Below are positions 1 through 64,000 of a stretch of DNA of 64,000 nt, in pieces (positions within the stretch are counted from its first letter, which is position 1; the number at the start of each line of letters is the position of its first letter). The position numbers and the translations under genes are program-made. Under the pieces are notes generated by a model, which saw only the letters and a program-made list of their open reading frames with translations, was not told the DNA's origin and did not search any database. Origin of the DNA: Lacunisphaera limnophila (lineage in GTDB: Bacteria; Verrucomicrobiota; Verrucomicrobiia; Opitutales; Opitutaceae); the NCBI RefSeq assembly GCF_001746835.1, contig NZ_CP016094.1, forward strand, positions 2,356,001-2,420,000, written 5' to 3'.

Positions 1-915
1 GAGAACGGAAGTCCGGGTGCGGAAGACAGGCCCCGGTGGGCACAGTATGCGTTGTATGAGGATTATCATGACACGATCGAACCGGCGCTGGCCGCGGCGG
101 GCCGGGTATTGGAGGAGGAACTGGGCCTGGTGGCGGCGGATAACCGACCGTATGTGGACACCGGCCCGGTGCTGGAGCGCGGGTGGGCGGCGCGGAGCGG
201 GCTCGGGTTCCGGGGCAAGAACGCGATGCTGATCTCGCGCACGCATGGCAACTGGCTGTTCCTGGCCTGCATCCTGACGCGGGGCGATATCGCCCCCGAC
301 GAACCCCTGCGGCCGGCGGCGGAGCGCCCCGGGAAGGAGGAGCCGGCGGGTTTGCTTTGTGGCAAATGCACGCGGTGCCTTGACGCGTGTCCGACCCAGG
401 CGTTCCCGGCCCCCGGGGTGGTCGATGCGCGGCGCTGCATTTCCTACCACACGATCGAGAACAAGGGCATCATCCCACGGGAGCTGCGGGCGGGCATCGG
501 CACGCGGATCTACGGGTGCGATGTTTGCCTCGAGGTCTGTCCGTGGAACCGGTTTGCCGCCGAGGGGCGGCGGCTGCTGTTGTCCGCGCGGGGTGACATC
601 GCGGAGCTCGCGCTGGCGGAGATCCTCGCGCTGAGCCCGGCGCGCTATGCGGAGGTGTTCCGGCGCACGCCGATCAAGCGGTTGAAGCTGACCGGGCTGC
701 TGCGCAACGCCTGTGTGGTGGCGGGCAACACCGGCGACCGCGCGCTGTTGCCGGCACTGGTGGCGCTGGCCGGGCATGAGTCCGCGGTGGTGCGGGCGCA
801 TGCGGTGTGGGCCGTGCAGAAAATCGCGGGAAACGGGGCGGACGGCCTGCTGGCCGCCGCGCGGGCCGGGGAGACGGACGCGGGCGTACTGGCGGAATAC
901 GCGGCCGGGGCTTAG
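1..915 (+). CDS. queG: Epoxyqueuosine reductase QueG, 5' end missing
   Basis: Iron-sulfur, cobalamin-dependent enzyme that reduces epoxyqueuosine to queuosine in the tRNA anticodon wobble position; cytoplasmic. The frame is open from the first base, so the gene starts left of the window; the TTG at 52 is only an internal codon, since the upstream codons (RWAQYALYEDYHD) match the family. Two ferredoxin-like cysteine clusters are visible: LLCGKCTRCLDACP (about 352-395) and YGCDVCLEVCPWN (about 511-549), the usual pair of 4Fe-4S sites. The last 70 or so residues are alanine-rich helical sequence resembling the HEAT-like tail of many QueG proteins. It converges on the thioesterase gene with a 7-base gap. 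Family assignment is firm. Confidence 0.94.
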   Translation, partial: ENGSPGAEDRPRWAQYALYEDYHDTIEPALAAAGRVLEEELGLVAADNRPYVDTGPVLERGWAARSGLGFRGKNAMLISRTHGNWLFLACILTRGDIAPDEPLRPAAERPGKEEPAGLLCGKCTRCLDACPTQAFPAPGVVDARRCISYHTIENKGIIPRELRAGIGTRIYGCDVCLEVCPWNRFAAEGRRLLLSARGDIAELALAEILALSPARYAEVFRRTPIKRLKLTGLLRNACVVAGNTGDRALLPALVALAGHESAVVRAHAVWAVQKIAGNGADGLLAAARAGETDAGVLAEYAAGA

Positions 916-922
916 ACCGGAC

Positions 923-1327
923 CTACGGGGCGAACAGTTCCTGCATCCGCGCGACCAGGGTGGCGGGAGGGCGGACGGGTTCACCGGCCTTGTTGATGAA
1001 GACGTGGGTGGTGAAACCGGTGACGAGCAGCTCGTCGCCGCGGCGGACTTCATACTCGAGATGGATCCGGAGCGAAGGGCGCTCCTTGAGCCGGGTGATG
1101 ATGGTGAGCGTGTCGTCGTAGAGGGCGGGGCGCTGGTATTTCACGCCGAGCTCGATCACGGGCAGCAGGTAGCCCTGGGACTCGAGCTCGCGGTAGGGGA
1201 AGCCGCATTCCTTGAGCAGGGTGGTGCGGCCGACCTCGAACCACGGCAGGTAATTGCCGTGGTAAACGATGCCCATCATGTCGGTTTCGGCGTAGCGGAC
1301 GGTGATCTGGGAGCGGGATTCGATCAT
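923..1327 (-). CDS. Acyl-CoA thioesterase, 4HBT/YbgC hot-dog family
   Basis: A 134-residue single hot-dog protein, the normal size for YbgC/4-hydroxybenzoyl-CoA thioesterases, which hydrolyse acyl-CoA or acyl-ACP thioesters in the cytoplasm. The signature RYAETDMMGIVYHGNY lies at residues 11-26, with the catalytic Asp at 16. The start codon overlaps the stop of the upstream GT4 gene by four bases (ATGA at 1324-1327), so the two are probably translated together. The lipid-type operon 1.3 kb away is divergent, so a role in trimming acyl chains for that pathway is possible but only inferred. The true substrate cannot be read from the sequence. Confidence 0.88.
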   Translation of the reverse strand: MIESRSQITVRYAETDMMGIVYHGNYLPWFEVGRTTLLKECGFPYRELESQGYLLPVIELGVKYQRPALYDDTLTIITRLKERPSLRIHLEYEVRRGDELLVTGFTTHVFINKAGEPVRPPATLVARMQELFAP

Positions 1328-2511
1328 GGTTCTGACGGGGGAGCGGGCGGCGGGGGCGGGCCAAAGAGGGCGAGGGCAGAGTCGTGCCAGGTGCGGGCGA
1401 GGGCACGGGTCCGCCCGGCCTCGCCGAAGCGACGGCGCAGGGCGGGGTCGGCCAGCAGGCGGGCGAAGGCCTGGGTGAGGCCCGGGCGGTCGCCGGGTTG
1501 CACCAGGAGGCCGGTCGCTTCATGGACGACCGCCTCGGGGACGCCGCCGATGTCATGGGCCACGATGGGCAGGCCGTGGGCGCCGGCCTCGAGGTAGACC
1601 AGACCGAAGCCCTCGACACTGTGTTTGTGGGGCATGCTGGTCATGGCAAAGATGTCGGCCTGCGCGTAGATGGCGCCCAGTTGGTCGTCGGGAATATCCC
1701 CGATGAACCGGACGGTGAAGCCCGCGGAAGCGGCGGCGGCGGTCAGCTGCCGGTCATAGTTTTCCTTCCCGTGACCGCCGACCAGCCAGTATTCGAGGGT
1801 GGCGCGTTGGGCGGCGGGCAGGGCCTGGAGGGCGTGGATGACCTCGAGTTGGCCCTTGCGCGGGTTAAGGCGTGCGACGGTGAGGATGATGGTGCGGGCC
1901 CCGGGCAGGGCGGCCGGGGCGGACTGCGTGAGGCGGAGGTCCGGGCGCAGGGCGCCCGGGGTGACGACGACCTTGGGTGCAGCGGTGGGGAAGTGTTTTT
2001 CCAGCAGGCGGCGGGCATAGTCGCTGACTACGCTGACCCGGTCGGTCTGGGCCAGCAGGTGGTTGGTGCTCCAGCGCAAAAGCCGGCGCGAACCCAGCCG
2101 CTGGATCTCGGAGCCATGGAAGGTGAGCAGCAGGCGGGCCGGCCGGATCGTGTCGAAATACTGCAGCAGCAGCATGGCGAGCAGGGGGCCGGGCTCCGGG
2201 ATGTAGAGGGTGGCGTTGTTCAGGCGGCGGGCGTGGCCCAGAAGCTCGCGGGCCATGCGCCATTGGCTGACCAAGCTGTGGTCGCCGGCGAGGGTCAGGC
2301 GGCGCACCTGAAACGGCCAGGCGGGTTCAAGCAGGCCAGCCGGGAGGGCGGGGGCCCAGACTTCCACCGCATAGCCCATGGCCGCGGCGGCCCGGCCCAT
2401 CTCCGCGGCGTACACGGCGATACCGCCGCGATGCGGAAAAAACTCGTGCGTGACGAGGATGAGCGGGGCCGGCACGGCGGCGGTGGGACTGGACCCCGGG
2501 GTCGTCGGCAT
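1324..2511 (-). CDS. GT4 family glycosyltransferase
   Basis: Probable retaining GT-B glycosyltransferase of 395 residues that transfers a sugar from a nucleotide donor at the cytoplasmic membrane face. After the chosen ATG the N-terminal Rossmann half begins LILVTHEFFPHRGGIAVYAA, with the glycine-rich acceptor-domain loop. The C-terminal half contains VARLNPRKGQ and the EX7E motif EGFGLVYLEAGAHGLP. An in-frame GTG at 2541 would add ten residues; the ATG at 2511 is preferred because the extra residues look like leader sequence. Its stop overlaps the thioesterase start. It is divergent from the ACP-dehydratase gene, so both may be controlled from 2512-2658. Donor and acceptor are unknown. Confidence 0.87.
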   Translation of the reverse strand: MPTTPGSSPTAAVPAPLILVTHEFFPHRGGIAVYAAEMGRAAAAMGYAVEVWAPALPAGLLEPAWPFQVRRLTLAGDHSLVSQWRMARELLGHARRLNNATLYIPEPGPLLAMLLLQYFDTIRPARLLLTFHGSEIQRLGSRRLLRWSTNHLLAQTDRVSVVSDYARRLLEKHFPTAAPKVVVTPGALRPDLRLTQSAPAALPGARTIILTVARLNPRKGQLEVIHALQALPAAQRATLEYWLVGGHGKENYDRQLTAAAASAGFTVRFIGDIPDDQLGAIYAQADIFAMTSMPHKHSVEGFGLVYLEAGAHGLPIVAHDIGGVPEAVVHEATGLLVQPGDRPGLTQAFARLLADPALRRRFGEAGRTRALARTWHDSALALFGPPPPPAPPSEP

Positions 2512-2589
2512 GGTTGTCAAAAGGGGATGAACATGAGGCACGGGATGCCGGAAAGGGGGATGTCGGCGGTCATACTCGGCCTAGTCAAC

Positions 2590-2648
2590 AAGCTTAATCA
2601 TCCGTGGCGTCTGCGTATTTTTACGAAACCCCGGGAAGGATTTTGAGG
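2590..2648 (+). promoter_or_regulatory. Candidate promoter and RBS for the lipid-type operon
   Basis: In the 147-base divergent gap, the AT-richer patch holds TATTTT (2616-2621), a weak -10-like hexamer, with TTAATC (2594-2599) 16 bases upstream as a poor -35. GAGG at 2645-2648 lies ten bases before the ATG at 2659 and is a usable Shine-Dalgarno sequence. The stretch about 2599-2617 (CATCCGTGGCGTCTGCGT) resembles one arm of the inverted repeats at 11237 and 13703, so it may be a decayed single arm. All assignments are by eye. Confidence 0.3.
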
Positions 2649-2658
2649 TTTACATGTC

Positions 2659-3648
2659 ATGTCCCCGCAACAATCTGTTTCACTAATGGCACAGTCAGTT
2701 AACAACCCCTCAGGGGTCACCCTCAAGCCGTTTACGGCGGAAGACGATAACAACTTGAGAGAGTCGCTTAAGCGCTGTTCTGCGGCTACTTATGAAGCGG
2801 CAGCCCAATTTCGCAAGACGGGTAATACGGAGCATCTGCCGGCCATTGTTCTGGGTATCATCGAGCGTTACGTGGAGCCGGACCTGCGCGCCAAATTGAA
2901 GGATGCTGATGATGATCTGCGGATTATCGAGGATCTGGGCATTGATTCCCTGACGATGATGGAAATCGTCGTGCTAGTGGAGGATGTACTCCAGATGACC
3001 ATCAACAACGAGGAGCTGCGGCACCTGCGTACGGTCGGCGACGTGAAGACTTTCATTGAGTACAAGGTTCGCGGTCTCCCGCTGCCCAAGCCGACGAAGT
3101 TCATCCCGATCGAGCAGATCGTGTCGGTCATGCCCATCCAGCCCCCGTTCCTTTTCCTGGGCGAGGCCTCGGTGAGTGCGCATGGCGCCAACGCCAAGTA
3201 CAAGATCAGCGGCCAGGAGTTCTTCCTGCAGGGTCATTTCAAGGACAACCCGGTGTTGCCGGCCTCCATCATGCTGGAGGCGTTGGGCCAGCTGGCCGTG
3301 CTGTTCCTCCTGGAGGGGCAGGTGGGCGAGGGCGGCAAGACCGTCGATCACCGCACCATTTTCTTCACCTCCTGCGAGGGGGTGCGTTGCCACCGCATCT
3401 GCCGGCCGGGCGATGTGCTCAGTCTTTCGATCAAGCCCAAGCGGCTCAAGTCCCCCCTGGCCACGTTTGAGGGCCAGATCCGGGTCGGACAGGAGAAGGC
3501 CGCGATCGCCGAGGAAATCACGCTGACGTTCGCGTATGCCGAGGAAGTCGCCCAGCCGACCATCCCGCAGGTTTCCGTGGCGCCCGCCGAGCAGCCCGTG
3601 GCGGTCAGTCCGGTCAAGCCGAAGGCCAAGACCGCGGCCAGCGCCTGA
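2659..3648 (+). CDS. Acyl carrier protein fused to FabZ-like dehydratase
   Basis: A 329-residue fusion. Residues about 60-135 form an acyl carrier domain with the phosphopantetheine site DLGIDSLTMMEI, Ser97 being the attachment residue. Residues about 145-290 form a hot-dog 3-hydroxyacyl-ACP dehydratase domain with GHFKDNPVLPASIMLEALGQ (192-211), whose His193 and Glu207 match the FabZ catalytic pair. A Pro/Ala/Lys-rich tail follows. The housekeeping ACP and FabZ are normally separate small proteins, so this fusion probably serves a dedicated acyl chain. It heads a same-strand run with a beta-ketoacyl synthase, an SDR and an MGDG-type glycosyltransferase. The start at 2659 follows GAGG; M10 (2686) is the alternative. 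Confidence 0.88.
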   Translation: MSPQQSVSLMAQSVNNPSGVTLKPFTAEDDNNLRESLKRCSAATYEAAAQFRKTGNTEHLPAIVLGIIERYVEPDLRAKLKDADDDLRIIEDLGIDSLTMMEIVVLVEDVLQMTINNEELRHLRTVGDVKTFIEYKVRGLPLPKPTKFIPIEQIVSVMPIQPPFLFLGEASVSAHGANAKYKISGQEFFLQGHFKDNPVLPASIMLEALGQLAVLFLLEGQVGEGGKTVDHRTIFFTSCEGVRCHRICRPGDVLSLSIKPKRLKSPLATFEGQIRVGQEKAAIAEEITLTFAYAEEVAQPTIPQVSVAPAEQPVAVSPVKPKAKTAASA

Positions 3649-3739
3649 GTGGCCCGGTGATTGACCCCCGGCGCAAAACGCGCCTTGCTCGACGCTGTCG
3701 TGTCCGTGCGATTCCGCGCGGAGGCGCAGCCTGACCCTC

Positions 3740-4999
3740 ATGCGGAAAGTATACATCACCGGCGTCGGATTCATCACCAGTATCGGCAACGATGCCGCCA
3801 CCGTGGCCGAAAGCCTGCGGGAACTGCGGCATGGAATCGTGCAATACCCGCCCTTCCAGAAGCCGGACATCCCGGTCAAGGTGGCGGCCCCGATCCGGGA
3901 TTTCCAGACCGACACGACCGACCAGGAGGACTGGGTTTTCCCCGCCCGCTACCGCATCAAGCGCGAACTGCTGCGCGGCATGGCGCCCCACGGGGTTTAC
4001 GCCTACTGCGCCATGCAGCAGGCCGTCGAGGATGCGAAGCTGACCGAGGCGGACATCTCCAATCCCGGTACCGGGCTTTACGCCGCCTCCGCCGGTTCAC
4101 CCTTCCTGCTCGGCCACCACCTGGAGCGCATGCGCAAGGTGGGCGTGATGCGCTGCCCGCCCCTCGGCGTGGTCGCCTCGATCTCCGGCACGATCAATTT
4201 CAACCTCGTCTCGCACTTTCGCATCAAAGGCGCCTCGACGGGTTTCTCGTCGGCCTGCGCCTCGTCGGCGCACGCACTCGGTTTTGCCTATGACGAGATC
4301 GCGCTCGGCCGGCAGCAGCGCATGTTCGTGGTCGGGGCCGAGGATGGCAACGTCGAGAGCATCCTGCCCTTCGCGGGCATGCGCGCGCTATCGCTGCAGA
4401 GCGATCCCTCCGTGGCGTCGCGGCCCTTTGACGTGGCGCGGGATGGTTTTGTCGGCACCGGCGGCGCCACTGTGCTGGTGATGGAAAGCGAGGAGGAGGT
4501 GAACCGGCGCGGCGTTACCCCTTACGGCGAGGTGGCCGGCTGGGGGCAGGCCTCGGATGGCCACAATGTCGCGATCTCCCATCCCGAGGGCGAGGGCCTG
4601 CGCCTCGCCATCGAGAACGCCCTGAAATATGCCGAGGTCGCACCGGACGAGGTGGACTACGTGAACGCCCACGCGACCTCGACGCCGATTGGCGACATTT
4701 CGGAGACGAAGGCGCTCAAGGCCATCTTCAAGGGCAATCCCTCGCGACCGGCGGTCAGCAGCACCAAGGCCCTGACCGGCCACGGGCTGTCGCTGGCCGG
4801 CGCGATGGAAGCCGGATTCTGCGCCCTCGCCATGAAGGAGGGGTTTATTCCCGGCTCGGCCCACATCACGAACCTCGATCCCGCGTGCGCCGGGCTGAAC
4901 ATCATCCGCGCCACGCTCCCGCAGCGGCCCAACGTGGTGATGAGCAACAGCAGCGGCTTTGGCGGCGCCAACGTCTGCCTCGTGTTCCGGGCCGTCTGA
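3740..4999 (+). CDS. Beta-ketoacyl-ACP synthase, KAS I/II (FabF-like)
   Basis: A 419-residue thiolase-fold condensing enzyme that extends an acyl chain with malonyl-ACP. The Cys-His-His triad is intact: Cys173 in SSACASSAHALG, His311 in NAHATSTPIGD and His348 in KALTGHGLSLAGA. The C-terminal glycine-rich SNSSGFGGANVCLVF is also typical. Length matches FabF. The gap of 91 bases after the ACP-FabZ fusion shows no convincing terminator, and the SDR gene follows after five bases, which supports one operon. The N-terminal region (residues 40-80) diverges from FabF, and a loop around 120-160 is unusual, so a specialised chain is more likely than housekeeping synthesis. Chain length is unknown. Confidence 0.92.
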   Translation: MRKVYITGVGFITSIGNDAATVAESLRELRHGIVQYPPFQKPDIPVKVAAPIRDFQTDTTDQEDWVFPARYRIKRELLRGMAPHGVYAYCAMQQAVEDAKLTEADISNPGTGLYAASAGSPFLLGHHLERMRKVGVMRCPPLGVVASISGTINFNLVSHFRIKGASTGFSSACASSAHALGFAYDEIALGRQQRMFVVGAEDGNVESILPFAGMRALSLQSDPSVASRPFDVARDGFVGTGGATVLVMESEEEVNRRGVTPYGEVAGWGQASDGHNVAISHPEGEGLRLAIENALKYAEVAPDEVDYVNAHATSTPIGDISETKALKAIFKGNPSRPAVSSTKALTGHGLSLAGAMEAGFCALAMKEGFIPGSAHITNLDPACAGLNIIRATLPQRPNVVMSNSSGFGGANVCLVFRAV

Positions 5000-5004
5000 C
5001 GCGC

Positions 5005-5838
5005 ATGAGCGCCGGCGCACTTTCCTCCCGCTACCGTTCGGCGTTCGTCACCGGCGCCAGCACGGGGCTGGGGCTGGCGTTCACCGAGATGCTGCTGGCC
5101 GAGGGGGTGGAGGTCTGGGGCACCGCGCGCGACGCGGCGCGCCTGGCCCCGCGGCCGGGGTTTCACCCGGTCACGCTCGATCTCACCGACGGGCCGGCGG
5201 CCGAGCAGGTTTTCCTGGCGGCGGACCGGGCGGCCGGCGGGTTCGACCTGGTGATCAACAACGCGGGCTTCGGCGCCTTCGGTTCGTTTGCGCACACCGA
5301 CTTTGCGGTCTGGGAGCACCAATTCCAGGTGATGCTGGTGAACACGGCGCGGCTCAGTCACGCGGCCCTGCGCGGCCTGCGGGCGCGGCGGCGCGGCGCG
5401 TTGGTCAACATCTCGTCCATCGCCGGGGAGTTCGGGATGCCGTACCAAGCGGTGTACAATGCGGTGAAAGCGGGCCTGTCCGCCTTGAACGAGAGCCTCA
5501 TGCAGGAAGTGAAGGACACGGGCGTCGCCGTGATTGATTTCCGACCGGGCGACTACCGCACGGATTTCGAGGGCTCGGTGCGGCGGCCTGAGCAATCCGG
5601 GCTCGAGGCGCGGGATGCCGGCCGCATGGCGCGCGCCTGGGCGGCCTTCGAGGCGATGATGCGCACGGGCCCCGCGCCGGCGCATGCGGCCGCGTCGTTG
5701 CGGCGGGCCTTGCTCCGCGGTCGCAGCGGCACCGTACGCACCGGCCGGTTCTTCCAGGCGGACCTCGGGCCGTTCCTGGCCCGGTTCGCCCCGCTGGGGT
5801 TGAAGCGGTGGATCCTGGAGAAATATTTTGGTTTATGA
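5005..5838 (+). CDS. Classical SDR-family oxidoreductase
   Basis: A 277-residue short-chain dehydrogenase. The nucleotide-binding TGASTGLG is at residues 16-23, NNAG at 85-88, the catalytic Ser138 in NISSIAGE and YNAVK at 151-155 supply the Ser-Tyr-Lys triad. The ATG at 5005 is chosen because the Rossmann strand starts ten residues later and it lies five bases after the synthase stop. In this setting a 3-ketoacyl-ACP reductase role would complete the cycle with the condensing enzyme and dehydratase, but the C-terminal half (residues 190-277) is longer and more basic than in FabG and resembles membrane-associated lipid reductases. The exact substrate is therefore uncertain. Confidence 0.87.
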   Translation: MSAGALSSRYRSAFVTGASTGLGLAFTEMLLAEGVEVWGTARDAARLAPRPGFHPVTLDLTDGPAAEQVFLAADRAAGGFDLVINNAGFGAFGSFAHTDFAVWEHQFQVMLVNTARLSHAALRGLRARRRGALVNISSIAGEFGMPYQAVYNAVKAGLSALNESLMQEVKDTGVAVIDFRPGDYRTDFEGSVRRPEQSGLEARDAGRMARAWAAFEAMMRTGPAPAHAAASLRRALLRGRSGTVRTGRFFQADLGPFLARFAPLGLKRWILEKYFGL

Positions 5839-5890
5839 ATCACTCCGGGCACCCCTTGTCGGCCGGTCGGTGTCAAGTTGCCCTCACCCC

Positions 5891-7129
5891 ATGACGCGCG
5901 TCCGCATCCTTGTCCTCACCTCCAGCACCGGCGCCGGCCACGACACGCGGGCGCAGGCCTTTGCGGAGTGGTGCTTCGAGCTTTACCGGCACAACGTCGA
6001 TGTACGGATCGAGCAGATGCTCGAGAAGTCCTCGGGGCTGTTCAGCCTGGGGGTGCGGTTCTACAACTGGATCCAGCAGAAATCCCCTTGGATCCACAAG
6101 GCCTTCTTCCTGCTGGTCGAGTTGCTCAGCCTGCTCAACCGCCGGTCGGTGGCGATTGGCCGGGGGTACTACGAGCAGGTGCTGCGGGAATACCGGCCGC
6201 ACCTCGTGTTCAGCGTGCATGATTGCCTGAACCGCGGTTATTTCCAGACGGCGCGCCGGATCCTGGGCGCCGACAAGGTGCGGTGCGCCACCTATTGCGG
6301 CGAGTTTTCCGGCGGCTTCGGCTATAGCATCAACTGGGTGGAGCCCTCGGCCGATCTCTACATTTCGCGCACGGCCACGGCCCGGGACTATGCGGTGAAG
6401 CTGGGCATGCCGCCGGAGCGCACGCGGGTGCGGGGTTACCTCATGCAACCGCGGCAGCACCTCGGCTTCATGTCGCCCGCCGAGCGGCACGCGTACCTGG
6501 AGCACGAGCTCGAGCTGCGGCCCGACCGGTTCACGGTGTTCCTGGCGACCGGCGGCAACGGCGCCAACAACCACCTGAGCCTGCTGGAACAGCTGCTGCC
6601 GTTCGCCGACCGCGTGCAGGCGGTCGTCATCTGCGGCAAGAACCGCGAGGTGTACAACCAGGTGCTGCACTGGCGCATCGAGCATCCGCAGCTGCCCTGT
6701 TTCCTGGACGGTTACTCCGAGGCTGTGCACCTGCTCATGCAGGTCAGCGATGTGATCGTGACGCGCGGCGGCACGACCTCGTGTGCGAAAGCCCTGCATT
6801 TCCGGTGCCCGATCCTGTTCAATGCCATCGGCGGCGTCATGCCGCAGGAGTCGCTGACGGTGAAGTTCTTTAACCGCGGGGCCGGCGTGCCGCTGATCGA
6901 CCGTCCCGCCGACCTCGGCCGGGTCGTCGCCGGCTGGCTGGCGGATCGCTCCAGCTACGTGCGTTTCCGGGACGATTTCCGTAATCTGCGTTATGAGGAG
7001 GATCCCACGCTGGTGATCACCGAGCTGGTGAACCTGGCGCAGGAGGTGGCCCACACGAACCATCGGCCCGGCCCGTTTCCGCAAAAGCCGCGGCGCCGCG
7101 CGGAGGAAGAGGGTGAGCCGATTTACTAG
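5891..7129 (+). CDS. MGDG-synthase/MurG-like glycosyltransferase (probably lipid glycosylation)
   Basis: A 412-residue GT-B protein related to monogalactosyldiacylglycerol synthases and processive diacylglycerol glucosyltransferases, which put sugars on lipid acceptors at the inner membrane. The N-terminus has the family loop TSSTGAGHDTRAQAF (residues 10-24) for membrane-lipid binding. The donor half has FLATGGNGANNH, and TRGGTTSCAKALHFRCPIL followed by PQES, matching the GG-T-x-EAL and PGQEE motifs. The usual Glu of EAL reads as Lys here. The in-frame upstream start at 5828 overlaps the SDR gene; ATG 5891 is preferred because the fold begins at its fourth residue. As the last gene of the lipid run it probably glycosylates the product. 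Nucleotide sugar unknown. Confidence 0.82.
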   Translation: MTRVRILVLTSSTGAGHDTRAQAFAEWCFELYRHNVDVRIEQMLEKSSGLFSLGVRFYNWIQQKSPWIHKAFFLLVELLSLLNRRSVAIGRGYYEQVLREYRPHLVFSVHDCLNRGYFQTARRILGADKVRCATYCGEFSGGFGYSINWVEPSADLYISRTATARDYAVKLGMPPERTRVRGYLMQPRQHLGFMSPAERHAYLEHELELRPDRFTVFLATGGNGANNHLSLLEQLLPFADRVQAVVICGKNREVYNQVLHWRIEHPQLPCFLDGYSEAVHLLMQVSDVIVTRGGTTSCAKALHFRCPILFNAIGGVMPQESLTVKFFNRGAGVPLIDRPADLGRVVAGWLADRSSYVRFRDDFRNLRYEEDPTLVITELVNLAQEVAHTNHRPGPFPQKPRRRAEEEGEPIY

Positions 7130-7198
7130 AGCGGCTTGATTTGAGCTGTGGCCGGGGTCGGGGACCGCGGCCCGTGCCGGTGCCTCGGTCGCGTTCGT

Positions 7199-7217
7199 CC
7201 GGGGTCAACGACCCCGG
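7199..7217. terminator. GC-rich hairpin between convergent genes
   Basis: CCGGGGTC, a three-base loop AAC, and GACCCCGG form a perfect 8-bp stem between the MGDG-type glycosyltransferase and the convergent GH43 gene. No T tract follows on either strand, so it is either a weak bidirectional terminator or a repeat element. The hairpin at 14870-14891 shares the GGGGT/ACCCC core. Confidence 0.45.
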
Positions 7218-7249
7218 CTCCAGTATTGCTGAAACCGCGGCAGTCCGGT

Positions 7250-8938
7250 TCAGCCGGCGAAGGGGTCGGCGCGGTAGGGGCGCTCGCGGTATTCGAACCA
7301 GTCGAAGTCGGCGGGTTTCGCCGTGCCGGCCAGGTCCTGGCAGGCCACGCCGACGAAGGCGCCGGTGAAGTTGGCCAGGCCGGGAGACGTGGCCTCGTCG
7401 GAGAGGATGCTGGCATCGAACATCTGCGGCAGGCGTTGCCACGACCGGCCCGGGCCCTCGAGACGGTACGCGAAGAACAGGCGCTCCTCGTCCACCTCGA
7501 CGCGCAGCTCGACGCGCCGGCCGGGGGGCAGGGCGATGGGGGCGGTGAAGGCGTCGGCCATGACGCCGTCCGGAATGGAGGTCATCACGCGCAGGTGTTT
7601 GCCGAGCGTCTCGTCATGCGAGAGATAGAGGTAATGGAACTTGGCGGCGCCGTAGTAGCAGACCAGGCCGGCGAGCTGTTGGAAATGCTCGGGCTCGAAG
7701 TCCACAACGGTCGAGGCGCTGTAGCAGTGGGCCTGCTGGCGGCGGGCGACGAGTGCCTGCTTGAACTGACTGCCGATCGTTTCACGGCCATAGAGCCGCA
7801 GGTGGCCGGGCCGGGCGGTGAGGCTGAAGAGTTCCTCGGGCCAGGGGGAGCGCAGCCACTGGAAGTCGATCGGCAGCTGGGGCGAGTCGAACTCGTGGCG
7901 GGCGGGCGCGGCCGGCCAGGGATGCGCCGGGAGATTCGGCGCGGGAGCACTGAGCTGGGGCAGGCCCTGACCATCGGTGGTGCGGGGCCAGCCATCGGGC
8001 CCCCAGACGAGGGGTTGGATGGCGGTTTCGCGGCCGAGGGTGCAGCGACCGCGGTTCTTGAGCGGGCGGCCGCAGAGGTAGGCAATCCAGGTCTGGCCGT
8101 CCTGGGTCTCGACCAGGTCGGCGTGGCCGGCGCGCTGGAGCGGGGCATCGGGCCGGTCACGGGCGGTGAGGACCGGGCCGTCGGGGTGCAGTTCGTAGGG
8201 ACCGGTGAGCGAGCGCGAGCGACAGAGCGTGACCGCGTGGCCCCAGAACGTGCCGCCCTCGGCGGTGATGAGGTAGTACCAGCCGTCGCGCTTGTACAGG
8301 TGCGGTGCCTCGGTGAAGCCGAGCGGCGTGCCGGGGAAGATGTTCACGCGCGAGCCGAGGAGCTTGCGCTCTTTCGCCGAATATTCCTGCAGGACGATCC
8401 CGGCGAAGCGGTTGTGGCCGGGCCGGTGATCCCAGAGCTGGTTGACGAACCACTTGCGGCCGTCGTCATCGTGGAAGAGGGACGGGTCGAAGCCGCTGCT
8501 GTTCATGTACACGGGATCGGACCACTCGCCGTCGATGCGGTCGGCCGTGACGAGGTAGTTGTGGAAATCGCGCATCGCGGCGCCAGCGGTGCCGCCGCCG
8601 GAGGTGCGACCGTAGCGCTTCACGTCGGTGTAGATGAGCCAGAATTTGCCGTCGGCGTACGAGAGGCACGGGGCCCAGATGCCGCAGGAGTCCGGGTCGC
8701 CGAGCATGTTGAGCTGGCTGGGGCGGGAGAGTGGCCGGCAGAGGAGGCGCCAGTGGACGAGGTCGCGCGAGTGGTGGATCTGGACGCCGGGGTACCACTC
8801 GAAGGTGGAGGTGGCGATGTAGTAGTCGTCGCCGACGCGGAGGAGGGAAGGATCGGGGTTGAACCCCGGGAGGATGGGGTTGCGGATCGTCGGAGTGGGG
8901 TGGCTCACGGCAGAGACCTTTGACGCTGGGACGGACAT
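7250..8938 (-). CDS. Glycoside hydrolase family 43, beta-xylosidase-type
   Basis: A 562-residue five-bladed beta-propeller glycosidase with a C-terminal beta-sandwich, the layout of GH43 beta-xylosidases/arabinofuranosidases. The three catalytic acids are visible: Asp29 in NPILPGFNPDPS (general base), Asp151 in SSGFDPSLFHDDDG (pKa modulator) and Glu210 in GFTEAPHLYK (general acid). Residues 330-562 form the extra sandwich domain typical of subfamily 11 enzymes. The ATG at 8938 is preferred to one at 9043, which would add 35 low-complexity residues. No signal peptide is seen, so it probably acts on oligosaccharides in the cytoplasm. No sugar transporter or other hydrolase is adjacent, and it stands alone between other units. 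Confidence 0.9.
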   Translation of the reverse strand: MSVPASKVSAVSHPTPTIRNPILPGFNPDPSLLRVGDDYYIATSTFEWYPGVQIHHSRDLVHWRLLCRPLSRPSQLNMLGDPDSCGIWAPCLSYADGKFWLIYTDVKRYGRTSGGGTAGAAMRDFHNYLVTADRIDGEWSDPVYMNSSGFDPSLFHDDDGRKWFVNQLWDHRPGHNRFAGIVLQEYSAKERKLLGSRVNIFPGTPLGFTEAPHLYKRDGWYYLITAEGGTFWGHAVTLCRSRSLTGPYELHPDGPVLTARDRPDAPLQRAGHADLVETQDGQTWIAYLCGRPLKNRGRCTLGRETAIQPLVWGPDGWPRTTDGQGLPQLSAPAPNLPAHPWPAAPARHEFDSPQLPIDFQWLRSPWPEELFSLTARPGHLRLYGRETIGSQFKQALVARRQQAHCYSASTVVDFEPEHFQQLAGLVCYYGAAKFHYLYLSHDETLGKHLRVMTSIPDGVMADAFTAPIALPPGRRVELRVEVDEERLFFAYRLEGPGRSWQRLPQMFDASILSDEATSPGLANFTGAFVGVACQDLAGTAKPADFDWFEYRERPYRADPFAG

Positions 8939-9003
8939 CGCAAGGGCCGATGCCGTTATACCTTTAGCGCAGGGCGGCTGGACCGTCGGGACGGGCGGGC
9001 ATG

Positions 9004-9030
9004 AAAAAGGCGCGGCCGGGGGGCCGCGCC
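9004..9030 (-). terminator. Rho-independent terminator of leuC-leuD
   Basis: On the minus strand GGCGCGGCC, a CCCC loop and GGCCGCGCC make a perfect 9-bp stem (9030 to 9009), followed at once by TTTTT (9008-9004). It lies 44 bases downstream of the leuD stop. This is the clearest intrinsic terminator in the window. Confidence 0.88.
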
Positions 9031-9073
9031 GATGGGAGGGCAAGGTGGGTTGGTAGAGATCCCGCCCGACAGA

Positions 9074-9679
9074 TCAAGCCGCCAAATAAGGGAGCTTCTT
9101 GGCTGTTTCCTTCACGGCGGGGACGCCGTCGAGGAGTTCGCCGATGGCGTCCCAGCGGCCGTTGATCAGGGCGTCGCGGGCGGATTCGCGCTGGGCGATT
9201 TTGACGGTCTGGCCGGCGAAGCGGACCTCCAGCTTCACGAGGTCGATGGTGACCTCGGTGGCGGGATTCTGGTCCACGGCGGCGGCGATCTTGGCGATGT
9301 CCTCGCGGGCGGCGGTGACGCAGGGCATGCCGAGGGTGGTGCTGTTGCCGAAGAAAATCTCGGCGTAGCTTTCAGCGATGATGGCCCGGAAGCCGTATTT
9401 CTGGATGGCCTGCGGGGCGTGCTCGCGGGAGGAGCCGCAGCCGAAGTTGGCGCCGGAAAGGAGCACGGTGGCGCCCTGGTAACGCGGCTGGTTGAGCGGG
9501 TGGTCGGTGGTCGCGCCGGTCGCGGGATCGTTGCGGACGTCGTTGAAGAGGTAGGCGCCGAGACCGTCGAAGGTGACGCACTTCATGAAGCGCGCCGGGA
9601 TGATGCGGTCGGTGTCGATGTCGTTGCCGACGACGGGAACGGCGCGGCCGGTGACGGAGGTGATTTTAGCGAGGGCCAT
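9074..9679 (-). CDS. leuD: 3-isopropylmalate dehydratase small subunit
   Basis: LeuD pairs with LeuC to isomerise 2-isopropylmalate to 3-isopropylmalate in leucine synthesis. At 201 residues it has the normal length. The N-terminal GNDIDTDRIIPARF and the substrate loop LLSGANFGCGSSREHAPQA are family signatures. It follows leuC on the same strand after 101 bases that contain a long inverted repeat, and is followed by a strong terminator, so leuCD forms a unit. leuA and leuB are not in the window. The ATG at 9679 gives a family-typical N-terminus. Confidence 0.97.
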   Translation of the reverse strand: MALAKITSVTGRAVPVVGNDIDTDRIIPARFMKCVTFDGLGAYLFNDVRNDPATGATTDHPLNQPRYQGATVLLSGANFGCGSSREHAPQAIQKYGFRAIIAESYAEIFFGNSTTLGMPCVTAAREDIAKIAAAVDQNPATEVTIDLVKLEVRFAGQTVKIAQRESARDALINGRWDAIGELLDGVPAVKETAKKLPYLAA

Positions 9680-9695
9680 GGGGATGAAGGAGTGA

Positions 9696-9773
9696 GTAGC
9701 GAGTAGTGGGTAGCGAGTAGGATGAGGGCGTTGACGGCGGGATGCTCGCTAGTCGCTACTCACTACTCGCTAC
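9696..9773. repeat. Inverted repeat in the leuC-leuD gap
   Basis: Arms 9696-9720 and 9749-9773 pair at 23 of 25 positions. Each arm is made of short related units (GTAGCGAGTAGT, GTAGCGA), so there is tandem as well as inverted structure. A transcript would fold into a long hairpin between the two cistrons. The composition differs from the coding sequence, and the element looks like a member of a dispersed repeat family. Confidence 0.85.
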
Positions 9774-9780
9774 GGTGAAT

Positions 9781-11193
9781 TTAGTTTACGGCGAAGACCT
9801 CGCGGGCGTCGGCGACGGTGCCGGTGACGGCGGCGGCGGCGACCATGACCGGGCTCATGAGGACGGTGCGGCCGGTGGGGGAGCCCTGGCGGCCCTTGAA
9901 GTTGCGGTTGGAGGAGCTGGCGCAGAGTTGGTCGCCGATGAGCTTGTCGGGGTTCATCGCGAGGCACATGGAGCAGCCGGCGGCGCGCCACTCGAAGCCG
10001 GCCTCGCTGAGCACCTTGTCGATGCCTTCCTTCTCGCACTGGAGGGCGACGATCTGCGAGCCCGGGACGGCGATGGCCTTGACGCCGGCGGCGACCTTGC
10101 GGCCCTTGATGTATTTGGCGACCTCGCGGAAGTCGGAGAGGCGGCCGTTGGTGCAGGAGCCGAGGAAGGCGACGTCGATCCGGGTGCCCTTGATCGGCTG
10201 GCCGGCGGGCAGCTTCATGTAGGCGAGGGCCTCGATGATGCCGGCCTTGTCGTCGGCCGAGGTGGCGGTCTCGGGGCTGGGGATGTTCTCCACGATGGAG
10301 ATGCCCTGGCCGGGGTTGATGCCCCAGGTGACGGTCGGGGCGATGCTGGCCGCGTCGATCTTGACGACATCGTCGTAGGTCGCGCCCGGGTCGGAGGCGA
10401 AGGACTTCCAGCTCGCGACGGCGGCGTCCCACGCGGCGCCGGTGGGCGAGTAGGGGCGGCCCTTGAGGTAGGCGAAGGTGGTCTCGTCGGGATTGACGTA
10501 GCCGACGCGGGCGCCGCCCTCGATGGACATGTTGCACACGGTCATGCGCTCCTCCATGGAGAAGCCATCGAAGGTGGAGCCGGCGTATTCGTAGGCGAAG
10601 CCGGTGCCGCCGTTCACGCCGAGCTGGCGGATGATGTGGAGAATGACGTCCTTGGCGTAGACGCCAGGGCGGAGTTTGCCGTTAACCTCGATGCGACGGA
10701 CCTTGAGGCGGCCGAGGGCCATGGTCTGGGTGGCGAGGACGTCGCGCACCTGGCTGGTGCCGATGCCGAAAGCGATGGCGCCGAACGCACCGTGGGTGGA
10801 GGTGTGGGAATCGCCGCAGGCGATGGTGGTGCCGGGCTGGGTGATGCCCTGCTCGGGGCCGACGATGTGCACGATGCCCTGCTTGCCGGTGGCGCGGTCA
10901 AAGAAGGTGATGCCGAACTCCTTCGTGCTGCGGCGGAGCTCGTCCATCATGGCCTGGGCGAGGTCGTCCTTGTAGGGTTCGACGAGCTCGTTGGTCGGGA
11001 TGATGTGGTCCACCGTGGCGAAGGTGCGGTGGGGCATGAGGACCTTGAGGCCGAGGTCGCGCAGCATGCCGAAGGCCTGGGGCGAGGTGACCTCGTGGAT
11101 GAGGTGGGTGCCGATGAGGAGCTGGGTCTGGCCGTTGGCGAGCTGGCGGACGGCGTGGGCGTCCCAGACTTTCTGGAAGAGGGATTGGGGCAT
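9781..11193 (-). CDS. leuC: 3-isopropylmalate dehydratase large subunit
   Basis: Aconitase-superfamily catalytic subunit of isopropylmalate isomerase, partner of LeuD. The protein is 470 residues and carries the three 4Fe-4S ligands at Cys347 (GSCTNGR), Cys407 and Cys410 ([11 protein letters not shown]), the same positions as I recall for the E. coli protein. [15 protein letters not shown] (125-139) is another aconitase signature. The ATG at 11193 is chosen because the family N-terminus ([12 protein letters not shown]) begins there; a longer frame to 11346 reads through a repeat. A divergent LysR gene lies across a 182-base gap, suggesting leucine- or isopropylmalate-dependent control. Confidence 0.97.
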
Positions 11194-11236
11194 GGGAGTG
11201 GTGACAGTGAGAGTGGCGGTGAAAGGGAGAAACCTT

Positions 11237-11311
11237 CCGCGGATTACACGGATGAGCGCAGATAAAAGCCAGATTGCTTTGGGTATCCGCGTGCATCCGC
11301 GGGCTCCGCGG
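11237..11311. repeat. Imperfect inverted repeat between leuC and the LysR gene
   Basis: Arms 11237-11263 and 11285-11311 (27 bases each) match at 20 of 27 positions. The left arm begins CCGCGGATTACACGGATGAG, with internal repetition of CGGAT-type units. A second copy of the same family lies at 13703-13795; the two left arms share about 23 of 27 bases. It occupies the shared leuC/LysR control region, so promoters or operators must lie beside it or within it. No clear T-N11-A LysR box was seen. Confidence 0.8.
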
Positions 11312-11375
11312 GGAATCGAAGCGGGAGAGTAGCAGATTCTTGCCATAACCAGAAATACTTGTTTCGTGCTCTGTG

Positions 11376-12287
11376 ATGCCTCGAGAGTATCAGTATCCCT
11401 TTGAACTCCGGCACCTCGTGGGTTTTCGCGAGGTGGCGCGGCAGCTGCATTTTCGGAAGGCGGCGGAGACGCTGGCGGTGGCGCAGCCGGCCTTGTCGAG
11501 GACCATCGCGCAGTTGGAGCAGGCGATGGGGGTGGATCTGCTGAACCGGACGCGGCGCAAGGTCGAGCTGACGGCGGCCGGGCGGGCCTTTTTGGAGCGG
11601 ATCGAGCCGTTGTTGCGGGCGTTGGCGGCGGTGCCGGCGGACATCCAGGCGCTGGCGGGCGGGCAGGCGGGGCATGTGCGGGTGGCCTTCACCGGTCTGG
11701 CCATGGCGACGGTGCTGCCGGGCATCCTGCGCGAATTCAACCGGCGCTATCCCGGCATCAAGGTGGAGTTGAACGAGTCGCCGACCTCGGCCCAGCTCGA
11801 GTCGTTGAAGTCGGGCGAGATCGCCTGCGGCTTTTTCCATCCGGACGCCGCATCCTCGCCCGGGCTTTCCACCCAGGTGTTGTTGCAGGAGAAGAACGGC
11901 GTGTTGCTGCCGGCGGAGCATCCGCTGGCGAAGGCAAAAAAACTGCGGCTCCGTGATTTGGCCGGTACGCCGTTTGTGATGTTTCCCCGGGCGCACAATC
12001 CGGGGTTTTATGACCGGGTGCTGGCCGCGTTCCAGCAGGCGGGGGTGACCCCGCGGATTGCCGATGAGGTGTGGCCGCGGGCCAATGCCATCGGCTTGGT
12101 GCGCGCGGGGCTGGGGGCGACCTTCATGGCGCCGTCGGAGGCGAAGCAGTTGCCGGACGAGGTGGCGTTCCGGCCGATCGACGGGCCGGCGCCGGAGAGC
12201 CGGCTGGTGCTGGGGTGGCGGAAGGACGCGCCGGCGGATCCGGCGCTGGGGGCGTTCCTCGTCGTGGCGGGGGCCGCCACGGCTTGA
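11376..12287 (+). CDS. LysR-family transcriptional regulator
   Basis: A 303-residue LTTR. The N-terminal winged helix-turn-helix spans about residues 7-65 ([19 protein letters not shown], then [18 protein letters not shown]). The C-terminal periplasmic-binding-protein-like effector domain runs from about residue 90. ATG 11376 is used; a GTG three bases earlier would add one residue. LysR regulators often control the divergent neighbour, here leuCD, with a pathway intermediate as co-inducer. That link is by position only. The gene is followed by an inverted-repeat element, not by co-oriented metabolic genes. Confidence 0.9.
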
Positions 12288-12340
12288 ACGCGGCATGCCG
12301 TTTTGTCCAAACATGACCGAAAACCAATCAGCCGGAATAG

Positions 12341-12408
12341 CGCCGAAGCACGGAAGGGCCGAAGCACGTAATGGGCTTCCTGTGTTTCCGCCCATTCGCG
12401 CTTCTGCG
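12341..12408. repeat. Imperfect inverted repeat downstream of the LysR gene
   Basis: Arms 12341-12373 and 12376-12408 (33 bases each, two-base spacer) match at 23 of 33 positions. Units resembling CGAAGCACGGAAGGG repeat within the arms. It lies 53 bases after the LysR stop and could form a long RNA hairpin, so it might also end LysR transcription. Its sequence differs from the other repeats, but the architecture is the same. Confidence 0.72.
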
Positions 12409-12467
12409 ATTGGGCCGGGCTTGGAGCTTGGAAATTTCCCGTGGGCTGAAATTAATCTCTTCCCGGT

Positions 12468-13679
12468 TTGAGCTCTCCCCGTTCCATCGTCCTCCTGTTC
12501 ACCACGTTTCCGAAGACCTCGGAGACCTTCCTGCAGCGGGATGTGGCGGCGTTGCAGGCCAAGGGGCTGAATTTGAAGCTGTATTCGCTCTGGGGTGGGG
12601 GCGGGGAGTTCCGCGGGCTGCCGGTGCGAAGCTTCAACAAGTGGCGGCTGGTGCCGCTGTTCCTGTTTGAAATCCCGTGGCAGTGCGTGCGGCGGCCGCG
12701 GTTGATCCGCGACCTGTTCGAAGGGGTGTGCACGCGGGCGGCGCCGTCGTTCCTGAATTTCTGGGAGAACATGCTCGGGGCGGGTTATGCCGGTTGTTTT
12801 TACCGGGAGCTGCAGCGGGATCCGCCGGCACTCATCCACGGGGCCTGGGCCGGTGCGCCGGCGACGGCCGGCTGGGTGCTGTGGCGGATGTTCGGCTGGA
12901 AGTACAGCTGCGGGGCGCATGCCTACGACATCTACGAGCATGGCGGCGACTGGTGGCTGCTGGAGAAGCTGCGGCACGCGCGTTTCATTCATGCCTCGAC
13001 CGAGACCGGACGGCGCGAGCTGGTGGACCGTGGGGTGCCGGTGGACCGGATCCGCGTCATCCGCCGCGGGCTGGCGGAGTTTCCGGCGTTCAAGCCCCTG
13101 CGGCCGGACCGCACGCCGTTGCGGCTGGTTTGCGTGGCGCGGCTTGTGGCCAAGAAGGGGCTCGATCACCAGCTGCGGATCTATGCCGCGCTGCAGGCGG
13201 CCGGTTTTGCCTTCGAGGCGCGGATTATCGGCGACGGCCCGCTGGAGGCCTCGCTGCGGGAGCTCGCGGCGCAGCTGGGGTTGGGCGACTGCGTGACGTT
13301 CTTGGGCCGGCTGGAGCAACCCCGGGTGTGGGAGCAGCTGGCGTGGGCGGACGTGCTGTTGCATACGGGCGTGGTGGCGCCGAGCGGTGACCGCGATGGT
13401 CTGCCGAACGTGATTCCGGAGGCGATGTCCGCCGGCGTGCTGGTCGTGACCTCACCGGTGTCGGCCACGACCGAGGCGGTGGCGCAGGAGCGCACCGGCC
13501 TCGTGGCCGATGTGGACCTGCCGCTGGCGTGGCAGGTGGCGTTGCAGCGGTTGGCGACGGACGACGGGCTGGCCGAGCGCTTGCGCGGCGCGGCGCGTCG
13601 CTGGGTCGAAGAGAATTACAACGCCCACCGTAACACGGACCGGCTGGTCGAATGCTTTCAGGAGGCGATGACGGAATGA
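12468..13679 (+). CDS. GT4 family glycosyltransferase
   Basis: A 403-residue GT-B glycosyltransferase of the type found in exopolysaccharide loci (WcaL-like). The N-terminal half has TTFPKTSETFLQRDVAALQ. The C-terminal half has LVCVARLVAKKGLDHQLR, then IIGDGPLEASLRELA, and DGLPNVIPEAMSAGVLVV, where the first Glu of EX7E is Asp or missing, as in several relatives. The only start that keeps the fold intact is TTG at 12468; no ATG or GTG precedes it in frame. It opens a rightward pair with the GT4 at 13808, separated by a repeat. It probably adds one sugar of the surface glycan from the cytoplasmic side. Specificity unknown. Confidence 0.86.
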   Translation: MSSPRSIVLLFTTFPKTSETFLQRDVAALQAKGLNLKLYSLWGGGGEFRGLPVRSFNKWRLVPLFLFEIPWQCVRRPRLIRDLFEGVCTRAAPSFLNFWENMLGAGYAGCFYRELQRDPPALIHGAWAGAPATAGWVLWRMFGWKYSCGAHAYDIYEHGGDWWLLEKLRHARFIHASTETGRRELVDRGVPVDRIRVIRRGLAEFPAFKPLRPDRTPLRLVCVARLVAKKGLDHQLRIYAALQAAGFAFEARIIGDGPLEASLRELAAQLGLGDCVTFLGRLEQPRVWEQLAWADVLLHTGVVAPSGDRDGLPNVIPEAMSAGVLVVTSPVSATTEAVAQERTGLVADVDLPLAWQVALQRLATDDGLAERLRGAARRWVEENYNAHRNTDRLVECFQEAMTE

Positions 13680-13702
13680 TTGCCCCGCCCAAGACTTTTT
13701 TG

Positions 13703-13795
13703 CCCCGGATTACACCGATGAGCCCGGATGAACGAGCCGGAATCACGATGAGCCCCTGCAGGATTGAATCCGTGGTGATCCGTGCCATCCATGGC
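13703..13795. repeat. Imperfect inverted repeat between two GT4 genes
   Basis: Arms 13703-13729 and 13768-13795 match at about 20 of 28 positions. The left arm (CCCCGGATTACACCGATGAG) is a clear relative of the left arm at 11237-11263, so this repeat family has at least two copies in the window. It fills most of the 128-base gap and would add a stable hairpin to a bicistronic message. Confidence 0.8.
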
Positions 13796-13807
13796 TAACC
13801 CTGGCCT

Positions 13808-14869
13808 ATGATTTATTACGACACCACCAAGATGGGGGCGGCGCGGCACCGGTCGGGGCTGATGCGGTTGAGCTCGCGCATCCGCGAGGAGCTGGGGTCG
13901 GTGGTCACGGAGGTGGCGTGGGACGGGAAGCGGCGGGGCTTCACGACCGGGGAGCCGCGGGTGCCGGTGAGCTTCAAGCGCGACGACTGGTTGCTGACAG
14001 TGGAGCAGTTCTGCGAGGCGGACCGACCGGGTTTCCGGGATTTCGTGGCGCGGCCGCCGTGCCGGCTGGCGGCGATGTTTCATGACGCGATCCCGGTGCG
14101 GTGGCCGCACATCACGTGGCCGCAGAGCGTGCGCCGGCATCCGGAATACATGAAGCTATTGGCGGGTTTTGACCGAACCTGGGCGATCTCGGAAGCGACG
14201 CGACGGGATTTCACGGAGTTCTGGGCCTGGCAGGGTGTGACGCCCAAGGCGCCGACGGAGGTCATCGTGCTCGGGGCGGATTTTGACGGCGGGCACCGGG
14301 TGCAGCGCGACCCGCTGATCCCGCGGGGCCGGCCGGCGTTGTTGGGCGTGGGCATAGTCGAGCCGCGCAAGAACCAGGCGTTCCTGCTGGATGTGGCGGA
14401 GGCCCTGTGGCGCGACGGTCTCGATTTTGAATTGCACCTCGTCGGGCGGGTGAATCCGCATTTCGGCCGGCCGGTCGAGGCGCGCATGAAGGCGCTGCAG
14501 AAGCGGGAAACGCGGTTTCAGTTTCACGCCTCGGCGGGCGACCGCGAGCTGGGCCGGTTGTACGCCGCGGCGCGGGCGGTGGTGTTCCCGACGATCGCGG
14601 AGGGTTGCGGCCTGCCGTTGCTGGAGGCGCTGTGGCGCGGCGTGCCCTGTGTGGCGAGCGACCTGCCGGTGCTGCGCGAGAATGCGGACGGGGGCGGCTG
14701 CCTGCTGGCGGCAGTCAACGACGCGGGAGACTGGGCGGCGAAATTGCGCACGGTGCTGACCGACGAGGCGGAGAACCGGCGCCTGCAGCGGGAGGCGATG
14801 GCCCGGCCTCTGCCGCGGTGGATCAACACGGCGCAGGCGTTGCGGGCCGCGTTGTGCGCGACCTCCTGA
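13808..14869 (+). CDS. GT4 family glycosyltransferase
   Basis: A 353-residue GT4 enzyme. The central FHDAIPVRWP and AISEATRRDF motifs are shared with the GT4 at 16185 (FYDAIPLKFP, AISEDSATAL), so the two are diverged paralogues. The donor-binding half contains GVGIVEPRKNQAFLLD, then LHLVGRVNP, and the EX7E motif EGCGLPLLEALWRGVP. There is no signal peptide or membrane span. It probably transfers a hexose in the surface-glycan pathway. It converges on the PLP enzyme gene, with a hairpin between them. Confidence 0.87.
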   Translation: MIYYDTTKMGAARHRSGLMRLSSRIREELGSVVTEVAWDGKRRGFTTGEPRVPVSFKRDDWLLTVEQFCEADRPGFRDFVARPPCRLAAMFHDAIPVRWPHITWPQSVRRHPEYMKLLAGFDRTWAISEATRRDFTEFWAWQGVTPKAPTEVIVLGADFDGGHRVQRDPLIPRGRPALLGVGIVEPRKNQAFLLDVAEALWRDGLDFELHLVGRVNPHFGRPVEARMKALQKRETRFQFHASAGDRELGRLYAAARAVVFPTIAEGCGLPLLEALWRGVPCVASDLPVLRENADGGGCLLAAVNDAGDWAAKLRTVLTDEAENRRLQREAMARPLPRWINTAQALRAALCATS

Positions 14870-14891
14870 GGCGGGGTTCGGAGACCCCGCC
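14870..14891. terminator. Hairpin between convergent genes
   Basis: GGCGGGGT, loop TCGGAG, ACCCCGCC: a perfect 8-bp stem starting at the GT4 stop codon and ten bases from the end of the convergent PLP enzyme gene. There is no T run, so it may be a bidirectional terminator or a dispersed hairpin related to that at 7199. Confidence 0.5.
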
Positions 14892-14900
14892 CTACCGCGG

Positions 14901-16097
14901 TCACATTTGCTTCACCGCGTAGGCCATGGCGGCGGCGATCTTCTCGAGATCCTCGTCGCTGTGGAGGGCGGAGACGGCGGTGCGGATCAGGTCCTTGCCG
15001 GGGGGCACGGCGGGGGCGATGGACATGACGGTGAACACGCCCTGGTCGAGGAGGGCGTTCCAGAAGCGGTAGACGAGTTCCTTCGAGCCGAGCACGATCG
15101 GCACGGCGGGGGTCTCGCTTTCCCAGATGTCGAGGCCGAGGCCCTTGAGCATCTCGCGGTAGCGCTTGGTGTTTTTCCAGAGGCGCTCGAGGTGCTGCGG
15201 CTCGCTCTGCATCAGGTCGAGGGAGGCGGAGGCGGTGGCGGCCATGGCGGGGCTGATGGCGGCGCTGAAGAGGGTCTGGCGGGAGTTGGTGCGCAGGTAA
15301 TCGATCATCGCGCGCGAGCCGGCGACGAAGCCGCCGGTGCTGGCGAGGGATTTGGACAAGGAGCCGCAGACCAGGTCGACCTGGTCGCCGAGCTTGAAGT
15401 GGTCCACGGTGCCGCGGCCCTGGCGGCCGAGCACGCCGATGCCGTGGGCGTCGTCGAGGACGGTGAAGCAGCCGTGTTCCTCACCGATCTGCGCGAGTTC
15501 GGGCAGGCGGCAGATGTGACCCTCCATCGAGTAGACGCCCTCCACGACCAGCATCTTGGGGGTGTTGTGCGGCAGGCCCTTGAGGATGGCACGGAGATCC
15601 TCGGGGTTGTTGTGGCTGAAGCGCTCGACGGTGGCCATCGACAGGCGGGTCGCGTCGACGAGGCAGGAGTGGATGTTCTTGTCGGCGAGGATGAGATCGC
15701 CCTTCTGGGCGAAAGAGGCGACGGCCGAGCAGCAGGAGATGTAGCCGGCGACGCTCACATGGCAGGCCTCGCGGCCGAGGAAGGCGGCGATTTTCTCCTC
15801 GAGCTCCACGTGATAGGAGCGGGAGCCGTTGGAGATGCGCGCGCCGGTGGTGCTCGTGCCCCAGACCTTGGCGGCCCCGCCGCAGGCCTCAATCACCTTG
15901 GGGTGGAACGAGAGTCCGAGGTAATCATTGCTCGACAGCATGATCATGTCGCGGCCGTTCAGGCGGATGCGGGTGCCTGACTGCGACTCCATGGCATGGT
16001 AGTACGGCTTGTACTTCAGGCGCATCTTCGTCGCGTAGTCGTCCTGGGCGCGCTCGATGATGGCTTTCTTGGACTTGGAGAAGAGGGACAGGGCCAT
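14901..16097 (-). CDS. Alpha-oxoamine synthase, serine palmitoyltransferase-like
   Basis: A 398-residue fold-type I PLP enzyme that condenses an amino acid with an acyl-CoA or acyl-ACP thioester and releases CO2. Lys249 in CGSLSKSLASTGG is the Schiff-base lysine; DDAHGIGV (215-222) and GARISNGSRSYH are family signatures. Members include SPT, 2-amino-3-ketobutyrate ligase, BioF and HemA. No partner gene for threonine, biotin or haem is adjacent. It is the last gene after four glycosyltransferase genes on the same strand, with an 87-base gap, so a long-chain-base function linked to a lipid-bound glycan is plausible. The basic N-terminus (SKSKKAIIERAQ) could be a membrane or ACP contact. Sub-family is inferred. 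Confidence 0.8.
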   Translation of the reverse strand: MALSLFSKSKKAIIERAQDDYATKMRLKYKPYYHAMESQSGTRIRLNGRDMIMLSSNDYLGLSFHPKVIEACGGAAKVWGTSTTGARISNGSRSYHVELEEKIAAFLGREACHVSVAGYISCCSAVASFAQKGDLILADKNIHSCLVDATRLSMATVERFSHNNPEDLRAILKGLPHNTPKMLVVEGVYSMEGHICRLPELAQIGEEHGCFTVLDDAHGIGVLGRQGRGTVDHFKLGDQVDLVCGSLSKSLASTGGFVAGSRAMIDYLRTNSRQTLFSAAISPAMAATASASLDLMQSEPQHLERLWKNTKRYREMLKGLGLDIWESETPAVPIVLGSKELVYRFWNALLDQGVFTVMSIAPAVPPGKDLIRTAVSALHSDEDLEKIAAAMAYAVKQM

Positions 16098-16184
16098 GGA
16101 ATTGTCGGGGGAATAGACGGCAGCCCCGGGGCCTTAGCAACCGCAAAGCCACCTGCGTCAGGACGCGGCGGCGGGCCCGTGGGC

Positions 16185-17375
16185 TCAGGGCCGGCGGGGC
16201 AGCGTCGCCATCCAGGCGGTGAAATCCGCGGCATATTCCGGCCAGGTCCGGAGGTGCCGGGCGCGGGCGGCGGCGGCCAGACGTGCCAGTTCGGCCGGTT
16301 GTTGGAGGAGGCGCCGGATGGCGGAGGTGAGAGCCGGGGCGTCCACCGTGTCGAGTGGCACGCAGCCGCCGCCGTGCGCGGACTCGCCGAGGGCGCCGCG
16401 GCCGGAGCACACGCAGGGTTTGCCGTGTTGCAGGCTCTCGAGCACGGGCATGCCGAAACCCTCGATCAAGGACGGATAGACGGTGAAGGCGCAGCCGCGG
16501 TAGGCGTCGTGCAGCGCGGCCTCCGGGACGGAGCCATTGAAACGGAGGGGCCGGCCGGCCGCTTGCAGCTCGGTGATGCGGGTGAGGGCGGCGGCCGCGG
16601 TGTCGGGGCGCGCCATGCCGACGAGGTGCAGTTCAAAATCGAGGCCCTCGTCCCAGAGGGTCGCGCACGCCTCGAGCAGGGCCAGGTGGTTTTTGCGGCC
16701 CTCGATGGTGCAGACGCAAAGGAGGGTGGGGCGCGCGCCGGCGGGGGTGGGGACGGAGGTGGGGTCGGTGTGGGCGCGATCGATGGCCAGCGGGAGGGCG
16801 TGAACCGGCGGCAGCTGGGTCACCCCGAGCCAGCGCCAGTAGTCGCGCAGCGCGGTGGCGGAGTCCTCGGAGATCGCGGCCACGCCATCGAAGAGCAACA
16901 GCTCGCGCAGGTAGGCCGGGAAGCGGGCGACGGTGCCGGGCGGGGTGAGTTCGGGAAACTTGAGGGGGATGGCGTCGTAGAAGATGGCGACGCGCGGACC
17001 GGGCACGGCGGCCAGCAGTTCGGGCAGGTGGGCGCCGACCTTGGCGGAGAAGAGCTCCGGACAGATGAGTCCGGCCGCGGCCGGCAGGGCGGGGCGGGCG
17101 CCGATCCACCGGCGCGTGGCCCCGGAGATTTTCTGGGCCAGGGTCCACTTGGCGCCGCGGGATTTTCCGGTGCCACCGGAGCGGTCCGTGAGCACGGCCT
17201 GCTCACCGGGGCCGAGGGGGCGCCAGCCGATCAGGTGTGGGTCGTAGCAGACCGGGGCGACCGGGCGAGTGGCGGCGAGTTCGACGAAGAAGGTCCGGCA
17301 CACCCGCTGGATGCCGGTCTGCGCCGAGGTGTGGCTCGTGTGGGAGGCATCAAAGAGCAAGGGAGCGCGGTTCAT
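16185..17375 (-). CDS. GT4 family glycosyltransferase
   Basis: A 396-residue GT-B glycosyltransferase. N-terminal LLFDASHTSHTSAQTGIQRV is the typical start of the GTs that contain FYDAIPLKFP in the middle. The donor half has CTIEGRKNHLALLEA, LHLVGMARP and the EX7E motif EGFGMPVLESLQHGKP. The start overlaps the stop of the upstream membrane protein by four bases (ATGA, 17372-17375), so the two are translationally coupled. It is paralogous to the GT4 at 13808. Sugar and acceptor are unknown. Confidence 0.88.
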   Translation of the reverse strand: MNRAPLLFDASHTSHTSAQTGIQRVCRTFFVELAATRPVAPVCYDPHLIGWRPLGPGEQAVLTDRSGGTGKSRGAKWTLAQKISGATRRWIGARPALPAAAGLICPELFSAKVGAHLPELLAAVPGPRVAIFYDAIPLKFPELTPPGTVARFPAYLRELLLFDGVAAISEDSATALRDYWRWLGVTQLPPVHALPLAIDRAHTDPTSVPTPAGARPTLLCVCTIEGRKNHLALLEACATLWDEGLDFELHLVGMARPDTAAAALTRITELQAAGRPLRFNGSVPEAALHDAYRGCAFTVYPSLIEGFGMPVLESLQHGKPCVCSGRGALGESAHGGGCVPLDTVDAPALTSAIRRLLQQPAELARLAAAARARHLRTWPEYAADFTAWMATLPRRP

Positions 17376-19576
17376 GGGGCGTCCTCGATGCGGAGTCCGC
17401 GCACCTGAAAGGTCGCGGGCCCCGGGGGCTCGCCGGCGGAGGTGAAATGCAGGGAAAGCTGGTTGACCACGGAGGGGATCAGCGGGAGGCGGACCGCCCA
17501 GGGCGGCGGGCCGGCAAGTTCCGTGGTGAAGTCCGGGTGGCCCGCGGCCCGGCGGGCCACCGCCCACCTGCCGGTGAGGGTGCTGTCGCGTGGGCGCGGG
17601 GTGAGGGTGAGCAGCAGGTGGGCGGCGGAGTGCGGCTCGATCTCGAGCGTGATGGAACCGGAGGCGTTGTCCGGCGGGCCGTTGAGCGGTTGCACGCCGT
17701 CCATGGCCAGCACCCGGTTGCGCTTTTGCAGCAGGGTGAACTCGCGGCCGGTGAGGAGGCGCGGCGTGTTGGCGTCGAAGGTGTCGGCCCACAACCGGCT
17801 GACCAGGTAGGCGGCGGGGGCGGGCATGTCGGGGTGGAGCTCGGTGTGCACGCCGTTGCGCAGGTAGCCGCCGTTCTCCTCGCCGCGGGCCGCGTAGTAG
17901 AGATGGCTGTCGCGGAGGAAATAGGCCGCCCACATGCCGTGGAAGAAGGCCATGCGGAAGGTGGCGGGCTCGACCAGCACGGTTTTCCCGCGGAGGGTCT
18001 CGCCGGCCAGTTCGCGCAGCTTGAACCAGTCGGCGGAGATGACCTTGCGGTCGCTCCACTTGTAGCCCTCGCGGAATTCCATGGCGGTGGCGAAGACGAG
18101 GAAGGCGGCCAGGCCGGCGAGCCCGGCGGTGGTGAGGCGGCGCCAGATAACGGGGCCGGTGGCGCGGGCGCGGTTCAAGCCGTCGAGCACGGCGGCGGGA
18201 AAGGCCATGCCGAAGAACACGCCGGCGAACTGCACGCTCTTCTGCCAGCCGTAGGAGAAGTCGTGGATCAAGGTGTAGCCGATGAGCAGGAGGGTGCTGG
18301 CGAAAACGGCCGCCAGGCCGAAGCGGTCACGGGCGAAGCGGAACATGCAGCCGAGCCCCACGACGATCGCGAGGGAGAGCGGCCAGCCAAGCCAGGGGCC
18401 CAGGTCCCGGGCGGCGCCCACGGAGAGCGTGGCGAGGGCGGGCAGGTATTCCGCGACGACGAGCGGGTTGAAGAGATTGGCCCAGTTGGTGTCAGCCCGG
18501 GCAATGGCGAGGGAGGCCATGAAGCCATGCACGGCGCGAAGGGTGGAGGCGGCATTCAGCAGGAAGCCGAGGATGATGGCGGAGGCGACCAGCGCGGCCG
18601 GGCGCCAGGCGGCGCGGGGACCGGTGACAACCCAGTGGCGGAGCCACAGCAGGCCGGCCGGCAGCAGGACGAAGGGGACCATCTCGGGATAGGCGCACAG
18701 GAGGCCGTGGAGCGAGAGCAGGATCAGGAGCAGCCAGCCGGTGGCGGGGGCGCGGCCCGCGGGGGCGGTGAGGGCGCGGGCGGTGGCGATCACGAGCGTG
18801 GCGCCGGCGAGCGCCCCGAGGAGGTTCGGGAGGTTGGAGTTCCCGAAGAAAAAGGTGAAGACCGGCTGGAGACAGACGAGGGCGGCGGCGATGGGCCGGG
18901 CCGACAGCGGACCGTAGAACGTGCGAAGGCCGAGCCACGCGAGGGCGACCCACGCGAACTGCAGGCTGGCCGTGGCGTAGAGGAAGAGCTTGAGGGGCGA
19001 GACGCCGACCACCGACGAGAGCATCGCGAGGAGGCCCTCGGCGCCCATGCGGCCCCAGTCGGGTTTCCAGCCGATGATGGCCGGCGTCGCATTGGTGAGC
19101 GGCTGCGTCGGGCTGAGCACCGGCCGGTCCATGTAGGTATTCCGCTTCAGGTGTTCCGCGCCGGAGATCCAGAAGAAGCTGTCGTGGTTGCTGGTGCCGT
19201 CGTAGAAAAGGGCCGTGGGATGGTGGAGCACGGGCCAGAGGAGGCAGGCGAAGAACAGGCCGCTGGCGGCGAGCACCGGACCCTGCCGGGCGCGCCAGGC
19301 CGCGGTTATGTCGCGGACGAGCGCGCGGCGGAGGGCCGGCACGAGCACGGGGAGGAGGGCGGTCGAGAGGCAGGCATAGGCCCAGAGGCCCGCGAGCGGG
19401 TGGAAAAAATTGATGGCCGCAACGGCGGCGAGGGCGGTCACCAGGCCGGCGGGCAACGCCAGCGCCAGTCGTTCCAGCGGGGTTTCCGCCGTGAGCAGCC
19501 CGGCCACCCAGTAGCCCGTCAGGATCAGGCCGGCGGGCAGCGCGAGGAGGATGAGCAGGCCTTCAAGCTGGTTCAT
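17372..19576 (-). CDS. Multi-pass membrane protein, GT-C-like, with C-terminal beta domain
   Basis: A 734-residue protein. Roughly the first 560 residues are hydrophobic, with about eleven membrane spans starting at residue 4. A large first loop contains YDGTSNHDSFFW, with acidic residues in the place where GT-C enzymes bind the lipid-phosphate sugar donor. The last 170 or so residues are soluble and beta-rich. Such proteins are usual in polysaccharide loci, but their reaction is mostly unproven. It lies between two GT4 genes, seven bases after one and overlapping the other. The ATG at 19576 starts directly at the first span. The GT-C assignment is by topology and motif position only. Confidence 0.65.
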   Translation of the reverse strand: MNQLEGLLILLALPAGLILTGYWVAGLLTAETPLERLALALPAGLVTALAAVAAINFFHPLAGLWAYACLSTALLPVLVPALRRALVRDITAAWRARQGPVLAASGLFFACLLWPVLHHPTALFYDGTSNHDSFFWISGAEHLKRNTYMDRPVLSPTQPLTNATPAIIGWKPDWGRMGAEGLLAMLSSVVGVSPLKLFLYATASLQFAWVALAWLGLRTFYGPLSARPIAAALVCLQPVFTFFFGNSNLPNLLGALAGATLVIATARALTAPAGRAPATGWLLLILLSLHGLLCAYPEMVPFVLLPAGLLWLRHWVVTGPRAAWRPAALVASAIILGFLLNAASTLRAVHGFMASLAIARADTNWANLFNPLVVAEYLPALATLSVGAARDLGPWLGWPLSLAIVVGLGCMFRFARDRFGLAAVFASTLLLIGYTLIHDFSYGWQKSVQFAGVFFGMAFPAAVLDGLNRARATGPVIWRRLTTAGLAGLAAFLVFATAMEFREGYKWSDRKVISADWFKLRELAGETLRGKTVLVEPATFRMAFFHGMWAAYFLRDSHLYYAARGEENGGYLRNGVHTELHPDMPAPAAYLVSRLWADTFDANTPRLLTGREFTLLQKRNRVLAMDGVQPLNGPPDNASGSITLEIEPHSAAHLLLTLTPRPRDSTLTGRWAVARRAAGHPDFTTELAGPPPWAVRLPLIPSVVNQLSLHFTSAGEPPGPATFQVRGLRIEDAP

Positions 19577-19583
19577 GCGGGCG

Positions 19584-21185
19584 TTACCATCCGGCGATGA
19601 CCTCCAGGCGGCGGCGGTAGCGGGCACCGATCACGGCGGGGGCCAGGGTGGTCTCGATGCTGGTGCGGGCGGCGAGGCCGGTGCGGCGGACGAGGGCCGG
19701 GTCGGTGTGGAGCTGTTGCATCCACCAGGCGGCATGGTCGATGTCGGGCTCGGCCCAGGTCTGGCCCTTGGTGTAGGGGCCGTGGGTGCGGTCGAGCGTG
19801 ACCGGGACGCAGCGGACCGGGCAGGCGTTGTCCGGGCGGATGAAATCGGTGGTACCCGACCAGTCGGTGGCGATCACCGGCTTGCCGAGGTGCATGCACT
19901 CGGCGAGGGCGAGGCCGAAGCCCTCGGCGCGGTGCAGGGAGACGAAGCAATCGCAGGCGGACTCGAGCTCGTAGACCTCGGCGCGGGCGAGGGTCTGCGT
20001 GATGAGCGTGGTACCGGGCAGGGCGGCCACCGCCTCGCGCAGGCGGGCGAAGTCGGCGGGGTTGGTCGGGACGTTGTGGACCTTGATGACGAGCGCGGCG
20101 CCACGGCCGGCAAGGCCGGAGCGGCGGAAGGCCTCGAGGACGGCGGCGGGATTCTTGCGCTCGGAGTAGGAGTTGAGGTCGTAGAGGAAGAGGAAGAGGA
20201 ACTTGTCCTCGGGCAGGCCGTATTTCCGGCGGAAGTCGCCCTGCGGCCGCGCGAAGCCGATGGCGTGCGGCATCGTGAGCACGGGCAGCGGGACCTTCTG
20301 GGCGATGGCCTCGGTGGTGAAGCGCGAGGGGGTCCAGATCTCGTCGAAGTGGTTCGCATGGTGCACCCAGGCGTCGGGAAATTCCGGCAGTTCCCAGGCC
20401 CAGTAGGCGATGTTGTATTTGCCCTTTCGGAAACCGGCGCCGTGGTGATGGTCGATGTCGCCCGAGACCGGCGCGTCGAGGTGGAAGACGTTCACCGGGT
20501 ACGGATTCGCCTCCTGCAGGCGGTCGGCGAAGGTGGCATCGGTCTGCGGGTTGATGCAGTTGAGCTTCAGGTTGACGAGGGCGGCGGGGAGGCCGGCGGC
20601 GTCGGCGGCGCGGGCCATGCAGCGGACGGACTCGCCCACGCCGAGGTCGGCACGGAAAAAGCCGGCGATGTTGAGCCCCACGCGGAGGAAGCGGCGGGCA
20701 AAGGCGCCGTTCCACGGGGCGGTCCGGTTGGCGAAGTCGAAGAGGACCTCATCACCGGCTTCGATGCGCTGAATGCGCAGGCGGCGGTTGCGGGGTTGCC
20801 GGCGCCAAGGTTGGAGAAAGCCCAGGCCGGTGAGGCGGGCGAGCCAGGCCAGAAAGTTGCCGCCCCCGACCCCGCAGAGGTGAAGCGTGAGTTCGTGGCC
20901 GGTGGCCGGATGGTCGGCCCGGAGCGGGACGGTGAGACGGAAGAGGCCCTCGGGCAGCACCGGGTGGGCGGAGGCCAGCTGGCCGTCGAGGCTGATGTTC
21001 AGCCCGAGCGGGCCTTGCGCGGCCGATTCGGCGCGGGCGGGCAGCACTTCGCCGACCACGGTCAGGCGGTCAATGCCAGCCAGGGAGGGCAGGGAAAGCC
21101 GGCCCGTTTCGCGGATCCAGAAGGAATCCGTCACGGATTCATCGTGGAACAGGCCGGTGAACTTGGGACGAAGGCGGAAAGACAT
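19584..21185 (-). CDS. GT4 family glycosyltransferase with N-terminal beta domain
   Basis: A 533-residue protein. The GT-B enzyme spans about 170-533, with SVRCMARAADAAGLPAALV, IAYWAWELPEFPDAW, YDLNSYSERKNPAAVLEAF and the EX7E motif EGFGLALAECMHLGKPVIA. The first 150 residues are not part of the usual fold; they look like a beta-sandwich (LGLNISLDGQL, TVPLRADHPATGHELTLHL) resembling those appended to nearby GT2 and GT-C proteins. ATG 21185 is used; GTG 21194 is the alternative. It sits in a tight leftward operon, 14 bases after a membrane protein gene. It probably adds a sugar at the cytoplasmic face. Confidence 0.82.
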   Translation of the reverse strand: MSFRLRPKFTGLFHDESVTDSFWIRETGRLSLPSLAGIDRLTVVGEVLPARAESAAQGPLGLNISLDGQLASAHPVLPEGLFRLTVPLRADHPATGHELTLHLCGVGGGNFLAWLARLTGLGFLQPWRRQPRNRRLRIQRIEAGDEVLFDFANRTAPWNGAFARRFLRVGLNIAGFFRADLGVGESVRCMARAADAAGLPAALVNLKLNCINPQTDATFADRLQEANPYPVNVFHLDAPVSGDIDHHHGAGFRKGKYNIAYWAWELPEFPDAWVHHANHFDEIWTPSRFTTEAIAQKVPLPVLTMPHAIGFARPQGDFRRKYGLPEDKFLFLFLYDLNSYSERKNPAAVLEAFRRSGLAGRGAALVIKVHNVPTNPADFARLREAVAALPGTTLITQTLARAEVYELESACDCFVSLHRAEGFGLALAECMHLGKPVIATDWSGTTDFIRPDNACPVRCVPVTLDRTHGPYTKGQTWAEPDIDHAAWWMQQLHTDPALVRRTGLAARTSIETTLAPAVIGARYRRRLEVIAGW

Positions 21186-21199
21186 GCCGATCACTCGAT

Positions 21200-23350
21200 T
21201 TAGGGAACAGACAGCGACAGATTTTCAACCATGAATCCCAGTTCCCGCGGATCGGTGCCGCCAGGGCGGAAGGTCCGCCCGATCAGCTCCCATTCGAGCG
21301 AGTTGAGCCCGGGAGCCAGGGGCAGGGGAATTTCGCGGAGGGCCGGATCGGGGGGCCCGCGCCAGATCTCCCGGCCGCCCAGGCGAAGGACGACGACGGA
21401 GCCGGCGGGAGCGCCGAGGCGAAAGTGCAGTCGGCCAGCCTGGGCGGTCCCGTTGTGCCAGGCGCCGAGCACGGCCGAGCGCTGGGCCCAGCGCCAACGG
21501 TTGCCGTCGGCCTGTTCGAGCGGATACCAACCGCCCAACGCCAGCAGGGGCGAGGCCGCGGCAGCGGTGGGATCCCAGGATTCGTTCAGACGCGGATCCG
21601 CCAAGTCGGGGCGCACCGGGTTGGCCGCCGGCGTCAGGCCGAAAAGACGCACCGGCAGGGACCCGGCCGGCGGCGCCAGCTCGGCGACACCGGCGGAGGA
21701 CAATTGGGCGGCCAAGGCGTCGCCCTCATCGCGGTAGGCGCGCCGGTCCAGCCAGATCAGACCGAATCCCGCCTGTTCGAGTGCGGCGACGAGGTCGCGG
21801 CCCGGCAGCCGGCTGACGTAGCGCATCCATCGCAGCGCTGGGGAACCCTCGAGCGGGCCGTAGGAGAAATGCAGGGATGAGGAGGTGAACAACGGCAGGA
21901 AATGATCATAGTCGGGCATGGTGCCGGTGCGTCCGGCCTCGGGAAAGGCCACGACGGGGAGCTGGAAGACCCGGGTGGAGGGGGGCAGTTCCTGTTCGAG
22001 GCGGGCGGTCAGGTCGGCGACGGCCTGCCATCGGGCGAAGTTGCGCGTCGGGGCGGTGCGATCCGCCAGGGGCGGGGTTTGTTCCCAGACGGCGACCAGC
22101 GCGAGAAATAGCGCCAGCAGGACCGACGTCAGGCGCGACCGGCTGACGCTGTGGCGGGAAAGCCAGGTGCCGGCGGCGAAGAGTGCCCAGGGCAGCGCAT
22201 AGATCCCGATGCGGGTGCTGGCGCGAAACATGTCCAGGCCGGCGGCGCCGAGCCACGCATTGAGTCCGCCGGCCACGCCGAAGATGAGAATCCAGGCCAA
22301 GCCCAGCAGCGGATCGAGCCGGGACCAACGACGCTGGCGCAAGCGCTGGCAGCCCTGGACGAGCAGGAGAGCGAGGCCCGCCAGCCCGGCGAGGCCAAGG
22401 TAGTTGTAGAAAAACTCGCCCGGTCCGGTCCGGGCCGCCTGATAGTCGCGGCCCCACGCGGCGAGCGCCGGCACGCGATGATCCGCCGGGGGTACGAACC
22501 AGTCGGCCGGACGCAGCGCGTAGCGGCGCAGGTCGAGGGCAGAGTCGCCCCGGTTCGTGAGCACCGAGCCCTGCAGCTGAGACGCGATGGCCGCGTGGTT
22601 GCTCAGGCCGAAGCTGGTGACGAGGGTGCCGAGCAGGATGAGCAGGGGGAGGAGGCGGGGACCCGGGGAGCGGCGCAGCAGGCTGAGGATCAGTCCGCCG
22701 CCCGCCACGATACCGGCGAAAAAAGCGACATACGGATTGGCCTGGCCGAGCCACAGCCCGAGCCCGGCGGCCAGCACCAACCAGCCGCGGTGGGGTCCGA
22801 CGGCCGGCCCGGGGCGCGCGGCCCGGGCGGCGATCAGCAGGAGGGGCGGGATCAGGAAGGTCTGGCTGAAGCTGAGCGTGATGCCCCAGCGGATGTTGTA
22901 GGTGCTGAAGGCGAAGATCGTGGCGAGGGCGGCGGCCCATTCCCAGCGGCAGCGCAGCCAGCGGGCGCACAGATAAAAGGAGGCGGCGTTGAGGGTCGTG
23001 ATGAGCGCGGCCGCGAGATGGATGGCGGCGATCAGGCCGGTGAGCCGTGCCACCAAGCCGGTCAGCACAAACACCAGGCGGTCGGGCACCGGGTAGGCGG
23101 ACCAGTCGGCGCCGAACGGCGCGCCCAGCCGCTCGAGGTGGGTGAAGCTGAACAGGGCGTGGAACGGTTGCTCTCCGGCAATTCGCACGCGGGCGTACAC
23201 CTCCACCGGGTCGCCCTCCAGCCAGTTGGGCTGACTCCAGTCCGCCCAGCCCCACCGGCCGAACAGCACGGCGACGCCGGCTCCGCAGAGGAGCATCAGG
23301 AGCAGGGTCTGTAGCCAGAGCGGTGGTTTCGACAGCGGGAAGGGGGACAT
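21200..23350 (-). CDS. Multi-pass membrane protein, GT-C-like, with C-terminal beta domain
   Basis: A 716-residue protein and first gene of the leftward operon that ends with the SPT-like gene. Residues 10-430 contain about ten spans. The first periplasmic loop has WLEGDPVEVYARVRI, an acidic motif after span one as in GT-C transferases. Residues 440-600 are soluble and the last 110 form a beta domain ending DPRELGFMVENLSL, the kind of motif seen at the end of the GT2 at 27639. ATG 23350 is used; a TTG two codons earlier is possible. The gap to the divergent epimerase gene is 174 bases and must hold both promoters. Reaction unknown. Confidence 0.62.
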   Translation of the reverse strand: MSPFPLSKPPLWLQTLLLMLLCGAGVAVLFGRWGWADWSQPNWLEGDPVEVYARVRIAGEQPFHALFSFTHLERLGAPFGADWSAYPVPDRLVFVLTGLVARLTGLIAAIHLAAALITTLNAASFYLCARWLRCRWEWAAALATIFAFSTYNIRWGITLSFSQTFLIPPLLLIAARAARPGPAVGPHRGWLVLAAGLGLWLGQANPYVAFFAGIVAGGGLILSLLRRSPGPRLLPLLILLGTLVTSFGLSNHAAIASQLQGSVLTNRGDSALDLRRYALRPADWFVPPADHRVPALAAWGRDYQAARTGPGEFFYNYLGLAGLAGLALLLVQGCQRLRQRRWSRLDPLLGLAWILIFGVAGGLNAWLGAAGLDMFRASTRIGIYALPWALFAAGTWLSRHSVSRSRLTSVLLALFLALVAVWEQTPPLADRTAPTRNFARWQAVADLTARLEQELPPSTRVFQLPVVAFPEAGRTGTMPDYDHFLPLFTSSSLHFSYGPLEGSPALRWMRYVSRLPGRDLVAALEQAGFGLIWLDRRAYRDEGDALAAQLSSAGVAELAPPAGSLPVRLFGLTPAANPVRPDLADPRLNESWDPTAAAASPLLALGGWYPLEQADGNRWRWAQRSAVLGAWHNGTAQAGRLHFRLGAPAGSVVVLRLGGREIWRGPPDPALREIPLPLAPGLNSLEWELIGRTFRPGGTDPRELGFMVENLSLSVP

Positions 23351-23524
23351 GAACAACCGGGTGCGGGGGTGACCGCGGAGTAATGGGCCCTGGGTGCGGG
23401 TTCGCCAACATCAATGCAGCGGGCATGGACGACTGGAGAAGGGCGCTTGAGTCCCGGCGGTGGGGTGTCACGCTGCGCGCATGCTGGCAGTTTTCTCCTC
23501 CGCCGGCCGGCTTTTCCCGGCGGC

Positions 23525-24526
23525 ATGAACCCCACCCCTGCGTTCCGCCGGGCCTTCCGGGGCCGTCGCGTCGTCATCACCGGGGGCCTGGGCTTCATCG
23601 GGTCCAACCTGGCGGCGCGCCTGGTCGGCCTGGGGGCCAAGGTCACGCTCATCGACAGCCTGATCCCGGAGTATGGCGGCAACCTGCGCAACATCGCCGC
23701 GATCCGCCGGCAGGTGACGGTCAACATCTCCGACGTGCGCAACAACCATGCGTTGCCGCACCTGCTCCGCGGGCAGGATTTTCTGTTCAATCTCGCGGGG
23801 CAGACCAGCCACCTGGACTCGATGACGGAGCCGGACACCGACTTGGAGATCAACTGCCGGGCGCAGCTCGCGCTGCTGGAGGTCTGCCGCCGGCACAATC
23901 CCGGCATCCGGGTGGTCTTCGCCAGCACGCGCCAGATCTACGGCCGGCCCCGGTATCTGCCGGTGGATGAGAAGCACCCGCTCCAGCCCGTGGATGTGAA
24001 CGGCATCAACAAGCTCGCGGGCGAGCAATACCACCTGCTGTACAGCGCGGTGCACGGCATCCGCAGCAGCGTCCTGCGGCTGACCAACACGATCGGCCCG
24101 CACATGCGCGTGAAGGATGCGCGGCAGACCTTTGTCGGCACGTGGATCCGCCAGGCGCTGGCGGGCGAGACCTTTGAAGTGTGGGGCGGGCAGCAGCTGC
24201 GCGATTTCACGTATGTGGATGACGCCGTTGAGGCCTTCCTGCTGGCGGCGACCCGGCCCGAAGCGGTGGGCCATGTGTTCAATCTCGGCGGCCGCGGAAA
24301 GATCAACCTGGCGGATCTCGCCGCGATGCTGGTCAAGGAGGCCGGATCGGGACGGGCCAAAGTCCGGGCTTATCCCGCTGACCGGCGCAAGATCGACATC
24401 GGGGATTTCTACGCCGACGGGTCGCTGATCGCGCGCCGCCTGGGCTGGCGCCCGCGGACCACGATCCGGCAGGCCCTGGCGCGGACGGTCGCTTACTACC
24501 GCACGGAGCTGCCGCATTACCTGTGA
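23525..24526 (+). CDS. Extended-SDR NAD-dependent epimerase/dehydratase
   Basis: A 333-residue nucleotide-sugar enzyme. GGLGFIGSN at residues 20-28 binds NAD. The catalytic STRQIYG is at 134-140, but YxxxK reads NGINK at 159-163, so the usual Tyr is Asn. The downstream LRLTNTIGPHMRVKDARQT and VWGGQQLRDFTYVDDAVEAF patterns belong to one SDR subfamily in which I remember this NGINK form. It may be a 4-epimerase or a 4,6-dehydratase acting with the overlapping aminotransferase. ATG 23525 is used, as sequence before it is low complexity. The stop overlaps the next start by four bases. Confidence 0.82.
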   Translation: MNPTPAFRRAFRGRRVVITGGLGFIGSNLAARLVGLGAKVTLIDSLIPEYGGNLRNIAAIRRQVTVNISDVRNNHALPHLLRGQDFLFNLAGQTSHLDSMTEPDTDLEINCRAQLALLEVCRRHNPGIRVVFASTRQIYGRPRYLPVDEKHPLQPVDVNGINKLAGEQYHLLYSAVHGIRSSVLRLTNTIGPHMRVKDARQTFVGTWIRQALAGETFEVWGGQQLRDFTYVDDAVEAFLLAATRPEAVGHVFNLGGRGKINLADLAAMLVKEAGSGRAKVRAYPADRRKIDIGDFYADGSLIARRLGWRPRTTIRQALARTVAYYRTELPHYL

Positions 24527-25647
24527 ACACGGCCAAACCGCGCTACCTTCCCGCTGATCCCCGGGCCGGCTATCTGGCGGCCGAGGCGGAGATTGACGCG
24601 GCCATCCGGCGCGTGATGCACAGCGGCCACTACATCCTCGGGCCGGAGACGGAGGCCTTTGAGCGGGAATTCGCCGCATGGCTCGGCACGGCGGGTTGCG
24701 TCGGGGTGGCCAATGGCACCGATGCGCTCGAGCTGGCGCTGCGCGCGGCGGGCATCGGGCCCGGCGACAAGGTCGTGACCGTGGCCAACACCGTCTCGGC
24801 GACCGCGGCGGCGATCGTCGCCACCGGGGCGACCCCGCTCTACGCCGAGATTGAGCCCGGCACGATGCTGCTGGATGTCGCGGCGCTGGCCGCGTTCCTC
24901 GAGACCCGGCGCGACCCGCGGATCAAGGCGGTGGTCCCGGTGCACCTTTACGGGCAGGCGGTGGACCTGCCCCGGCTGATGGAGATCGCGGCGGCGCATC
25001 ATCTCACCGTCATCGAGGACTGTGCGCAGGCGCACGGGGCGGAAGTGGCGGGGCGCAAGGCGGGGGCCTGGGGCCACCTGGCGGCGTTCAGTTTTTATCC
25101 GACCAAGAACCTCGGCGCCTTTGGCGACGGCGGTGCGGTCGTCGGGTCCGATCCGGCAGCCCTGGAGAAGGTGCGGCTCTGGCGGCAATACGGCTGGCGC
25201 CGGCGTTACGTGAGCGACCAGCCCGGCCGCAACAGCCGGCTGGACGAGTTGCAGGCGGCGATCCTGCGGGTGCGGTTGCCGCGCTTGGACGCGGAGAACG
25301 CCCAGCGCGCCGGGTTGGCTGCGCGTTATGCGGAACGGCTGCTCGAGTCCGGCCTGATCCTGCCGGTGACCGCGACCGGGCGGCGCCATGTCTGGCACCA
25401 GTATGTGGTGCGGCACCCGCGGCGGGACGAACTGAAGGCCTGGCTGGAGACCCGGGGCGTAGTGAGCGGCGTGCTGTATCCGGTGCCGCTGCACCGCCAG
25501 CCCGCCTTCCACCGGCCGGAGTTGTCGCTGCCCGCCACCGAGGCCGCCTGTGCGGAGGTGTTGTCGCTGCCGCTGCATCCGGGCCTCGGCCGGGCCGACA
25601 TTGACAGCATTTGCGACATGGTGCTTGCTGCGCCTGCTTTCGCTTAG
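24523..25647 (+). CDS. DegT/DnrJ/EryC1 sugar aminotransferase
   Basis: A 374-residue fold-type I PLP enzyme that transaminates a keto-sugar nucleotide. Lys195 in FYPTKNLGAFGDGG holds PLP; EDCAQAHGA (165-173) supplies the ring-binding Asp. The start is GTG in GTGA overlapping the epimerase stop, so the two are coupled and should share a pathway, the SDR making the 3- or 4-keto sugar and this protein the amino sugar. The long GT2 that overlaps its 3' end may use the product or attach its carrier. Regiochemistry cannot be read from the sequence. Confidence 0.92.
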   Translation: MNTAKPRYLPADPRAGYLAAEAEIDAAIRRVMHSGHYILGPETEAFEREFAAWLGTAGCVGVANGTDALELALRAAGIGPGDKVVTVANTVSATAAAIVATGATPLYAEIEPGTMLLDVAALAAFLETRRDPRIKAVVPVHLYGQAVDLPRLMEIAAAHHLTVIEDCAQAHGAEVAGRKAGAWGHLAAFSFYPTKNLGAFGDGGAVVGSDPAALEKVRLWRQYGWRRRYVSDQPGRNSRLDELQAAILRVRLPRLDAENAQRAGLAARYAERLLESGLILPVTATGRRHVWHQYVVRHPRRDELKAWLETRGVVSGVLYPVPLHRQPAFHRPELSLPATEAACAEVLSLPLHPGLGRADIDSICDMVLAAPAFA

Positions 25648-26624
25648 CCCGCCGGTCCCTCCTGCACACCTCAGATCCAAGGCCCACCGCGCCCGTTCCG
25701 GCGCTCAGTTTTGTGATACCGTTGTATCACAGCGAGCAGAGCATTGGCCGGTTGCTGCGGGAGATCGAGGGACTCACGGTCGAGGGCGGCCACGAGGTTG
25801 TGCTGGTGAATGATGGCAGCCGCGATGCCACGGCGAGCGTGTGCCGCGAGTTTGCGCGCACGGCGCGGATCCCCGTTACCTTCATCGAGCACGCGCGCAA
25901 CTTCGGCGAGCACAACGCCGTGCTGACCGGTTACCGGCACGCGCGGGGGGCGCACGTGGTGAACATCGACGATGACGGACAGAATCCGCCGGCCGAGGCG
26001 CTGCGCCTGTGGGCCCACGCGCGGCGGGAGGGACTGGACGTGGTCTATGGGCATTACGCGAGGAAGGAGCATTCGCTCTTCCGCAACCTGGGGAGCTGGT
26101 TCACGAACCGGCTGACCGACTGGGTGCTGGACAAGCCGCGGGGCTTCTACCTGTCGAGCTTCCGGTGTGTGAGCGCGTTCGCGGCGGGTGAGGCCGCGCG
26201 CTACACCGGGCCCTTCCCCTACATCGACGGCCTGTTGCTGCAGGTGACGCAGCGGATCGGGGCAGTGACGGTGGAGCATGCGGGTCGCGCGGCGGGCGAG
26301 AGCGGGTACACGCTGCGCCGGTTGCTGCGACTGTGGGTCAGCACCTTTGTGAATTTCTCGGTGATGCCGCTGCGGCTGGCCACGTTGCTCGGGTTGCTGA
26401 TGGCGCTGGCCGGGCTGGCCGGGCTGGGTGTGGTCTTTTATCTGCGCCTTACGAACCAGGGGCCGGATTACGGCTGGGGCACGCTGATGGGGGCGTTGCT
26501 GGTGTTCTCGGGCGCGCAGCTGGTGATGCTTGGGCTGATCGGTGAATACCTGGGTCGGACGTTCCTGACCGTGAACAACCGGCCGCAGGCGGTGCTGCGC
26601 TCGGTCGAGCGGAGCGGGGGCTGA
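25611..26624 (+). CDS. GT2 polyprenyl-phosphate glycosyltransferase (DPM/ArnC-like)
   Basis: A 337-residue GT-A enzyme with two C-terminal membrane spans (about 247-272 and 286-312), the layout of enzymes that make polyprenyl-phosphate sugars. SFVIPLYHSEQSIGRLL begins the fold, VNDGSRD and NIDDDGQNPP carry the DXD-type acids. The start is unclear: TTG 25611 overlaps the aminotransferase by 37 bases and gives a 30-residue odd N-terminus; there is no ATG before the fold. Coupling to the aminotransferase suggests that it loads an amino sugar onto undecaprenyl phosphate, giving a donor for the GT-C-like proteins nearby. Confidence 0.83.
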   Translation: MRHGACCACFRLARRSLLHTSDPRPTAPVPALSFVIPLYHSEQSIGRLLREIEGLTVEGGHEVVLVNDGSRDATASVCREFARTARIPVTFIEHARNFGEHNAVLTGYRHARGAHVVNIDDDGQNPPAEALRLWAHARREGLDVVYGHYARKEHSLFRNLGSWFTNRLTDWVLDKPRGFYLSSFRCVSAFAAGEAARYTGPFPYIDGLLLQVTQRIGAVTVEHAGRAAGESGYTLRRLLRLWVSTFVNFSVMPLRLATLLGLLMALAGLAGLGVVFYLRLTNQGPDYGWGTLMGALLVFSGAQLVMLGLIGEYLGRTFLTVNNRPQAVLRSVERSGG

Positions 26625-26661
26625 TCGGGACGGAAAGGTAGCCGCGGTCGAGGTCGGCGCC

Positions 26662-27642
26662 TCAAAGGGCCGGCGCGTTTTCCGGGCGGACGGGGTAGAG
26701 CTGCCACGCGATCTCGCGGGCGGGGCGGGCGGGGGCGCCTTCGAGCAGGTGGCGCCAGCGGGCGAATTCCACCTCGAGGAGCGCGGCGGCGGCGGCGCGG
26801 AGGCGGGCGGAGGCGGGGGCCAGGTGGCAGAGGTGCAGGAAGGCGTCGCGGGCCAGCGCGGGGTCGGCGTAATCGCGGGGATCTTCCCATGCGGCGGCAA
26901 GCCACTCGCGGCAGCCGGGACGCACGAGGTGGGGAAGGATGGAGGTGTGCCAACGGCGCAGCAGGCGCGAGGTGTTCTGCTCGTCGCGGAGTTTGCGGCC
27001 GGCGGAGGCGCTGATGTGGTGGCGCACGACGCTGTGCAGGGCCACGTGGTTGGTGTGACCGGCGGCGAGGGCGCGCAGGCAGAAGTCCACGTCCTCGCAG
27101 CCGTTGACGTAACCCTCGTCGAAGCCCCCGAGTTCGCGCCAGACGTTGGCGGGCACGGCGAGGCAGGCGCCGGTGACGGCCACGACCTCGCGGACCGCGG
27201 CGACCCCGCGGTGGGTGGCGTGGGCGGGTTTGCCCTTCGTGTTGAAGAAAATCCCCGTGTGGTCCACGGCACCGCTGGCGAAGTCCAGCTGGACGTTCCC
27301 GACCGCGCCGGCGCGGGGGAAGCGGCTGAAGACGTCGAGGATGGGGGCGAGCCAGCCGGGCAGGAGTTCCAGATCGTTGTTGAGGAAGAAGAGGAATTCG
27401 CCGGTCGCCGCGGCCGCGCCGCGGTTGCAGGTGGCGGCGAAGCCGAGGTTCTGCTCGTTGAGCACGACCCGGCAGGGCGAGCCAAGCCCGGTGAGCCAGT
27501 CGCGCGTGCCGTCGGTCGAGCCGTCGTCCACCAGGATGATCTCGTGGGCGAGATCGGCGGGCACGGTGGCGCGCAGGCTGGTCAGCATCGCCTGCGTGAG
27601 GGGCAGGCAGTTGTAGAGCGGGATGATGAACGAGACCTTCAT
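26662..27642 (-). CDS. GT2 family glycosyltransferase (rhamnosyltransferase-type)
   Basis: A 326-residue soluble GT-A enzyme. FIIPLYNCLPLTQAML, LVDDGSTDGTRDW, NLGFAATCNRG and FLNNDLELLPGW are the successive GT2 motifs, the last carrying the DXD-type site. VTGACLAVPANVWRELGGFDE and CEDVDFCLR complete the acceptor-binding part, and this ED..DFC form is common in rhamnosyltransferases. Its start overlaps the stop of the previous GT2 by four bases (ATGA, 27639-27642). The rmlA-rmlB-NRS/ER-like genes upstream on the same strand would supply the rhamnose donor. Rhamnose as substrate is an inference. Confidence 0.87.
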   Translation of the reverse strand: MKVSFIIPLYNCLPLTQAMLTSLRATVPADLAHEIILVDDGSTDGTRDWLTGLGSPCRVVLNEQNLGFAATCNRGAAAATGEFLFFLNNDLELLPGWLAPILDVFSRFPRAGAVGNVQLDFASGAVDHTGIFFNTKGKPAHATHRGVAAVREVVAVTGACLAVPANVWRELGGFDEGYVNGCEDVDFCLRALAAGHTNHVALHSVVRHHISASAGRKLRDEQNTSRLLRRWHTSILPHLVRPGCREWLAAAWEDPRDYADPALARDAFLHLCHLAPASARLRAAAAALLEVEFARWRHLLEGAPARPAREIAWQLYPVRPENAPAL

Positions 27643-29012
27643 GGGCCGGCGGGCAGGAAGCGCAGGCCGAGGAAGATCGCCGCGAGCCGGCGCGAGTCGT
27701 GATCGGTAACCAAGCCCTGAGTGTAATGGAACTGGAGGTCGTTGCTCCCGGCGCGGAGGGCGAGGGGCACGGCGAGGCGTTCCCGCTGGTTGATGCGGGT
27801 GAAGGCCAGCTGCCGCTGCCGGACGCCGTTCAGCTCCACGTCCACCGTCTGGTTTTCCGAGTACGTGAGCAGATCGGCGATCAAGGTGACGTTTTGCGCC
27901 GCGGGGGCGGTCACGGCCAAATGAGTGGCGGGGGCATAGCCCCAGTGGAAGGGGGGCAGGAAGGCCTCGGGCACGGGACCTTCGGCGGGGCCCCAGCCGG
28001 CGAGCGCGGTGAAGCCGGCGAAGGCTCCGGACTGCCCCGAAAAGTCTGGAACGGAGGTCCTCACCAATTCGCGGATGTCCAGCCCAGCCGGATCCAGATT
28101 CGTCGGTTCAGGCCGAGCCGCATCGAGCAGTCGCCCGTGGCTGGCGGCCAGCTGTTCGAGGTAGGGGAGCAGGGCGCGCGCCACTCGGGTCCAGCCTTGG
28201 GCGGTGGTGAAACGCAGGTTGCCACCGTGGTAGTAAATCGGCCGCAGGTCCAACTGATCGGCGGACAGTTTGACCGTGGCAAAAAAGAGCTCCGGATCTT
28301 CGGCGAGCAATTGGTAACCAAGCCGGTAGTGGACATCGAGCCCGGCGGCGGGGCGACCGCGGCTCGTTTTTTGCAGCTCGGCCAGAATCACGCGGAGCAC
28401 CTGGTGTTCCGGCGAGCGCAGGGCCAGATGGGCCAGGTGCCAGCCTGCAGGCAAGGGCCGGGCAGGCTGGGGCACAGAGCCGCGGTAAAGAGCGTGGCTG
28501 CCTTTCCCGGCGACGAGGTCCGGATCAAGCGCGAGTTCACGCGGCAAGATGATCTTGCGGGTGACGGATGGAACGCGCCGACTGTGGCGGAGGCGAAGAA
28601 TCGGGTTGGGTTCAGTGGGGTCGTCGTCCCGGGTCGGACAGTAGTCAAGCAGAGGAAGGCTTGCGGGTTGCGAGGTGCCAGCCAGAAGCAGGGCGGCTTC
28701 CAGCGCGGCCCGGCCGGGCCCGGTCAGGATCTCGTCCGCATCAAGTGGCAGGATCCAGTCGGCATCGTGGGTCCGGGCGGCAAGGCGGGTCAGGTGGTTG
28801 CTGCGGGCTTGCTGCAGATTGGCCAGGGCCTCGTCGTGGAAGAGCGTTAGCGGCAGGCCCTCTGCCTGCAGGGCACGGAGGATTTCCCGGGTGCCGTCGG
28901 TGCTGTCGTGGTCGAAGACGAGGTGGTGATCCACCCAGGCACAGGTGTGCCGGACGAAGGCCTCGATGATATCGGCTTCGTTCTTGACCACGGATACGGC
29001 CACCAGACGCAT
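27639..29012 (-). CDS. GT2-like glycosyltransferase with C-terminal beta domain
   Basis: A 457-residue protein. The N-terminal GT-A part starts MRLVAVSVVKNEADIIEAF, then VFDHDSTDGTREIL and ILPLDADEIL, the acid cluster of the Glyco_tranf_2_4 group. Residues about 350-455 form a beta-sandwich (VELNGVRQRQLAF, LRAGSNDLQFHY) ending with DSRRLAAIFLGLRF, comparable to the end of the 716-residue GT-C-like protein. Start ATG 29012 is used because the fold begins there; ATG 29036 would add eight residues. The stop overlaps the next GT2. Function in the glycan pathway is likely, specificity unknown. Confidence 0.8.
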   Translation of the reverse strand: MRLVAVSVVKNEADIIEAFVRHTCAWVDHHLVFDHDSTDGTREILRALQAEGLPLTLFHDEALANLQQARSNHLTRLAARTHDADWILPLDADEILTGPGRAALEAALLLAGTSQPASLPLLDYCPTRDDDPTEPNPILRLRHSRRVPSVTRKIILPRELALDPDLVAGKGSHALYRGSVPQPARPLPAGWHLAHLALRSPEHQVLRVILAELQKTSRGRPAAGLDVHYRLGYQLLAEDPELFFATVKLSADQLDLRPIYYHGGNLRFTTAQGWTRVARALLPYLEQLAASHGRLLDAARPEPTNLDPAGLDIRELVRTSVPDFSGQSGAFAGFTALAGWGPAEGPVPEAFLPPFHWGYAPATHLAVTAPAAQNVTLIADLLTYSENQTVDVELNGVRQRQLAFTRINQRERLAVPLALRAGSNDLQFHYTQGLVTDHDSRRLAAIFLGLRFLPAGP

Positions 29013-29073
29013 GGCGGCCAGTGTGGGTGTTCCCATGGGAAAGCAGAGCCCAAAAACGAGGGTGGGCCGTGGA

Positions 29074-30039
29074 TCAGTGCAGGAACGGTTGCCACTGCGT
29101 GCCGCGCTTGGGTGCGACCAGCTCGGCAACGGGAGCAAGCAGTTTTTCAATCGCGACGACCTGGGGATAGAAACTCACCGAGCGGATGCTCGCCTGGAAC
29201 GGACTGGTGCGACAGACGAGCCGGCGGTCCGGGTCGTCGCTGTTGCCCGTCACCTCGCCGGCGCTCAGCATGGCCGCGAGGCCGGTGGCATAGGCCGCGA
29301 AGGCGTTGTCCTCACCATGGATGTCCTCGCAGAGGTAGACGCCACCCGGCCTGACGTGGGGGAGGAGTTCCTCCAAGGTGACCCGTTGCTGGTCATAAAG
29401 GTGGCCACCGTCGTCGATCACAATGTCCAAGGCTGGGACCTCGGTGCGGAAATCCCGCCAGAAATTGCGGTCAGTCTGGTCGCCGATCATGATCTTCACA
29501 CCGTCGCCCTCGTAAGCCTTGCAAGCCGGTTCGATGTCAACGCCGTGGAGGCGGGCCTGCGGGCCAAAGTAGTCACGCCACATCTCAAGGCTGCCGCCGC
29601 TGTAAACGCCGATCTCCAGCACATTCACCGGCTGCCCGCGAAAGCGGGCGAAGTGCCGTTCGTAGATTTCAAAATAGTGCTGCCACTTCCAGATTCCGCG
29701 GCCGCTCCGGCGCGCCGCGAAAAACCCCGCGAGAGCATTGCCGGTGACGGCAGGCGGGGCCGAAGTGGTCGCCGGGTGCGACCAATCCGCCGCGGTGGTA
29801 AAGGCCCGGCCGGCCACGTGGGCCACCAGGTTGCGGCTCGCGGCGGCGTGCCAGGCCGCGGTCGGAGAAGCGGAGCCGGTGCGCCCCTCCCGAAGACCGT
29901 AGCGCTCGTAATGTTCCCTGCCTGAAGCGAACCGGCCCGACTGCACCGCCGCGGCCACGTCCGGGTAGGCGGCAAGGTAGAAATTCTCGTCGAAACCGGT
30001 GACGAAACCGGCAGGCTTTCCGGAGGAGGAGAGGCTCAT
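29074..30039 (-). CDS. Class I SAM methyltransferase, TylF/MycE/CmcI-like, with N-terminal module
   Basis: A 321-residue protein. Residues 120-321 match sugar O-methyltransferases of the TylF/MycE type: VLEIGVYSGGSLEMWRDYFG (SAM site), LHGVDIEPA, VIDDGGHLYDQQ and GGVYLCEDIHGE, with acids for a metal ion. Residues 15-53 hold a short module (FDENFYLAAYPDVAAAV, EHYERYGLREGR) that is seen beside many glycan enzymes and extracellular proteins; its role is unknown. A linker of 60 residues joins them. In this operon methylation of a sugar hydroxyl, for example on rhamnose, is the simplest reading. Confidence 0.82.
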   Translation of the reverse strand: MSLSSSGKPAGFVTGFDENFYLAAYPDVAAAVQSGRFASGREHYERYGLREGRTGSASPTAAWHAAASRNLVAHVAGRAFTTAADWSHPATTSAPPAVTGNALAGFFAARRSGRGIWKWQHYFEIYERHFARFRGQPVNVLEIGVYSGGSLEMWRDYFGPQARLHGVDIEPACKAYEGDGVKIMIGDQTDRNFWRDFRTEVPALDIVIDDGGHLYDQQRVTLEELLPHVRPGGVYLCEDIHGEDNAFAAYATGLAAMLSAGEVTGNSDDPDRRLVCRTSPFQASIRSVSFYPQVVAIEKLLAPVAELVAPKRGTQWQPFLH

Positions 30040-30096
30040 GGGATGGCGCGGAAGGGTGGCTTGCCGGGGCGGCGGTTTCGGAGGATTGCAGCCGGA

Positions 30097-30972
30097 CTAC
30101 AGCAGCCGCTTTAGGTATTCGCCGTAGGAGGACTTGCCGAGCTTCTTGATGTTGGCCTCGAGGCCGGCGCGGTCGATCCAGCCGTGCTTGTAGGCGATCT
30201 CCTCGATGCAGGCGATCTTGAGGCCGGTGCGGTTCTCGAGGACGTGGACGAAGGTGGCGGCCTCGACAAGCGAATCGTGGGTGCCGGTGTCGAGCCAGGC
30301 GGTGCCGCGGCCGAAGAGCTCGACGTGCAGGGTGCCCTTTTCGAGATACAGGCGGTTGAGATCGGTGATCTCGAGTTCGCCACGTTTCGAGGGCTTGAGG
30401 CTGCGGGCGAGGGTGACGACCTCCCGGTCGTAGTAGTAGAGGCCCGGGACGGCGTAGTTGGACTTGGGCTGCGCGGGTTTTTCCTCGAGGGAGAGCACGC
30501 GGCCGTCGGGCGCGAATTCCACGACGCCGTAGGCGGTGGGGTTGGCGACGTGATAGCCGAAGATGGTGGCGCCGCTGGTGCGGGCGCTGGCTTCCTTCAG
30601 GGAGGCGACGAACTCCGAACCGTAGAAGAGGTTGTCGCCGAGCACGAGGGCGCAGGGTTCGGTGCCGGTCAGGAAGCCGGTGTCGCCGGCGATGGTGAAG
30701 GCCTGGGCGAGGCCGTCGGGGCTGGGTTGCTCGGCGTAGCTGAATTTCACGCCGAGGTTGCCGCCGTCGCCGAGGAGCTTGCGGAAGAGGGGCAGGTCGG
30801 TGGGCGTGGAGATGATCAGGATCTCGCGGATGCCGGAGAGCATCAGGACCGACAGCGGATAGTAGATCATCGGCTTGTCGTAGACCGGCATGAGCTGCTT
30901 TGAGACCGCGATGGTCAGGGGGTAGAGCCGGGTGCCGGAGCCACCGGCGAGGATGATGCCTTTGCGATTCAT
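30097..30972 (-). CDS. rmlA: Glucose-1-phosphate thymidylyltransferase RmlA
   Basis: A 291-residue nucleotidyltransferase that makes dTDP-glucose from dTTP and glucose-1-phosphate, the first step to dTDP-deoxysugars. The signature [11 protein letters not shown] lies at residues 10-20, followed by [20 protein letters not shown] and VLGDNLFYG. Length and motifs are standard for RmlA/RfbA. It lies 128 bases downstream of rmlB, with an inverted-repeat element between them. It supplies the substrate for RmlB. Confidence 0.97.
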
Positions 30973-30990
30973 GGGAGGGGTTTAATGCAG

Positions 30991-31092
30991 GCCACAGAGG
31001 ACACGGAGCCGGCCACAGAGGCCACAGAGAAATTCAGGAAAGTCTGATCCGGGGCGCTGTGATCTCCGCAAGGGCTCAGTGCGCTCTGTGAC
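30991..31092. repeat. Imperfect inverted repeat between rmlB and rmlA
   Basis: Arms 30991-31029 and 31054-31092 pair imperfectly over 39 bases with one small shift. The left arm repeats GCCACAGAG three times; the right arm holds CTCTGTGAC and the complement of related units. It fills nearly all of the rmlB-rmlA gap and could act on the polycistronic transcript as an RNA hairpin. It is a different family from those at 9.7-13.8 kb. Confidence 0.72.
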
Positions 31093-31100
31093 AAAAAATT

Positions 31101-32156
31101 TCAGGCTTGGGTGCCGAGACGTTCCAATTTGTAGGAGCCGTCGAGGATGCCTTTCCACCAGGACTCGTGGTCCAGGTACCACTGGACGGTTTTCCGAAAA
31201 CCGGAGGTGTGGTCCTGCTTCGGGGTCCAGCCGAGCTCGCGTTTGATCTTGGTGGCGTCGATGGCGTAGCGGAGGTCGTGGCCGGGGCGGTCGGTGACGA
31301 AGGCGATCTGGTCGGCGTATTTTTTGCCGTCGGCGCGCGGGCGGAACTCGTCGAGGAGGCCGCAGAGCAGGCGCACGAGGTCGATGTTCTGGCGCTCGTT
31401 GTTGCCGCCGATGTTGTAGGTCTGGCCGGTGCGGCCGCGGGCGACGACGGTGTGCAGGGCCTCGGCGTGGTCGCCGACGTAGAGCCAGTCACGGATGTTC
31501 TCGCCCTTGCCGTAGACGGGGATCGGGTCGCCGCGCAGGGCCTTGAGGATGACGACGGGAATGAGTTTCTCCGGGAATTGGTAGGGGCCGTAATTGTTGG
31601 AGCAGTTCGTGACGAGCACAGGCAGCCGGAAGGTGTCGGCCCAGGCGCGGGCGAGGTGGTCGGATGAGGCCTTGCTGGCGGAGTAGGGGGAGTGCGGGTC
31701 GTAGGGGGTCTCCTCGGTGAAGAGGCCGGTGGCGCCGAGGGAGCCGTACACCTCGTCGGTCGAGACGTGGAGGAAACGGAAGGCATCCTTGGCCGGGCCG
31801 GCGAGCGACTCGAAGTGGGCGCGGGCGGCCTGAAGGAGGGTGTAGGTGCCGACGACGTTGGTTTGGATGAAGGCGCCGGGACCGTCGATCGAGCGGTCGA
31901 CATGGCTCTCGGCGGCGAGGTGCATCACCCAGTCAGGCCTGAATTCCACGAAGAGTTTCGTCATCGCCGCGGCGTCGCAAATATCAGCTTGGGCGAAGCG
32001 GTAGCGGGGGTTGCCCTCGAGGTCGGCGAGTGAGCGGCGGTTGCCGGCGTAGGTCAGCGCGTCTACGTTGAGCACGGTGTGTTCCGTGGTGGAGACGAGG
32101 AGACGGACGAGGTTGCTGCCGATGAAGCCGGCGCCGCCGGTGACCAAAATGTTCAT
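31101..32156 (-). CDS. rmlB: dTDP-glucose 4,6-dehydratase RmlB
   Basis: A 351-residue extended SDR that turns dTDP-glucose into dTDP-4-keto-6-deoxyglucose. GGAGFIGSN (7-15) binds NAD; Thr133-Asp134-Glu135 in HVSTDEVYG and Tyr158/Lys162 in YSASK are the complete RmlB active site. [17 protein letters not shown] and [17 protein letters not shown] are further family motifs. It lies between the NRS/ER-like gene (17-base gap) and rmlA on the same strand. The keto product should be passed to the NRS/ER-like protein. Confidence 0.97.
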
Positions 32157-32173
32157 AAGGTTGAAGTTTAAGC

Positions 32174-33043
32174 TCAGGCTTTACGCCAGGTGCGCAGGGC
32201 CTGGGTGATGGCGTCGTGGACCTCGGTCATCCGGATGCCGGTGGCGGCGAGTTTGGCGGAGGTCATGGTGCAGTTCGAGCGCGGGGTTTTGGCAGCGGTG
32301 CGCATGAACTCGGCCTCGTTGGGGAAGAACTTGAAATCCTTGGTGGCGACGCCGGACTTTTTGATCAGGTCGACGACCTCGCGGGTGGTGACCTCGCCGG
32401 GGTTGGTCACGTTGTAGGTGCCGAAGGGGACGCGTTTTTCCCAGCAGGCGAAGGTGGCGGCGACGAATTCCTCGAGTTGGGAGATCGAGTTGGCGGCCTC
32501 AAGGAGGGTGTCGTAGCGGATGAGCTTGGTGAGGTAGTTGCGGGGGTTGTCGACCTCGTTGAAGGGGATGCGCAGGCGCCAGATGTAGACATCGGGCCGG
32601 CCGGCGAGCACCTCCTCGCCGAGGGCCTTGGTGCCGGAGTAGAAGCTGCAGTTGTCGGTGCGGAAGGTGAAGTTGGGCGTATCGGTCTCGGTGAAGCCGG
32701 TGCCGTCGGGGCGGGAGCCGGTGTAGATGCAGCCGGAGGAAACGTGGCCCCAGGGGACGCCGGCGTCGGTGCAGGCCGCGGCAATGCGGCCCGGGAGCAC
32801 GCCATTGCCGAAGAGGCACTCGGCCTTGTGCAGCTCGCAGGCATCGACGTTGGGCTTGCCGGTGTAGCCGGCGGCGTTGATCAGGAAGGCGGGCCGCTCA
32901 CGGCGAAGGAGGGAGGTCAGGGCGGCCTGGTCGGTGTAATCGAAGTCCGCCCGGCGCAGGTTGCGGAAGGGCAGGCCCTTGCGTTGCAACAGGGTCTGAT
33001 AGGCTGAGCCGACGTAACCGGAGCCACCGAGGAGGAAGATCAT
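32174..33043 (-). CDS. RmlD-superfamily protein resembling bifunctional NRS/ER epimerase-reductase
   Basis: A 289-residue SDR beginning [16 protein letters not shown], with YSGTK (135-139) as the YxxxK motif. It resembles the plant nucleotide-rhamnose synthase/epimerase-reductase (NRS/ER, UER1) more than bacterial Rml[58 protein letters not shown] and PRSN all have near matches in that family as I remember it. Cys105 and Lys173 lie at the places of the plant residues reported as Cys115 and Lys183 for epimerisation, with the same spacing of 68. One protein could thus do both 3,5-epimerisation and 4-reduction to a rhamnose nucleotide. No rmlC is nearby. Activity is inferred. Confidence 0.78.
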
Positions 33044-33097
33044 GGAAGGTATCTGAGTAATCGGGCCGACGGGGGCTGCAAGGCGCGTTTTGAGCCG

Positions 33098-34768
33098 TCA
33101 GTGGGGGGATTTCAGGTGATAAATCCGGGTCGATCCGATCTGGGCTTGGAGCGCATATCGCTCGGCAATCAGGGTCTGCAATGCCGGGAAGATTTCGTGG
33201 CCGTGGCGGGCGGCGTCGAAGACGAAGGCGCCGGGCCCGGTGGCATCGACAAACCACGCGGGCTGCCGGGCCTGCAGGTCCCGCAGGTAGCGCGAGCGGT
33301 AGAAATCCTGCATGGGTCCCGCGAAGAGTTGGAAGGCGCTGTGCGCCTCGCGGGTACCTTGGGCCAGTTGGGTCTCGACGTGGAGCCGGGGCTCCCAGCC
33401 CCAGACGGTCAGCAAATCGCCGGGCTGGGAACGGGCCTGGATGTGGCGGGCCGCCGCTGAGGCGGGGGTGGCGAGGTGCTCCGCCAGTTGTCCGGGGTGA
33501 AACGGCACGGCGAGCCAGCGGTTAACCGCCTGGGGCAGGACCGTGAGCAGCAGCAGGACGGCGAGCAGGCTTGCCGGGATCCCGCGGAAAGCGCGGCCCG
33601 TGGTGGGCGGGCTCGCCAGATGGAGGCCGGCGAGCAGGGTGAGGGGACCAACGAGCAGGTGGAGGTAATGGGCGACGCGCCGGCCGGGATAAATGACGCA
33701 GAGGTAAGCGAGCAGGACGAGGAGCCAGGCGGCGAGGAGGGCGCGGCGGCGGGTCACATCGGCGGCCTGCCAGACGGCATGGGCGCGATACAGCACGTAG
33801 GCCATGGTACCGTAGAAGAACCACGCGAAACTTTGTCCGGTCGTGAGGAACGACCAGAAATAGTTGGGCATATCGTGGAGCGGGTGGTCGCGCGAGCCGG
33901 CGTAGGCAAGGTTGCTGACCACGTAGGAATACCAGAATTGCGCCTCGAGACCGTAGACCACGAGGAACAAGCCGAGGCCCGCGCCGACGAGCAGGGCTCC
34001 ACCCACGAGGCCGGCGGCGAGGCGGACCCAGCCGGCGGGGCGCGACCAGACAAGGGTGGACAGCGCGGCGAGGCCCAAGACCAGGGCGAGGGGCGTGGCC
34101 TGGAGCTTGGCCAGGGGGACGAGGGCAAGCAGGGCGCCGGCGACCAGCGGGGCGGTGCGGCTCGGCGCCTGGGGGCGGAGCATCGCCGTCAGCGCCCAGC
34201 CGGCGCCGGCGAGCAGGCTGACCGCGACCAGCTCGCTGGAATAGTGCACGTAGTCACCGGCCCAGGAAAAGGCCCAGACGCAAAGCGCGGGGAACACGGC
34301 CAGCCGGACGGCGGGTTCCGCCAGGAACGGGCGCAAGGTTTGCCACAGGCAGATGAGGGTGCCGGCGAGCAGCAGGGTGGCCATGGCCCGGGCTCCCGCG
34401 TGGGTCAGCGGCAGGCCGAAGAGCGCGGCGAGGTTGAGGGCATACTCGTTGAGCGGGCCGTGGGTCGTGCCGTCGACGTATTTCCAGAAGACAGGGGAGG
34501 ATTGCAGCGTGAGGGCCCCGGCGACGATCTGCGACTCGTCGGGATTGAACTCGACGGGGGCAAACCACGAGGGCCAGCGAAAGGCGAGGAGGGTCAGCAG
34601 CAGCAGGCTGGCGAACACCGCGGGGTGGCCCAGAAAAGGGGCGCGGGATGACGGCGCGGCCGGCCGGGAGGGCGAGAGCGCGGAGGCCAGGCCGAGGGCG
34701 AAACAACCCCAGGCAGTCAGCCCATGGGCGACGGGATGGGTGTCCAACCACTGGAGGAAGGACATCAT
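33098..34768 (-). CDS. Multi-pass membrane protein, GT39/GT-C-like
   Basis: A 556-residue protein with about eleven membrane spans through residue 430 and a soluble tail. After the first spans the loop contains FNPDESQIVAGALTL, the acidic motif expected of PMT/ArnT-type transferases, followed by TTHGPLNEYAL. Such enzymes transfer a sugar from polyprenyl phosphate in the periplasm. The GT2 gene lies six bases upstream on the same strand and could make that polyprenyl-linked donor. The start has two consecutive ATGs, 34768 and 34765. Substrate unknown. Confidence 0.72.
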   Translation of the reverse strand: MMSFLQWLDTHPVAHGLTAWGCFALGLASALSPSRPAAPSSRAPFLGHPAVFASLLLLTLLAFRWPSWFAPVEFNPDESQIVAGALTLQSSPVFWKYVDGTTHGPLNEYALNLAALFGLPLTHAGARAMATLLLAGTLICLWQTLRPFLAEPAVRLAVFPALCVWAFSWAGDYVHYSSELVAVSLLAGAGWALTAMLRPQAPSRTAPLVAGALLALVPLAKLQATPLALVLGLAALSTLVWSRPAGWVRLAAGLVGGALLVGAGLGLFLVVYGLEAQFWYSYVVSNLAYAGSRDHPLHDMPNYFWSFLTTGQSFAWFFYGTMAYVLYRAHAVWQAADVTRRRALLAAWLLVLLAYLCVIYPGRRVAHYLHLLVGPLTLLAGLHLASPPTTGRAFRGIPASLLAVLLLLTVLPQAVNRWLAVPFHPGQLAEHLATPASAAARHIQARSQPGDLLTVWGWEPRLHVETQLAQGTREAHSAFQLFAGPMQDFYRSRYLRDLQARQPAWFVDATGPGAFVFDAARHGHEIFPALQTLIAERYALQAQIGSTRIYHLKSPH

Positions 34769-34774
34769 GCCGCG

Positions 34775-35533
34775 TCAGCGTTTCCGGTAGTCGCCGCGGC
34801 TGAAGTATTTTTCCAGCCAGACGTAGGCGCAGATGAAGAAGTAGCGGCTGCCCATTTCCTTGATCTTGAGCTTGGCCTCGCCGTATTTGCGGTTGTGCCA
34901 GGAGATCGGAATGACGGTCCAGGTGTAGCCGCGCACGATGGCCTTGAGCGGGATCTCGACGGTGAGGTTGAAGTGCGGGCTGAGGAAGGGGCGGCAGCCC
35001 TCGATGACGGTGCGGCGGTAGGCCTTGAAGGCGTTGGTCGTGTCGTTGAGGGCGATGGCGAAGCCGATGCGCACGAGAAAATTCGCGATGCGGTTAACCC
35101 AGAGCTTCACGCGCGGGTAGTCGACAACCTGGCCGCCCTTGACGAAGCGGCTGCCGAAGACGCAGTCCCAACCCTCGTTGAGCAGGCGCCAGTAGCGCAC
35201 GGCGTCGGCGGGCGAGTCGGAGGCGTCGGCCATCATGATGGTGCAGGCGTCGCCCTGCATATGGTTGAGGCCGAAGACGACGGCGCGGCCGAAGCCGTTG
35301 GGCCCCTTGTTCTGCACGGGGGCGAGGGTGGGGATGGCGGCGCGGAGGTCCTGGAGAACCTGCCAGGTGCCGTCCTTGCTGGCGTCGTCCACGACGACGA
35401 TCTCGTGCGGGACCTGCTCGCGGCTCAGCACCTCGTACAGGGCGCGCAGGGTCGGCGGCAGCGATTCCTCCTCGTTGTGGGCGGGGATGACGATGGAGTA
35501 GAGCTTGAGCGGCGCGGGTGAGGCCTCGGGCAT
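34775..35533 (-). CDS. GT2 polyprenol-phosphate glycosyltransferase, DPM1-like
   Basis: A 252-residue GT-A enzyme without clear membrane spans, the size of eukaryotic and archaeal DPM1. YSIVIPAHNEEESLPPTL, VVDDASKDGT and MMADASDSPADAVRYW are the nucleotide and DXD-type motifs; GSRFVKGGQVVDYP and NAFKAYRR are characteristic of polyprenyl-phosphate mannosyl/glucosyltransferases. It is six bases from the GT-C-like gene, consistent with a donor-maker and donor-user pair. The sugar is unknown. Confidence 0.88.
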   Translation of the reverse strand: MPEASPAPLKLYSIVIPAHNEEESLPPTLRALYEVLSREQVPHEIVVVDDASKDGTWQVLQDLRAAIPTLAPVQNKGPNGFGRAVVFGLNHMQGDACTIMMADASDSPADAVRYWRLLNEGWDCVFGSRFVKGGQVVDYPRVKLWVNRIANFLVRIGFAIALNDTTNAFKAYRRTVIEGCRPFLSPHFNLTVEIPLKAIVRGYTWTVIPISWHNRKYGEAKLKIKEMGSRYFFICAYVWLEKYFSRGDYRKR

Positions 35534-35587
35534 CGAGTCAATGAGGGGAATTCGGCCCCCGGCGGCAAGCCTCGGGTTGGGCGGGCG

Positions 35588-35682
35588 AAATTAAGAATTA
35601 AGAAGGAAGAATTAAGAAACAGCCTCGAACCTTGCCTGGCGACGGGCTCGTTTCTTAATTCTTAATTCATCCTTCTTACTTC
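35588..35682. repeat. AT-rich inverted repeat overlapping an epimerase stop codon
   Basis: Arms 35588-35620 and 35650-35682 match at 26 of 33 positions with a 29-base GC-rich spacer. Arms are built of AATTAAGAA-type units and are strikingly AT-rich against the surroundings. The right arm covers the last bases of the epimerase gene including its TAA stop (35678-35676 on the minus strand). It lies between two genes of one leftward operon. Confidence 0.85.
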
Positions 35683-36752
35683 TCCCGCGGGGCGGAGAGT
35701 TCGAGCCAGCCGGGGTGTTGTTCGGCATGGGTGGCGATCTCCGCGAGGATGGCAGGGGTCGGGGTGGCGGGGTGCCAGTCCCAGAGGCGGGTGGCCTTGG
35801 CGTGGTCGAGGACCATCCAGCCGATGTCAAAGGGGCGCGGGGTGCCGTCCTCCACGACGCCGTGCGGACCGAAGCGTTGGGCGCACCAATCGCTGAGCTG
35901 GCGGAGGGACATGGCGGAGGCGGCACCGCCCGAGAAATTGGCCAGGCGGTCGGCGGCGGGGAGCGGGGGCGCGGCAAATTGTTTTTCCAGGACGGGCAGG
36001 AGGTCGCGCGGGTGGAGGCAGTCGCGCACCTGGTGGCCGAGGCCGCCGAAGCCGAGGTACTTGAGCGGCTTTTTGCGGAGCCAAGCGTTGATCCAGTAGG
36101 CGAAGATGCCCTGGTCGGCGCGCCCGAACTGGCCGGCGCCGGCGAGCACACCGCAGCGGTTGATGAAGACCGGAAAGCCGAAGGTCTCGCCGTACTCGAG
36201 GGCCATGGCCTCGGAGGCAAGCTTGGTGGCGCCGTAGAGGGAGATGGGGGCCTGGGTGGGGAAGGACTCCGTGAGTCCGGCCGGGCTGACCCCGGGGGGG
36301 AGATCCGCGGCGCCCGGGGGGAGGCCGAGGGCATCACCCTGGGCGACGAGGGGCAGGCGGGTGAGCGGGGGGATCGAGTAGACGCGGCTGGTGGAGAGCA
36401 GAATGAAACCGGCCCGGTGGGTCTTGCAGTATTCCAGCAGGTTGATCGTGCCGGTGAGGTTGTGGTCGACGAGTTCGCGGGAACTGGTCTTGCCGTCGAT
36501 GCCGGCGAGCACACTGGGGTTGGCGGCGGCATCCAGCACGAAATCCGCGGCGGGCAGGGCGTCCATGGCGCGGGCGTCGCGCAGGTCGGCGGTCAGGATG
36601 GTCGCGCCGAGCCGCTCCAACGGCGCGCGGTTGGTCTCGCTGCCCGGGCGGATGAAGTTGTCGAAACCCGCCACCGTGTGGCCGGCGGCGAGGAGTTCGC
36701 GGGCCAGGGTGCTGCCGACGAAGCCGCAGATGCCGGAGATCAGGATTTTCAT
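35676..36752 (-). CDS. Extended-SDR nucleotide-sugar epimerase, CDP-tyvelose 2-epimerase-like
   Basis: A 358-residue enzyme with the NAD-binding GICGFVGS at residues 7-14 (the third Gly of GxxGxxG is kept) and the complete YGATK motif at 173-177, with STSRVYS at 120-126. NRCGVLAGAGQFGRADQGIF is the type of sequence seen in the CDP-paratose/tyvelose epimerase group. First gene of the long leftward run. Its stop codon lies in the arm of an inverted repeat that separates it from the GT2. No CDP-glucose genes are in the window, so the substrate is uncertain and could be another 4-keto or 2-epimerisable sugar nucleotide. Confidence 0.83.
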   Translation of the reverse strand: MKILISGICGFVGSTLARELLAAGHTVAGFDNFIRPGSETNRAPLERLGATILTADLRDARAMDALPAADFVLDAAANPSVLAGIDGKTSSRELVDHNLTGTINLLEYCKTHRAGFILLSTSRVYSIPPLTRLPLVAQGDALGLPPGAADLPPGVSPAGLTESFPTQAPISLYGATKLASEAMALEYGETFGFPVFINRCGVLAGAGQFGRADQGIFAYWINAWLRKKPLKYLGFGGLGHQVRDCLHPRDLLPVLEKQFAAPPLPAADRLANFSGGAASAMSLRQLSDWCAQRFGPHGVVEDGTPRPFDIGWMVLDHAKATRLWDWHPATPTPAILAEIATHAEQHPGWLELSAPREK

Positions 36753-36873
36753 GCGAAAACCACTTTAAGGGGGAAGTTTTAGTTTAAGGAAGCCGGGAAT
36801 CGGCGGGGTGGGCGCCCGCGCGGGGATTAATGGGTTGAACCAAGGCGCTCCGCCGCGGTCTAGTGGGCATCGC

Positions 36874-37317
36874 ATGAAAACCTCCCGTTTGCTCCAAGCC
36901 CTCCTGCTCTCGTCCTTGCTGGCCGCGGTTCCCGCCTGGGCGGTAACCCGTACGCTGACCATCCAGGCGCCGGCCACGGCCAAGCCGGGCACCAACATCC
37001 ATGTTGAGATCGCGGCGGCGACGGATGCCGTCGATGCCGAGCAGATCGGGTTTCTGCATGCCGAGTACTCGGTCGATGGCGGCCGGACCTGGGTGCCGGT
37101 CTACGCGGAGAAGCTGGGGCGCAAGGCCACCCGGAGCGTGGACATCCCGGCAGGTCTCGAGGGGAGCAAGGCCCTGGTGCGGGCGCGGGCGGCCTTTCGC
37201 GGCGGCAAGGCGGGTGACGTGGATTTTTCGGGCGCGCCGATCCTCTGGGGTGATACCTGGGGCAAATGGGTGACCCCGCCGGCCCGGACGGCTACGATCA
37301 ACGTGACCGGACGCTGA
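36874..37317 (+). CDS. Small secreted beta-sandwich protein, paralogue 1
   Basis: A 147-residue protein with a Sec signal peptide (KTSRLLQALLLSSLLAAVPAWA, cut about residue 23), then a compact beta-rich domain: TLTIQAPATAKPGTNIHVE, EYSVDGGRTWVPVY and WGDTWGKWVTPPA. It shares about every second residue with the protein at 38930. The SVDGGRTW motif resembles Asp/beta-turn motifs in beta-propellers and Ig-like domains, but I do not recognise the family. Its ATG at 36874 has no strong Shine-Dalgarno; the upstream gap of 121 bases to a divergent epimerase gene holds the promoter. Confidence 0.78.
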   Translation: MKTSRLLQALLLSSLLAAVPAWAVTRTLTIQAPATAKPGTNIHVEIAAATDAVDAEQIGFLHAEYSVDGGRTWVPVYAEKLGRKATRSVDIPAGLEGSKALVRARAAFRGGKAGDVDFSGAPILWGDTWGKWVTPPARTATINVTGR

Positions 37318-37378
37318 GCCGGCCCCGAACTGGGCAGGGCGGAGTGCCGGGACGGAACGGGCCGCGCCAGCCGGGCGA

Positions 37379-37720
37379 CTAGACCGCCGCGGCCGGGGGT
37401 GGGAGATAGTCCTCCCTGACCGGCGAGAAGACCTCGATCGCGACCGAATCCTCGAGGATGGCCGCCTCGTGCTCGACATTGCCGGGGATGCACCAGCTGT
37501 CGCCCGGCCGTACGTCGAAGGTGTCGGTCCCGATGGTGAGGCGCAGGTGTCCGCTGACCAGGTAGCCGGTCTGCTCGTGTGGGTGGGCATGCCGCGGCAG
37601 CGGATGGCCCCGGGCGAGGCGGAATTCCGCGAAGAGCGTGTGCTGGCCGTGGACCAGCGTCTTGAAGCGCACGCCGGTGAAGGGCTCGCGGTAACCGGAG
37701 GGATGGGCGGGGGTGAACAT
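37379..37720 (-). CDS. Small cupin-fold protein
   Basis: A 113-residue single cupin. The metal-binding motif PRHAHPHEQTGYLVSG gives His44, His46 and Glu49, and the second motif PGDSWCIPGNVEHE gives His84. Such proteins act as sugar isomerases, small-molecule binding proteins or enzymes; nothing in the sequence fixes the role. It is not RmlC-like: RmlC is about 180 residues with a different motif set. It lies 38 bases after the epimerase gene on the same strand, so it may act on the same nucleotide sugar. ATG 37720 chosen; other in-frame ATGs upstream give only low-complexity sequence. Confidence 0.82.
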   Translation of the reverse strand: MFTPAHPSGYREPFTGVRFKTLVHGQHTLFAEFRLARGHPLPRHAHPHEQTGYLVSGHLRLTIGTDTFDVRPGDSWCIPGNVEHEAAILEDSVAIEVFSPVREDYLPPPAAAV

Positions 37721-37758
37721 GGGTCGCCCCGGCATCAGGGGGTGCGCGGGGGCGCGGA

Positions 37759-38820
37759 TCAGGCCGGCTGGTGACGGGTCTTCCAGGCCTCGACGATCTG
37801 GCGGATCGTTTCCTCGAGGGACTGGGTGATGTCCCACTTCGGGTAGTGGGCGCGCATCTTGCGGAGGTCGGAGTAGTAGCAGATGTGGTCGCCGGCGCGG
37901 TTCTGGTCGACGTAGGTGAAGACCTGCGCCTTACCGGTGAACTTCTCGGCGATCTTGAAGGCCTCGAGGATGGAGGTGCTGTTGGCCTTGCCGCCGCCGA
38001 GGTTGTAGACCTCGCCGGCACGCGGGTTCTCGACGAAGGCGGCCATGAAGCGCGCGACGTCGAGCGAGTGGATGTTGTCACGCACCTGCTTCCCCTTGTA
38101 GCCGAAGACGCGGTACTCCTTGCCCTCGAGGTTGCACTTCACGAGGTAGGAAAGGAAGCCATGGAGCTCGACGCCGCTGTGGTTCGGGCCGGTGAGGCAG
38201 CCGCCGCGCAGGGCGCAGGTGGGTAGGTTGAAATAGCGGCCGTATTCCTGGACCATGACGTCAGCCGCGACCTTGGAGGCGCCGAAGAGCGAGTGCTTGG
38301 ACTGGTCGATGGTGAAGGTTTCGGGGATGCCGTGGGCATAGGCCGGGTCGGCGTAGTCCCAGCGCGTCGCGAGTTCCGTGAGTTTGATGCCGTTCGGGGC
38401 GTCGCCGTAGACCTTGTTCGTGCTCATGTGCACGAAGGGCGACTCGGGGCAGGCCTGGCGGGCGGCCTCGAGGAAGTTCAGCGTCCCGACGGCGTTGGTG
38501 TCGAAGTCATCGAAGGGAATGGCCGCGGCCCGGTCGTGCGAGGGCTGGGCGGCGGTGTGGACAATGACGGACGGCTTGACCGACTGGACGAGCGCGAGCA
38601 CGCCGGCGCGGTCGCGGATGTCGAGCTCGTGGTGGACGAAACCCTTGAGGTCCGAGACCAAGCGGTGCTGGTTCCAGCGCGTGTCACCCTGCGGGCCGAA
38701 GAAGACGGCGCGCTGGTTGTTGTCCACGCCGTGGACGGTGTAGCCCAGCGAGGCGAAATAAACGCAGACTTCCGAGCCGATGAGGCCCGAGGAACCGGTG
38801 ACGAGGAGGGTCTTGGCCAT
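37759..38820 (-). CDS. Extended-SDR, CDP-paratose/tyvelose 2-epimerase-like
   Basis: A 353-residue enzyme. [11 protein letters not shown] (7-17) binds [14 protein letters not shown] (133-143) and [19 protein letters not shown] are hallmarks of the CDP-paratose 2-epimerase (TyvE/RfbE) group. The YxxxK Tyr reads Phe179 with Lys183, a form I remember for this branch. [13 protein letters not shown] and [13 protein letters not shown] are also typical. It starts a two-gene unit with the cupin. The upstream genes of a CDP-dideoxyhexose pathway (rfbF, rfbG, rfbH) are absent, so the actual substrate is open. Confidence 0.87.
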
Positions 38821-38929
38821 ATGAAAAAGGGGAAGGGCCAGCCAGACAGGGGTGGGGCCCGGTTTCCAGCCGAATTTAGGGGAAGGGGATCGCGCTTGCC
38901 TCAGGGCGGGGGGTGGCCGTCATGGAGCC

Positions 38930-39379
38930 ATGATTTCTCCGCCGATCACCCTGGGCCAAGGCCTCTGGACGGCCGCGTGGCTCGGCCTCGCCGTGTCCGC
39001 CGGCGCGGTGGAGCGCACGCTGACGATCGAGGCGCCGGCCGCAGTGGCGCCGGGGGCGGATTGTCCGGTTGTGCTCGCGGCCGGCACGGACGCGGGGCAG
39101 GGCGAGCGGATCGGGATGTTCCAGGCGGATTTTTCGGTGGACGGCGGGCGGACGTGGACGGGCCTGGTTTACCTGAACAACATCGAGCCGGCCACGCGGC
39201 AGGAGCGGGTCATCACGGCGGGACCGGCCGGTACCTCCGTGCAGGTGCGGTTGCGGGTGGCGTTCCGGGACGGGCTGGCGGGCGACGTGGATTACACGGG
39301 CGCGGCGCTGCGGTGGAACGGATCCTGGGGGAAATGGGCGGAGCCGCCGGCCAAGTTGGTGACGGTGCTGGTCAGATAG
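38930..39379 (+). CDS. Small secreted beta-sandwich protein, paralogue 2
   Basis: A 149-residue paralogue of the protein at 36874. A signal peptide (ISPPITLGQGLWTAAWLGLA to about residue 25) precedes RTLTIEAPAAVAPGADCPV, then ADFSVDGGRTWTGLVYL and RWNGSWGKWAEPPAK. The shared positions are the strand ends, the SVDGGRTW turn and the WGKW..PPA end. It lies divergent to the epimerase at 37759 with a 109-base gap, so a pair of small secreted proteins flanks the epimerase-cupin unit. Function unknown; the domain is too short for a catalytic fold and might bind a glycan or a partner. Confidence 0.75.
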   Translation: MISPPITLGQGLWTAAWLGLAVSAGAVERTLTIEAPAAVAPGADCPVVLAAGTDAGQGERIGMFQADFSVDGGRTWTGLVYLNNIEPATRQERVITAGPAGTSVQVRLRVAFRDGLAGDVDYTGAALRWNGSWGKWAEPPAKLVTVLVR

Positions 39380-39397
39380 GCGAAGCGACCGCCGGCT

Positions 39398-39417
39398 CGC
39401 GGGCGAGATCGCCCGCG
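39398..39417. terminator. GC-rich hairpin between convergent genes
   Basis: CGCGGGCG, loop AGAT, CGCCCGCG: an 8-bp perfect stem between the secreted paralogue and the double GT-C gene. No T tract follows. It is similar in form and placement to the hairpins at 7199 and 14870. Confidence 0.45.
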
Positions 39418-39455
39418 CTTCAGGTGAGGCCAATCGCGCCAACCACACGCCCCAC

Positions 39456-42400
39456 TCAGTGCAGATGGTAGGCGCGCTGGAGGGCCTTGGCGCGCTCGAT
39501 ATGCATGAACTCCAGCGCCGGAACCCGCGCGGCCGGGTCGGAGGTCGCGGGGGCGGCGATGAGCTGGCGCAGCTCGGTGCCGCGCCAACCCGTGAAATCC
39601 GCCAGGGCGGAGGGCCAGCCGCGCAGGCAGAGGCCAGCGATGAGCAGCAGGAGCACGGCGGCCAGACCCTGGCGCAGACGCAGCCCGGGCAGCTGCGCGA
39701 GGCCTGCGGCTAAGAGCAGCCCGGCGAAAGGCAGGGTGGCGAGGAGGGAGCTGTATTGGTAGCGGGAGCTGAGTGCCGCGAGGAAGCCGGTGTGATGTCG
39801 GCCGATGCCGACGAGCACCGCATTGCCCAGGTCGTAGGCGAGCAGGAGGAGGAGCAGGTGCAACATGCGGCCGCGCGCGAGGCCCAGGGCGCCGGCCAGC
39901 ACGGCGAGCTTGCCGGCCGCGAGCAGCAGCAGGACCGCGGGATGGAGCGAACTGCCGCCGGTGAGGGCATGGCCGGGGTTGAGCAGGAAGTAGGTGGCCC
40001 CGAACTCCAGGATGTCACCCCAGTGGCCGGCCAGCTGTTGGTGATTGCCGCTGGAGTTGAGCTTGATGACGAGCGCCACGGCGATGGCTGGCAACAGACA
40101 GAAGAGCGCGCCAGGCAGAGCGGGCAGCAAGCGACGGATTTGTCCGCTCAGCAGGGCCGGCAGCAGGAGACCGAGGGATAGGACCGCGCCGGTCAGCACG
40201 CCGCGCGAGAAAGAGCAGGCGCTGGCGGCGGCGAGGAGAAACAGCGGCAGGTGCCGGCGCCACGCGAACATGGCGGTGTCCGTGCGGTGGCGCTCGTGCC
40301 AGACGCAGGCGAGGAGCAGGAAGCTGGTGGCGAGCACGGCGGACCATTGGACGGACCAGCCGAGGGTCTCGAGGTTGGCGGGCGTGAGGGCGAAGACGAG
40401 CAGGGTGGGGGCGGTGGCGAGCAGGGGGAAACCGGCGCGTTGCAGCAGGCGGCCCAGCACGACGGTGTTGGCGGCGTGGGTGAGCCAGAGCAGCCAGAGC
40501 ATGGCGGCGTAGCTGCCGCCGAAACCGAGGGCGGCACCGCCCCAAAGAACCTTGAACAGCGGCACGAAATTTTCGGCGAACACCAAGGTGGTCCATTGCC
40601 ACAGGCCCATCTGCGCCAGCTGGTCGAGGAGGAAGAAATCGTCGCCAAACCAGAAGAGTTCCCGGAATTCCCGGTGCCAGATCAGGAACGGCGCGAGGGC
40701 GGCCAGCCCGGCGAGCCAGGGCAGAGCGCGGGTCGCGCGCGACTCCGATTCGGGTTCAGGCGCACCGGCGGGTGGGATCGCGGCGGGCGCGGCCGGGGCG
40801 CCGCGGCCGGACCACAGACTCGCGGCCTCCCAGGCCATGGCAGAGATGAAGACGAGCACCAGCGGGTAGACCGGCGCGAACGAGCTGATGGTGTGGACGG
40901 GGAATGAGCTGGCCTCGATCATGGCGTGCATGAGCACGGAGGCGGCGACCGCGCCCCAAGCCGCGGCGGCGACGGTGAAGGGAAAGGTCCAGCGGCGGTG
41001 CAACACCAGCCAGCCCAAGCGGACGAGGGCGCCGAGCTGCGCGAGCCAGAACAGGCCGGTCAGCACCGGGCGCAGCGCCTTGCCGATCGCATGCAGCGTG
41101 TCCGTCTTCGCCACGTTGAGCAGGTAGCGTTTGGCCCCGACCACATCGAGTTCCCCGGCCGGTGGGGAGAGGCGTTCGCGGGTGAGGTCGCGGAACAGCT
41201 GCAGTTCCTCGGCCGAGCCCGTGCTCGGGGGCGGCCGGGCGCCGAAACGGCTGAAGCGAATGACGAAGTCGGCGAAGTCGCGGGTGGCGCGGACGAAGGC
41301 GGGCGTCTGCGCATCGCGCCACGGGGGCACGAAACCGTGGCGCGGAGGGCCGGCGGGCAGGCGGCCGGAGTCGGCGGCGGCGTTGAGCTCGCGGGCGAGG
41401 CGGTCGTAGAACGCCAGGGCGTCGGCGGCGCTGGCGGCATGACCGGCCTTGGCCGTCGCCTCGCGCACCGCCCAGATCATCCAGCCTCCCCCGATCTGGC
41501 CCTCCTCGGCCGGCAGCCCGGTGAGGAACGACGAGGAGCCGGCCCACCCGGCGGCGAGACCGGCGTCGAACTGGTGCTGGAGTTCCGCGAAGGCCGGGCT
41601 GATCGCCGCCATCGCCTCACGCGCCTCGCGGGACACGGGGACAAAGGGCCGCTCCGGCCCGACGTGCACGCGGAGCATCGCGCCATAGGCCGCCTTGAAT
41701 TCCGTCGCATGAAACTCACTGGTGCCAAACCAGCCGTAGTGGGTGCGGTTCAGGGTGCAGACGGCCAGCACCGGCAGGGCGGCGGCGAGGATCGCGGTGC
41801 CGAGCCCACCCGCCGCGCGGCGGAGGGCGATGCGGTCGAGCCGCGCGCAGCCGGCGACGTAGGCCGCGGCCAGCAGGAGCACGCTCGGGGCGAGCCAGAC
41901 AACCTCCTCGCGGGTGAGATAAAAGGCGGCGGCGGCGAGACCGGTCAGGATCGCCCACGGGCGCTGGTGGCGGCTTGGTTCCGACCGGCGCAGGTATAAC
42001 GCAATGAGTCCGGCGAGAATCAGGAGGGCCAGCGGACCGTAGACATGCTGGCGGAGCACGCGGCCCATGCTCGGACCGTCGAAGGTCATCGGGTTCCAGA
42101 GGAGCAGCGCAAAAATGGCGAAGCGCGCGCCGGCCGCGGTAACGGCCGGGCGCAGCGCGCGCACGAAGGCGCCGCAGGCCGCGGCGTAGAACGCGTGCTG
42201 GGCGAGGAAGAGGGGCAGCCCGATCAGGAAGGACGCGGCGATGAACAGCGGGTAGAACGGGCCCTTGGCGAGGGTAAGCTCGTGGTAGGGCCCGAGCCAC
42301 TCGCCCGCCACGAGGTGGCGGGCGAGTTCGAGGAAGAGGCGGTCGTCGTGCCCGGCGCTGCCGATGGCGTAGACCCCGGGGCCGCGGCTGAGCCAGAGCT

Positions 42401-42461
42401 TGGCGGCCGTCAGCGTGAGCGCCGCGGCGAGCCACAGGCGGTTCCGGAGGGCAGGGGTCAT
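39456..42461 (-). CDS. Double GT-C-like membrane protein
   Basis: A 1001-residue protein made of two membrane modules. Module 1 (residues 1-550) starts with a span and then YAIGSAGHDD (31-40); it contains a large soluble loop from about 245 to 460. A Pro/Ala/Glu-rich linker (551-577) leads to module 2, which has its own acidic motif FGDDFFLLDQ (605-614) and about twelve spans to the end. GT-C enzymes carry one such motif after span one, so this looks like two transferases in one chain. Module 1 is paralogous to the first 550 residues of the protein at 49656. Its ATG overlaps the GT2 stop by four bases. Reaction is unknown. Confidence 0.7.
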   Translation of the reverse strand: MTPALRNRLWLAAALTLTAAKLWLSRGPGVYAIGSAGHDDRLFLELARHLVAGEWLGPYHELTLAKGPFYPLFIAASFLIGLPLFLAQHAFYAAACGAFVRALRPAVTAAGARFAIFALLLWNPMTFDGPSMGRVLRQHVYGPLALLILAGLIALYLRRSEPSRHQRPWAILTGLAAAAFYLTREEVVWLAPSVLLLAAAYVAGCARLDRIALRRAAGGLGTAILAAALPVLAVCTLNRTHYGWFGTSEFHATEFKAAYGAMLRVHVGPERPFVPVSREAREAMAAISPAFAELQHQFDAGLAAGWAGSSSFLTGLPAEEGQIGGGWMIWAVREATAKAGHAASAADALAFYDRLARELNAAADSGRLPAGPPRHGFVPPWRDAQTPAFVRATRDFADFVIRFSRFGARPPPSTGSAEELQLFRDLTRERLSPPAGELDVVGAKRYLLNVAKTDTLHAIGKALRPVLTGLFWLAQLGALVRLGWLVLHRRWTFPFTVAAAAWGAVAASVLMHAMIEASSFPVHTISSFAPVYPLVLVFISAMAWEAASLWSGRGAPAAPAAIPPAGAPEPESESRATRALPWLAGLAALAPFLIWHREFRELFWFGDDFFLLDQLAQMGLWQWTTLVFAENFVPLFKVLWGGAALGFGGSYAAMLWLLWLTHAANTVVLGRLLQRAGFPLLATAPTLLVFALTPANLETLGWSVQWSAVLATSFLLLACVWHERHRTDTAMFAWRRHLPLFLLAAASACSFSRGVLTGAVLSLGLLLPALLSGQIRRLLPALPGALFCLLPAIAVALVIKLNSSGNHQQLAGHWGDILEFGATYFLLNPGHALTGGSSLHPAVLLLLAAGKLAVLAGALGLARGRMLHLLLLLLAYDLGNAVLVGIGRHHTGFLAALSSRYQYSSLLATLPFAGLLLAAGLAQLPGLRLRQGLAAVLLLLIAGLCLRGWPSALADFTGWRGTELRQLIAAPATSDPAARVPALEFMHIERAKALQRAYHLH

Positions 42462-43675
42462 GCGGCGTCGGTGCGCGTGTCGAGCCGCAGCACGCCGAGG
42501 AAGAAGCTGGTGAGGATCATCTGGCAGCCGAGCACGAGGCAGAGGGCGCCGGGGATGACGAGGCGCAGGGTCTCGGCGGGTTGCAGGCGGCCGAAGCCCT
42601 GGCCGCCCCAGAACCACACGGCGCCGAGGGACAGGCCGAGGCCGGCGGCGACCAGCCCGCTGCCGCAGACCAGGCCGGCTTCCAGCGTCAGGTACCGGAA
42701 CCAGCCGTCGAAGCCCGCCTCGGCGCGGCGAAGCCCGGCGCGGATGGCGAAAAACTTGCTGAGGACGGCGAACGAGGCGGCCTGGAAACCGATGAGCACC
42801 GCCACGGCGGCGAAGAGGAGGGTGTGCACATCAAGTGTGATGCGGCCGAGCGGGAGCGGGCCCGGCACAAGGGCGGCACCGAGGATGAGGCCGACGGCCA
42901 TGAGGAGGATGCCGGGATACCAGAACAGCCAGCGAGGGCTGAACAGGAGCATGAAGCGCAGGTGGCGCCAGCCGTCACGCCACGGGCGCAAGTGGGGCGG
43001 GCGGTCGCGGCCGTCCTTGCGCAGGATGGTGGGGACCTCCTCGACGCGGAGGCCGAAGAGCACGGACTTGATCACGATTTCGGAGGCCAGCTCCATGCCG
43101 GTCGTGCGCAGGTCCATGCGGCGGTAGGCGTCGGCGGAGAACGCGCGCAGGCCGCAGTGGAAGTCGCCGATGCCGGTGCGGAAGAAGAGGCGGCCGATGA
43201 AGGAGAGGATGGGGTTGCCGATGTGGCGGTTCTTCCACGGCATGGCGCCGGGCTCAATGCCACCGAGGAAGCGGTTGCCCATGACCAGGTCGGCACCCGC
43301 GCGCAGGCGCTCGACGAAGCGGGGAAGATGGCCGAAGTGGTAGCTGCCGTCGGCGTCGCCCATGAGAATGAACCGGCCGCGGGCGGCCGCGATGCCGCCG
43401 CGCAGGGCGTTGCCGTAGCCCTTGATGGCGATGGGCACGACGCGGGCGCCGGCCGCGGTGGCGAGCGCCTGCGAGCCATCGGTGCTGCCGTTGTCGGCGA
43501 CGAGCACCTCGCCCGCGATGCCCGCGGCGGCGAGGGCCTCCATGGCCTCGCGCACGCAGCCCGTGATGGTCAGCGCCTCGTTGAGGCAGGGCATGACCAC
43601 GGTGAGCTCGAGGTCCGGGGCGGAGGAAGGTACGGGGGCAGACACGGCCCGGAGCAAAGCACCCGGGCCGGTCAT
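42458..43675 (-). CDS. GT2 polyprenyl-phosphate glycosyltransferase with C-terminal membrane domain
   Basis: A 405-residue protein. The GT-A part (about 20-250) has TVVMPCLNEALTITGCV, VADNGSTDGSQALA, MGDADGSYHFGHLPRF and GNRFLGGIEPGAMPWKNRH, motifs of DPM-type enzymes. Four C-terminal spans follow (about 245-400). Such proteins load a sugar on polyprenyl phosphate and may help flip it. It is coupled by an ATGA overlap to the double GT-C gene, consistent with a donor-supply and transfer pair. ATG 43675 chosen, since the longer frame adds only low-complexity residues. A hairpin CGGCCG-GGTT-CGGCCG lies upstream at 43734-43749. Confidence 0.85.
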   Translation of the reverse strand: MTGPGALLRAVSAPVPSSAPDLELTVVMPCLNEALTITGCVREAMEALAAAGIAGEVLVADNGSTDGSQALATAAGARVVPIAIKGYGNALRGGIAAARGRFILMGDADGSYHFGHLPRFVERLRAGADLVMGNRFLGGIEPGAMPWKNRHIGNPILSFIGRLFFRTGIGDFHCGLRAFSADAYRRMDLRTTGMELASEIVIKSVLFGLRVEEVPTILRKDGRDRPPHLRPWRDGWRHLRFMLLFSPRWLFWYPGILLMAVGLILGAALVPGPLPLGRITLDVHTLLFAAVAVLIGFQAASFAVLSKFFAIRAGLRRAEAGFDGWFRYLTLEAGLVCGSGLVAAGLGLSLGAVWFWGGQGFGRLQPAETLRLVIPGALCLVLGCQMILTSFFLGVLRLDTRTDAA

Positions 43676-43909
43676 GGCAAAGGCAGAAATGACGGTAATG
43701 AAACCCTGACGCAGGCCGGTAGAATCATCTGTACGGCCGGGTTCGGCCGCGCACAACTCGAGCGTTGCCTATGGACATCTGCGCTCCATCACTTCTGGGC
43801 CTAACTCCCTGCAACCGCCGTACCAGACAAGTCTATCCCAAGCCCGAGCAATGCATGCCCAGACTGCCCGTTCCTTTGCCTACATTGATTGGCAGGGGGC
43901 CACCCGATC

Positions 43910-44533
43910 ATGAATATCATCGCGACGGTACATGGCCGGTATGTTTTTGGGCGCCGGGTGCGGGTGCTGGCGGAGCACTTGGCTGCACTCATACCGCCAG
44001 GCGCTTCCGTGCTGGATGTGGGCTGTGGCGATGGCACCTTGGCCAAGCTGATCGGGGCGCAACGGCCGGATGTGACGATACGGGGTATCGATCTGCTGGT
44101 GCGCGAACACACCGCGATACCCGTGGAGGCATTTGACGGAGCCAAGTTTCCCGCCGCCGACGGCGCGTATGATGTGGTGATGTTCGTGGATGTGCTTCAT
44201 CACACGGACAACGCCAGCCAACTGTTGCAGGAGGCGCGCCGCGTGTCCCGGCACAGCATCCTGATCAAGGATCACACGCGGAACGGGTGGCTGGCGGGGC
44301 CCACCCTGCGCCTGATGGATGCTGTCGGCAATGCGCGTTTCGGGGTGGCCTTGCCCTATAATTTCTGGACGCATGATCAGTGGCGGTCGGCCTTTGGCGA
44401 GCTTGGCGTCGTCGTCGAGGCCTGGAGTTCCCAGCTCCATCTTTATCCGGCGTGGGCGGATTGGGTATTCGGCCGGTCGCTGCACTTCATCGCGCAGCTG
44501 CGCGTCCAGCGTCCCGCACCGGGCGAGCGGTGA
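43910..44533 (+). CDS. Class I SAM-dependent methyltransferase
   Basis: A 207-residue Methyltransf_11/25-type protein. SVLDVGCGDGTLAKLIG (motif I) and IRGIDLLVREH bind SAM, AYDVVMFVDVLHHTDNA is the usual motif for acidic binding and the post-I strand. AGGGGG (43894-43899) lies ten bases before the ATG and is a good Shine-Dalgarno. It is alone on its strand. FWTHDQWRSAFGELG near the end is common in sugar or lipid methyltransferases of exopolysaccharide loci. Substrate unknown. Confidence 0.87.
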   Translation: MNIIATVHGRYVFGRRVRVLAEHLAALIPPGASVLDVGCGDGTLAKLIGAQRPDVTIRGIDLLVREHTAIPVEAFDGAKFPAADGAYDVVMFVDVLHHTDNASQLLQEARRVSRHSILIKDHTRNGWLAGPTLRLMDAVGNARFGVALPYNFWTHDQWRSAFGELGVVVEAWSSQLHLYPAWADWVFGRSLHFIAQLRVQRPAPGER

Positions 44534-44741
44534 GGTTCCGGTGTGGCCGGGCGGGCGTTTGCATGGCGTGTGATCCCGGCGCCCGTCATTGCCACACGGC
44601 GGCATGGACCCGGTTGACGAATGGGCTCTCCGCACCTCGCAGTCACTCGATCAATTGATGCCGGACGAGTGCAAGCGCCGGGCTTAGGCCTACGCCACAC
44701 GTCACGCCGGGAAGGCCAGCCCCAATGCGCAAGATCGCGCT

Positions 44742-47700
44742 TCAGAAATTCCCCGTCAACGAGATGGAATAGGTGCGGCCGCGCCAGTCGCCGTAGGCCT
44801 GCACGCCGGCGCCGGAGATGTCGTTCGCGTATTTCGGAAATGCGAAACCGGAGAGATTGTTGACGCGGAGCTGGGCGCTGAGGCGGAATTTTTCCGGCTC
44901 GCGCGGCAGCCAGCGGGTGAGGTCGGTCTGCGCGAAGACATCGAACTGCCAGTAAGGCTTGATGTGGGAATTACCCTGGGCAGGGCGCTCGCTGACGGGC
45001 AGGGTGCGGGCGCCGAGGTAGTGGCCGTCCACGCCGAAGCCCCAGGCGGGGGCGGACCAGGCGGCGCCGAAGGTGAGGCGGTGGCGCAGCAGGCCGGGCG
45101 CCGTGCCATCGGGCCGGCGGAGCTGGTCGACCGTCTCCGAATTCGCGAACAGCCGGCGTTCGTAACGTTGGAACCACACCCATCGGCCGCGCAGCTCGAG
45201 CCGGCCGCCGGCGAAGCCGGGCCACGCGTATTCCGCGGCGAGGTTCCAGTTCTGGGAGTGGCGGCGGGCGGCGTTGGCGGCGCCGGTGAGGAGCGCGGTG
45301 ATGCGGCCGGTGCCGGCGGGGTCGCGCCGCACACGGTCAGGGAAGACGGACTCGAGGTTGAGCAGGGCGGCAGGCTCGAGCATGATGAACTCGTTGGTCT
45401 TGGTGGTATCGGCGAAATCGAGCGACGCGCGGAACCGGTGCGTGCGGCCGCGCGTGAACACGAGGCCGGCGGTCTGGGTGGCGGCGGACTCGGGGCGGAC
45501 ATCGGGGTTGATGGCGACGCGGGCCGCGGTGAGGTAGGTTTCCTGGCGGAGCGGGTCGAAGATGCTGATAAGGTCGGAGCCGCCCCCGCCGTCCCCGCCC
45601 TCGGCGAGCGGCCGGCTCATGACCGCGGTGGGAAAGCGGTTGGACGTCGTGAAGGAGCCGCGCAGGGCGAGGCCGCCGCGGAAATCGACCTTGAGGCCGA
45701 AGGTGGGGGCGAGGCTGGTCTCGTTGGACTGGGCGGAGATAATGTAGCGGACGGCGGAGTCGGTCTCGACGGCCGTAATGGCGCGGGGCAGCCAGCGGGC
45801 GGGCACCAGCGGGGCCTGGATCTCGCCGAAGACGCTCATGCGTTCCAGCGTGCGGCCGCTCCAGCGGACGATCTCGGCGGCGGGCGTGCCGTCGGCGTAG
45901 CGCGGTTCCTCGGTGTAGGCGGCCAGCCGGTTCAGGCGGTAATCCGTGCCAAGGTTGACGGTGCCCTCGCCGGTGGGCAGGGGCAGGGCCTCGTGCGTGA
46001 GGCGCACGGCGCCCTCCAGCGTGTGGTAGTCGCCGAGCTTCACGAAGCGGCCGGGGCCGCCGTAATAGATGAGCGCGCGGTCATAAAATTCCGGCGGCGG
46101 CCCGTGGACCTGCGTGTCGCGCAGCGGCTGGTAGCGGCCGTCGTCCACGAGCTGCTGCCAGCGGTCGGAATCGACGCCGACGAGGCCGCGGTAGCGCGCG
46201 AGGTTGCGGGCGTACTGGGTGTCGAGGGTCAGCCGCCAGCCGGCGGGCAGCTTGAGCAGCGCGCCGCCGACCAGCGACCAGGAGTCGAGCTGCGCCTCGT
46301 TGTAATCCTGGCCGAGGGCAGGCGTGGTCTCGTGCAGGGCGACGGCCACGTCCTGACCGAACGGATTGAGGGGCGAGCCGGCGGGCAGATCGAGGACGCC
46401 GGAGAAAATATCATAGCCGCGGTGGACGATGGTCCGGCCGTAGGTGGCATCGAGGCCGAGCTGCAGCCACGGGAAAGCGTCATAGACCGCCGAGCCATAC
46501 CACGAGGTGCGCTGCTGTTCGCGGCCGTAGAGGTAGTCGCGGCTGTTGAGCGAGGTGGCGAGGCCGCCGGGTCCATCAAAGAGGTCGGTGCTGTAGCGGC
46601 CCTCGCGTCCCTGGAATGCGGCGATCCCGCCGGTGCCGTCGGCCCCGGGCGCGACGGAGGTGAAGCCCGCGGAACCCGGACCGAAGAGACCGGGAGCGGC
46701 GGGGTCGGCGCGGACGATATTGGGCGTGGCGCGGGGCGCGAAGGCGGCGGGGGTGCGCGCGAGGCGGGCGCGCTGGTAGCCGAGGTCGCGTTCCACGGGC
46801 GGCGCCGTGCGGGTGTGCGTGGCGTTGAAGCGCAGGCGCAGCCGACCGTCGAGCAGGGTCTGGCCGTGTGAGAGCGAGACGGAGGACTGGGGGGCGTCGA
46901 AACCGCCGAGGGCGTTGGTGTAGGTGGTGCGCAGCTCGGTGCCGTCGGCGTCGGGGGCCAGCACGATGTTGATGACGCCGCCGACGGCGTTGCCGCTGTA
47001 GAGCGCGGAGGCGGAGGCGGGAAGGACCTCGATCTGCTGCACCAATGCGAGCGGCACGAGGTTCACGTCCGGCGCGCCGAGCACGCCCGGATCGCGGGTG
47101 AAGGTCTCGGGCAGGCGGCGGCCGTTCACGAGGACGACGGTCTCGTCGGACTCGTAGCCGCGCATGCGGAGGTTGGAGCTGCCCGCGCTGATGCCGCTGG
47201 CGGTGCCGTCCTGCTCGGGCGGGCGGGTGGTGGTGGACTCGAGGATCTCGCGCTGCAGGAACTCGTTCAGCTGCACCACGCCGCTGCGGGCGATCTGCTC
47301 GCGGGAGAAGATCGTGAAGGGCAGGGCGTTGTCGGTGGTGCGCGGCAGGTCGAGGTTGCCGGCGGCGCGGCGGGGTGCGGCACCGACGCCCTCGCCGATG
47401 GGCAGGCGGTCGTGGCGCTCGTGGACGACGTACGGATCCAGGACGGTGACATCGGTCGCGGCCTGCAGGCGCAGGGGCGGGAGGACGAGCGCGTCGCCGG
47501 CCGTGACGGCCAGGCCGGCCTGTTCCAGGAGCCGGTAGCCGGGGCCGCCGGTATAAAGTCGGTAGATGCCCGGCGGCAGGTCGGGGAAGATGAAGGCCCC
47601 GGCACCGTCGGTGTGGGTGCGGTGGCGGGTCCCGGCGAGGGCGACCGGCAGGCTCGGGGCGGGTTCGCCGGCGGGGGTGAGGATGACACCCCCGAGTGAA

Positions 47701-48020
47701 CCAGGTCGCGGCGTGGCGCGGGCGACGAGGAATTTCCCGCGCAGAGTGCGCCGGGCGGTGAAGCCGGAGGCCTGGAGCAGTTGCTGCAGCGCGGCCTCGG
47801 GCTCGAAGCGGCCGACGACGGCCGCGGCCGGCACGTCGCGCAGATCGTCGTAGGCGTAGAGCACCTCGACCCCGGCCTGACGGGAAAAGGCGAGCAGGGA
47901 CTCGGCGGCGGAGGGGTGCGCGGGCAGGTTGAACTCAAGCGGCGCGGCGTGGCTGGCGAGGGCCAGCAGCGCTCCGAGGATGGCGGTCAGGCGGCGGAAG
48001 AGGGCCGGGCGGGCGGGCAC
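44742..48020 (-). CDS. TonB-dependent outer-membrane receptor with STN domain
   Basis: A 1092-residue receptor for active uptake across the outer membrane. A signal peptide (RLTAILGALLALASHAA) is followed by an STN (secretin/TonB short N-terminal) domain at about 30-100, a carboxypeptidase-D-like regulatory domain at about 105-180, the plug (LRMRGYESDETVVLVNGRRL) and a beta-barrel ending in SISLTGNF. There is no ATG; GTG 48020, 16 bases after the FecR stop, gives the signal peptide. The STN domain and the upstream sigma/anti-sigma pair are the layout of signal-transducing receptors. The ligand could be a siderophore or a glycan; nothing decides it. Confidence 0.9.
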   Translation of the reverse strand: MPARPALFRRLTAILGALLALASHAAPLEFNLPAHPSAAESLLAFSRQAGVEVLYAYDDLRDVPAAAVVGRFEPEAALQQLLQASGFTARRTLRGKFLVARATPRPGSLGGVILTPAGEPAPSLPVALAGTRHRTHTDGAGAFIFPDLPPGIYRLYTGGPGYRLLEQAGLAVTAGDALVLPPLRLQAATDVTVLDPYVVHERHDRLPIGEGVGAAPRRAAGNLDLPRTTDNALPFTIFSREQIARSGVVQLNEFLQREILESTTTRPPEQDGTASGISAGSSNLRMRGYESDETVVLVNGRRLPETFTRDPGVLGAPDVNLVPLALVQQIEVLPASASALYSGNAVGGVINIVLAPDADGTELRTTYTNALGGFDAPQSSVSLSHGQTLLDGRLRLRFNATHTRTAPPVERDLGYQRARLARTPAAFAPRATPNIVRADPAAPGLFGPGSAGFTSVAPGADGTGGIAAFQGREGRYSTDLFDGPGGLATSLNSRDYLYGREQQRTSWYGSAVYDAFPWLQLGLDATYGRTIVHRGYDIFSGVLDLPAGSPLNPFGQDVAVALHETTPALGQDYNEAQLDSWSLVGGALLKLPAGWRLTLDTQYARNLARYRGLVGVDSDRWQQLVDDGRYQPLRDTQVHGPPPEFYDRALIYYGGPGRFVKLGDYHTLEGAVRLTHEALPLPTGEGTVNLGTDYRLNRLAAYTEEPRYADGTPAAEIVRWSGRTLERMSVFGEIQAPLVPARWLPRAITAVETDSAVRYIISAQSNETSLAPTFGLKVDFRGGLALRGSFTTSNRFPTAVMSRPLAEGGDGGGGSDLISIFDPLRQETYLTAARVAINPDVRPESAATQTAGLVFTRGRTHRFRASLDFADTTKTNEFIMLEPAALLNLESVFPDRVRRDPAGTGRITALLTGAANAARRHSQNWNLAAEYAWPGFAGGRLELRGRWVWFQRYERRLFANSETVDQLRRPDGTAPGLLRHRLTFGAAWSAPAWGFGVDGHYLGARTLPVSERPAQGNSHIKPYWQFDVFAQTDLTRWLPREPEKFRLSAQLRVNNLSGFAFPKYANDISGAGVQAYGDWRGRTYSISLTGNF

Positions 48021-48036
48021 GGGCGGAGGGGAAGCC

Positions 48037-49032
48037 TCAGGCCCCCGGGGCGTCGGAGACCACGATGGTGCCGTCGGGGGCGCGCGTGGCGTGCACGCCG
48101 AGGGCCGATTCCAGGTCGGCCAGAAAACCGTCGAGGTCATCGAGGCTGTAGCGGCCGCCGACCCGCTTGAGCGCGGCAGATTCCGAGGCGGAGATGCGGC
48201 GCCCGTGATAGGTGGCGAAGCGGTCCAGCGCCCCGCGCAGGGGGGTGTCGGCGAAGACGACCTGCCCCTGGCGCCACGCGAGCGTGTCGTCGAGCTGGCT
48301 GGGGGTGAGCGCCGTCTGCGCGACGGCTTGATCCGTGCGAACGAGGCGGTCGCCCGCCACCAGCGAGCGGGTGGTCTCGTCGCCGGGGCGGACCTCAACC
48401 GTGCCAGCGCGGACCGTGACTTCAAGGCGGCCGGAGGAGGCGGTGAGGACATTGAACTCGGTGCCGGTGACACGGACGGAGCCGGCGGGAGTCTCGACAA
48501 AGAACGGCCGGGCCGGGTCGTGGGTGACGCGGAAGAAGGCCTCGCCGCCGGCGAGGCGTACGCGGCGCTCGGTGGCGGTGAACGCCACCACGGCGGCGGT
48601 CTGGGCGTTGAGTTCGAGCACGGAGCCGTCCGCCAGCGTGTGGCTCTGGCGGGTGGCGACCGGGGTGCCGAGGTTTTGCAAATGATTCTGTGGCTGGCCT
48701 GGCCACAGAAAAACCGCGAGAGCTGCGGCCGCCGCCAGCGTCGCGCCGGCCAATGCCGGCCAGCGTGACCAGGGAAACGATCGGGCAGTCTCACGCGCGG
48801 TTGGGGTTTCCGCCAAGTCGTCCCTGACCCCTGCAAGCAACGGTAGCTGCTGTTCGAGATCGGCGGAAAATTGACAGTAAGCGGAGAGGAGCGGGCGGTG
48901 GGCCGGGTCGGAGGCGAGCCAGGCATCGAGGGCGGCGCGGTCCGCGGCGGACAACACGGAGCCCTCGAGGCGGGCGGCCCAGAGGGCGGCCTGCTCGTCG
49001 GCGGCAGGCGAGGTGGGGGAAGGCAGGTTCAT
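48037..49032 (-). CDS. fecR: FecR-family anti-sigma factor
   Basis: A 331-residue inner-membrane regulator. The N-terminal cytoplasmic part (AALWAARLEGSVLSAADR, LDAWLASDPAHRPLL) is the sigma-binding domain, a span follows at about 92-112 (PALAGATLAAAAALAVFLW), and the periplasmic FecR domain has TLADGSVLELNAQTAAVV and ETPAGSVRVTGTEFNV. It lies between an ECF sigma factor (four-base overlap, 49029-49032) and a TonB receptor with STN domain, the standard three-gene cell-surface signalling unit. The symbol is by family; iron is not proven as the signal. Confidence 0.92.
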   Translation of the reverse strand: MNLPSPTSPAADEQAALWAARLEGSVLSAADRAALDAWLASDPAHRPLLSAYCQFSADLEQQLPLLAGVRDDLAETPTARETARSFPWSRWPALAGATLAAAAALAVFLWPGQPQNHLQNLGTPVATRQSHTLADGSVLELNAQTAAVVAFTATERRVRLAGGEAFFRVTHDPARPFFVETPAGSVRVTGTEFNVLTASSGRLEVTVRAGTVEVRPGDETTRSLVAGDRLVRTDQAVAQTALTPSQLDDTLAWRQGQVVFADTPLRGALDRFATYHGRRISASESAALKRVGGRYSLDDLDGFLADLESALGVHATRAPDGTIVVSDAPGA

Positions 49033-49583
49033 GGGCGGGCCTCCTGGGTGGGTGCCGGACCGGGTCGGTCGGCGGCGGGTTGGAGCGCGACGCGCAGGAG
49101 GCGGAGCGCGCGGGCGTGGTGTTTTTCGACGGAGCTCACGGCGAGGCCGAGGCGGTCGGCGATTTCCTGGTGGGAGAGGAGCTCGACCTTGCGCAGGAGG
49201 AGCACGGTGCGGCAGCCCTCGGGCAGGGCGGCGATGGCCGATTCGAGCTGTTGGAGTTCCTGCCGGGCCATGACCTGCTGGACGACGCCGGGCGCGGCGG
49301 AGGCCATGCCGTCGATGGCGGGCGAATCCGGGGTGATGGCGGCGATGCGCCGGCGCTTGAGCCGGTTGAAGGCCAGGCGCCGGGCGGTGGTGTAGAGCAG
49401 GGCCTCGGGTTTCTCGGCGGACTGTTTTTCCACGACGGGAAAGACGCGCAGGTAGGCGTCGTGGGCGACATCCTGAGCCTCAGCCGGATTGCCGAGGATG
49501 CGGGCCAGATGGCGGCGCAGCGGCGCGACCGTGCGCCGGTACAGGCCGGCAAAGTCCCGGGACGGCGGCAGCAGCTCTGACAT
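49029..49583 (-). CDS. fecI: ECF sigma factor, FecI-like
   Basis: A 184-residue sigma-70 family ECF factor. Region 2 (AEAQDVAHDAYLRVF, ALLYTTARRLAFNRLKRRR) and region 4 (LPEGCRTVLLLRKVE, HQEIADRLGLAVSSVEKHH) are both complete. ATG 49583 is used; a TTG at 49619 would add 12 residues. It overlaps fecR by four bases. It should direct transcription of the receptor gene when FecR is signalled from the outer membrane. Its own promoter must lie in the 72-base gap after the 1281-residue membrane protein gene, unless it is read from there. Confidence 0.93.
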   Translation of the reverse strand: MSELLPPSRDFAGLYRRTVAPLRRHLARILGNPAEAQDVAHDAYLRVFPVVEKQSAEKPEALLYTTARRLAFNRLKRRRIAAITPDSPAIDGMASAAPGVVQQVMARQELQQLESAIAALPEGCRTVLLLRKVELLSHQEIADRLGLAVSSVEKHHARALRLLRVALQPAADRPGPAPTQEARP

Positions 49584-49655
49584 GGGGGGATCTTGTAGCA
49601 CGGTACCCCCATCTGACAATCCTGCTGAACAAACCCGCCATCGGGGTCCGCAATT

Positions 49656-52600
49656 TCAGGCCGGCCCGACCGGATGCCGCCGGCACCACCAGGAACCGAA
49701 GGCCAGGAGGTAGGCGACCAGGGCGATGATGCCGAGGGAGGCATGCAGCCGGCCGCGGGTCTCCTGTTGGAGGCGCTGGCCCAATGTGTCGGCGAGATCG
49801 GGGGTGTCGGAGGGGATGGGCGGCGCGACGGCCACCCAGCCTTCCGGGCCGCTCCGGCCATCATAGAGCACGAGGCGGGCGGGCAGTCCGACGTAGGCGC
49901 TGACGTCTACCGGCCAGTAGGCGATGGTGTCCTGGTTGGGACCAGGGCAGCCAATCTCCTCATCATGCCAGACCCCTTGGGTGTCGAGCAGACGGAGGCG
50001 CAGGCCGTTGCCCTCGCTGTTGGGGTAACCCGCGATGGGTACGATCAGCCAGGGTTTGGTCAGCGGGAAAGGCGAGCTGAGCACGGTGCCGGTGAATTCG
50101 GAGCCGGCCGGGGCGGTGCCGAAGTAACGGTTGCGCACCTCGATCGGGTCCAGGGGGGCGGCGCCTTGCAGACGTTCGGGGCCGTAGGGGGACTCCGTGA
50201 CAAATTCAAAAGTCAGTCCGCGTACGGCCGAGTTGCCGCCGAGCAGTTGGTCCCAGCGGGCGGCGCGATCGAAGGCCAGGGGATTGTGCCAGGCGAAGAG
50301 ACCGGCGGTGCAAGCGAGTCCGAGGACCAGAGCGACCCGGCCGGGCCAGCGGTCGGTCAGGGGCGCAGGCGCGGGCGGCGGGCGCGCGGTCGAGCCGCGC
50401 CAGGCGAGCACGCCCAGGCCGGCGAGCAGAACGGCCAGACCGAGGACGAGCAACCCCGGCCAGTGGGCCAGGAGCCAGCGGAAGAAAGTGCCGAGGGCGT
50501 AATCGGGGGCGGCGGGATTCACCGAGGTGGGCAGGAGCTCGCGGAACGCGGGTTGGTCCAGGAGGGCGGTCACCACGTCCGTGTTTTGCGTCAGAACCCA
50601 GCGGGTCTCGGGCTGCTCGAGCAGCTGGCGGTCGCCCCGCTGCAGGTACGCCTGCACCGCGTGGCGTCGGAGTTCGGCGGTAGGCGCGGCGGTCTGGTGG
50701 AAGTAGCGGGCGTGGGCCTCGGTGGCGTTGTGGAAGAGCCCCGCGCCGACCAGTCCGGTCCAGGCCAGGGCGGCGCCGAGGAAGAGCGCGCGGCGGGGTC
50801 CCGGGGCGGGCAGCAGCCGGGTGAGGGCGAGGGCCCCGGCGAGGACGCCGATGAAGAGCACATCCCCGTAGCGGGAGACATGCTCGTTGATGTCGCCGAC
50901 GCGGGCGAATGCGAGGGCGCCGGCATGCGCCCAGCCCCACAGGCCCAGGGCGAAGATGATCCGGTCGAGGTTGCTGGTGTCCGGCCGGCCGCGGAGGCGC
51001 AGGGCATGGATCAGCCAGGGCAGCGGCACCAGGACGGCGGCGCCCGGCAGGATGCTCGGCCAGCCGAGCAGGTGGAGGAGAGCGCGGAGCAAGTCGAGGG
51101 GCGAGCGCGCGACCTGGGCGAAGGAGTGTCCCGCCGGCGCGCACGCGTGGATGAGGGCCAGCAGCCCGAGACCGAGGAGGGCGACGGCGGCGGGGGCGGC
51201 CCAGGCGCGGCGGTCGCGCGGCCCGGTCCAGAAATACGCCGCGACAACCGCCAGCGGCGCCAGCCACATGCTGGCGAGGGTGAAGAGCCCCGCCAGACCG
51301 GCGGCCTGGGCCAGCCACCAGCCGCGGCTGCCGGGCGCGTGCGTGAAGCTGCCGAGCACGTGGAGCAACAGGAAGACCAGGGCGAAGGGGAACTGGGACT
51401 GGAAACCCCAGGCGATGTTTTCCCAGGCGAAGGGCAGGGCGCCGCCGGCGAGCAGCACGATCGTGGCGTAGCCGGCCGCGCGCGGCGCGAGGGATTGCCA
51501 GACCCAGCGGGCGGCGAGCCAGAGGAAGGTGCCGTGGAGCGCGGCGTTGACCGTCATCTGCACCAGCGGATCCCAGCGGCCGGTGAGCGCGACCTGCAGC
51601 CAGGCGAGCAGGCGGGTCCAGACCGGCAGGTGCTCGAAGTGCGGCACGAAGAAGGCCCACGGGCGCAAGGTGCCCGCGAGCCAGGGGCCGATCAGCTGCT
51701 GGGCCTCGATGATCCACTGGTCGTTGTAGGGCACATCGCTGCCGAAGAGATGGATCTCGCGGAGCCGGGCGGCGAAGACGGCGAGGGCCACACCGGCCGG
51801 TACGAGCCAGCGCCAGCGTGACGGGGCCGCTGATGAGGATGAAGCGGCTGTCGCCGGGCGGTTCCACGCCTGGAAGGCCTCGACGGCCATAACGGCAAGC
51901 GCAAGCAGGTAGAGCGGGTAGGCCGCCGCCATGGCGGCCGGTGTCATATTGTAGAATGAGGTGACGTGGACGAGGACGTTGATCGTAAAGTAGGCCAGGC
52001 AGGACACCAAGAGGGCGGTGGCAAACCCGAGCAGGAAGGTGATGCGACGTTCGAGCGCCGACTCGACCAGGCGGGTGAATCCGACCAGCAGCAGCAGCGG
52101 TCCCAGCCAGCCGAGCACCAAGCCGGTCTGCTTTCCGATCAGATCCAGCCATTCAACCTTGCGATGTTCGAGGTCGCTCTGGGTGGGCGGAAAAGGGTCG
52201 GGGGAGCGCGGGGCGTGGCTAAGCCGGGTCCCGACCAGATCCCGGAAAGGCTTCAATTCCGCATAATCGCCCTCGCTGTCGAGGGACCGGGCGGTGAAGC
52301 CCTTGAAAAGCACGAAGTAGGCGCAATACTCCCTAGCGCCAGCCAGCAGCGGCCCGATGGAATCGTGCCCAAGCGGCGGCAGGAAACCACGGCGGGGCGG
52401 CAGGGCAGGGACGCGGCCCGCGTCGCAGGCAGCGTTCAATTCATCCGCGACCTGCTGGTAATAGCGCAGCGCCTCACCGGCATCCGAGGCCAGTCCCGCC
52501 TGGATCACGGCATCGCGCATCGCCCACATGAACCAACCCCCGCGGATCTGACGCTCGGAAATTGGCGCCACGCTTGCATCGAACCAATGGGCACCGGCGG

Positions 52601-53501
52601 CACCCTCCAGAAAAGGGCGCACCCGGTCGAAAGCCGGGCTGAGGGTGTAGGCGGTTTCCCGCATCTGGCGGGTCACGGTAACGTGTTCGATCCTTGGGCC
52701 GGTCTGGAGACGGGTCAGGGCGCCATAGGCGGCGTTGAACTCAGGCGCGCGGAATTCCACGGTCCCGAACCATCCGTAATACCGGTGGTTCAAGCTGCAG
52801 ACGACCAGCACCGGCAAGAGCGCGGTGATGAGCAGCAATGACAGGCTGGCCGCGAGGGGGCGCCAGCGGGTGATGGCTTCGCGGCCGAGGGAGGTTGCGA
52901 TGCCGAACAACACCAAACCGACGGCCGGCAGCAGCCACACGCTTTCCTCGCGGGTGAGCCAAAACAACCCGAGGGCCAGACCGGCGGATGCGGCGGGTAG
53001 AGCCTGGCGCCGCCAGGATTCCCGGCGGCGGGCGAAGAGAGTCACGAGGCCGGCAAACACCAGCAAAGCCAGGGGGGCGTAAATATTCTGCCGCATGAGC
53101 CGGCTGAGGTTGCCCGCGTCGTAGCTCATGGGATTCAGGAGCAGAACAGAGTAGAGCAAGAACGCGATGGAGCCGGAGCGCAGCCAAGGGGTGAGGGCGC
53201 GGGTCGCAGCCGCACAGGCCCCCGCGTAGAGGAGGTGTTGGGCGAGCAACAGGGGCAAGCCGGTCCAGAAAACCAGGGCCAGGAACAGAGGAAACATCGG
53301 TCCTTTCGCCAGCGTGAACTGGTTGTAAGGCCCCAGCCAGTTGCCATCCAGGAGGTGACCGGCGAGGCCGACGAACAGTTTGTCGTCGTGGATCGCCGGG
53401 CCGATGGCGTACACGGTCTGTCCGCCGGTGAGCCAGAGCTTGACGGCGGTGAGCGTTACCGCCGCCCAGAACCACCCGCGGTTGACGGCGGCGGGGGACA
53501 T
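49656..53501 (-). CDS. Double GT-C-like membrane protein with C-terminal beta domain
   Basis: At 1281 residues the longest protein here. Module 1 (1-550) aligns without gaps for its first 260 residues with the 1001-residue protein at 39456, including the acidic YAIGPAIHDD (31-40) and later a large soluble loop. Module 2 begins near 565 and has a distinct acidic motif, FGSDVPYNDQWIIEAQ (586-601), about ten spans and a soluble tail from about 1090 that is beta-rich and ends with one span (about 1245-1270). Two GT-C-like units in one chain are unusual, and the second module differs from that of the paralogue. It is the last of three leftward membrane protein genes. Function unproven. Confidence 0.7.
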   Translation of the reverse strand: MSPAAVNRGWFWAAVTLTAVKLWLTGGQTVYAIGPAIHDDKLFVGLAGHLLDGNWLGPYNQFTLAKGPMFPLFLALVFWTGLPLLLAQHLLYAGACAAATRALTPWLRSGSIAFLLYSVLLLNPMSYDAGNLSRLMRQNIYAPLALLVFAGLVTLFARRRESWRRQALPAASAGLALGLFWLTREESVWLLPAVGLVLFGIATSLGREAITRWRPLAASLSLLLITALLPVLVVCSLNHRYYGWFGTVEFRAPEFNAAYGALTRLQTGPRIEHVTVTRQMRETAYTLSPAFDRVRPFLEGAAGAHWFDASVAPISERQIRGGWFMWAMRDAVIQAGLASDAGEALRYYQQVADELNAACDAGRVPALPPRRGFLPPLGHDSIGPLLAGAREYCAYFVLFKGFTARSLDSEGDYAELKPFRDLVGTRLSHAPRSPDPFPPTQSDLEHRKVEWLDLIGKQTGLVLGWLGPLLLLVGFTRLVESALERRITFLLGFATALLVSCLAYFTINVLVHVTSFYNMTPAAMAAAYPLYLLALAVMAVEAFQAWNRPATAASSSSAAPSRWRWLVPAGVALAVFAARLREIHLFGSDVPYNDQWIIEAQQLIGPWLAGTLRPWAFFVPHFEHLPVWTRLLAWLQVALTGRWDPLVQMTVNAALHGTFLWLAARWVWQSLAPRAAGYATIVLLAGGALPFAWENIAWGFQSQFPFALVFLLLHVLGSFTHAPGSRGWWLAQAAGLAGLFTLASMWLAPLAVVAAYFWTGPRDRRAWAAPAAVALLGLGLLALIHACAPAGHSFAQVARSPLDLLRALLHLLGWPSILPGAAVLVPLPWLIHALRLRGRPDTSNLDRIIFALGLWGWAHAGALAFARVGDINEHVSRYGDVLFIGVLAGALALTRLLPAPGPRRALFLGAALAWTGLVGAGLFHNATEAHARYFHQTAAPTAELRRHAVQAYLQRGDRQLLEQPETRWVLTQNTDVVTALLDQPAFRELLPTSVNPAAPDYALGTFFRWLLAHWPGLLVLGLAVLLAGLGVLAWRGSTARPPPAPAPLTDRWPGRVALVLGLACTAGLFAWHNPLAFDRAARWDQLLGGNSAVRGLTFEFVTESPYGPERLQGAAPLDPIEVRNRYFGTAPAGSEFTGTVLSSPFPLTKPWLIVPIAGYPNSEGNGLRLRLLDTQGVWHDEEIGCPGPNQDTIAYWPVDVSAYVGLPARLVLYDGRSGPEGWVAVAPPIPSDTPDLADTLGQRLQQETRGRLHASLGIIALVAYLLAFGSWWCRRHPVGPA

Positions 53502-53526
53502 CAGGGGCGGGTGGAGGCGTGGCGGA

Positions 53527-55884
53527 TCACTTGAACTCGATGCCGGTCCAGCCGGTCCAGTCGAAGGCGTACTCGCCGAACTCGCCCGGATCGATGCGGA
53601 AGGTGACGTGGCCCTTGCCCTTGGGCAGCCGCGCGGTGAAGCGGGCCAGGCCGCGGTCGTCGAGTTTGGTCACCGGGTTGAGGTAGCGCTCGTGGAGCAC
53701 CACGCGCTCGCCGCCATCGCTCCAGTAGATGGTGAAGTGCGCACCGTTGGTGCGGCCGCCGTTGAGGTAGGCGCCGGGCACGAAGCCGTAGCCGCCCGAG
53801 ACCGTGGTGGCGCCGGCCGGCACCTCGAAGACCATCTGGCTGGGCGCGTGCATGATCATGACGCGGTGCTTGTCGATCGCGTCCTCGTTGGGGGCGTTGA
53901 GTGCCTCGTAGGAGATCGGGGTGTCGACGAACATGTGGAATTTCGCCTTGTCGGCGTTCTTGAAGTATTCCTTGCCGGCGTCGGAGGGCGGCAGGGAGAA
54001 GAACGAGACCTTGATCTCATCGCGCAGGCAGTCGGCGTCCTGCGGGGCGATCACGAGGCGGATGGACGCGGCCCGGCGGGGCGGCACCCCGCCGGCGGCG
54101 CGCATGAAGTCGAGCATGTCATTGACCACGGGGCTGAGCATGAAGCCGGCCCGGCCGATGGGTTGGGGCAGGCGGTGGACCGACTCGACGCCCTTGTCGT
54201 CGACGATGTGGAGGTGCACCAGCGGCGGGCGGAAGAGGAAGCGGCGGAGTTTGCCGAGCAGGTTGAAACGGTAGTCGATCTCGACCCAGATGTTGCGGTC
54301 GGCCAGGTCGGTGAGGTCGATGGTCTCCTCGAAGCGGTGCGTGGCCTGCCGGATGGGCTTGGGCTCGAGGACGGCGGCGTCGAAGGCGCCGGGCTTGCGT
54401 TGCCAGAGGGCGTAGCCCTGTTCCGAGAACAGGTAGGTGTAGCGCTGGATCAGCAGCCGCAGGGCGTGGGGGTCGTCCATGGTGGCGAGCCGGCCGTCGA
54501 TGGTCTGCAGCTTGAAGAGGACAAATTCCGGGGCCCGGTCCGAGGCGTAGTAGTCGTGGTTGAGGCGCGAGAGGTACGGGGTGTAGGCGGAGTAACCCTG
54601 GAAGACGGGCCGGGGTTGGTAGTTAAGGCCGTTGTAGATCGCGATGGCCTGCTCGTAGCCGAGGACGTCAACCGTTGCATTTCCGACGATGGCCTTGGTC
54701 TTTTTCAGATCCACGGTGTCGCGCTCGGCCGTGAGGCGGTCCTGGTAGAGGTTGCGCTGGTGGGTCTGGCCCCGCGCGAAGGCGATATGCAGGTTCACCT
54801 TGTCTTGGTTGGCCGCGAGGATGCCACGGACCAGGCCGGGCAGGACGGTCTCCAGGCTCACGAGGGTGATCAGGCTGGCGGCGCCCAGGAGCACGGCCTT
54901 CAGGGTCCGGAGGCGGGGCCCGTCCGCCAGGAGGAGCGGGGACGTGGTGGCGATGGTGAGCACCGCAAAATAGAAACCGATCTGGTGGCCGTCGGCGCGG
55001 ATGAAGCCGTGTTTCCAATTCAGGTAGAGGTGGGCGAGGGCCGCGAGGGTGAGCGCGCCGCCCCGGACGAAGTCGGGGCTGGTGGCGAAGTTGACGGCTA
55101 GGTAGGCGAGGATGAGCGCGACAACGCTCAGGCCGAGATAGAGCTGGGCCGGGGGGCAGGAGTAACCCATGGCGTCCTGGTAACCCTGGCTGATCTCCCA
55201 CGAGCTGTGGAAATAGGCGGGCAGGTTGGCCAGGTGCTGGCCGCAGAGCGTCCAGCCGGCCAGGAAGAGCCCGAGGAAGAGGGCGGGGACGCGCAGCGCG
55301 GGGTAGCGACGGACCTGCCACAGTTCCAAGGCGCCGGCCAGCAACACGAGAAAGAAGCCGAAGAGCAAGTTGGTGAACTTGACCAGTGCAAGAATCACGA
55401 GCAGCCCGATCAGGGCGGAGGAGCTCCAGCGCCATGGTGCTTGGCTGCGCCGGATCAGCTCCGTGCCGATCATGGCCATGATGGACTGGTGCATGGCGTC
55501 CTGATACGACAGGCCGAACAGAAAGAAGAAGAGGAAGCAGAAGATGCGGGCGTAGCCGGTCAGCCGGTAGGCGTACCAGAAGACGATGGCGGTGAAGACC
55601 ACAGCCTGGACCACGTGCCAGCCGATGAGGGCGCCCCATTGCCCGCCCCAGTAGGTTTTGCCCATGGCCCAGCCGAGGGGACCGTAGGTGAAGACGACCT
55701 CGGTGCCGAACTGCCGTCCCTCGGTGAAAAACTTGCCGAGGGCCATGCGCCACGAGGCATCCAGTTCGACCGAGGGAAATTGCGGCAGGGCGAACGCAAT
55801 CAGGGACATGGTCAGGAAGCCCAGGATGCGGAAAGTCCAGTCGAGGGGAGTGGCTTTGGAAGAAAGTGGGGGGACGGTGTCCAT
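53527..55884 (-). CDS. Multi-pass membrane protein, GT-C-like, with C-terminal beta domain
   Basis: A 785-residue protein. Spans occupy about 12-385; after the first comes FPSVELDASWRMALGKFF, an acidic loop as in GT-C enzymes. A soluble part follows; its last 100 residues (MVFEVPAGATTVSGGYGFVP, GAHFTIYWSDGG, DDRGLARFTARLP) are closely related to the end of the protein encoded just upstream, at 55925. That shared domain resembles NPCBM-type carbohydrate-binding sandwiches. ATG 55884 chosen; the longer frame adds 29 residues of low complexity. Gaps of 25 and 40 bases tie it to its neighbours. Reaction unknown. Confidence 0.67.
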   Translation of the reverse strand: MDTVPPLSSKATPLDWTFRILGFLTMSLIAFALPQFPSVELDASWRMALGKFFTEGRQFGTEVVFTYGPLGWAMGKTYWGGQWGALIGWHVVQAVVFTAIVFWYAYRLTGYARIFCFLFFFLFGLSYQDAMHQSIMAMIGTELIRRSQAPWRWSSSALIGLLVILALVKFTNLLFGFFLVLLAGALELWQVRRYPALRVPALFLGLFLAGWTLCGQHLANLPAYFHSSWEISQGYQDAMGYSCPPAQLYLGLSVVALILAYLAVNFATSPDFVRGGALTLAALAHLYLNWKHGFIRADGHQIGFYFAVLTIATTSPLLLADGPRLRTLKAVLLGAASLITLVSLETVLPGLVRGILAANQDKVNLHIAFARGQTHQRNLYQDRLTAERDTVDLKKTKAIVGNATVDVLGYEQAIAIYNGLNYQPRPVFQGYSAYTPYLSRLNHDYYASDRAPEFVLFKLQTIDGRLATMDDPHALRLLIQRYTYLFSEQGYALWQRKPGAFDAAVLEPKPIRQATHRFEETIDLTDLADRNIWVEIDYRFNLLGKLRRFLFRPPLVHLHIVDDKGVESVHRLPQPIGRAGFMLSPVVNDMLDFMRAAGGVPPRRAASIRLVIAPQDADCLRDEIKVSFFSLPPSDAGKEYFKNADKAKFHMFVDTPISYEALNAPNEDAIDKHRVMIMHAPSQMVFEVPAGATTVSGGYGFVPGAYLNGGRTNGAHFTIYWSDGGERVVLHERYLNPVTKLDDRGLARFTARLPKGKGHVTFRIDPGEFGEYAFDWTGWTGIEFK

Positions 55885-55924
55885 GGATGGCAGAGGATTG
55901 CTTAAAATCGGGCGGGGGGCGCGT

Positions 55925-58009
55925 CTAGCGATAATTTTCCAGCAGCAGGTCGGACCAGAAGGTCCAATCACTGGCGGAGTTGTCGGCGGGGCCCATGCCC
56001 GTCACCAGCTCGAGTTCGCCGCCCCCGTGGGGCGGGAGGGTGACGCGGAAGGTGTGAAGCCCGCGGTCGGCGGGTTCGTCGCGGGGGCGGAGCAGCCGGC
56101 GCAGCAGCACCTGTTCCGCGCCGCCGGCCGGCCGCCAGCGCACGATGAACTCGGCGCCGTCGCTCGGACCGGAGTTCTCGGCCGCGTAGGCGCCGGGCCG
56201 GATGCCGAAGCTGCCGCGCAGCGCCGCGGCGGCCGCCGGCACGCGATACACGAGGGAGGAGGGGGCGTGGGCGAAGTATTCCAACCGGCCCTCCACGAGG
56301 GAAGCGCCCGCTCCGAACGGAGCGGTGGCGACCACGGGAGCCAGCGGTGCACCGAGCGTGCCCAGCGGCAGGGTGGCGGCGAGCTCCGCGGCGAGGGGCG
56401 GGGCGGCGGGGGTCGCCGCGGCTTCGCCGGGGGCCAGCAAGACGTAGAGACGGAAACCCTGCGGGATGAACTGCTCCGGTTTCTCCAGGCGGTAGCGGGC
56501 CCGGATAAATCCTTGGAGGGCGGGGAAGTCGTCGAGCGGGTATTTTTGCCAGTGGCGGTTGGGGCCGGCGCTGCAGTCGACGATGTACCGGGGCGGGCGG
56601 GCGGTGAGTTCGGCCAGCAGCGTGTCCATGGTGCCGGGGACAACAGCATAGGCCGTGTTGCGGCCGGGCGCGATGTTGGTCCACGGCACGAGCCCGCTCA
56701 GGAACGAAGCGTAGAGGAAACGGCTGGCGGGGCGGCGGTCGGCGTGGAGGTAGATGTCGGGGTGGTAGCCCCAAACAAAGATGCGGTCGGCGGGGGCGCT
56801 TTGTTCACGGATGTAGGCGGAGACGCGGATGGAGGGATCTTCGGGCAAGGTACGCTCGCGGGCGGACCAGGCGGCGACGAGGGCATGGCCAGCCACGCCG
56901 GCGAGGATGAGGGCGGCCACCACGCGGAGGCTGCGGGTCCGGGCGGCGGCCCGGGCAACCGCGGCAAGGTGCGCGAGGACCAGTCCCGCCCCGAGGCAGA
57001 ACGGAGCCAGAAACTGGATCGTGTAGTGGTCGAAACTGCGGCCGCCTGACGCTGCGCCGCCCAAGCCGGCGAGCGTCCACACCGCCAGGTAGACCAGGGC
57101 GGGGTTGCTGGCGGATTCCGCGGGGGCGGGCTGCCTTTGCAGGAGCCGGTGGACGATGACGAGGCTGCCGGCGAGCCACAGGACCAACAGCAGGGGTTGG
57201 GTGCCGACCAGTTGGAGCGGCACAACAGCGGAGGCCACGCGGGTGGCTGTCGTGATTTCCGGGCCATAATACGCGAGGTTGTAGCTCCAGGTGTAGAAGA
57301 CGGCGTCGCGCAGCGCGCCGTGCGCGGCGAAGTAGGCGAGCGCCAGGCCGATGGGGAGGCCCCAGCCGGTGGCGATCGCGGCTAGGTCAGCCAGAACGGC
57401 GCGGGCGGACCGTGCCTGCCGCCAGCCCAGATAGAGCACGGCGGCCAACGGGGCGGACAGGTCGAGCAGGGCGGGTTGCTTTGAGAGAAACGCGCAGCCC
57501 GCCAGCAGGCCCGTGGCAAGGAGCCGGCCCAGACTGGGGAGGGCGCCACCGGTCAGGAAAACCGCGGCGGCTGCGCTGGAGAAAAATGCCACGAACCACT
57601 CGGTGTTGGCGGCATTGGCGTCGCCTTGGAAGAGCACGCTGGTGGCGAGGAGCACGTAGAGCAGTCCGGCCGCGACCCCGGCGGTGGGGTCGCGGATGGC
57701 GCGGGCCGCCAGGAAAAGCATCCCGCCGGTGGCGGCGACGAGCGCGGCAATGAAGAGGCGCACGGCCCAGAGATTGTTCTCGCCGGCCACGGCGAAGACC
57801 GCCGCCACGGCATAATAGGAAAGCGGCGTGCGCTGATCGACCGCATCGCGATAGAGCACGCCGCCGTCGAGCAGCGTGCGGGCGGCGGCGGCGTGGATCG
57901 CCTCGTCGACGTTCCACAGGCTGAAGCCCAGCGATGGCCAGCGCAGCCACAGGGTGAGGGCGAGCAACGTCAGGGCGGCGACGAAGCCGATGCGGCGGGC
58001 AGGGCTCAT
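55925..58009 (-). CDS. GT39/PMT_2-like membrane glycosyltransferase with C-terminal beta domain
   Basis: A 694-residue protein. After the first span, LWNVDEAIHAAAARTLLDGG is the classical PMT_2/ArnT motif in which the Asp-Glu pair is catalytic or metal-binding. QRTPLSYYAV and ANTEWFVAFF follow, as in bacterial dolichyl-phosphate-mannose-type transferases. About twelve spans end near 400. The soluble C-terminus (LVYRVPAAAAALRGSFGI, GAEFIVRWRPAGG, DRGLHTFRVTLP) shares its domain with the 785-residue neighbour. Start ATG 58009 is preferred over ATG 58051. First gene of a three-gene leftward run; likely transfers a polyprenyl-linked sugar in the periplasm. Confidence 0.76.
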   Translation of the reverse strand: MSPARRIGFVAALTLLALTLWLRWPSLGFSLWNVDEAIHAAAARTLLDGGVLYRDAVDQRTPLSYYAVAAVFAVAGENNLWAVRLFIAALVAATGGMLFLAARAIRDPTAGVAAGLLYVLLATSVLFQGDANAANTEWFVAFFSSAAAAVFLTGGALPSLGRLLATGLLAGCAFLSKQPALLDLSAPLAAVLYLGWRQARSARAVLADLAAIATGWGLPIGLALAYFAAHGALRDAVFYTWSYNLAYYGPEITTATRVASAVVPLQLVGTQPLLLVLWLAGSLVIVHRLLQRQPAPAESASNPALVYLAVWTLAGLGGAASGGRSFDHYTIQFLAPFCLGAGLVLAHLAAVARAAARTRSLRVVAALILAGVAGHALVAAWSARERTLPEDPSIRVSAYIREQSAPADRIFVWGYHPDIYLHADRRPASRFLYASFLSGLVPWTNIAPGRNTAYAVVPGTMDTLLAELTARPPRYIVDCSAGPNRHWQKYPLDDFPALQGFIRARYRLEKPEQFIPQGFRLYVLLAPGEAAATPAAPPLAAELAATLPLGTLGAPLAPVVATAPFGAGASLVEGRLEYFAHAPSSLVYRVPAAAAALRGSFGIRPGAYAAENSGPSDGAEFIVRWRPAGGAEQVLLRRLLRPRDEPADRGLHTFRVTLPPHGGGELELVTGMGPADNSASDWTFWSDLLLENYR

Positions 58010-58265
58010 CGGTGGGCGGCGGGCGCCACCGCCCATAAGCGGGTGGAACACCGGCAGGCGGCCGTGGCGTGCGAGCTCGTCATAGGCCCGGTATAAAACA
58101 GGGAGAGGCGCGGCGGTGTCAGCATGAATCGGGAGGGAGCGTCGGCGGGCGGGCCGTTTGGGTTACTGACCACCGGGCCGGGAAAAACCGCCGCCGGGAT
58201 GACGGGTGGCCGCGGGCAGGGCAGAACGCACTTGCCCGAACCCCGGGGGGCGGTTGTCTCGCCGC
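58010..58265. promoter_or_regulatory. Divergent intergenic control region
   Basis: A 256-base gap between two outward-facing membrane protein genes. TATAAA at 58092-58097 is a good -10 match on the plus strand but has no convincing -35 box. An open frame from the ATG at 58124 is in the wrong frame to reach the next gene. Nothing else was recognised. Confidence 0.3.
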
Positions 58266-60733
58266 GTGACGTCCCCCAGTCCCACCGGCCGCAATCTCAT
58301 TCCCTGGCAGGCCGCGTTGCTGGGCGCGGCCGCCGCGCTGGTGCTGCTGGGGCCGTGGTGGAAGCACCACGGCTATTTGCGGGATTTTTATGACTACGGC
58401 CTGGTGATGGCGGGCGTGGGCCGGATCGACGCCGGGGAGCGGCCGTACGTGGATTTTGTGACCCCGATCCAGACGGGGCTGTTTTTGTTCAACGGCTGGG
58501 CGGAGCAGCTGGGCGACGGCACCTACCAGGCCATGACGCGGGGGGCGGCGGTGCTGACGGTGCTCGCCGTGGTGGGGGTCCTGGGGATCTACGCCCGGCG
58601 GTGGGGCGCCGGCGCGGCGGCGGCGCTGGCGGCGGCCTTCACGGCCATGACCGCAGCGCAGCATACGATCATCTGGCACAACACCCTCGGCGCGCTCTGC
58701 ATCGCGGTGGCCGCCGGCAGCGCGGCGGTGGCGCCGGTGTGGACCCGGGCGCAGTGGCCGTGGCATCTGCTGACGGCGGCGGCGCTGGTGATCGGCGGCC
58801 TGACCAAACTCAACGCGCACCTCGTCGCCGTGGCGGGGGTGGTGGCGTGGGCGCTTTATGCCGGCAGCCAGCGGCGGGCGACGTGGTCGGAGGTGGCGGC
58901 GACGCTGAGCGGGGTCGCGCTGTGTGCGGTGGTCATTCCCGTGGCGGTCGAGCTGCTTTGGACGCGGGCAGACGTGCCCACCTGGTGGTATAACGTCGTG
59001 GCGCTGCCCTTCAGCAGCCGCTCGGGCGACCTGGCCACCATGCTGGACGCGAAGTTTTATTTCGCCGTCCACCATGACTATTACGGGGCGCTGCCCGTGC
59101 CGCAGGTCGGGGCCCTGGGATTGGCGGTGACCGCGGCCTTTGCCGTGACCGGGATCAGGCAACGGGGCCGCGGCCAAGCCGGCTGGGTGGTGGCGTCGGC
59201 GCTCTTCGCCGCGGCGGCGGGGGCCGGGCTGCTCGCGACCAACTATGAGATCGCGTACGTGGCGATGGGGGCGTGGTTCGCGCTGCTGGCCGCGCTGTGG
59301 GTGGGCTTTGGGTTGCGGAGCAGCGGGGTCGCCTTCTACGGCGGTCTCCTCGGACCCGCGCTGCTGGTCGGGGTCCTGGCTTGGCTCTCGGCGTGGGAGG
59401 GGCAGCGCTCGCAGTTTGGCTATTCGCGCGCGGCGCGGAGCGAGTACCGGGCGGGCGAGGCGATCGGGGCGGATTTTGCGTATCTGCGGGGCACGTCGGT
59501 GCCGCCGGAAACGGCGCAGTCGATGCAGGTCGCGGCGGCCCGGCGGGCGGCGCAGCCGGCCGCGGATCGCACCCGGGTGTTCTACGGCCCCGGGGCGGAA
59601 TGGCTCGAACGGATCTGGCCGACGTACCAGATGCCGGGCATGCCGCTGTGGATGCACGGTGGCACCAGCTACGGGGCCGCCGAGGAAGAGCGCTTGCACG
59701 AGGCGCTCTCCGCCGGCGGGCCCTACCTCCATGTGATCGTGCCCGAGGCCCGGGACCATTGGGGCCCCCGGATCGCGCCGCTGCTGGCGGGCAAGTATGA
59801 GCTGAAGCGCATGGGCCCGGTGTGGTTCCGGTACGACCAGCTGCCCCGGGGATCGTCTCGTGGCAGCCGCTGGAGTTCCAGCGACCCTTTGGCGGCAACG
59901 TGAACGCGATGCTGCTGGAATCCTTCATGCCGGTGCAGACGCTGGCCGACGGACGCACTTTTCTCGGCGTGGACCGGGCGCAGGGTGAGGTGAAGGTGCT
60001 GGCCCCGAGCAACCGCATGCAGGCGGAGGCCGTGTTGCGCCGCGCTCCCGGGGTGCGCCCGGCCGCGGGGGCGGTGGTGCGCTTCGAGGCTTTCTCGGTC
60101 GCGGGGGGTAACTCTTACCCGCGGGGCACGGTTGAGCTGACGCTGGGCGTCGACGCAGACGAGCAGGTCCTGAACGTGCCGGTGGATAGTGGCGGCTCGC
60201 CGGTGCGGTTGGTTGTGACGGTACCCCCGGAGCTGGCCGGACAGGTGACGGCCGGTTGGCGGGCGTTGAACATCCTGCACGCGGTGGATGGTCCGGCGGC
60301 GCCGTCGGTGCTGCGGTCCGGCGCGCGGGACATCCATCCGGCCGGCGCGGAGATCCGGGCGGCGTTGCTGCCGGCGGACTGGTCGCCGCCGGAGGTCCAC
60401 GTGCGGGACGTCCAGGTCGGGCCGGACGGATTGGAGCTGCGTCCAGGGGGCGAGATCTGGATCAGGCTGGCGGGTTTGTACCAGGAGATCAGCGGCGTGG
60501 CCACGGTGGTGGACCGGCCCGCCGGGGCGGTGGACCCGGTCCTGCGGGTGGTCTATTTCAAGGGGCCCAAGCTGGACGTGCTGGTCCAGTCAGCGATCCG
60601 GGCCCCGGCGGACAACCTGCCCTTCAAGGCGTGGTCGGCGGAACGGGACGGCTGGCTGGTGCTGATGCTGGAGCCCTATCGGACCTCGCCTGCGGTGCGG
60701 ATCCGCCTGACCGGGGTGCGGGCGGCCGAGTGA
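58266..60733 (+). pseudogene. Frameshifted GT-C-like membrane protein, copy A of a tandem pair
   Basis: Two overlapping frames (58266-59903 and 59822-60733) together match the intact 822-residue protein that follows. The first gives the membrane part (LRDFYDYGLVMAGVG, ERPYVDFVTPIQTGLF) and the second the soluble C-terminal domains (NVPVDSGGSPVRLVV, LELRPGGEIWIRLAGL). The frame must change by one base around the CCCCGGGG tract at 59844-59851. The span is 2468 bases; adding one gives 2469, exactly the length of copy B. This points to one missing base, by mutation, phase variation or a read error. Start GTG 58266 aligns with the ATG of copy B. Function would be as for copy B. Confidence 0.85.
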
Positions 60734-60791
60734 AGAGGACGCGGAAGTTGGCTTGCCCCCGGCCGACGGGCTTGGCCTATATCGGCGACAC

Positions 60792-63260
60792 ATGACCGAG
60801 ACTCCCCGCCGTTTGTCCCCGCTTGCGTGGTGTTTGCTGGCGGTGGCGATGATCGCGGCCCTTCTCCCGTGGTGGCGGAACCACAATTACCTGCGCGACC
60901 TGTATGACTACGGCCTGGTGTTGGCCTCGAACGGTCACCTGGACCGCGGGGAGCGGCCGTATGTGGATTACACGACGCCGATCCAGGCGGGGTTTCTCGG
61001 CCTGAACTGGCTGATCGAACGGGCGGGCGGCGGCACCTATGCCGCGCTGACCCGGGGCGGGGCGGCTCTGATCGCCGTGGCCTCGCTGGTCCTGACGTTG
61101 ATGCTGGCGCGGCGCTGGCCCTGGTGGGCCGCGTTGATCGTCGGTACTGCGGTGACCGTGGCGAGTGCGTCGCAGCACACCATCCTCTGGCACAATACGC
61201 TCGGGGTCTGTGCCCTCGCGCTGGTCAGCTGGGCGGCCGCCTGTGCGCCGGTGGTGCGCCGCGTCACCTGGCCGTGGCATCTCCTGGCGGGCGTGGGGCT
61301 GTTTCTCGGCGGGATCAACAAGCTGAATTTTCACCTGGTCGCGCTGACGGCAGCGGTGGCCTGGGCGGTGCGGGCGGGATGCCGGCGGCAGGCCGGCTGG
61401 GGGCGGGTGGGGGTGACCGTGCTGGCCGCCGGGGTGGCGGGGGTGGGGTTGCCGCTGGCGGTGGAACTGGCCTGGACCGGGGCCTCGCTGCAGGTCTGGC
61501 TGGCCAACGTGGTGCAGGTCGCCGCCGGTTCACGGCTCGGCCTGCTGAAGGACGTGTGGTCCGTGCATTTCCTGCTGAGGCCCATCCATGAGTATTACGG
61601 CGAGCTGCATCTGCCCCAGGTTGGGCTGATGGGGGCGTTGCTTTCAGTGATGGGGCTCGCCGGCTGCTGGCCGCGGCGCGCGGCGGTTGAGGGTTGGGAC
61701 CGGCTGTTTGTACCGGTGGCGGTGGCCGGAACGGCGGCGGCGGGGGCGGCGCTGCTCGCGACCAATTTCGAAATCGCCTACGTGGGGCTGGCGGCGTGGC
61801 TCGTGCTGGTCACGAGCCTGTGGCTGGGATTTGCCGGGCCGGACCGCCGGGCCGTATTCGTCGCCGGCCTGATCCTGCCGGCGGTGGTGATCGGGGGCAC
61901 GGCCTGGTGGTCGGCCTGGACCGGGCAGCGTTCGCAGTTCGGTTTCTCGGATGCGCCGCGCGCGGACTATGTGCCGGCGGAGAACGCCGGCGCGGCCTTC
62001 GCGCCCCTGCGCGGGCTGCGGCTGCCGCCCGACCTGATGCTGAGCCTGGAACTGTTCGAGGGGACGCTGCCGGACCCGGACCCGCAGGGCCGGCGACCGG
62101 TGTTTTATGGCGCCGGCTTGGAATTTGTGGACCGCTTCTACCCGGCGCGGGCGAGAAAAGGTGAGCCGCTGTGGTTCCATTGGGGGACGAGCTACGGTCC
62201 GCCCGAGTTGGCGCGGCTGGGCCGGGAGCTGGCGCGGGATGATCTCTACGAGGCGGTGTTCATCCTGCAGGCCTATGATGTCTGGCCGCCGGAGCTGCGG
62301 CCGGTGCTGGAGCAGCATTACGTCAAGGACCTGATCGGTCCGCGGGTGCGGCGCTGGAACCGCCAGTACGGCTACAAGGTGAACCTGGCCGACACGCTGG
62401 AGACGCTGGCGCAGCTGGGGGGCAACGTGGATGGGCGCATGCTGCACCTGCAGCGCCAGCCGCTGGGGATCCGCCGGACAACGGATGGCCGGCTACTGCT
62501 GGGCACCACGCGGGCGGCCGGGCACGTCCTGCTCCGCGCGCCGAGCTACCGCTTTGGAGGCAAGGCGGTCCTCGACCGGCTGCCCGGCGCGGGGGACGGC
62601 CCGTTGAGCGCCGACGTGAAAGTCATCGTGCACGGCGCGATTCCGGAGGAGGTGCGTTGGTCGGGCCGGCTTGAGCTCCCGGCCGGGCAGCAATCGGTGA
62701 CGGTGCCCTTCCTGGCGGACGGGCATGGCAAGCAACTGCTGGTGTGGATCACGCGGCCGGAGGAGATGGCGGGGCGGGTGCTGGCAGGGGTGCGTGATCT
62801 GGAAATCACGCATGCCTTCGAGCAGCTGGGCGAGGCGCCGCGGTTGCGCGACGACGTGCCGGCGGACAGCCCAGCGGACCCGGAGTTAGGGACGAGTCTC
62901 TTCGGCCCGATCGCCTGGCGGCCGCAACAACTCGTCGTGCGCGGCGGGTGGGCGACGGCCGGGGGCCTCGCGCTGCCGCCGGGCGGTGAGCTGTGGCTCC
63001 ACACCGAGGGTATGACCGGCGAGGTGAGCGGCCAGCTGGTGTGTGCGGACGTGGCCGGCACGCCGCCCGCGGTTCGGGTGCTCTGGTACAAGGGTGGTCG
63101 CGTACAAATCCTGCAGCAGGGTTGGCTGAGCCGGGATCAACCTTTTGCGTTCCGGGTCTGGACGGCGGAGCCTGGCGGATGGATCGGCGTGATGGTGGAG
63201 CCGACCGCCGGGGCGGCACCCGCGGTGGCGCGGGTGCTGAATTCCACGCTGATTCCCTGA
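60792..63260 (+). CDS. GT-C-like membrane protein with C-terminal beta domains, copy B
   Basis: An 822-residue intact paralogue of the frameshifted gene 58 bases upstream. About eleven spans (18-385) are followed by soluble residues. After the first span the loop has LRDLYDYGLVLASNGHLDRG and ERPYVDYTTPIQAGF, acids in the GT-C position. The soluble half has two related beta-rich parts, about residues 515-650 and 700-822. A conserved GTSYGPPELARLGREL lies between spans and soluble part. Its stop is nine bases from the convergent GT4. The reaction is not known; placement suggests lipid-linked glycan assembly. Confidence 0.7.
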   Translation: MTETPRRLSPLAWCLLAVAMIAALLPWWRNHNYLRDLYDYGLVLASNGHLDRGERPYVDYTTPIQAGFLGLNWLIERAGGGTYAALTRGGAALIAVASLVLTLMLARRWPWWAALIVGTAVTVASASQHTILWHNTLGVCALALVSWAAACAPVVRRVTWPWHLLAGVGLFLGGINKLNFHLVALTAAVAWAVRAGCRRQAGWGRVGVTVLAAGVAGVGLPLAVELAWTGASLQVWLANVVQVAAGSRLGLLKDVWSVHFLLRPIHEYYGELHLPQVGLMGALLSVMGLAGCWPRRAAVEGWDRLFVPVAVAGTAAAGAALLATNFEIAYVGLAAWLVLVTSLWLGFAGPDRRAVFVAGLILPAVVIGGTAWWSAWTGQRSQFGFSDAPRADYVPAENAGAAFAPLRGLRLPPDLMLSLELFEGTLPDPDPQGRRPVFYGAGLEFVDRFYPARARKGEPLWFHWGTSYGPPELARLGRELARDDLYEAVFILQAYDVWPPELRPVLEQHYVKDLIGPRVRRWNRQYGYKVNLADTLETLAQLGGNVDGRMLHLQRQPLGIRRTTDGRLLLGTTRAAGHVLLRAPSYRFGGKAVLDRLPGAGDGPLSADVKVIVHGAIPEEVRWSGRLELPAGQQSVTVPFLADGHGKQLLVWITRPEEMAGRVLAGVRDLEITHAFEQLGEAPRLRDDVPADSPADPELGTSLFGPIAWRPQQLVVRGGWATAGGLALPPGGELWLHTEGMTGEVSGQLVCADVAGTPPAVRVLWYKGGRVQILQQGWLSRDQPFAFRVWTAEPGGWIGVMVEPTAGAAPAVARVLNSTLIP

Positions 63261-63269
63261 CCGGCCCGG

Positions 63270-64000
63270 CTAAGGGTGGGCGAGGCAGGCCTCGCGGGCG
63301 AGGGCGACGTGGAAGGGCAGGACCTTGCGGTGATCGTAGGTCCGCAGGGCCTTCGAGTAGGCGGTCGGGGTGAGCGACTTGCCGCTGCGCTCCTTGGCGA
63401 GACAGGTCCACATCATTCGGGAGAGACCGAGGTGATCGCCGGCGGAGACGAGGTAGCCGTGCTGGCGCTGGCCGATCATCTCGGCGATGCCGTGCACATC
63501 GGTCGTGACGATCGGCGTGCGGAAGGCCATCGCCTCCATCACCACGCGCGGGAACGATTCCTCGTAGCTGGTGCAGACGAACTGGTCGGCCGCGACGAAG
63601 AAGTCGAAGACCTCGCGGGTCTCCGGGATCAGCGTGAGGTTGGGCAGGCCCATCCGCGCGATGTCGCGTTTCAGCAGGTCGAGGTAGATGCCGGGCCGCG
63701 CCCCGACCAGGACGAAGCGGAACTTCCCGCGGTGGCCCTGGCGGTTGAAATGCTCGATGGCGCGGAGGAAGACGTGCTGGCCCTTGCGCTCGCAGACGGT
63801 GCCGATGTTGGCGATGATGGTCTCGTCGTCGGCGAACCCGTGTTTGCGGCGCATCGCGGCGCGGGTGTGCGCCGCGCGGAAGGTGTCGATGTCGTCGAGG
63901 TTGATCCAGCTGGGCACGATGCGGAAGTTGCCGCTGACGTTGTGGTCCTCGTAGTAGGCGCGGGTGGCGTCGCACAGGAAGAGCGCGCGGGTCGCGCCGT
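63270..64000 (-). CDS. GT4 family glycosyltransferase, N-terminus outside the window
   Basis: The frame is open to the last base of the window (codons upstream of the GTG at 63917 read ATRALFLCDATRAYYEDHNV), so the first part of the gene lies beyond it. The visible 242 residues are mostly the donor-binding half: IANIGTVCERKGQHVFLRAI, FVLVGARPGIYLDLL and the EX7E motif EESFPRVVMEAMAFRTPIVT. This start-to-middle sequence is typical of GT4 enzymes that use UDP- or GDP-sugars. Convergent with copy B; no terminator is visible in the nine-base gap. Specificity unknown. Confidence 0.88.
   Translation of the reverse strand, partial: GATRALFLCDATRAYYEDHNVSGNFRIVPSWINLDDIDTFRAAHTRAAMRRKHGFADDETIIANIGTVCERKGQHVFLRAIEHFNRQGHRGKFRFVLVGARPGIYLDLLKRDIARMGLPNLTLIPETREVFDFFVAADQFVCTSYEESFPRVVMEAMAFRTPIVTTDVHGIAEMIGQRQHGYLVSAGDHLGLSRMMWTCLAKERSGKSLTPTAYSKALRTYDHRKVLPFHVALAREACLAHP

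Follow-up and report, generated by a model that had tools for sequence, protein, structure and literature searches.

It is highly likely that the SDR encoded at 32174-33043 of the window (the whole 64,000-nucleotide stretch of Lacunisphaera limnophila DNA analysed here) belongs to a prokaryotic NRS/ER type, a putative bifunctional 3,5-epimerase/4-reductase that replaces RmlC and RmlD in a three-gene dTDP-L-rhamnose operon. The bifunctional reading is based on the similarity of the protein, its residues, its fold, its operon and an exchange with rmlC-rmlD that is observed in related genomes.

The gene and its neighbourhood

The open reading frame lies on the minus strand, starts with ATG and encodes 289 amino acids; rmlB follows after 17 bp and rmlA comes next. 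The features of the locus on which the argument draws are as follows.

26662-27642, minus strand: glycosyltransferase-like protein (by eye); in each of the two locus types described below, homologues stand downstream of rmlA
30097-30972, minus strand: rmlA, glucose-1-phosphate thymidylyltransferase (TIGR01207, 466.1 bits against a cut-off of 360.65)
31101-32156, minus strand: rmlB, dTDP-glucose 4,6-dehydratase (TIGR01181, 487.3 bits against a cut-off of 365.1)
32174-33043, minus strand: NRS/ER-like SDR, putative dTDP-4-keto-6-deoxyglucose 3,5-epimerase/4-reductase (G6xxG9xxG12, C105, Y135xxxK139, K173)
33098-34768, minus strand: protein without a family match, membrane-type by eye, between the GT2 gene and the NRS/ER-like gene
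34775-35533, minus strand: family-2 glycosyltransferase (GT2; PF00535), part of the upstream flank that, within the family, NRS/ER-bearing loci have in common with rmlCD-bearing ones
35676-36752, minus strand: SDRb, SDR of the NAD-dependent epimerase/dehydratase type (PF01370), upstream flank in both locus types by synteny
37759-38820, minus strand: SDRc, SDR of the NAD-dependent epimerase/dehydratase type (PF01370), likewise upstream flank in both locus types by synteny

The adjacency of rmlA and rmlB that a preliminary description of this DNA had read from the sequence stands, both genes scoring above their NCBIfam cut-offs and lying next to the SDR. The closest relatives of the SDR, among the best 80 of 460 genome-contig stretches, are 75-88% identical to it and all verrucomicrobial, mostly from Opitutaceae/Opitutia. 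Homologues of SDRc in other loci of the family, where seen, are 76-96% identical, and the protein at 33098-34768 has weak homologues in some loci. A Cupin_2 protein at 37379-37837 overlaps the end of SDRc (37759-38820); as a candidate for a hidden RmlC it was ruled out, since it matches Cupin_2 and not PF00908.

RmlC and RmlD in the Lacunisphaera genome

The genome that was searched is a single contig of 4,199,284 bases, 99.99% complete. It holds no match to PF00908, the RmlC profile, which finds matches in 11 of 14 control genomes, so the absence of rmlC first remarked on for the window extends to the whole genome. A typical rmlD had also been described as absent from the window, and indeed no protein of the genome reaches the cut-off of the rmlD model TIGR01214, nor does the genome (G000) contain a TIGR01214 match at E<=1e-45. 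The window SDR is the genome's top match to PF04321 (79.5 bits), a profile that covers nearly its full length. That coverage is one of the points in favour of reading the protein as a divergent RmlD, which would carry out C4 reduction only and leave the 3,5-epimerisation to an unrecognised epimerase outside PF00908, encoded elsewhere in the genome; we regard this as improbable, and its score of 70.7 bits against TIGR01214, where the cut-off lies at 224.05, already speaks against it. A further candidate for a hidden RmlD, at L007, was ruled out, with 42.7 bits to PF04321 and flanking genes that by eye are NeuB- and NeuC-like. The rhamnosyltransferase model TIGR01556 has one full-length match in the genome, at 139.9 bits; this is below the cut-off of 200.55, and as proof of rhamnose use it is therefore weak.

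Similarity to NRS/ER in sequence and fold

Among solved sequences the closest is Arabidopsis NRS/ER (4QQR; 128 bits, E 4.6e-36, about 32% identity), followed by mimivirus L780 (7JID; 69 bits, E 3.2e-18, 26% identity), and the best RmlD comes behind both at 45.7 bits (E 5.4e-11). A structure prediction had been proposed as a check, and an AlphaFold2 model, built from 44 window and locus sequences, reached a mean pLDDT of 95. Foldseek places chains of 7JID and 4QQR at ranks 1-4 for this model, and VIA-align gives Z scores of 34.3 for 7JID, 31.1 for 4QQR and 29.8 for the best RmlD, with other RmlD structures lower. RmlD folds are thus the next-best structures, only a few Z units behind, which lends something to a divergent RmlD and means that fold alone separates NRS/ER from RmlD modestly. 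Sequence and fold nevertheless agree in ranking NRS/ER above RmlD, which bears out the original comparison of this SDR with the plant enzyme.

The same comparisons bear on a bacterial dual-function enzyme of the GDP-fucose synthase type (Fcl), with GDP-sugars as substrates. Such an enzyme follows the same catalytic logic, with 3,5-epimerase and 4-reductase activity in one SDR, and the window protein does give a weak match to NF047922. The score, however, is 23.7 bits, far under the cut-off of 500, the nearest solved relatives are NRS/ER and not Fcl, and the neighbours are rmlA and rmlB, all of which makes an Fcl highly improbable here. The E. coli Fcl is likewise a dual 3,5-epimerase/4-reductase SDR, but it has a GDP substrate, and its second catalytic residue is a His, unlike that of the window SDR.

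The Cys105/Lys173 pair

The window SDR contains the SDR cofactor motif G6xxG9xxG12 together with Y135 and K139. By hand count, Cys105 and Lys173 align with Cys115 and Lys183 of 4QQR and with residues 111 and 178 of the 7JID chain, which are Cys108 and Lys175 in native L780 numbering. In plant NRS/ER, Cys115 and Lys183 are what we take to be the catalytic pair. The L780 residues lend support to that assignment, as Cys108 and Lys175 are reported to be key catalytic residues confirmed by mutagenesis (Chem Rev, PMC9614988). The placement of Cys105 and Lys173 at the plant positions, as first proposed, therefore holds up; the exact spacing of 68 to which the preliminary description also appealed is partly luck, because gaps between the two positions offset each other in the alignment, and mimivirus L780 has a spacing of 67.

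Close homologues have not lost the pair. Among the relatives collected, all 263 rows have Cys105 and 262 have Lys173 (one has Arg), these rows including some genes fetched more than once; of the two search patterns behind the 80 genome-contig rows, one included GCI, and the patterns of the viral scan included neither residue. In an alignment thinned to 110 rows, the NRS/ER-like rows (window, plant and mimivirus sequences among them) carry the Cys in 100 of 100 and the Lys in 99 of 100, and the RmlD rows, three solved and seven verrucomicrobial, have Tyr and Thr instead in 10 of 10. The window SDR differs from RmlD at both diagnostic positions, and the retention of Cys105/Lys173 among its relatives, with the absence of the pair from every RmlD row, is a second argument against a divergent RmlD.

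Exchange with rmlC-rmlD in sister genomes

Synteny is the main evidence that the NRS/ER-like protein probably forms the product of the rmlC-rmlD route, and it is a stronger argument than the genome counts given below. In all ten of the top RmlC loci that were fetched, from family genomes without the NRS/ER-like gene, rmlC is followed directly by rmlD. Two of these loci (L077 and L081) show the order SDRc, SDRb, GT2, rmlC, rmlD, rmlB, rmlA, GT2; a third (L080) is alike from SDRb on, and three more (L078, L079, L082) are alike in part. Loci that bear the single gene (L072, L074 and others) read SDRc, SDRb, GT2, NRS/ER-like gene, rmlB, rmlA, GT2, and the window locus has the same gene order as the rmlCD loci where enough flank was fetched. 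One slot between the same flanks, filled either by rmlC-rmlD or by a single gene, is what would be expected if one protein replaces both. It is also a further difficulty for a divergent RmlD, since the exchange is with rmlC and rmlD together and not with rmlD alone. Among wide loci of the family that carry the NRS/ER-like gene, 31 of 34 have rmlB on the same stretch, the others being L050, L053 (a 4.6-kb contig) and L062.

Distribution in the family and phylum

An enzyme of this kind in a bacterial rml operon had been called unusual; it is at any rate not a lone case, as 111 of 150 family genomes carry the NRS/ER-like gene and so do many viral contigs. The genomes are related, so the p values that follow, for family and phylum alike, overstate the evidence. 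Any PF00908 protein is found in 10 of the 111 genomes with the gene against 14 of the 39 without it (Fisher p 2.4e-4), and RmlC at 230 bits or more in none of the 111 against 11 of 39 (p 1.1e-7). RmlD above its cut-off occurs in one genome with the gene (G041) and in 12 of the 39 without (p 2.4e-7); at E<=1e-45 an RmlD-like match occurs in 8 and 12, respectively, and the combination of RmlC with such a match in 3 (G008, G041, G134) and 12.

The PF00908 locus was fetched for two (G008 and G013) of the ten family genomes in which the gene coexists with a PF00908 protein. Their PF00908 proteins are divergent, with 33% and 39% identity to the rmlCD-type RmlC, and neither fetched stretch holds an RmlD match, that of G008 lying elsewhere. 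In G041 (C1:1501672-1502968) and G134 (C191:9390-10717), divergent rmlC-like and rmlD-like genes are neighbours at a distance from the NRS/ER-like gene, and the pair perhaps serves another dTDP sugar. A further genome (G019, contigs C1, C4, C7 and C12) has four copies of the NRS/ER-like gene, each with rmlB beside it and one at a contig start, which reflect either an assembly effect or a repeated cassette.

RmlB is present in 103 of the 111 family genomes with the gene. Another 14 family genomes have RmlB with neither the NRS/ER-like gene nor RmlC, in some cases perhaps owing to breaks between contigs, and one further genome was counted as RmlB-negative by elimination; the presence of RmlB is thus by itself no sign of rhamnose.

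Across 387 genomes of the phylum the NRS/ER-like gene was found in 48 and PF00908 in 249; in this search the weakest gene match was 2.2e-94 and others fell short of 1e-30, with at most six candidates scored per genome. PF00908 occurs in 8 of the 48 genomes with the gene and in 241 of the 339 without it (p 5e-13, the overlap counted by eye). Among 18 loci from other Verrucomicrobiota families, rmlB is on the same stretch in nine, and none of the stretches shows rmlC or rmlD. One family-level group (f11) includes four genomes with both the NRS/ER-like gene and RmlC (G189, G200, G217, G287). In the three of these that were fetched (L285, L286 and L287), rmlA, rmlB and rmlC are all absent from the stretch around the gene, which may therefore serve another route there.

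Proposed pathway

In the pathway proposed here, RmlA would make dTDP-glucose and RmlB would convert it to dTDP-4-keto-6-deoxy-D-glucose, the substrate of the window SDR. Cys105 and Lys173 would act as acid and base, deprotonating and reprotonating C5 and C3 and thereby inverting both, and the C4 ketone would then be reduced with NADPH by way of the SDR pair Tyr135/Lys139. Three genes, rmlA, rmlB and nrs/er, would thus suffice for dTDP-L-rhamnose, one SDR standing in place of the cupin 3,5-epimerase RmlC and the 4-reductase RmlD. We infer that a single chain has both activities, and likewise the step order, the use of NADPH, the dTDP substrate and the rhamnose product. A dTDP substrate would follow from the adjoining rmlA and rmlB, and it is plausible because L780 accepts both UDP and dTDP sugars (PMC9614988).

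Related enzymes are not uniform in function: the giant-virus relative Mg535 has reductase plus C3-epimerase activity only (PMC9614988). A bifunctional or mono-epimerising reductase for some other 6-deoxysugar, acting at C3 alone as Megavirus Mg535 does or leading to 6-deoxy-L-talose with the opposite C4, would fit that precedent and also the 14 family genomes with RmlB and neither route, in which the RmlB product must have other uses. We nonetheless consider it very unlikely, given that in sister genomes the gene sits in the rmlC-rmlD slot, between rmlB and conserved polysaccharide genes, and that L780, which forms rhamnose, has the same key residues.

Viral contigs

In IMG/VR, 321 stretches with relatives of the window SDR were confirmed, and the 80 that were kept (L191-L270) all carry both the Cys and the Lys. 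Within flanks of up to 4 kb, 37 of the 80 have rmlA and rmlB, 18 have rmlA only, four have rmlB only and 21 have neither. The spacing is tight: rmlA ends at most 60 bp before the NRS/ER-like gene in 35 of 55 cases, rmlB starts at most 60 bp after it in 18 of 41, and L237 and L247 have all three genes overlapping or directly adjoining one another. Six viral clusters were scanned with the family models, RmlA exceeding its cut-off in all six and RmlB in three, with the remaining RmlB proteins 15-18 bits short; other neighbours are mostly without a family. Near its cluster L214 has a PhoH-like gene, and L237 encodes a UvdE-type endonuclease that matches a PHROG.

The terminase profile phrog_2 finds a match in 31 of the 50 viral records searched (of 80), 28 of them at E <1e-20, and none in 19; because it also matches 11 of 14 control cell genomes, this supports a viral nature and is not proof of it. 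PF00908 goes unseen in 49 of the 50 records, many of which are fragments, so that absence from any one record is weak evidence; taken together they too count against a divergent RmlD with its epimerase encoded elsewhere. The sole match (G510, the record of L203) lies at 419-904, has in-frame stops and is perhaps a decayed rmlC, tens of kb from the NRS/ER-like gene on the same record. At 1e-15 the window protein matches nothing in named phages or plasmids, and named phages likewise give no match to a viral-contig member at 1e-8. A BFVD fold search gave two strong matches (E about 1e-22), both to giant-virus proteins, 627 and 934 amino acids long, and rows named as phages are weaker, the best at E 2.5e-14 with 15% identity.

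Relation to known systems

Plant NRS/ER (4QQR) and the C-terminal domain of RHM share the fold, the Cys/Lys pair and the Tyr-xxx-Lys motif of the window SDR. The plant NRS/ER and RHM enzymes favour UDP substrates (PMC6556577), whereas the rmlA-rmlB operon of the window gene implies dTDP. Its best fold match, mimivirus L780, is a UDP-L-rhamnose synthase whose gene lies away from the main glycan cluster of its genome (PMC9614988), in contrast to the neighbouring genes of the window. RmlC and RmlD have the corresponding position in the pathway, as they do in the operons of sister genomes, and RmlD shares the SDR fold, but they are two proteins, one of them a cupin, and the RmlD rows are without the Cys/Lys pair. 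An algal RmlC/D fusion from Prymnesium resembles the proposed window enzyme in using one protein for both steps (PMC6556577), though it is RmlC joined to RmlD and the tree in that paper sets it apart from NRS/ER and RHM.

Accounts of the bacterial pathway describe two enzymes as needed for this conversion (2022 review, PMC9614988) or, in a 2019 pathway legend, three separate bacterial enzymes (PMC6556577). The only bacterial proteins that Yin et al. 2011 (PMC3220709) found to be homologous to the plant domain were four from Verrucomicrobia; these very probably represent the same protein family as the window SDR, in the same phylum. They appear there as bare database matches, and the relevant passages of that paper mention neither an operon, missing rmlC/rmlD, residues nor phage relatives; the paper does not settle where the gene came from, and it proposes an integrated rmlC+rmlD donor operon. 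The available text of PMC12820599 and of a report on Synechocystis rfbC deletions (PMC12285223) contains nothing on NRS/ER. Verrucomicrobial homologues have thus been known since 2011, and a literature search that took in few subscription journals turned up neither the operon swap nor an assayed bacterial enzyme nor the phage clusters.

If the bifunctional reading is correct, genomes that seem incomplete for rhamnose because they lack rmlC are complete, inhibitors aimed at RmlC would miss these bacteria, and a compact one-protein rhamnose maker is available for synthesis. The rmlD model of NCBIfam scores NRS/ER-like proteins far under its cut-off. The viral clusters suggest that phages may make their own activated rhamnose, perhaps for remodelling of the host surface or for self-decoration.

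Phylogeny and origin

An unrooted tree puts RmlD on one side of a branch with support of 100* and the window protein among Verrucomicrobiota. With other SDRs as root, a single clade (96/97*) unites the plant and mimivirus sequences with those from bacteria and viral contigs, and RmlD forms a group of its own (92/83), apart from this clade, which contains the window protein, 4QQR and 7JID. Grouping with monofunctional RmlD proteins, which the preliminary description had named as a result that would count against its reading, is therefore not seen in either tree; that said, an AU test that joins RmlD with the bacterial and viral-contig rows does not reject this arrangement (p 0.124, with long branches in play), and to that extent a divergent RmlD keeps some footing. 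The eukaryote/giant-virus side is represented by two sequences only, and the place of this pair within the clade is unstable, being part of a multifurcation in the unrooted tree and joined to one viral-contig row at 82/77 in the rooted one.

One possible though rather doubtful history is that the NRS/ER type did not arise in plants or other eukaryotes but is an old prokaryotic and phage enzyme, that Verrucomicrobiota and above all tailed phages have a complete three-gene dTDP-L-rhamnose pathway of rmlA, nrs/er and rmlB, traded by phages, and that the NRS/ER and RHM of eukaryotes and giant viruses descend from this pool. If true, it would provide the integrated rmlC+rmlD donor operon postulated by Yin et al. 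2011, and the candidate donor operons make the origin of the plant 3,5-epimerase/4-reductase testable. In the unrooted tree a bacterial sequence (L284, from G416) groups at 99* with four viral-contig rows. Three of these partners were searched for terminase (L191, L217, L236; the fourth is L259) and gave no match or a weak one, so the hint of transfer is weak. The gene order at L284 is rmlA, NRS/ER-like gene, rmlB, as in viral contigs. Within the family, two rmlB lineages, with about 66-92% and 46-61% identity to the window rmlB, adjoin this one NRS/ER-like gene, and the two have apparently been exchanged independently of it.
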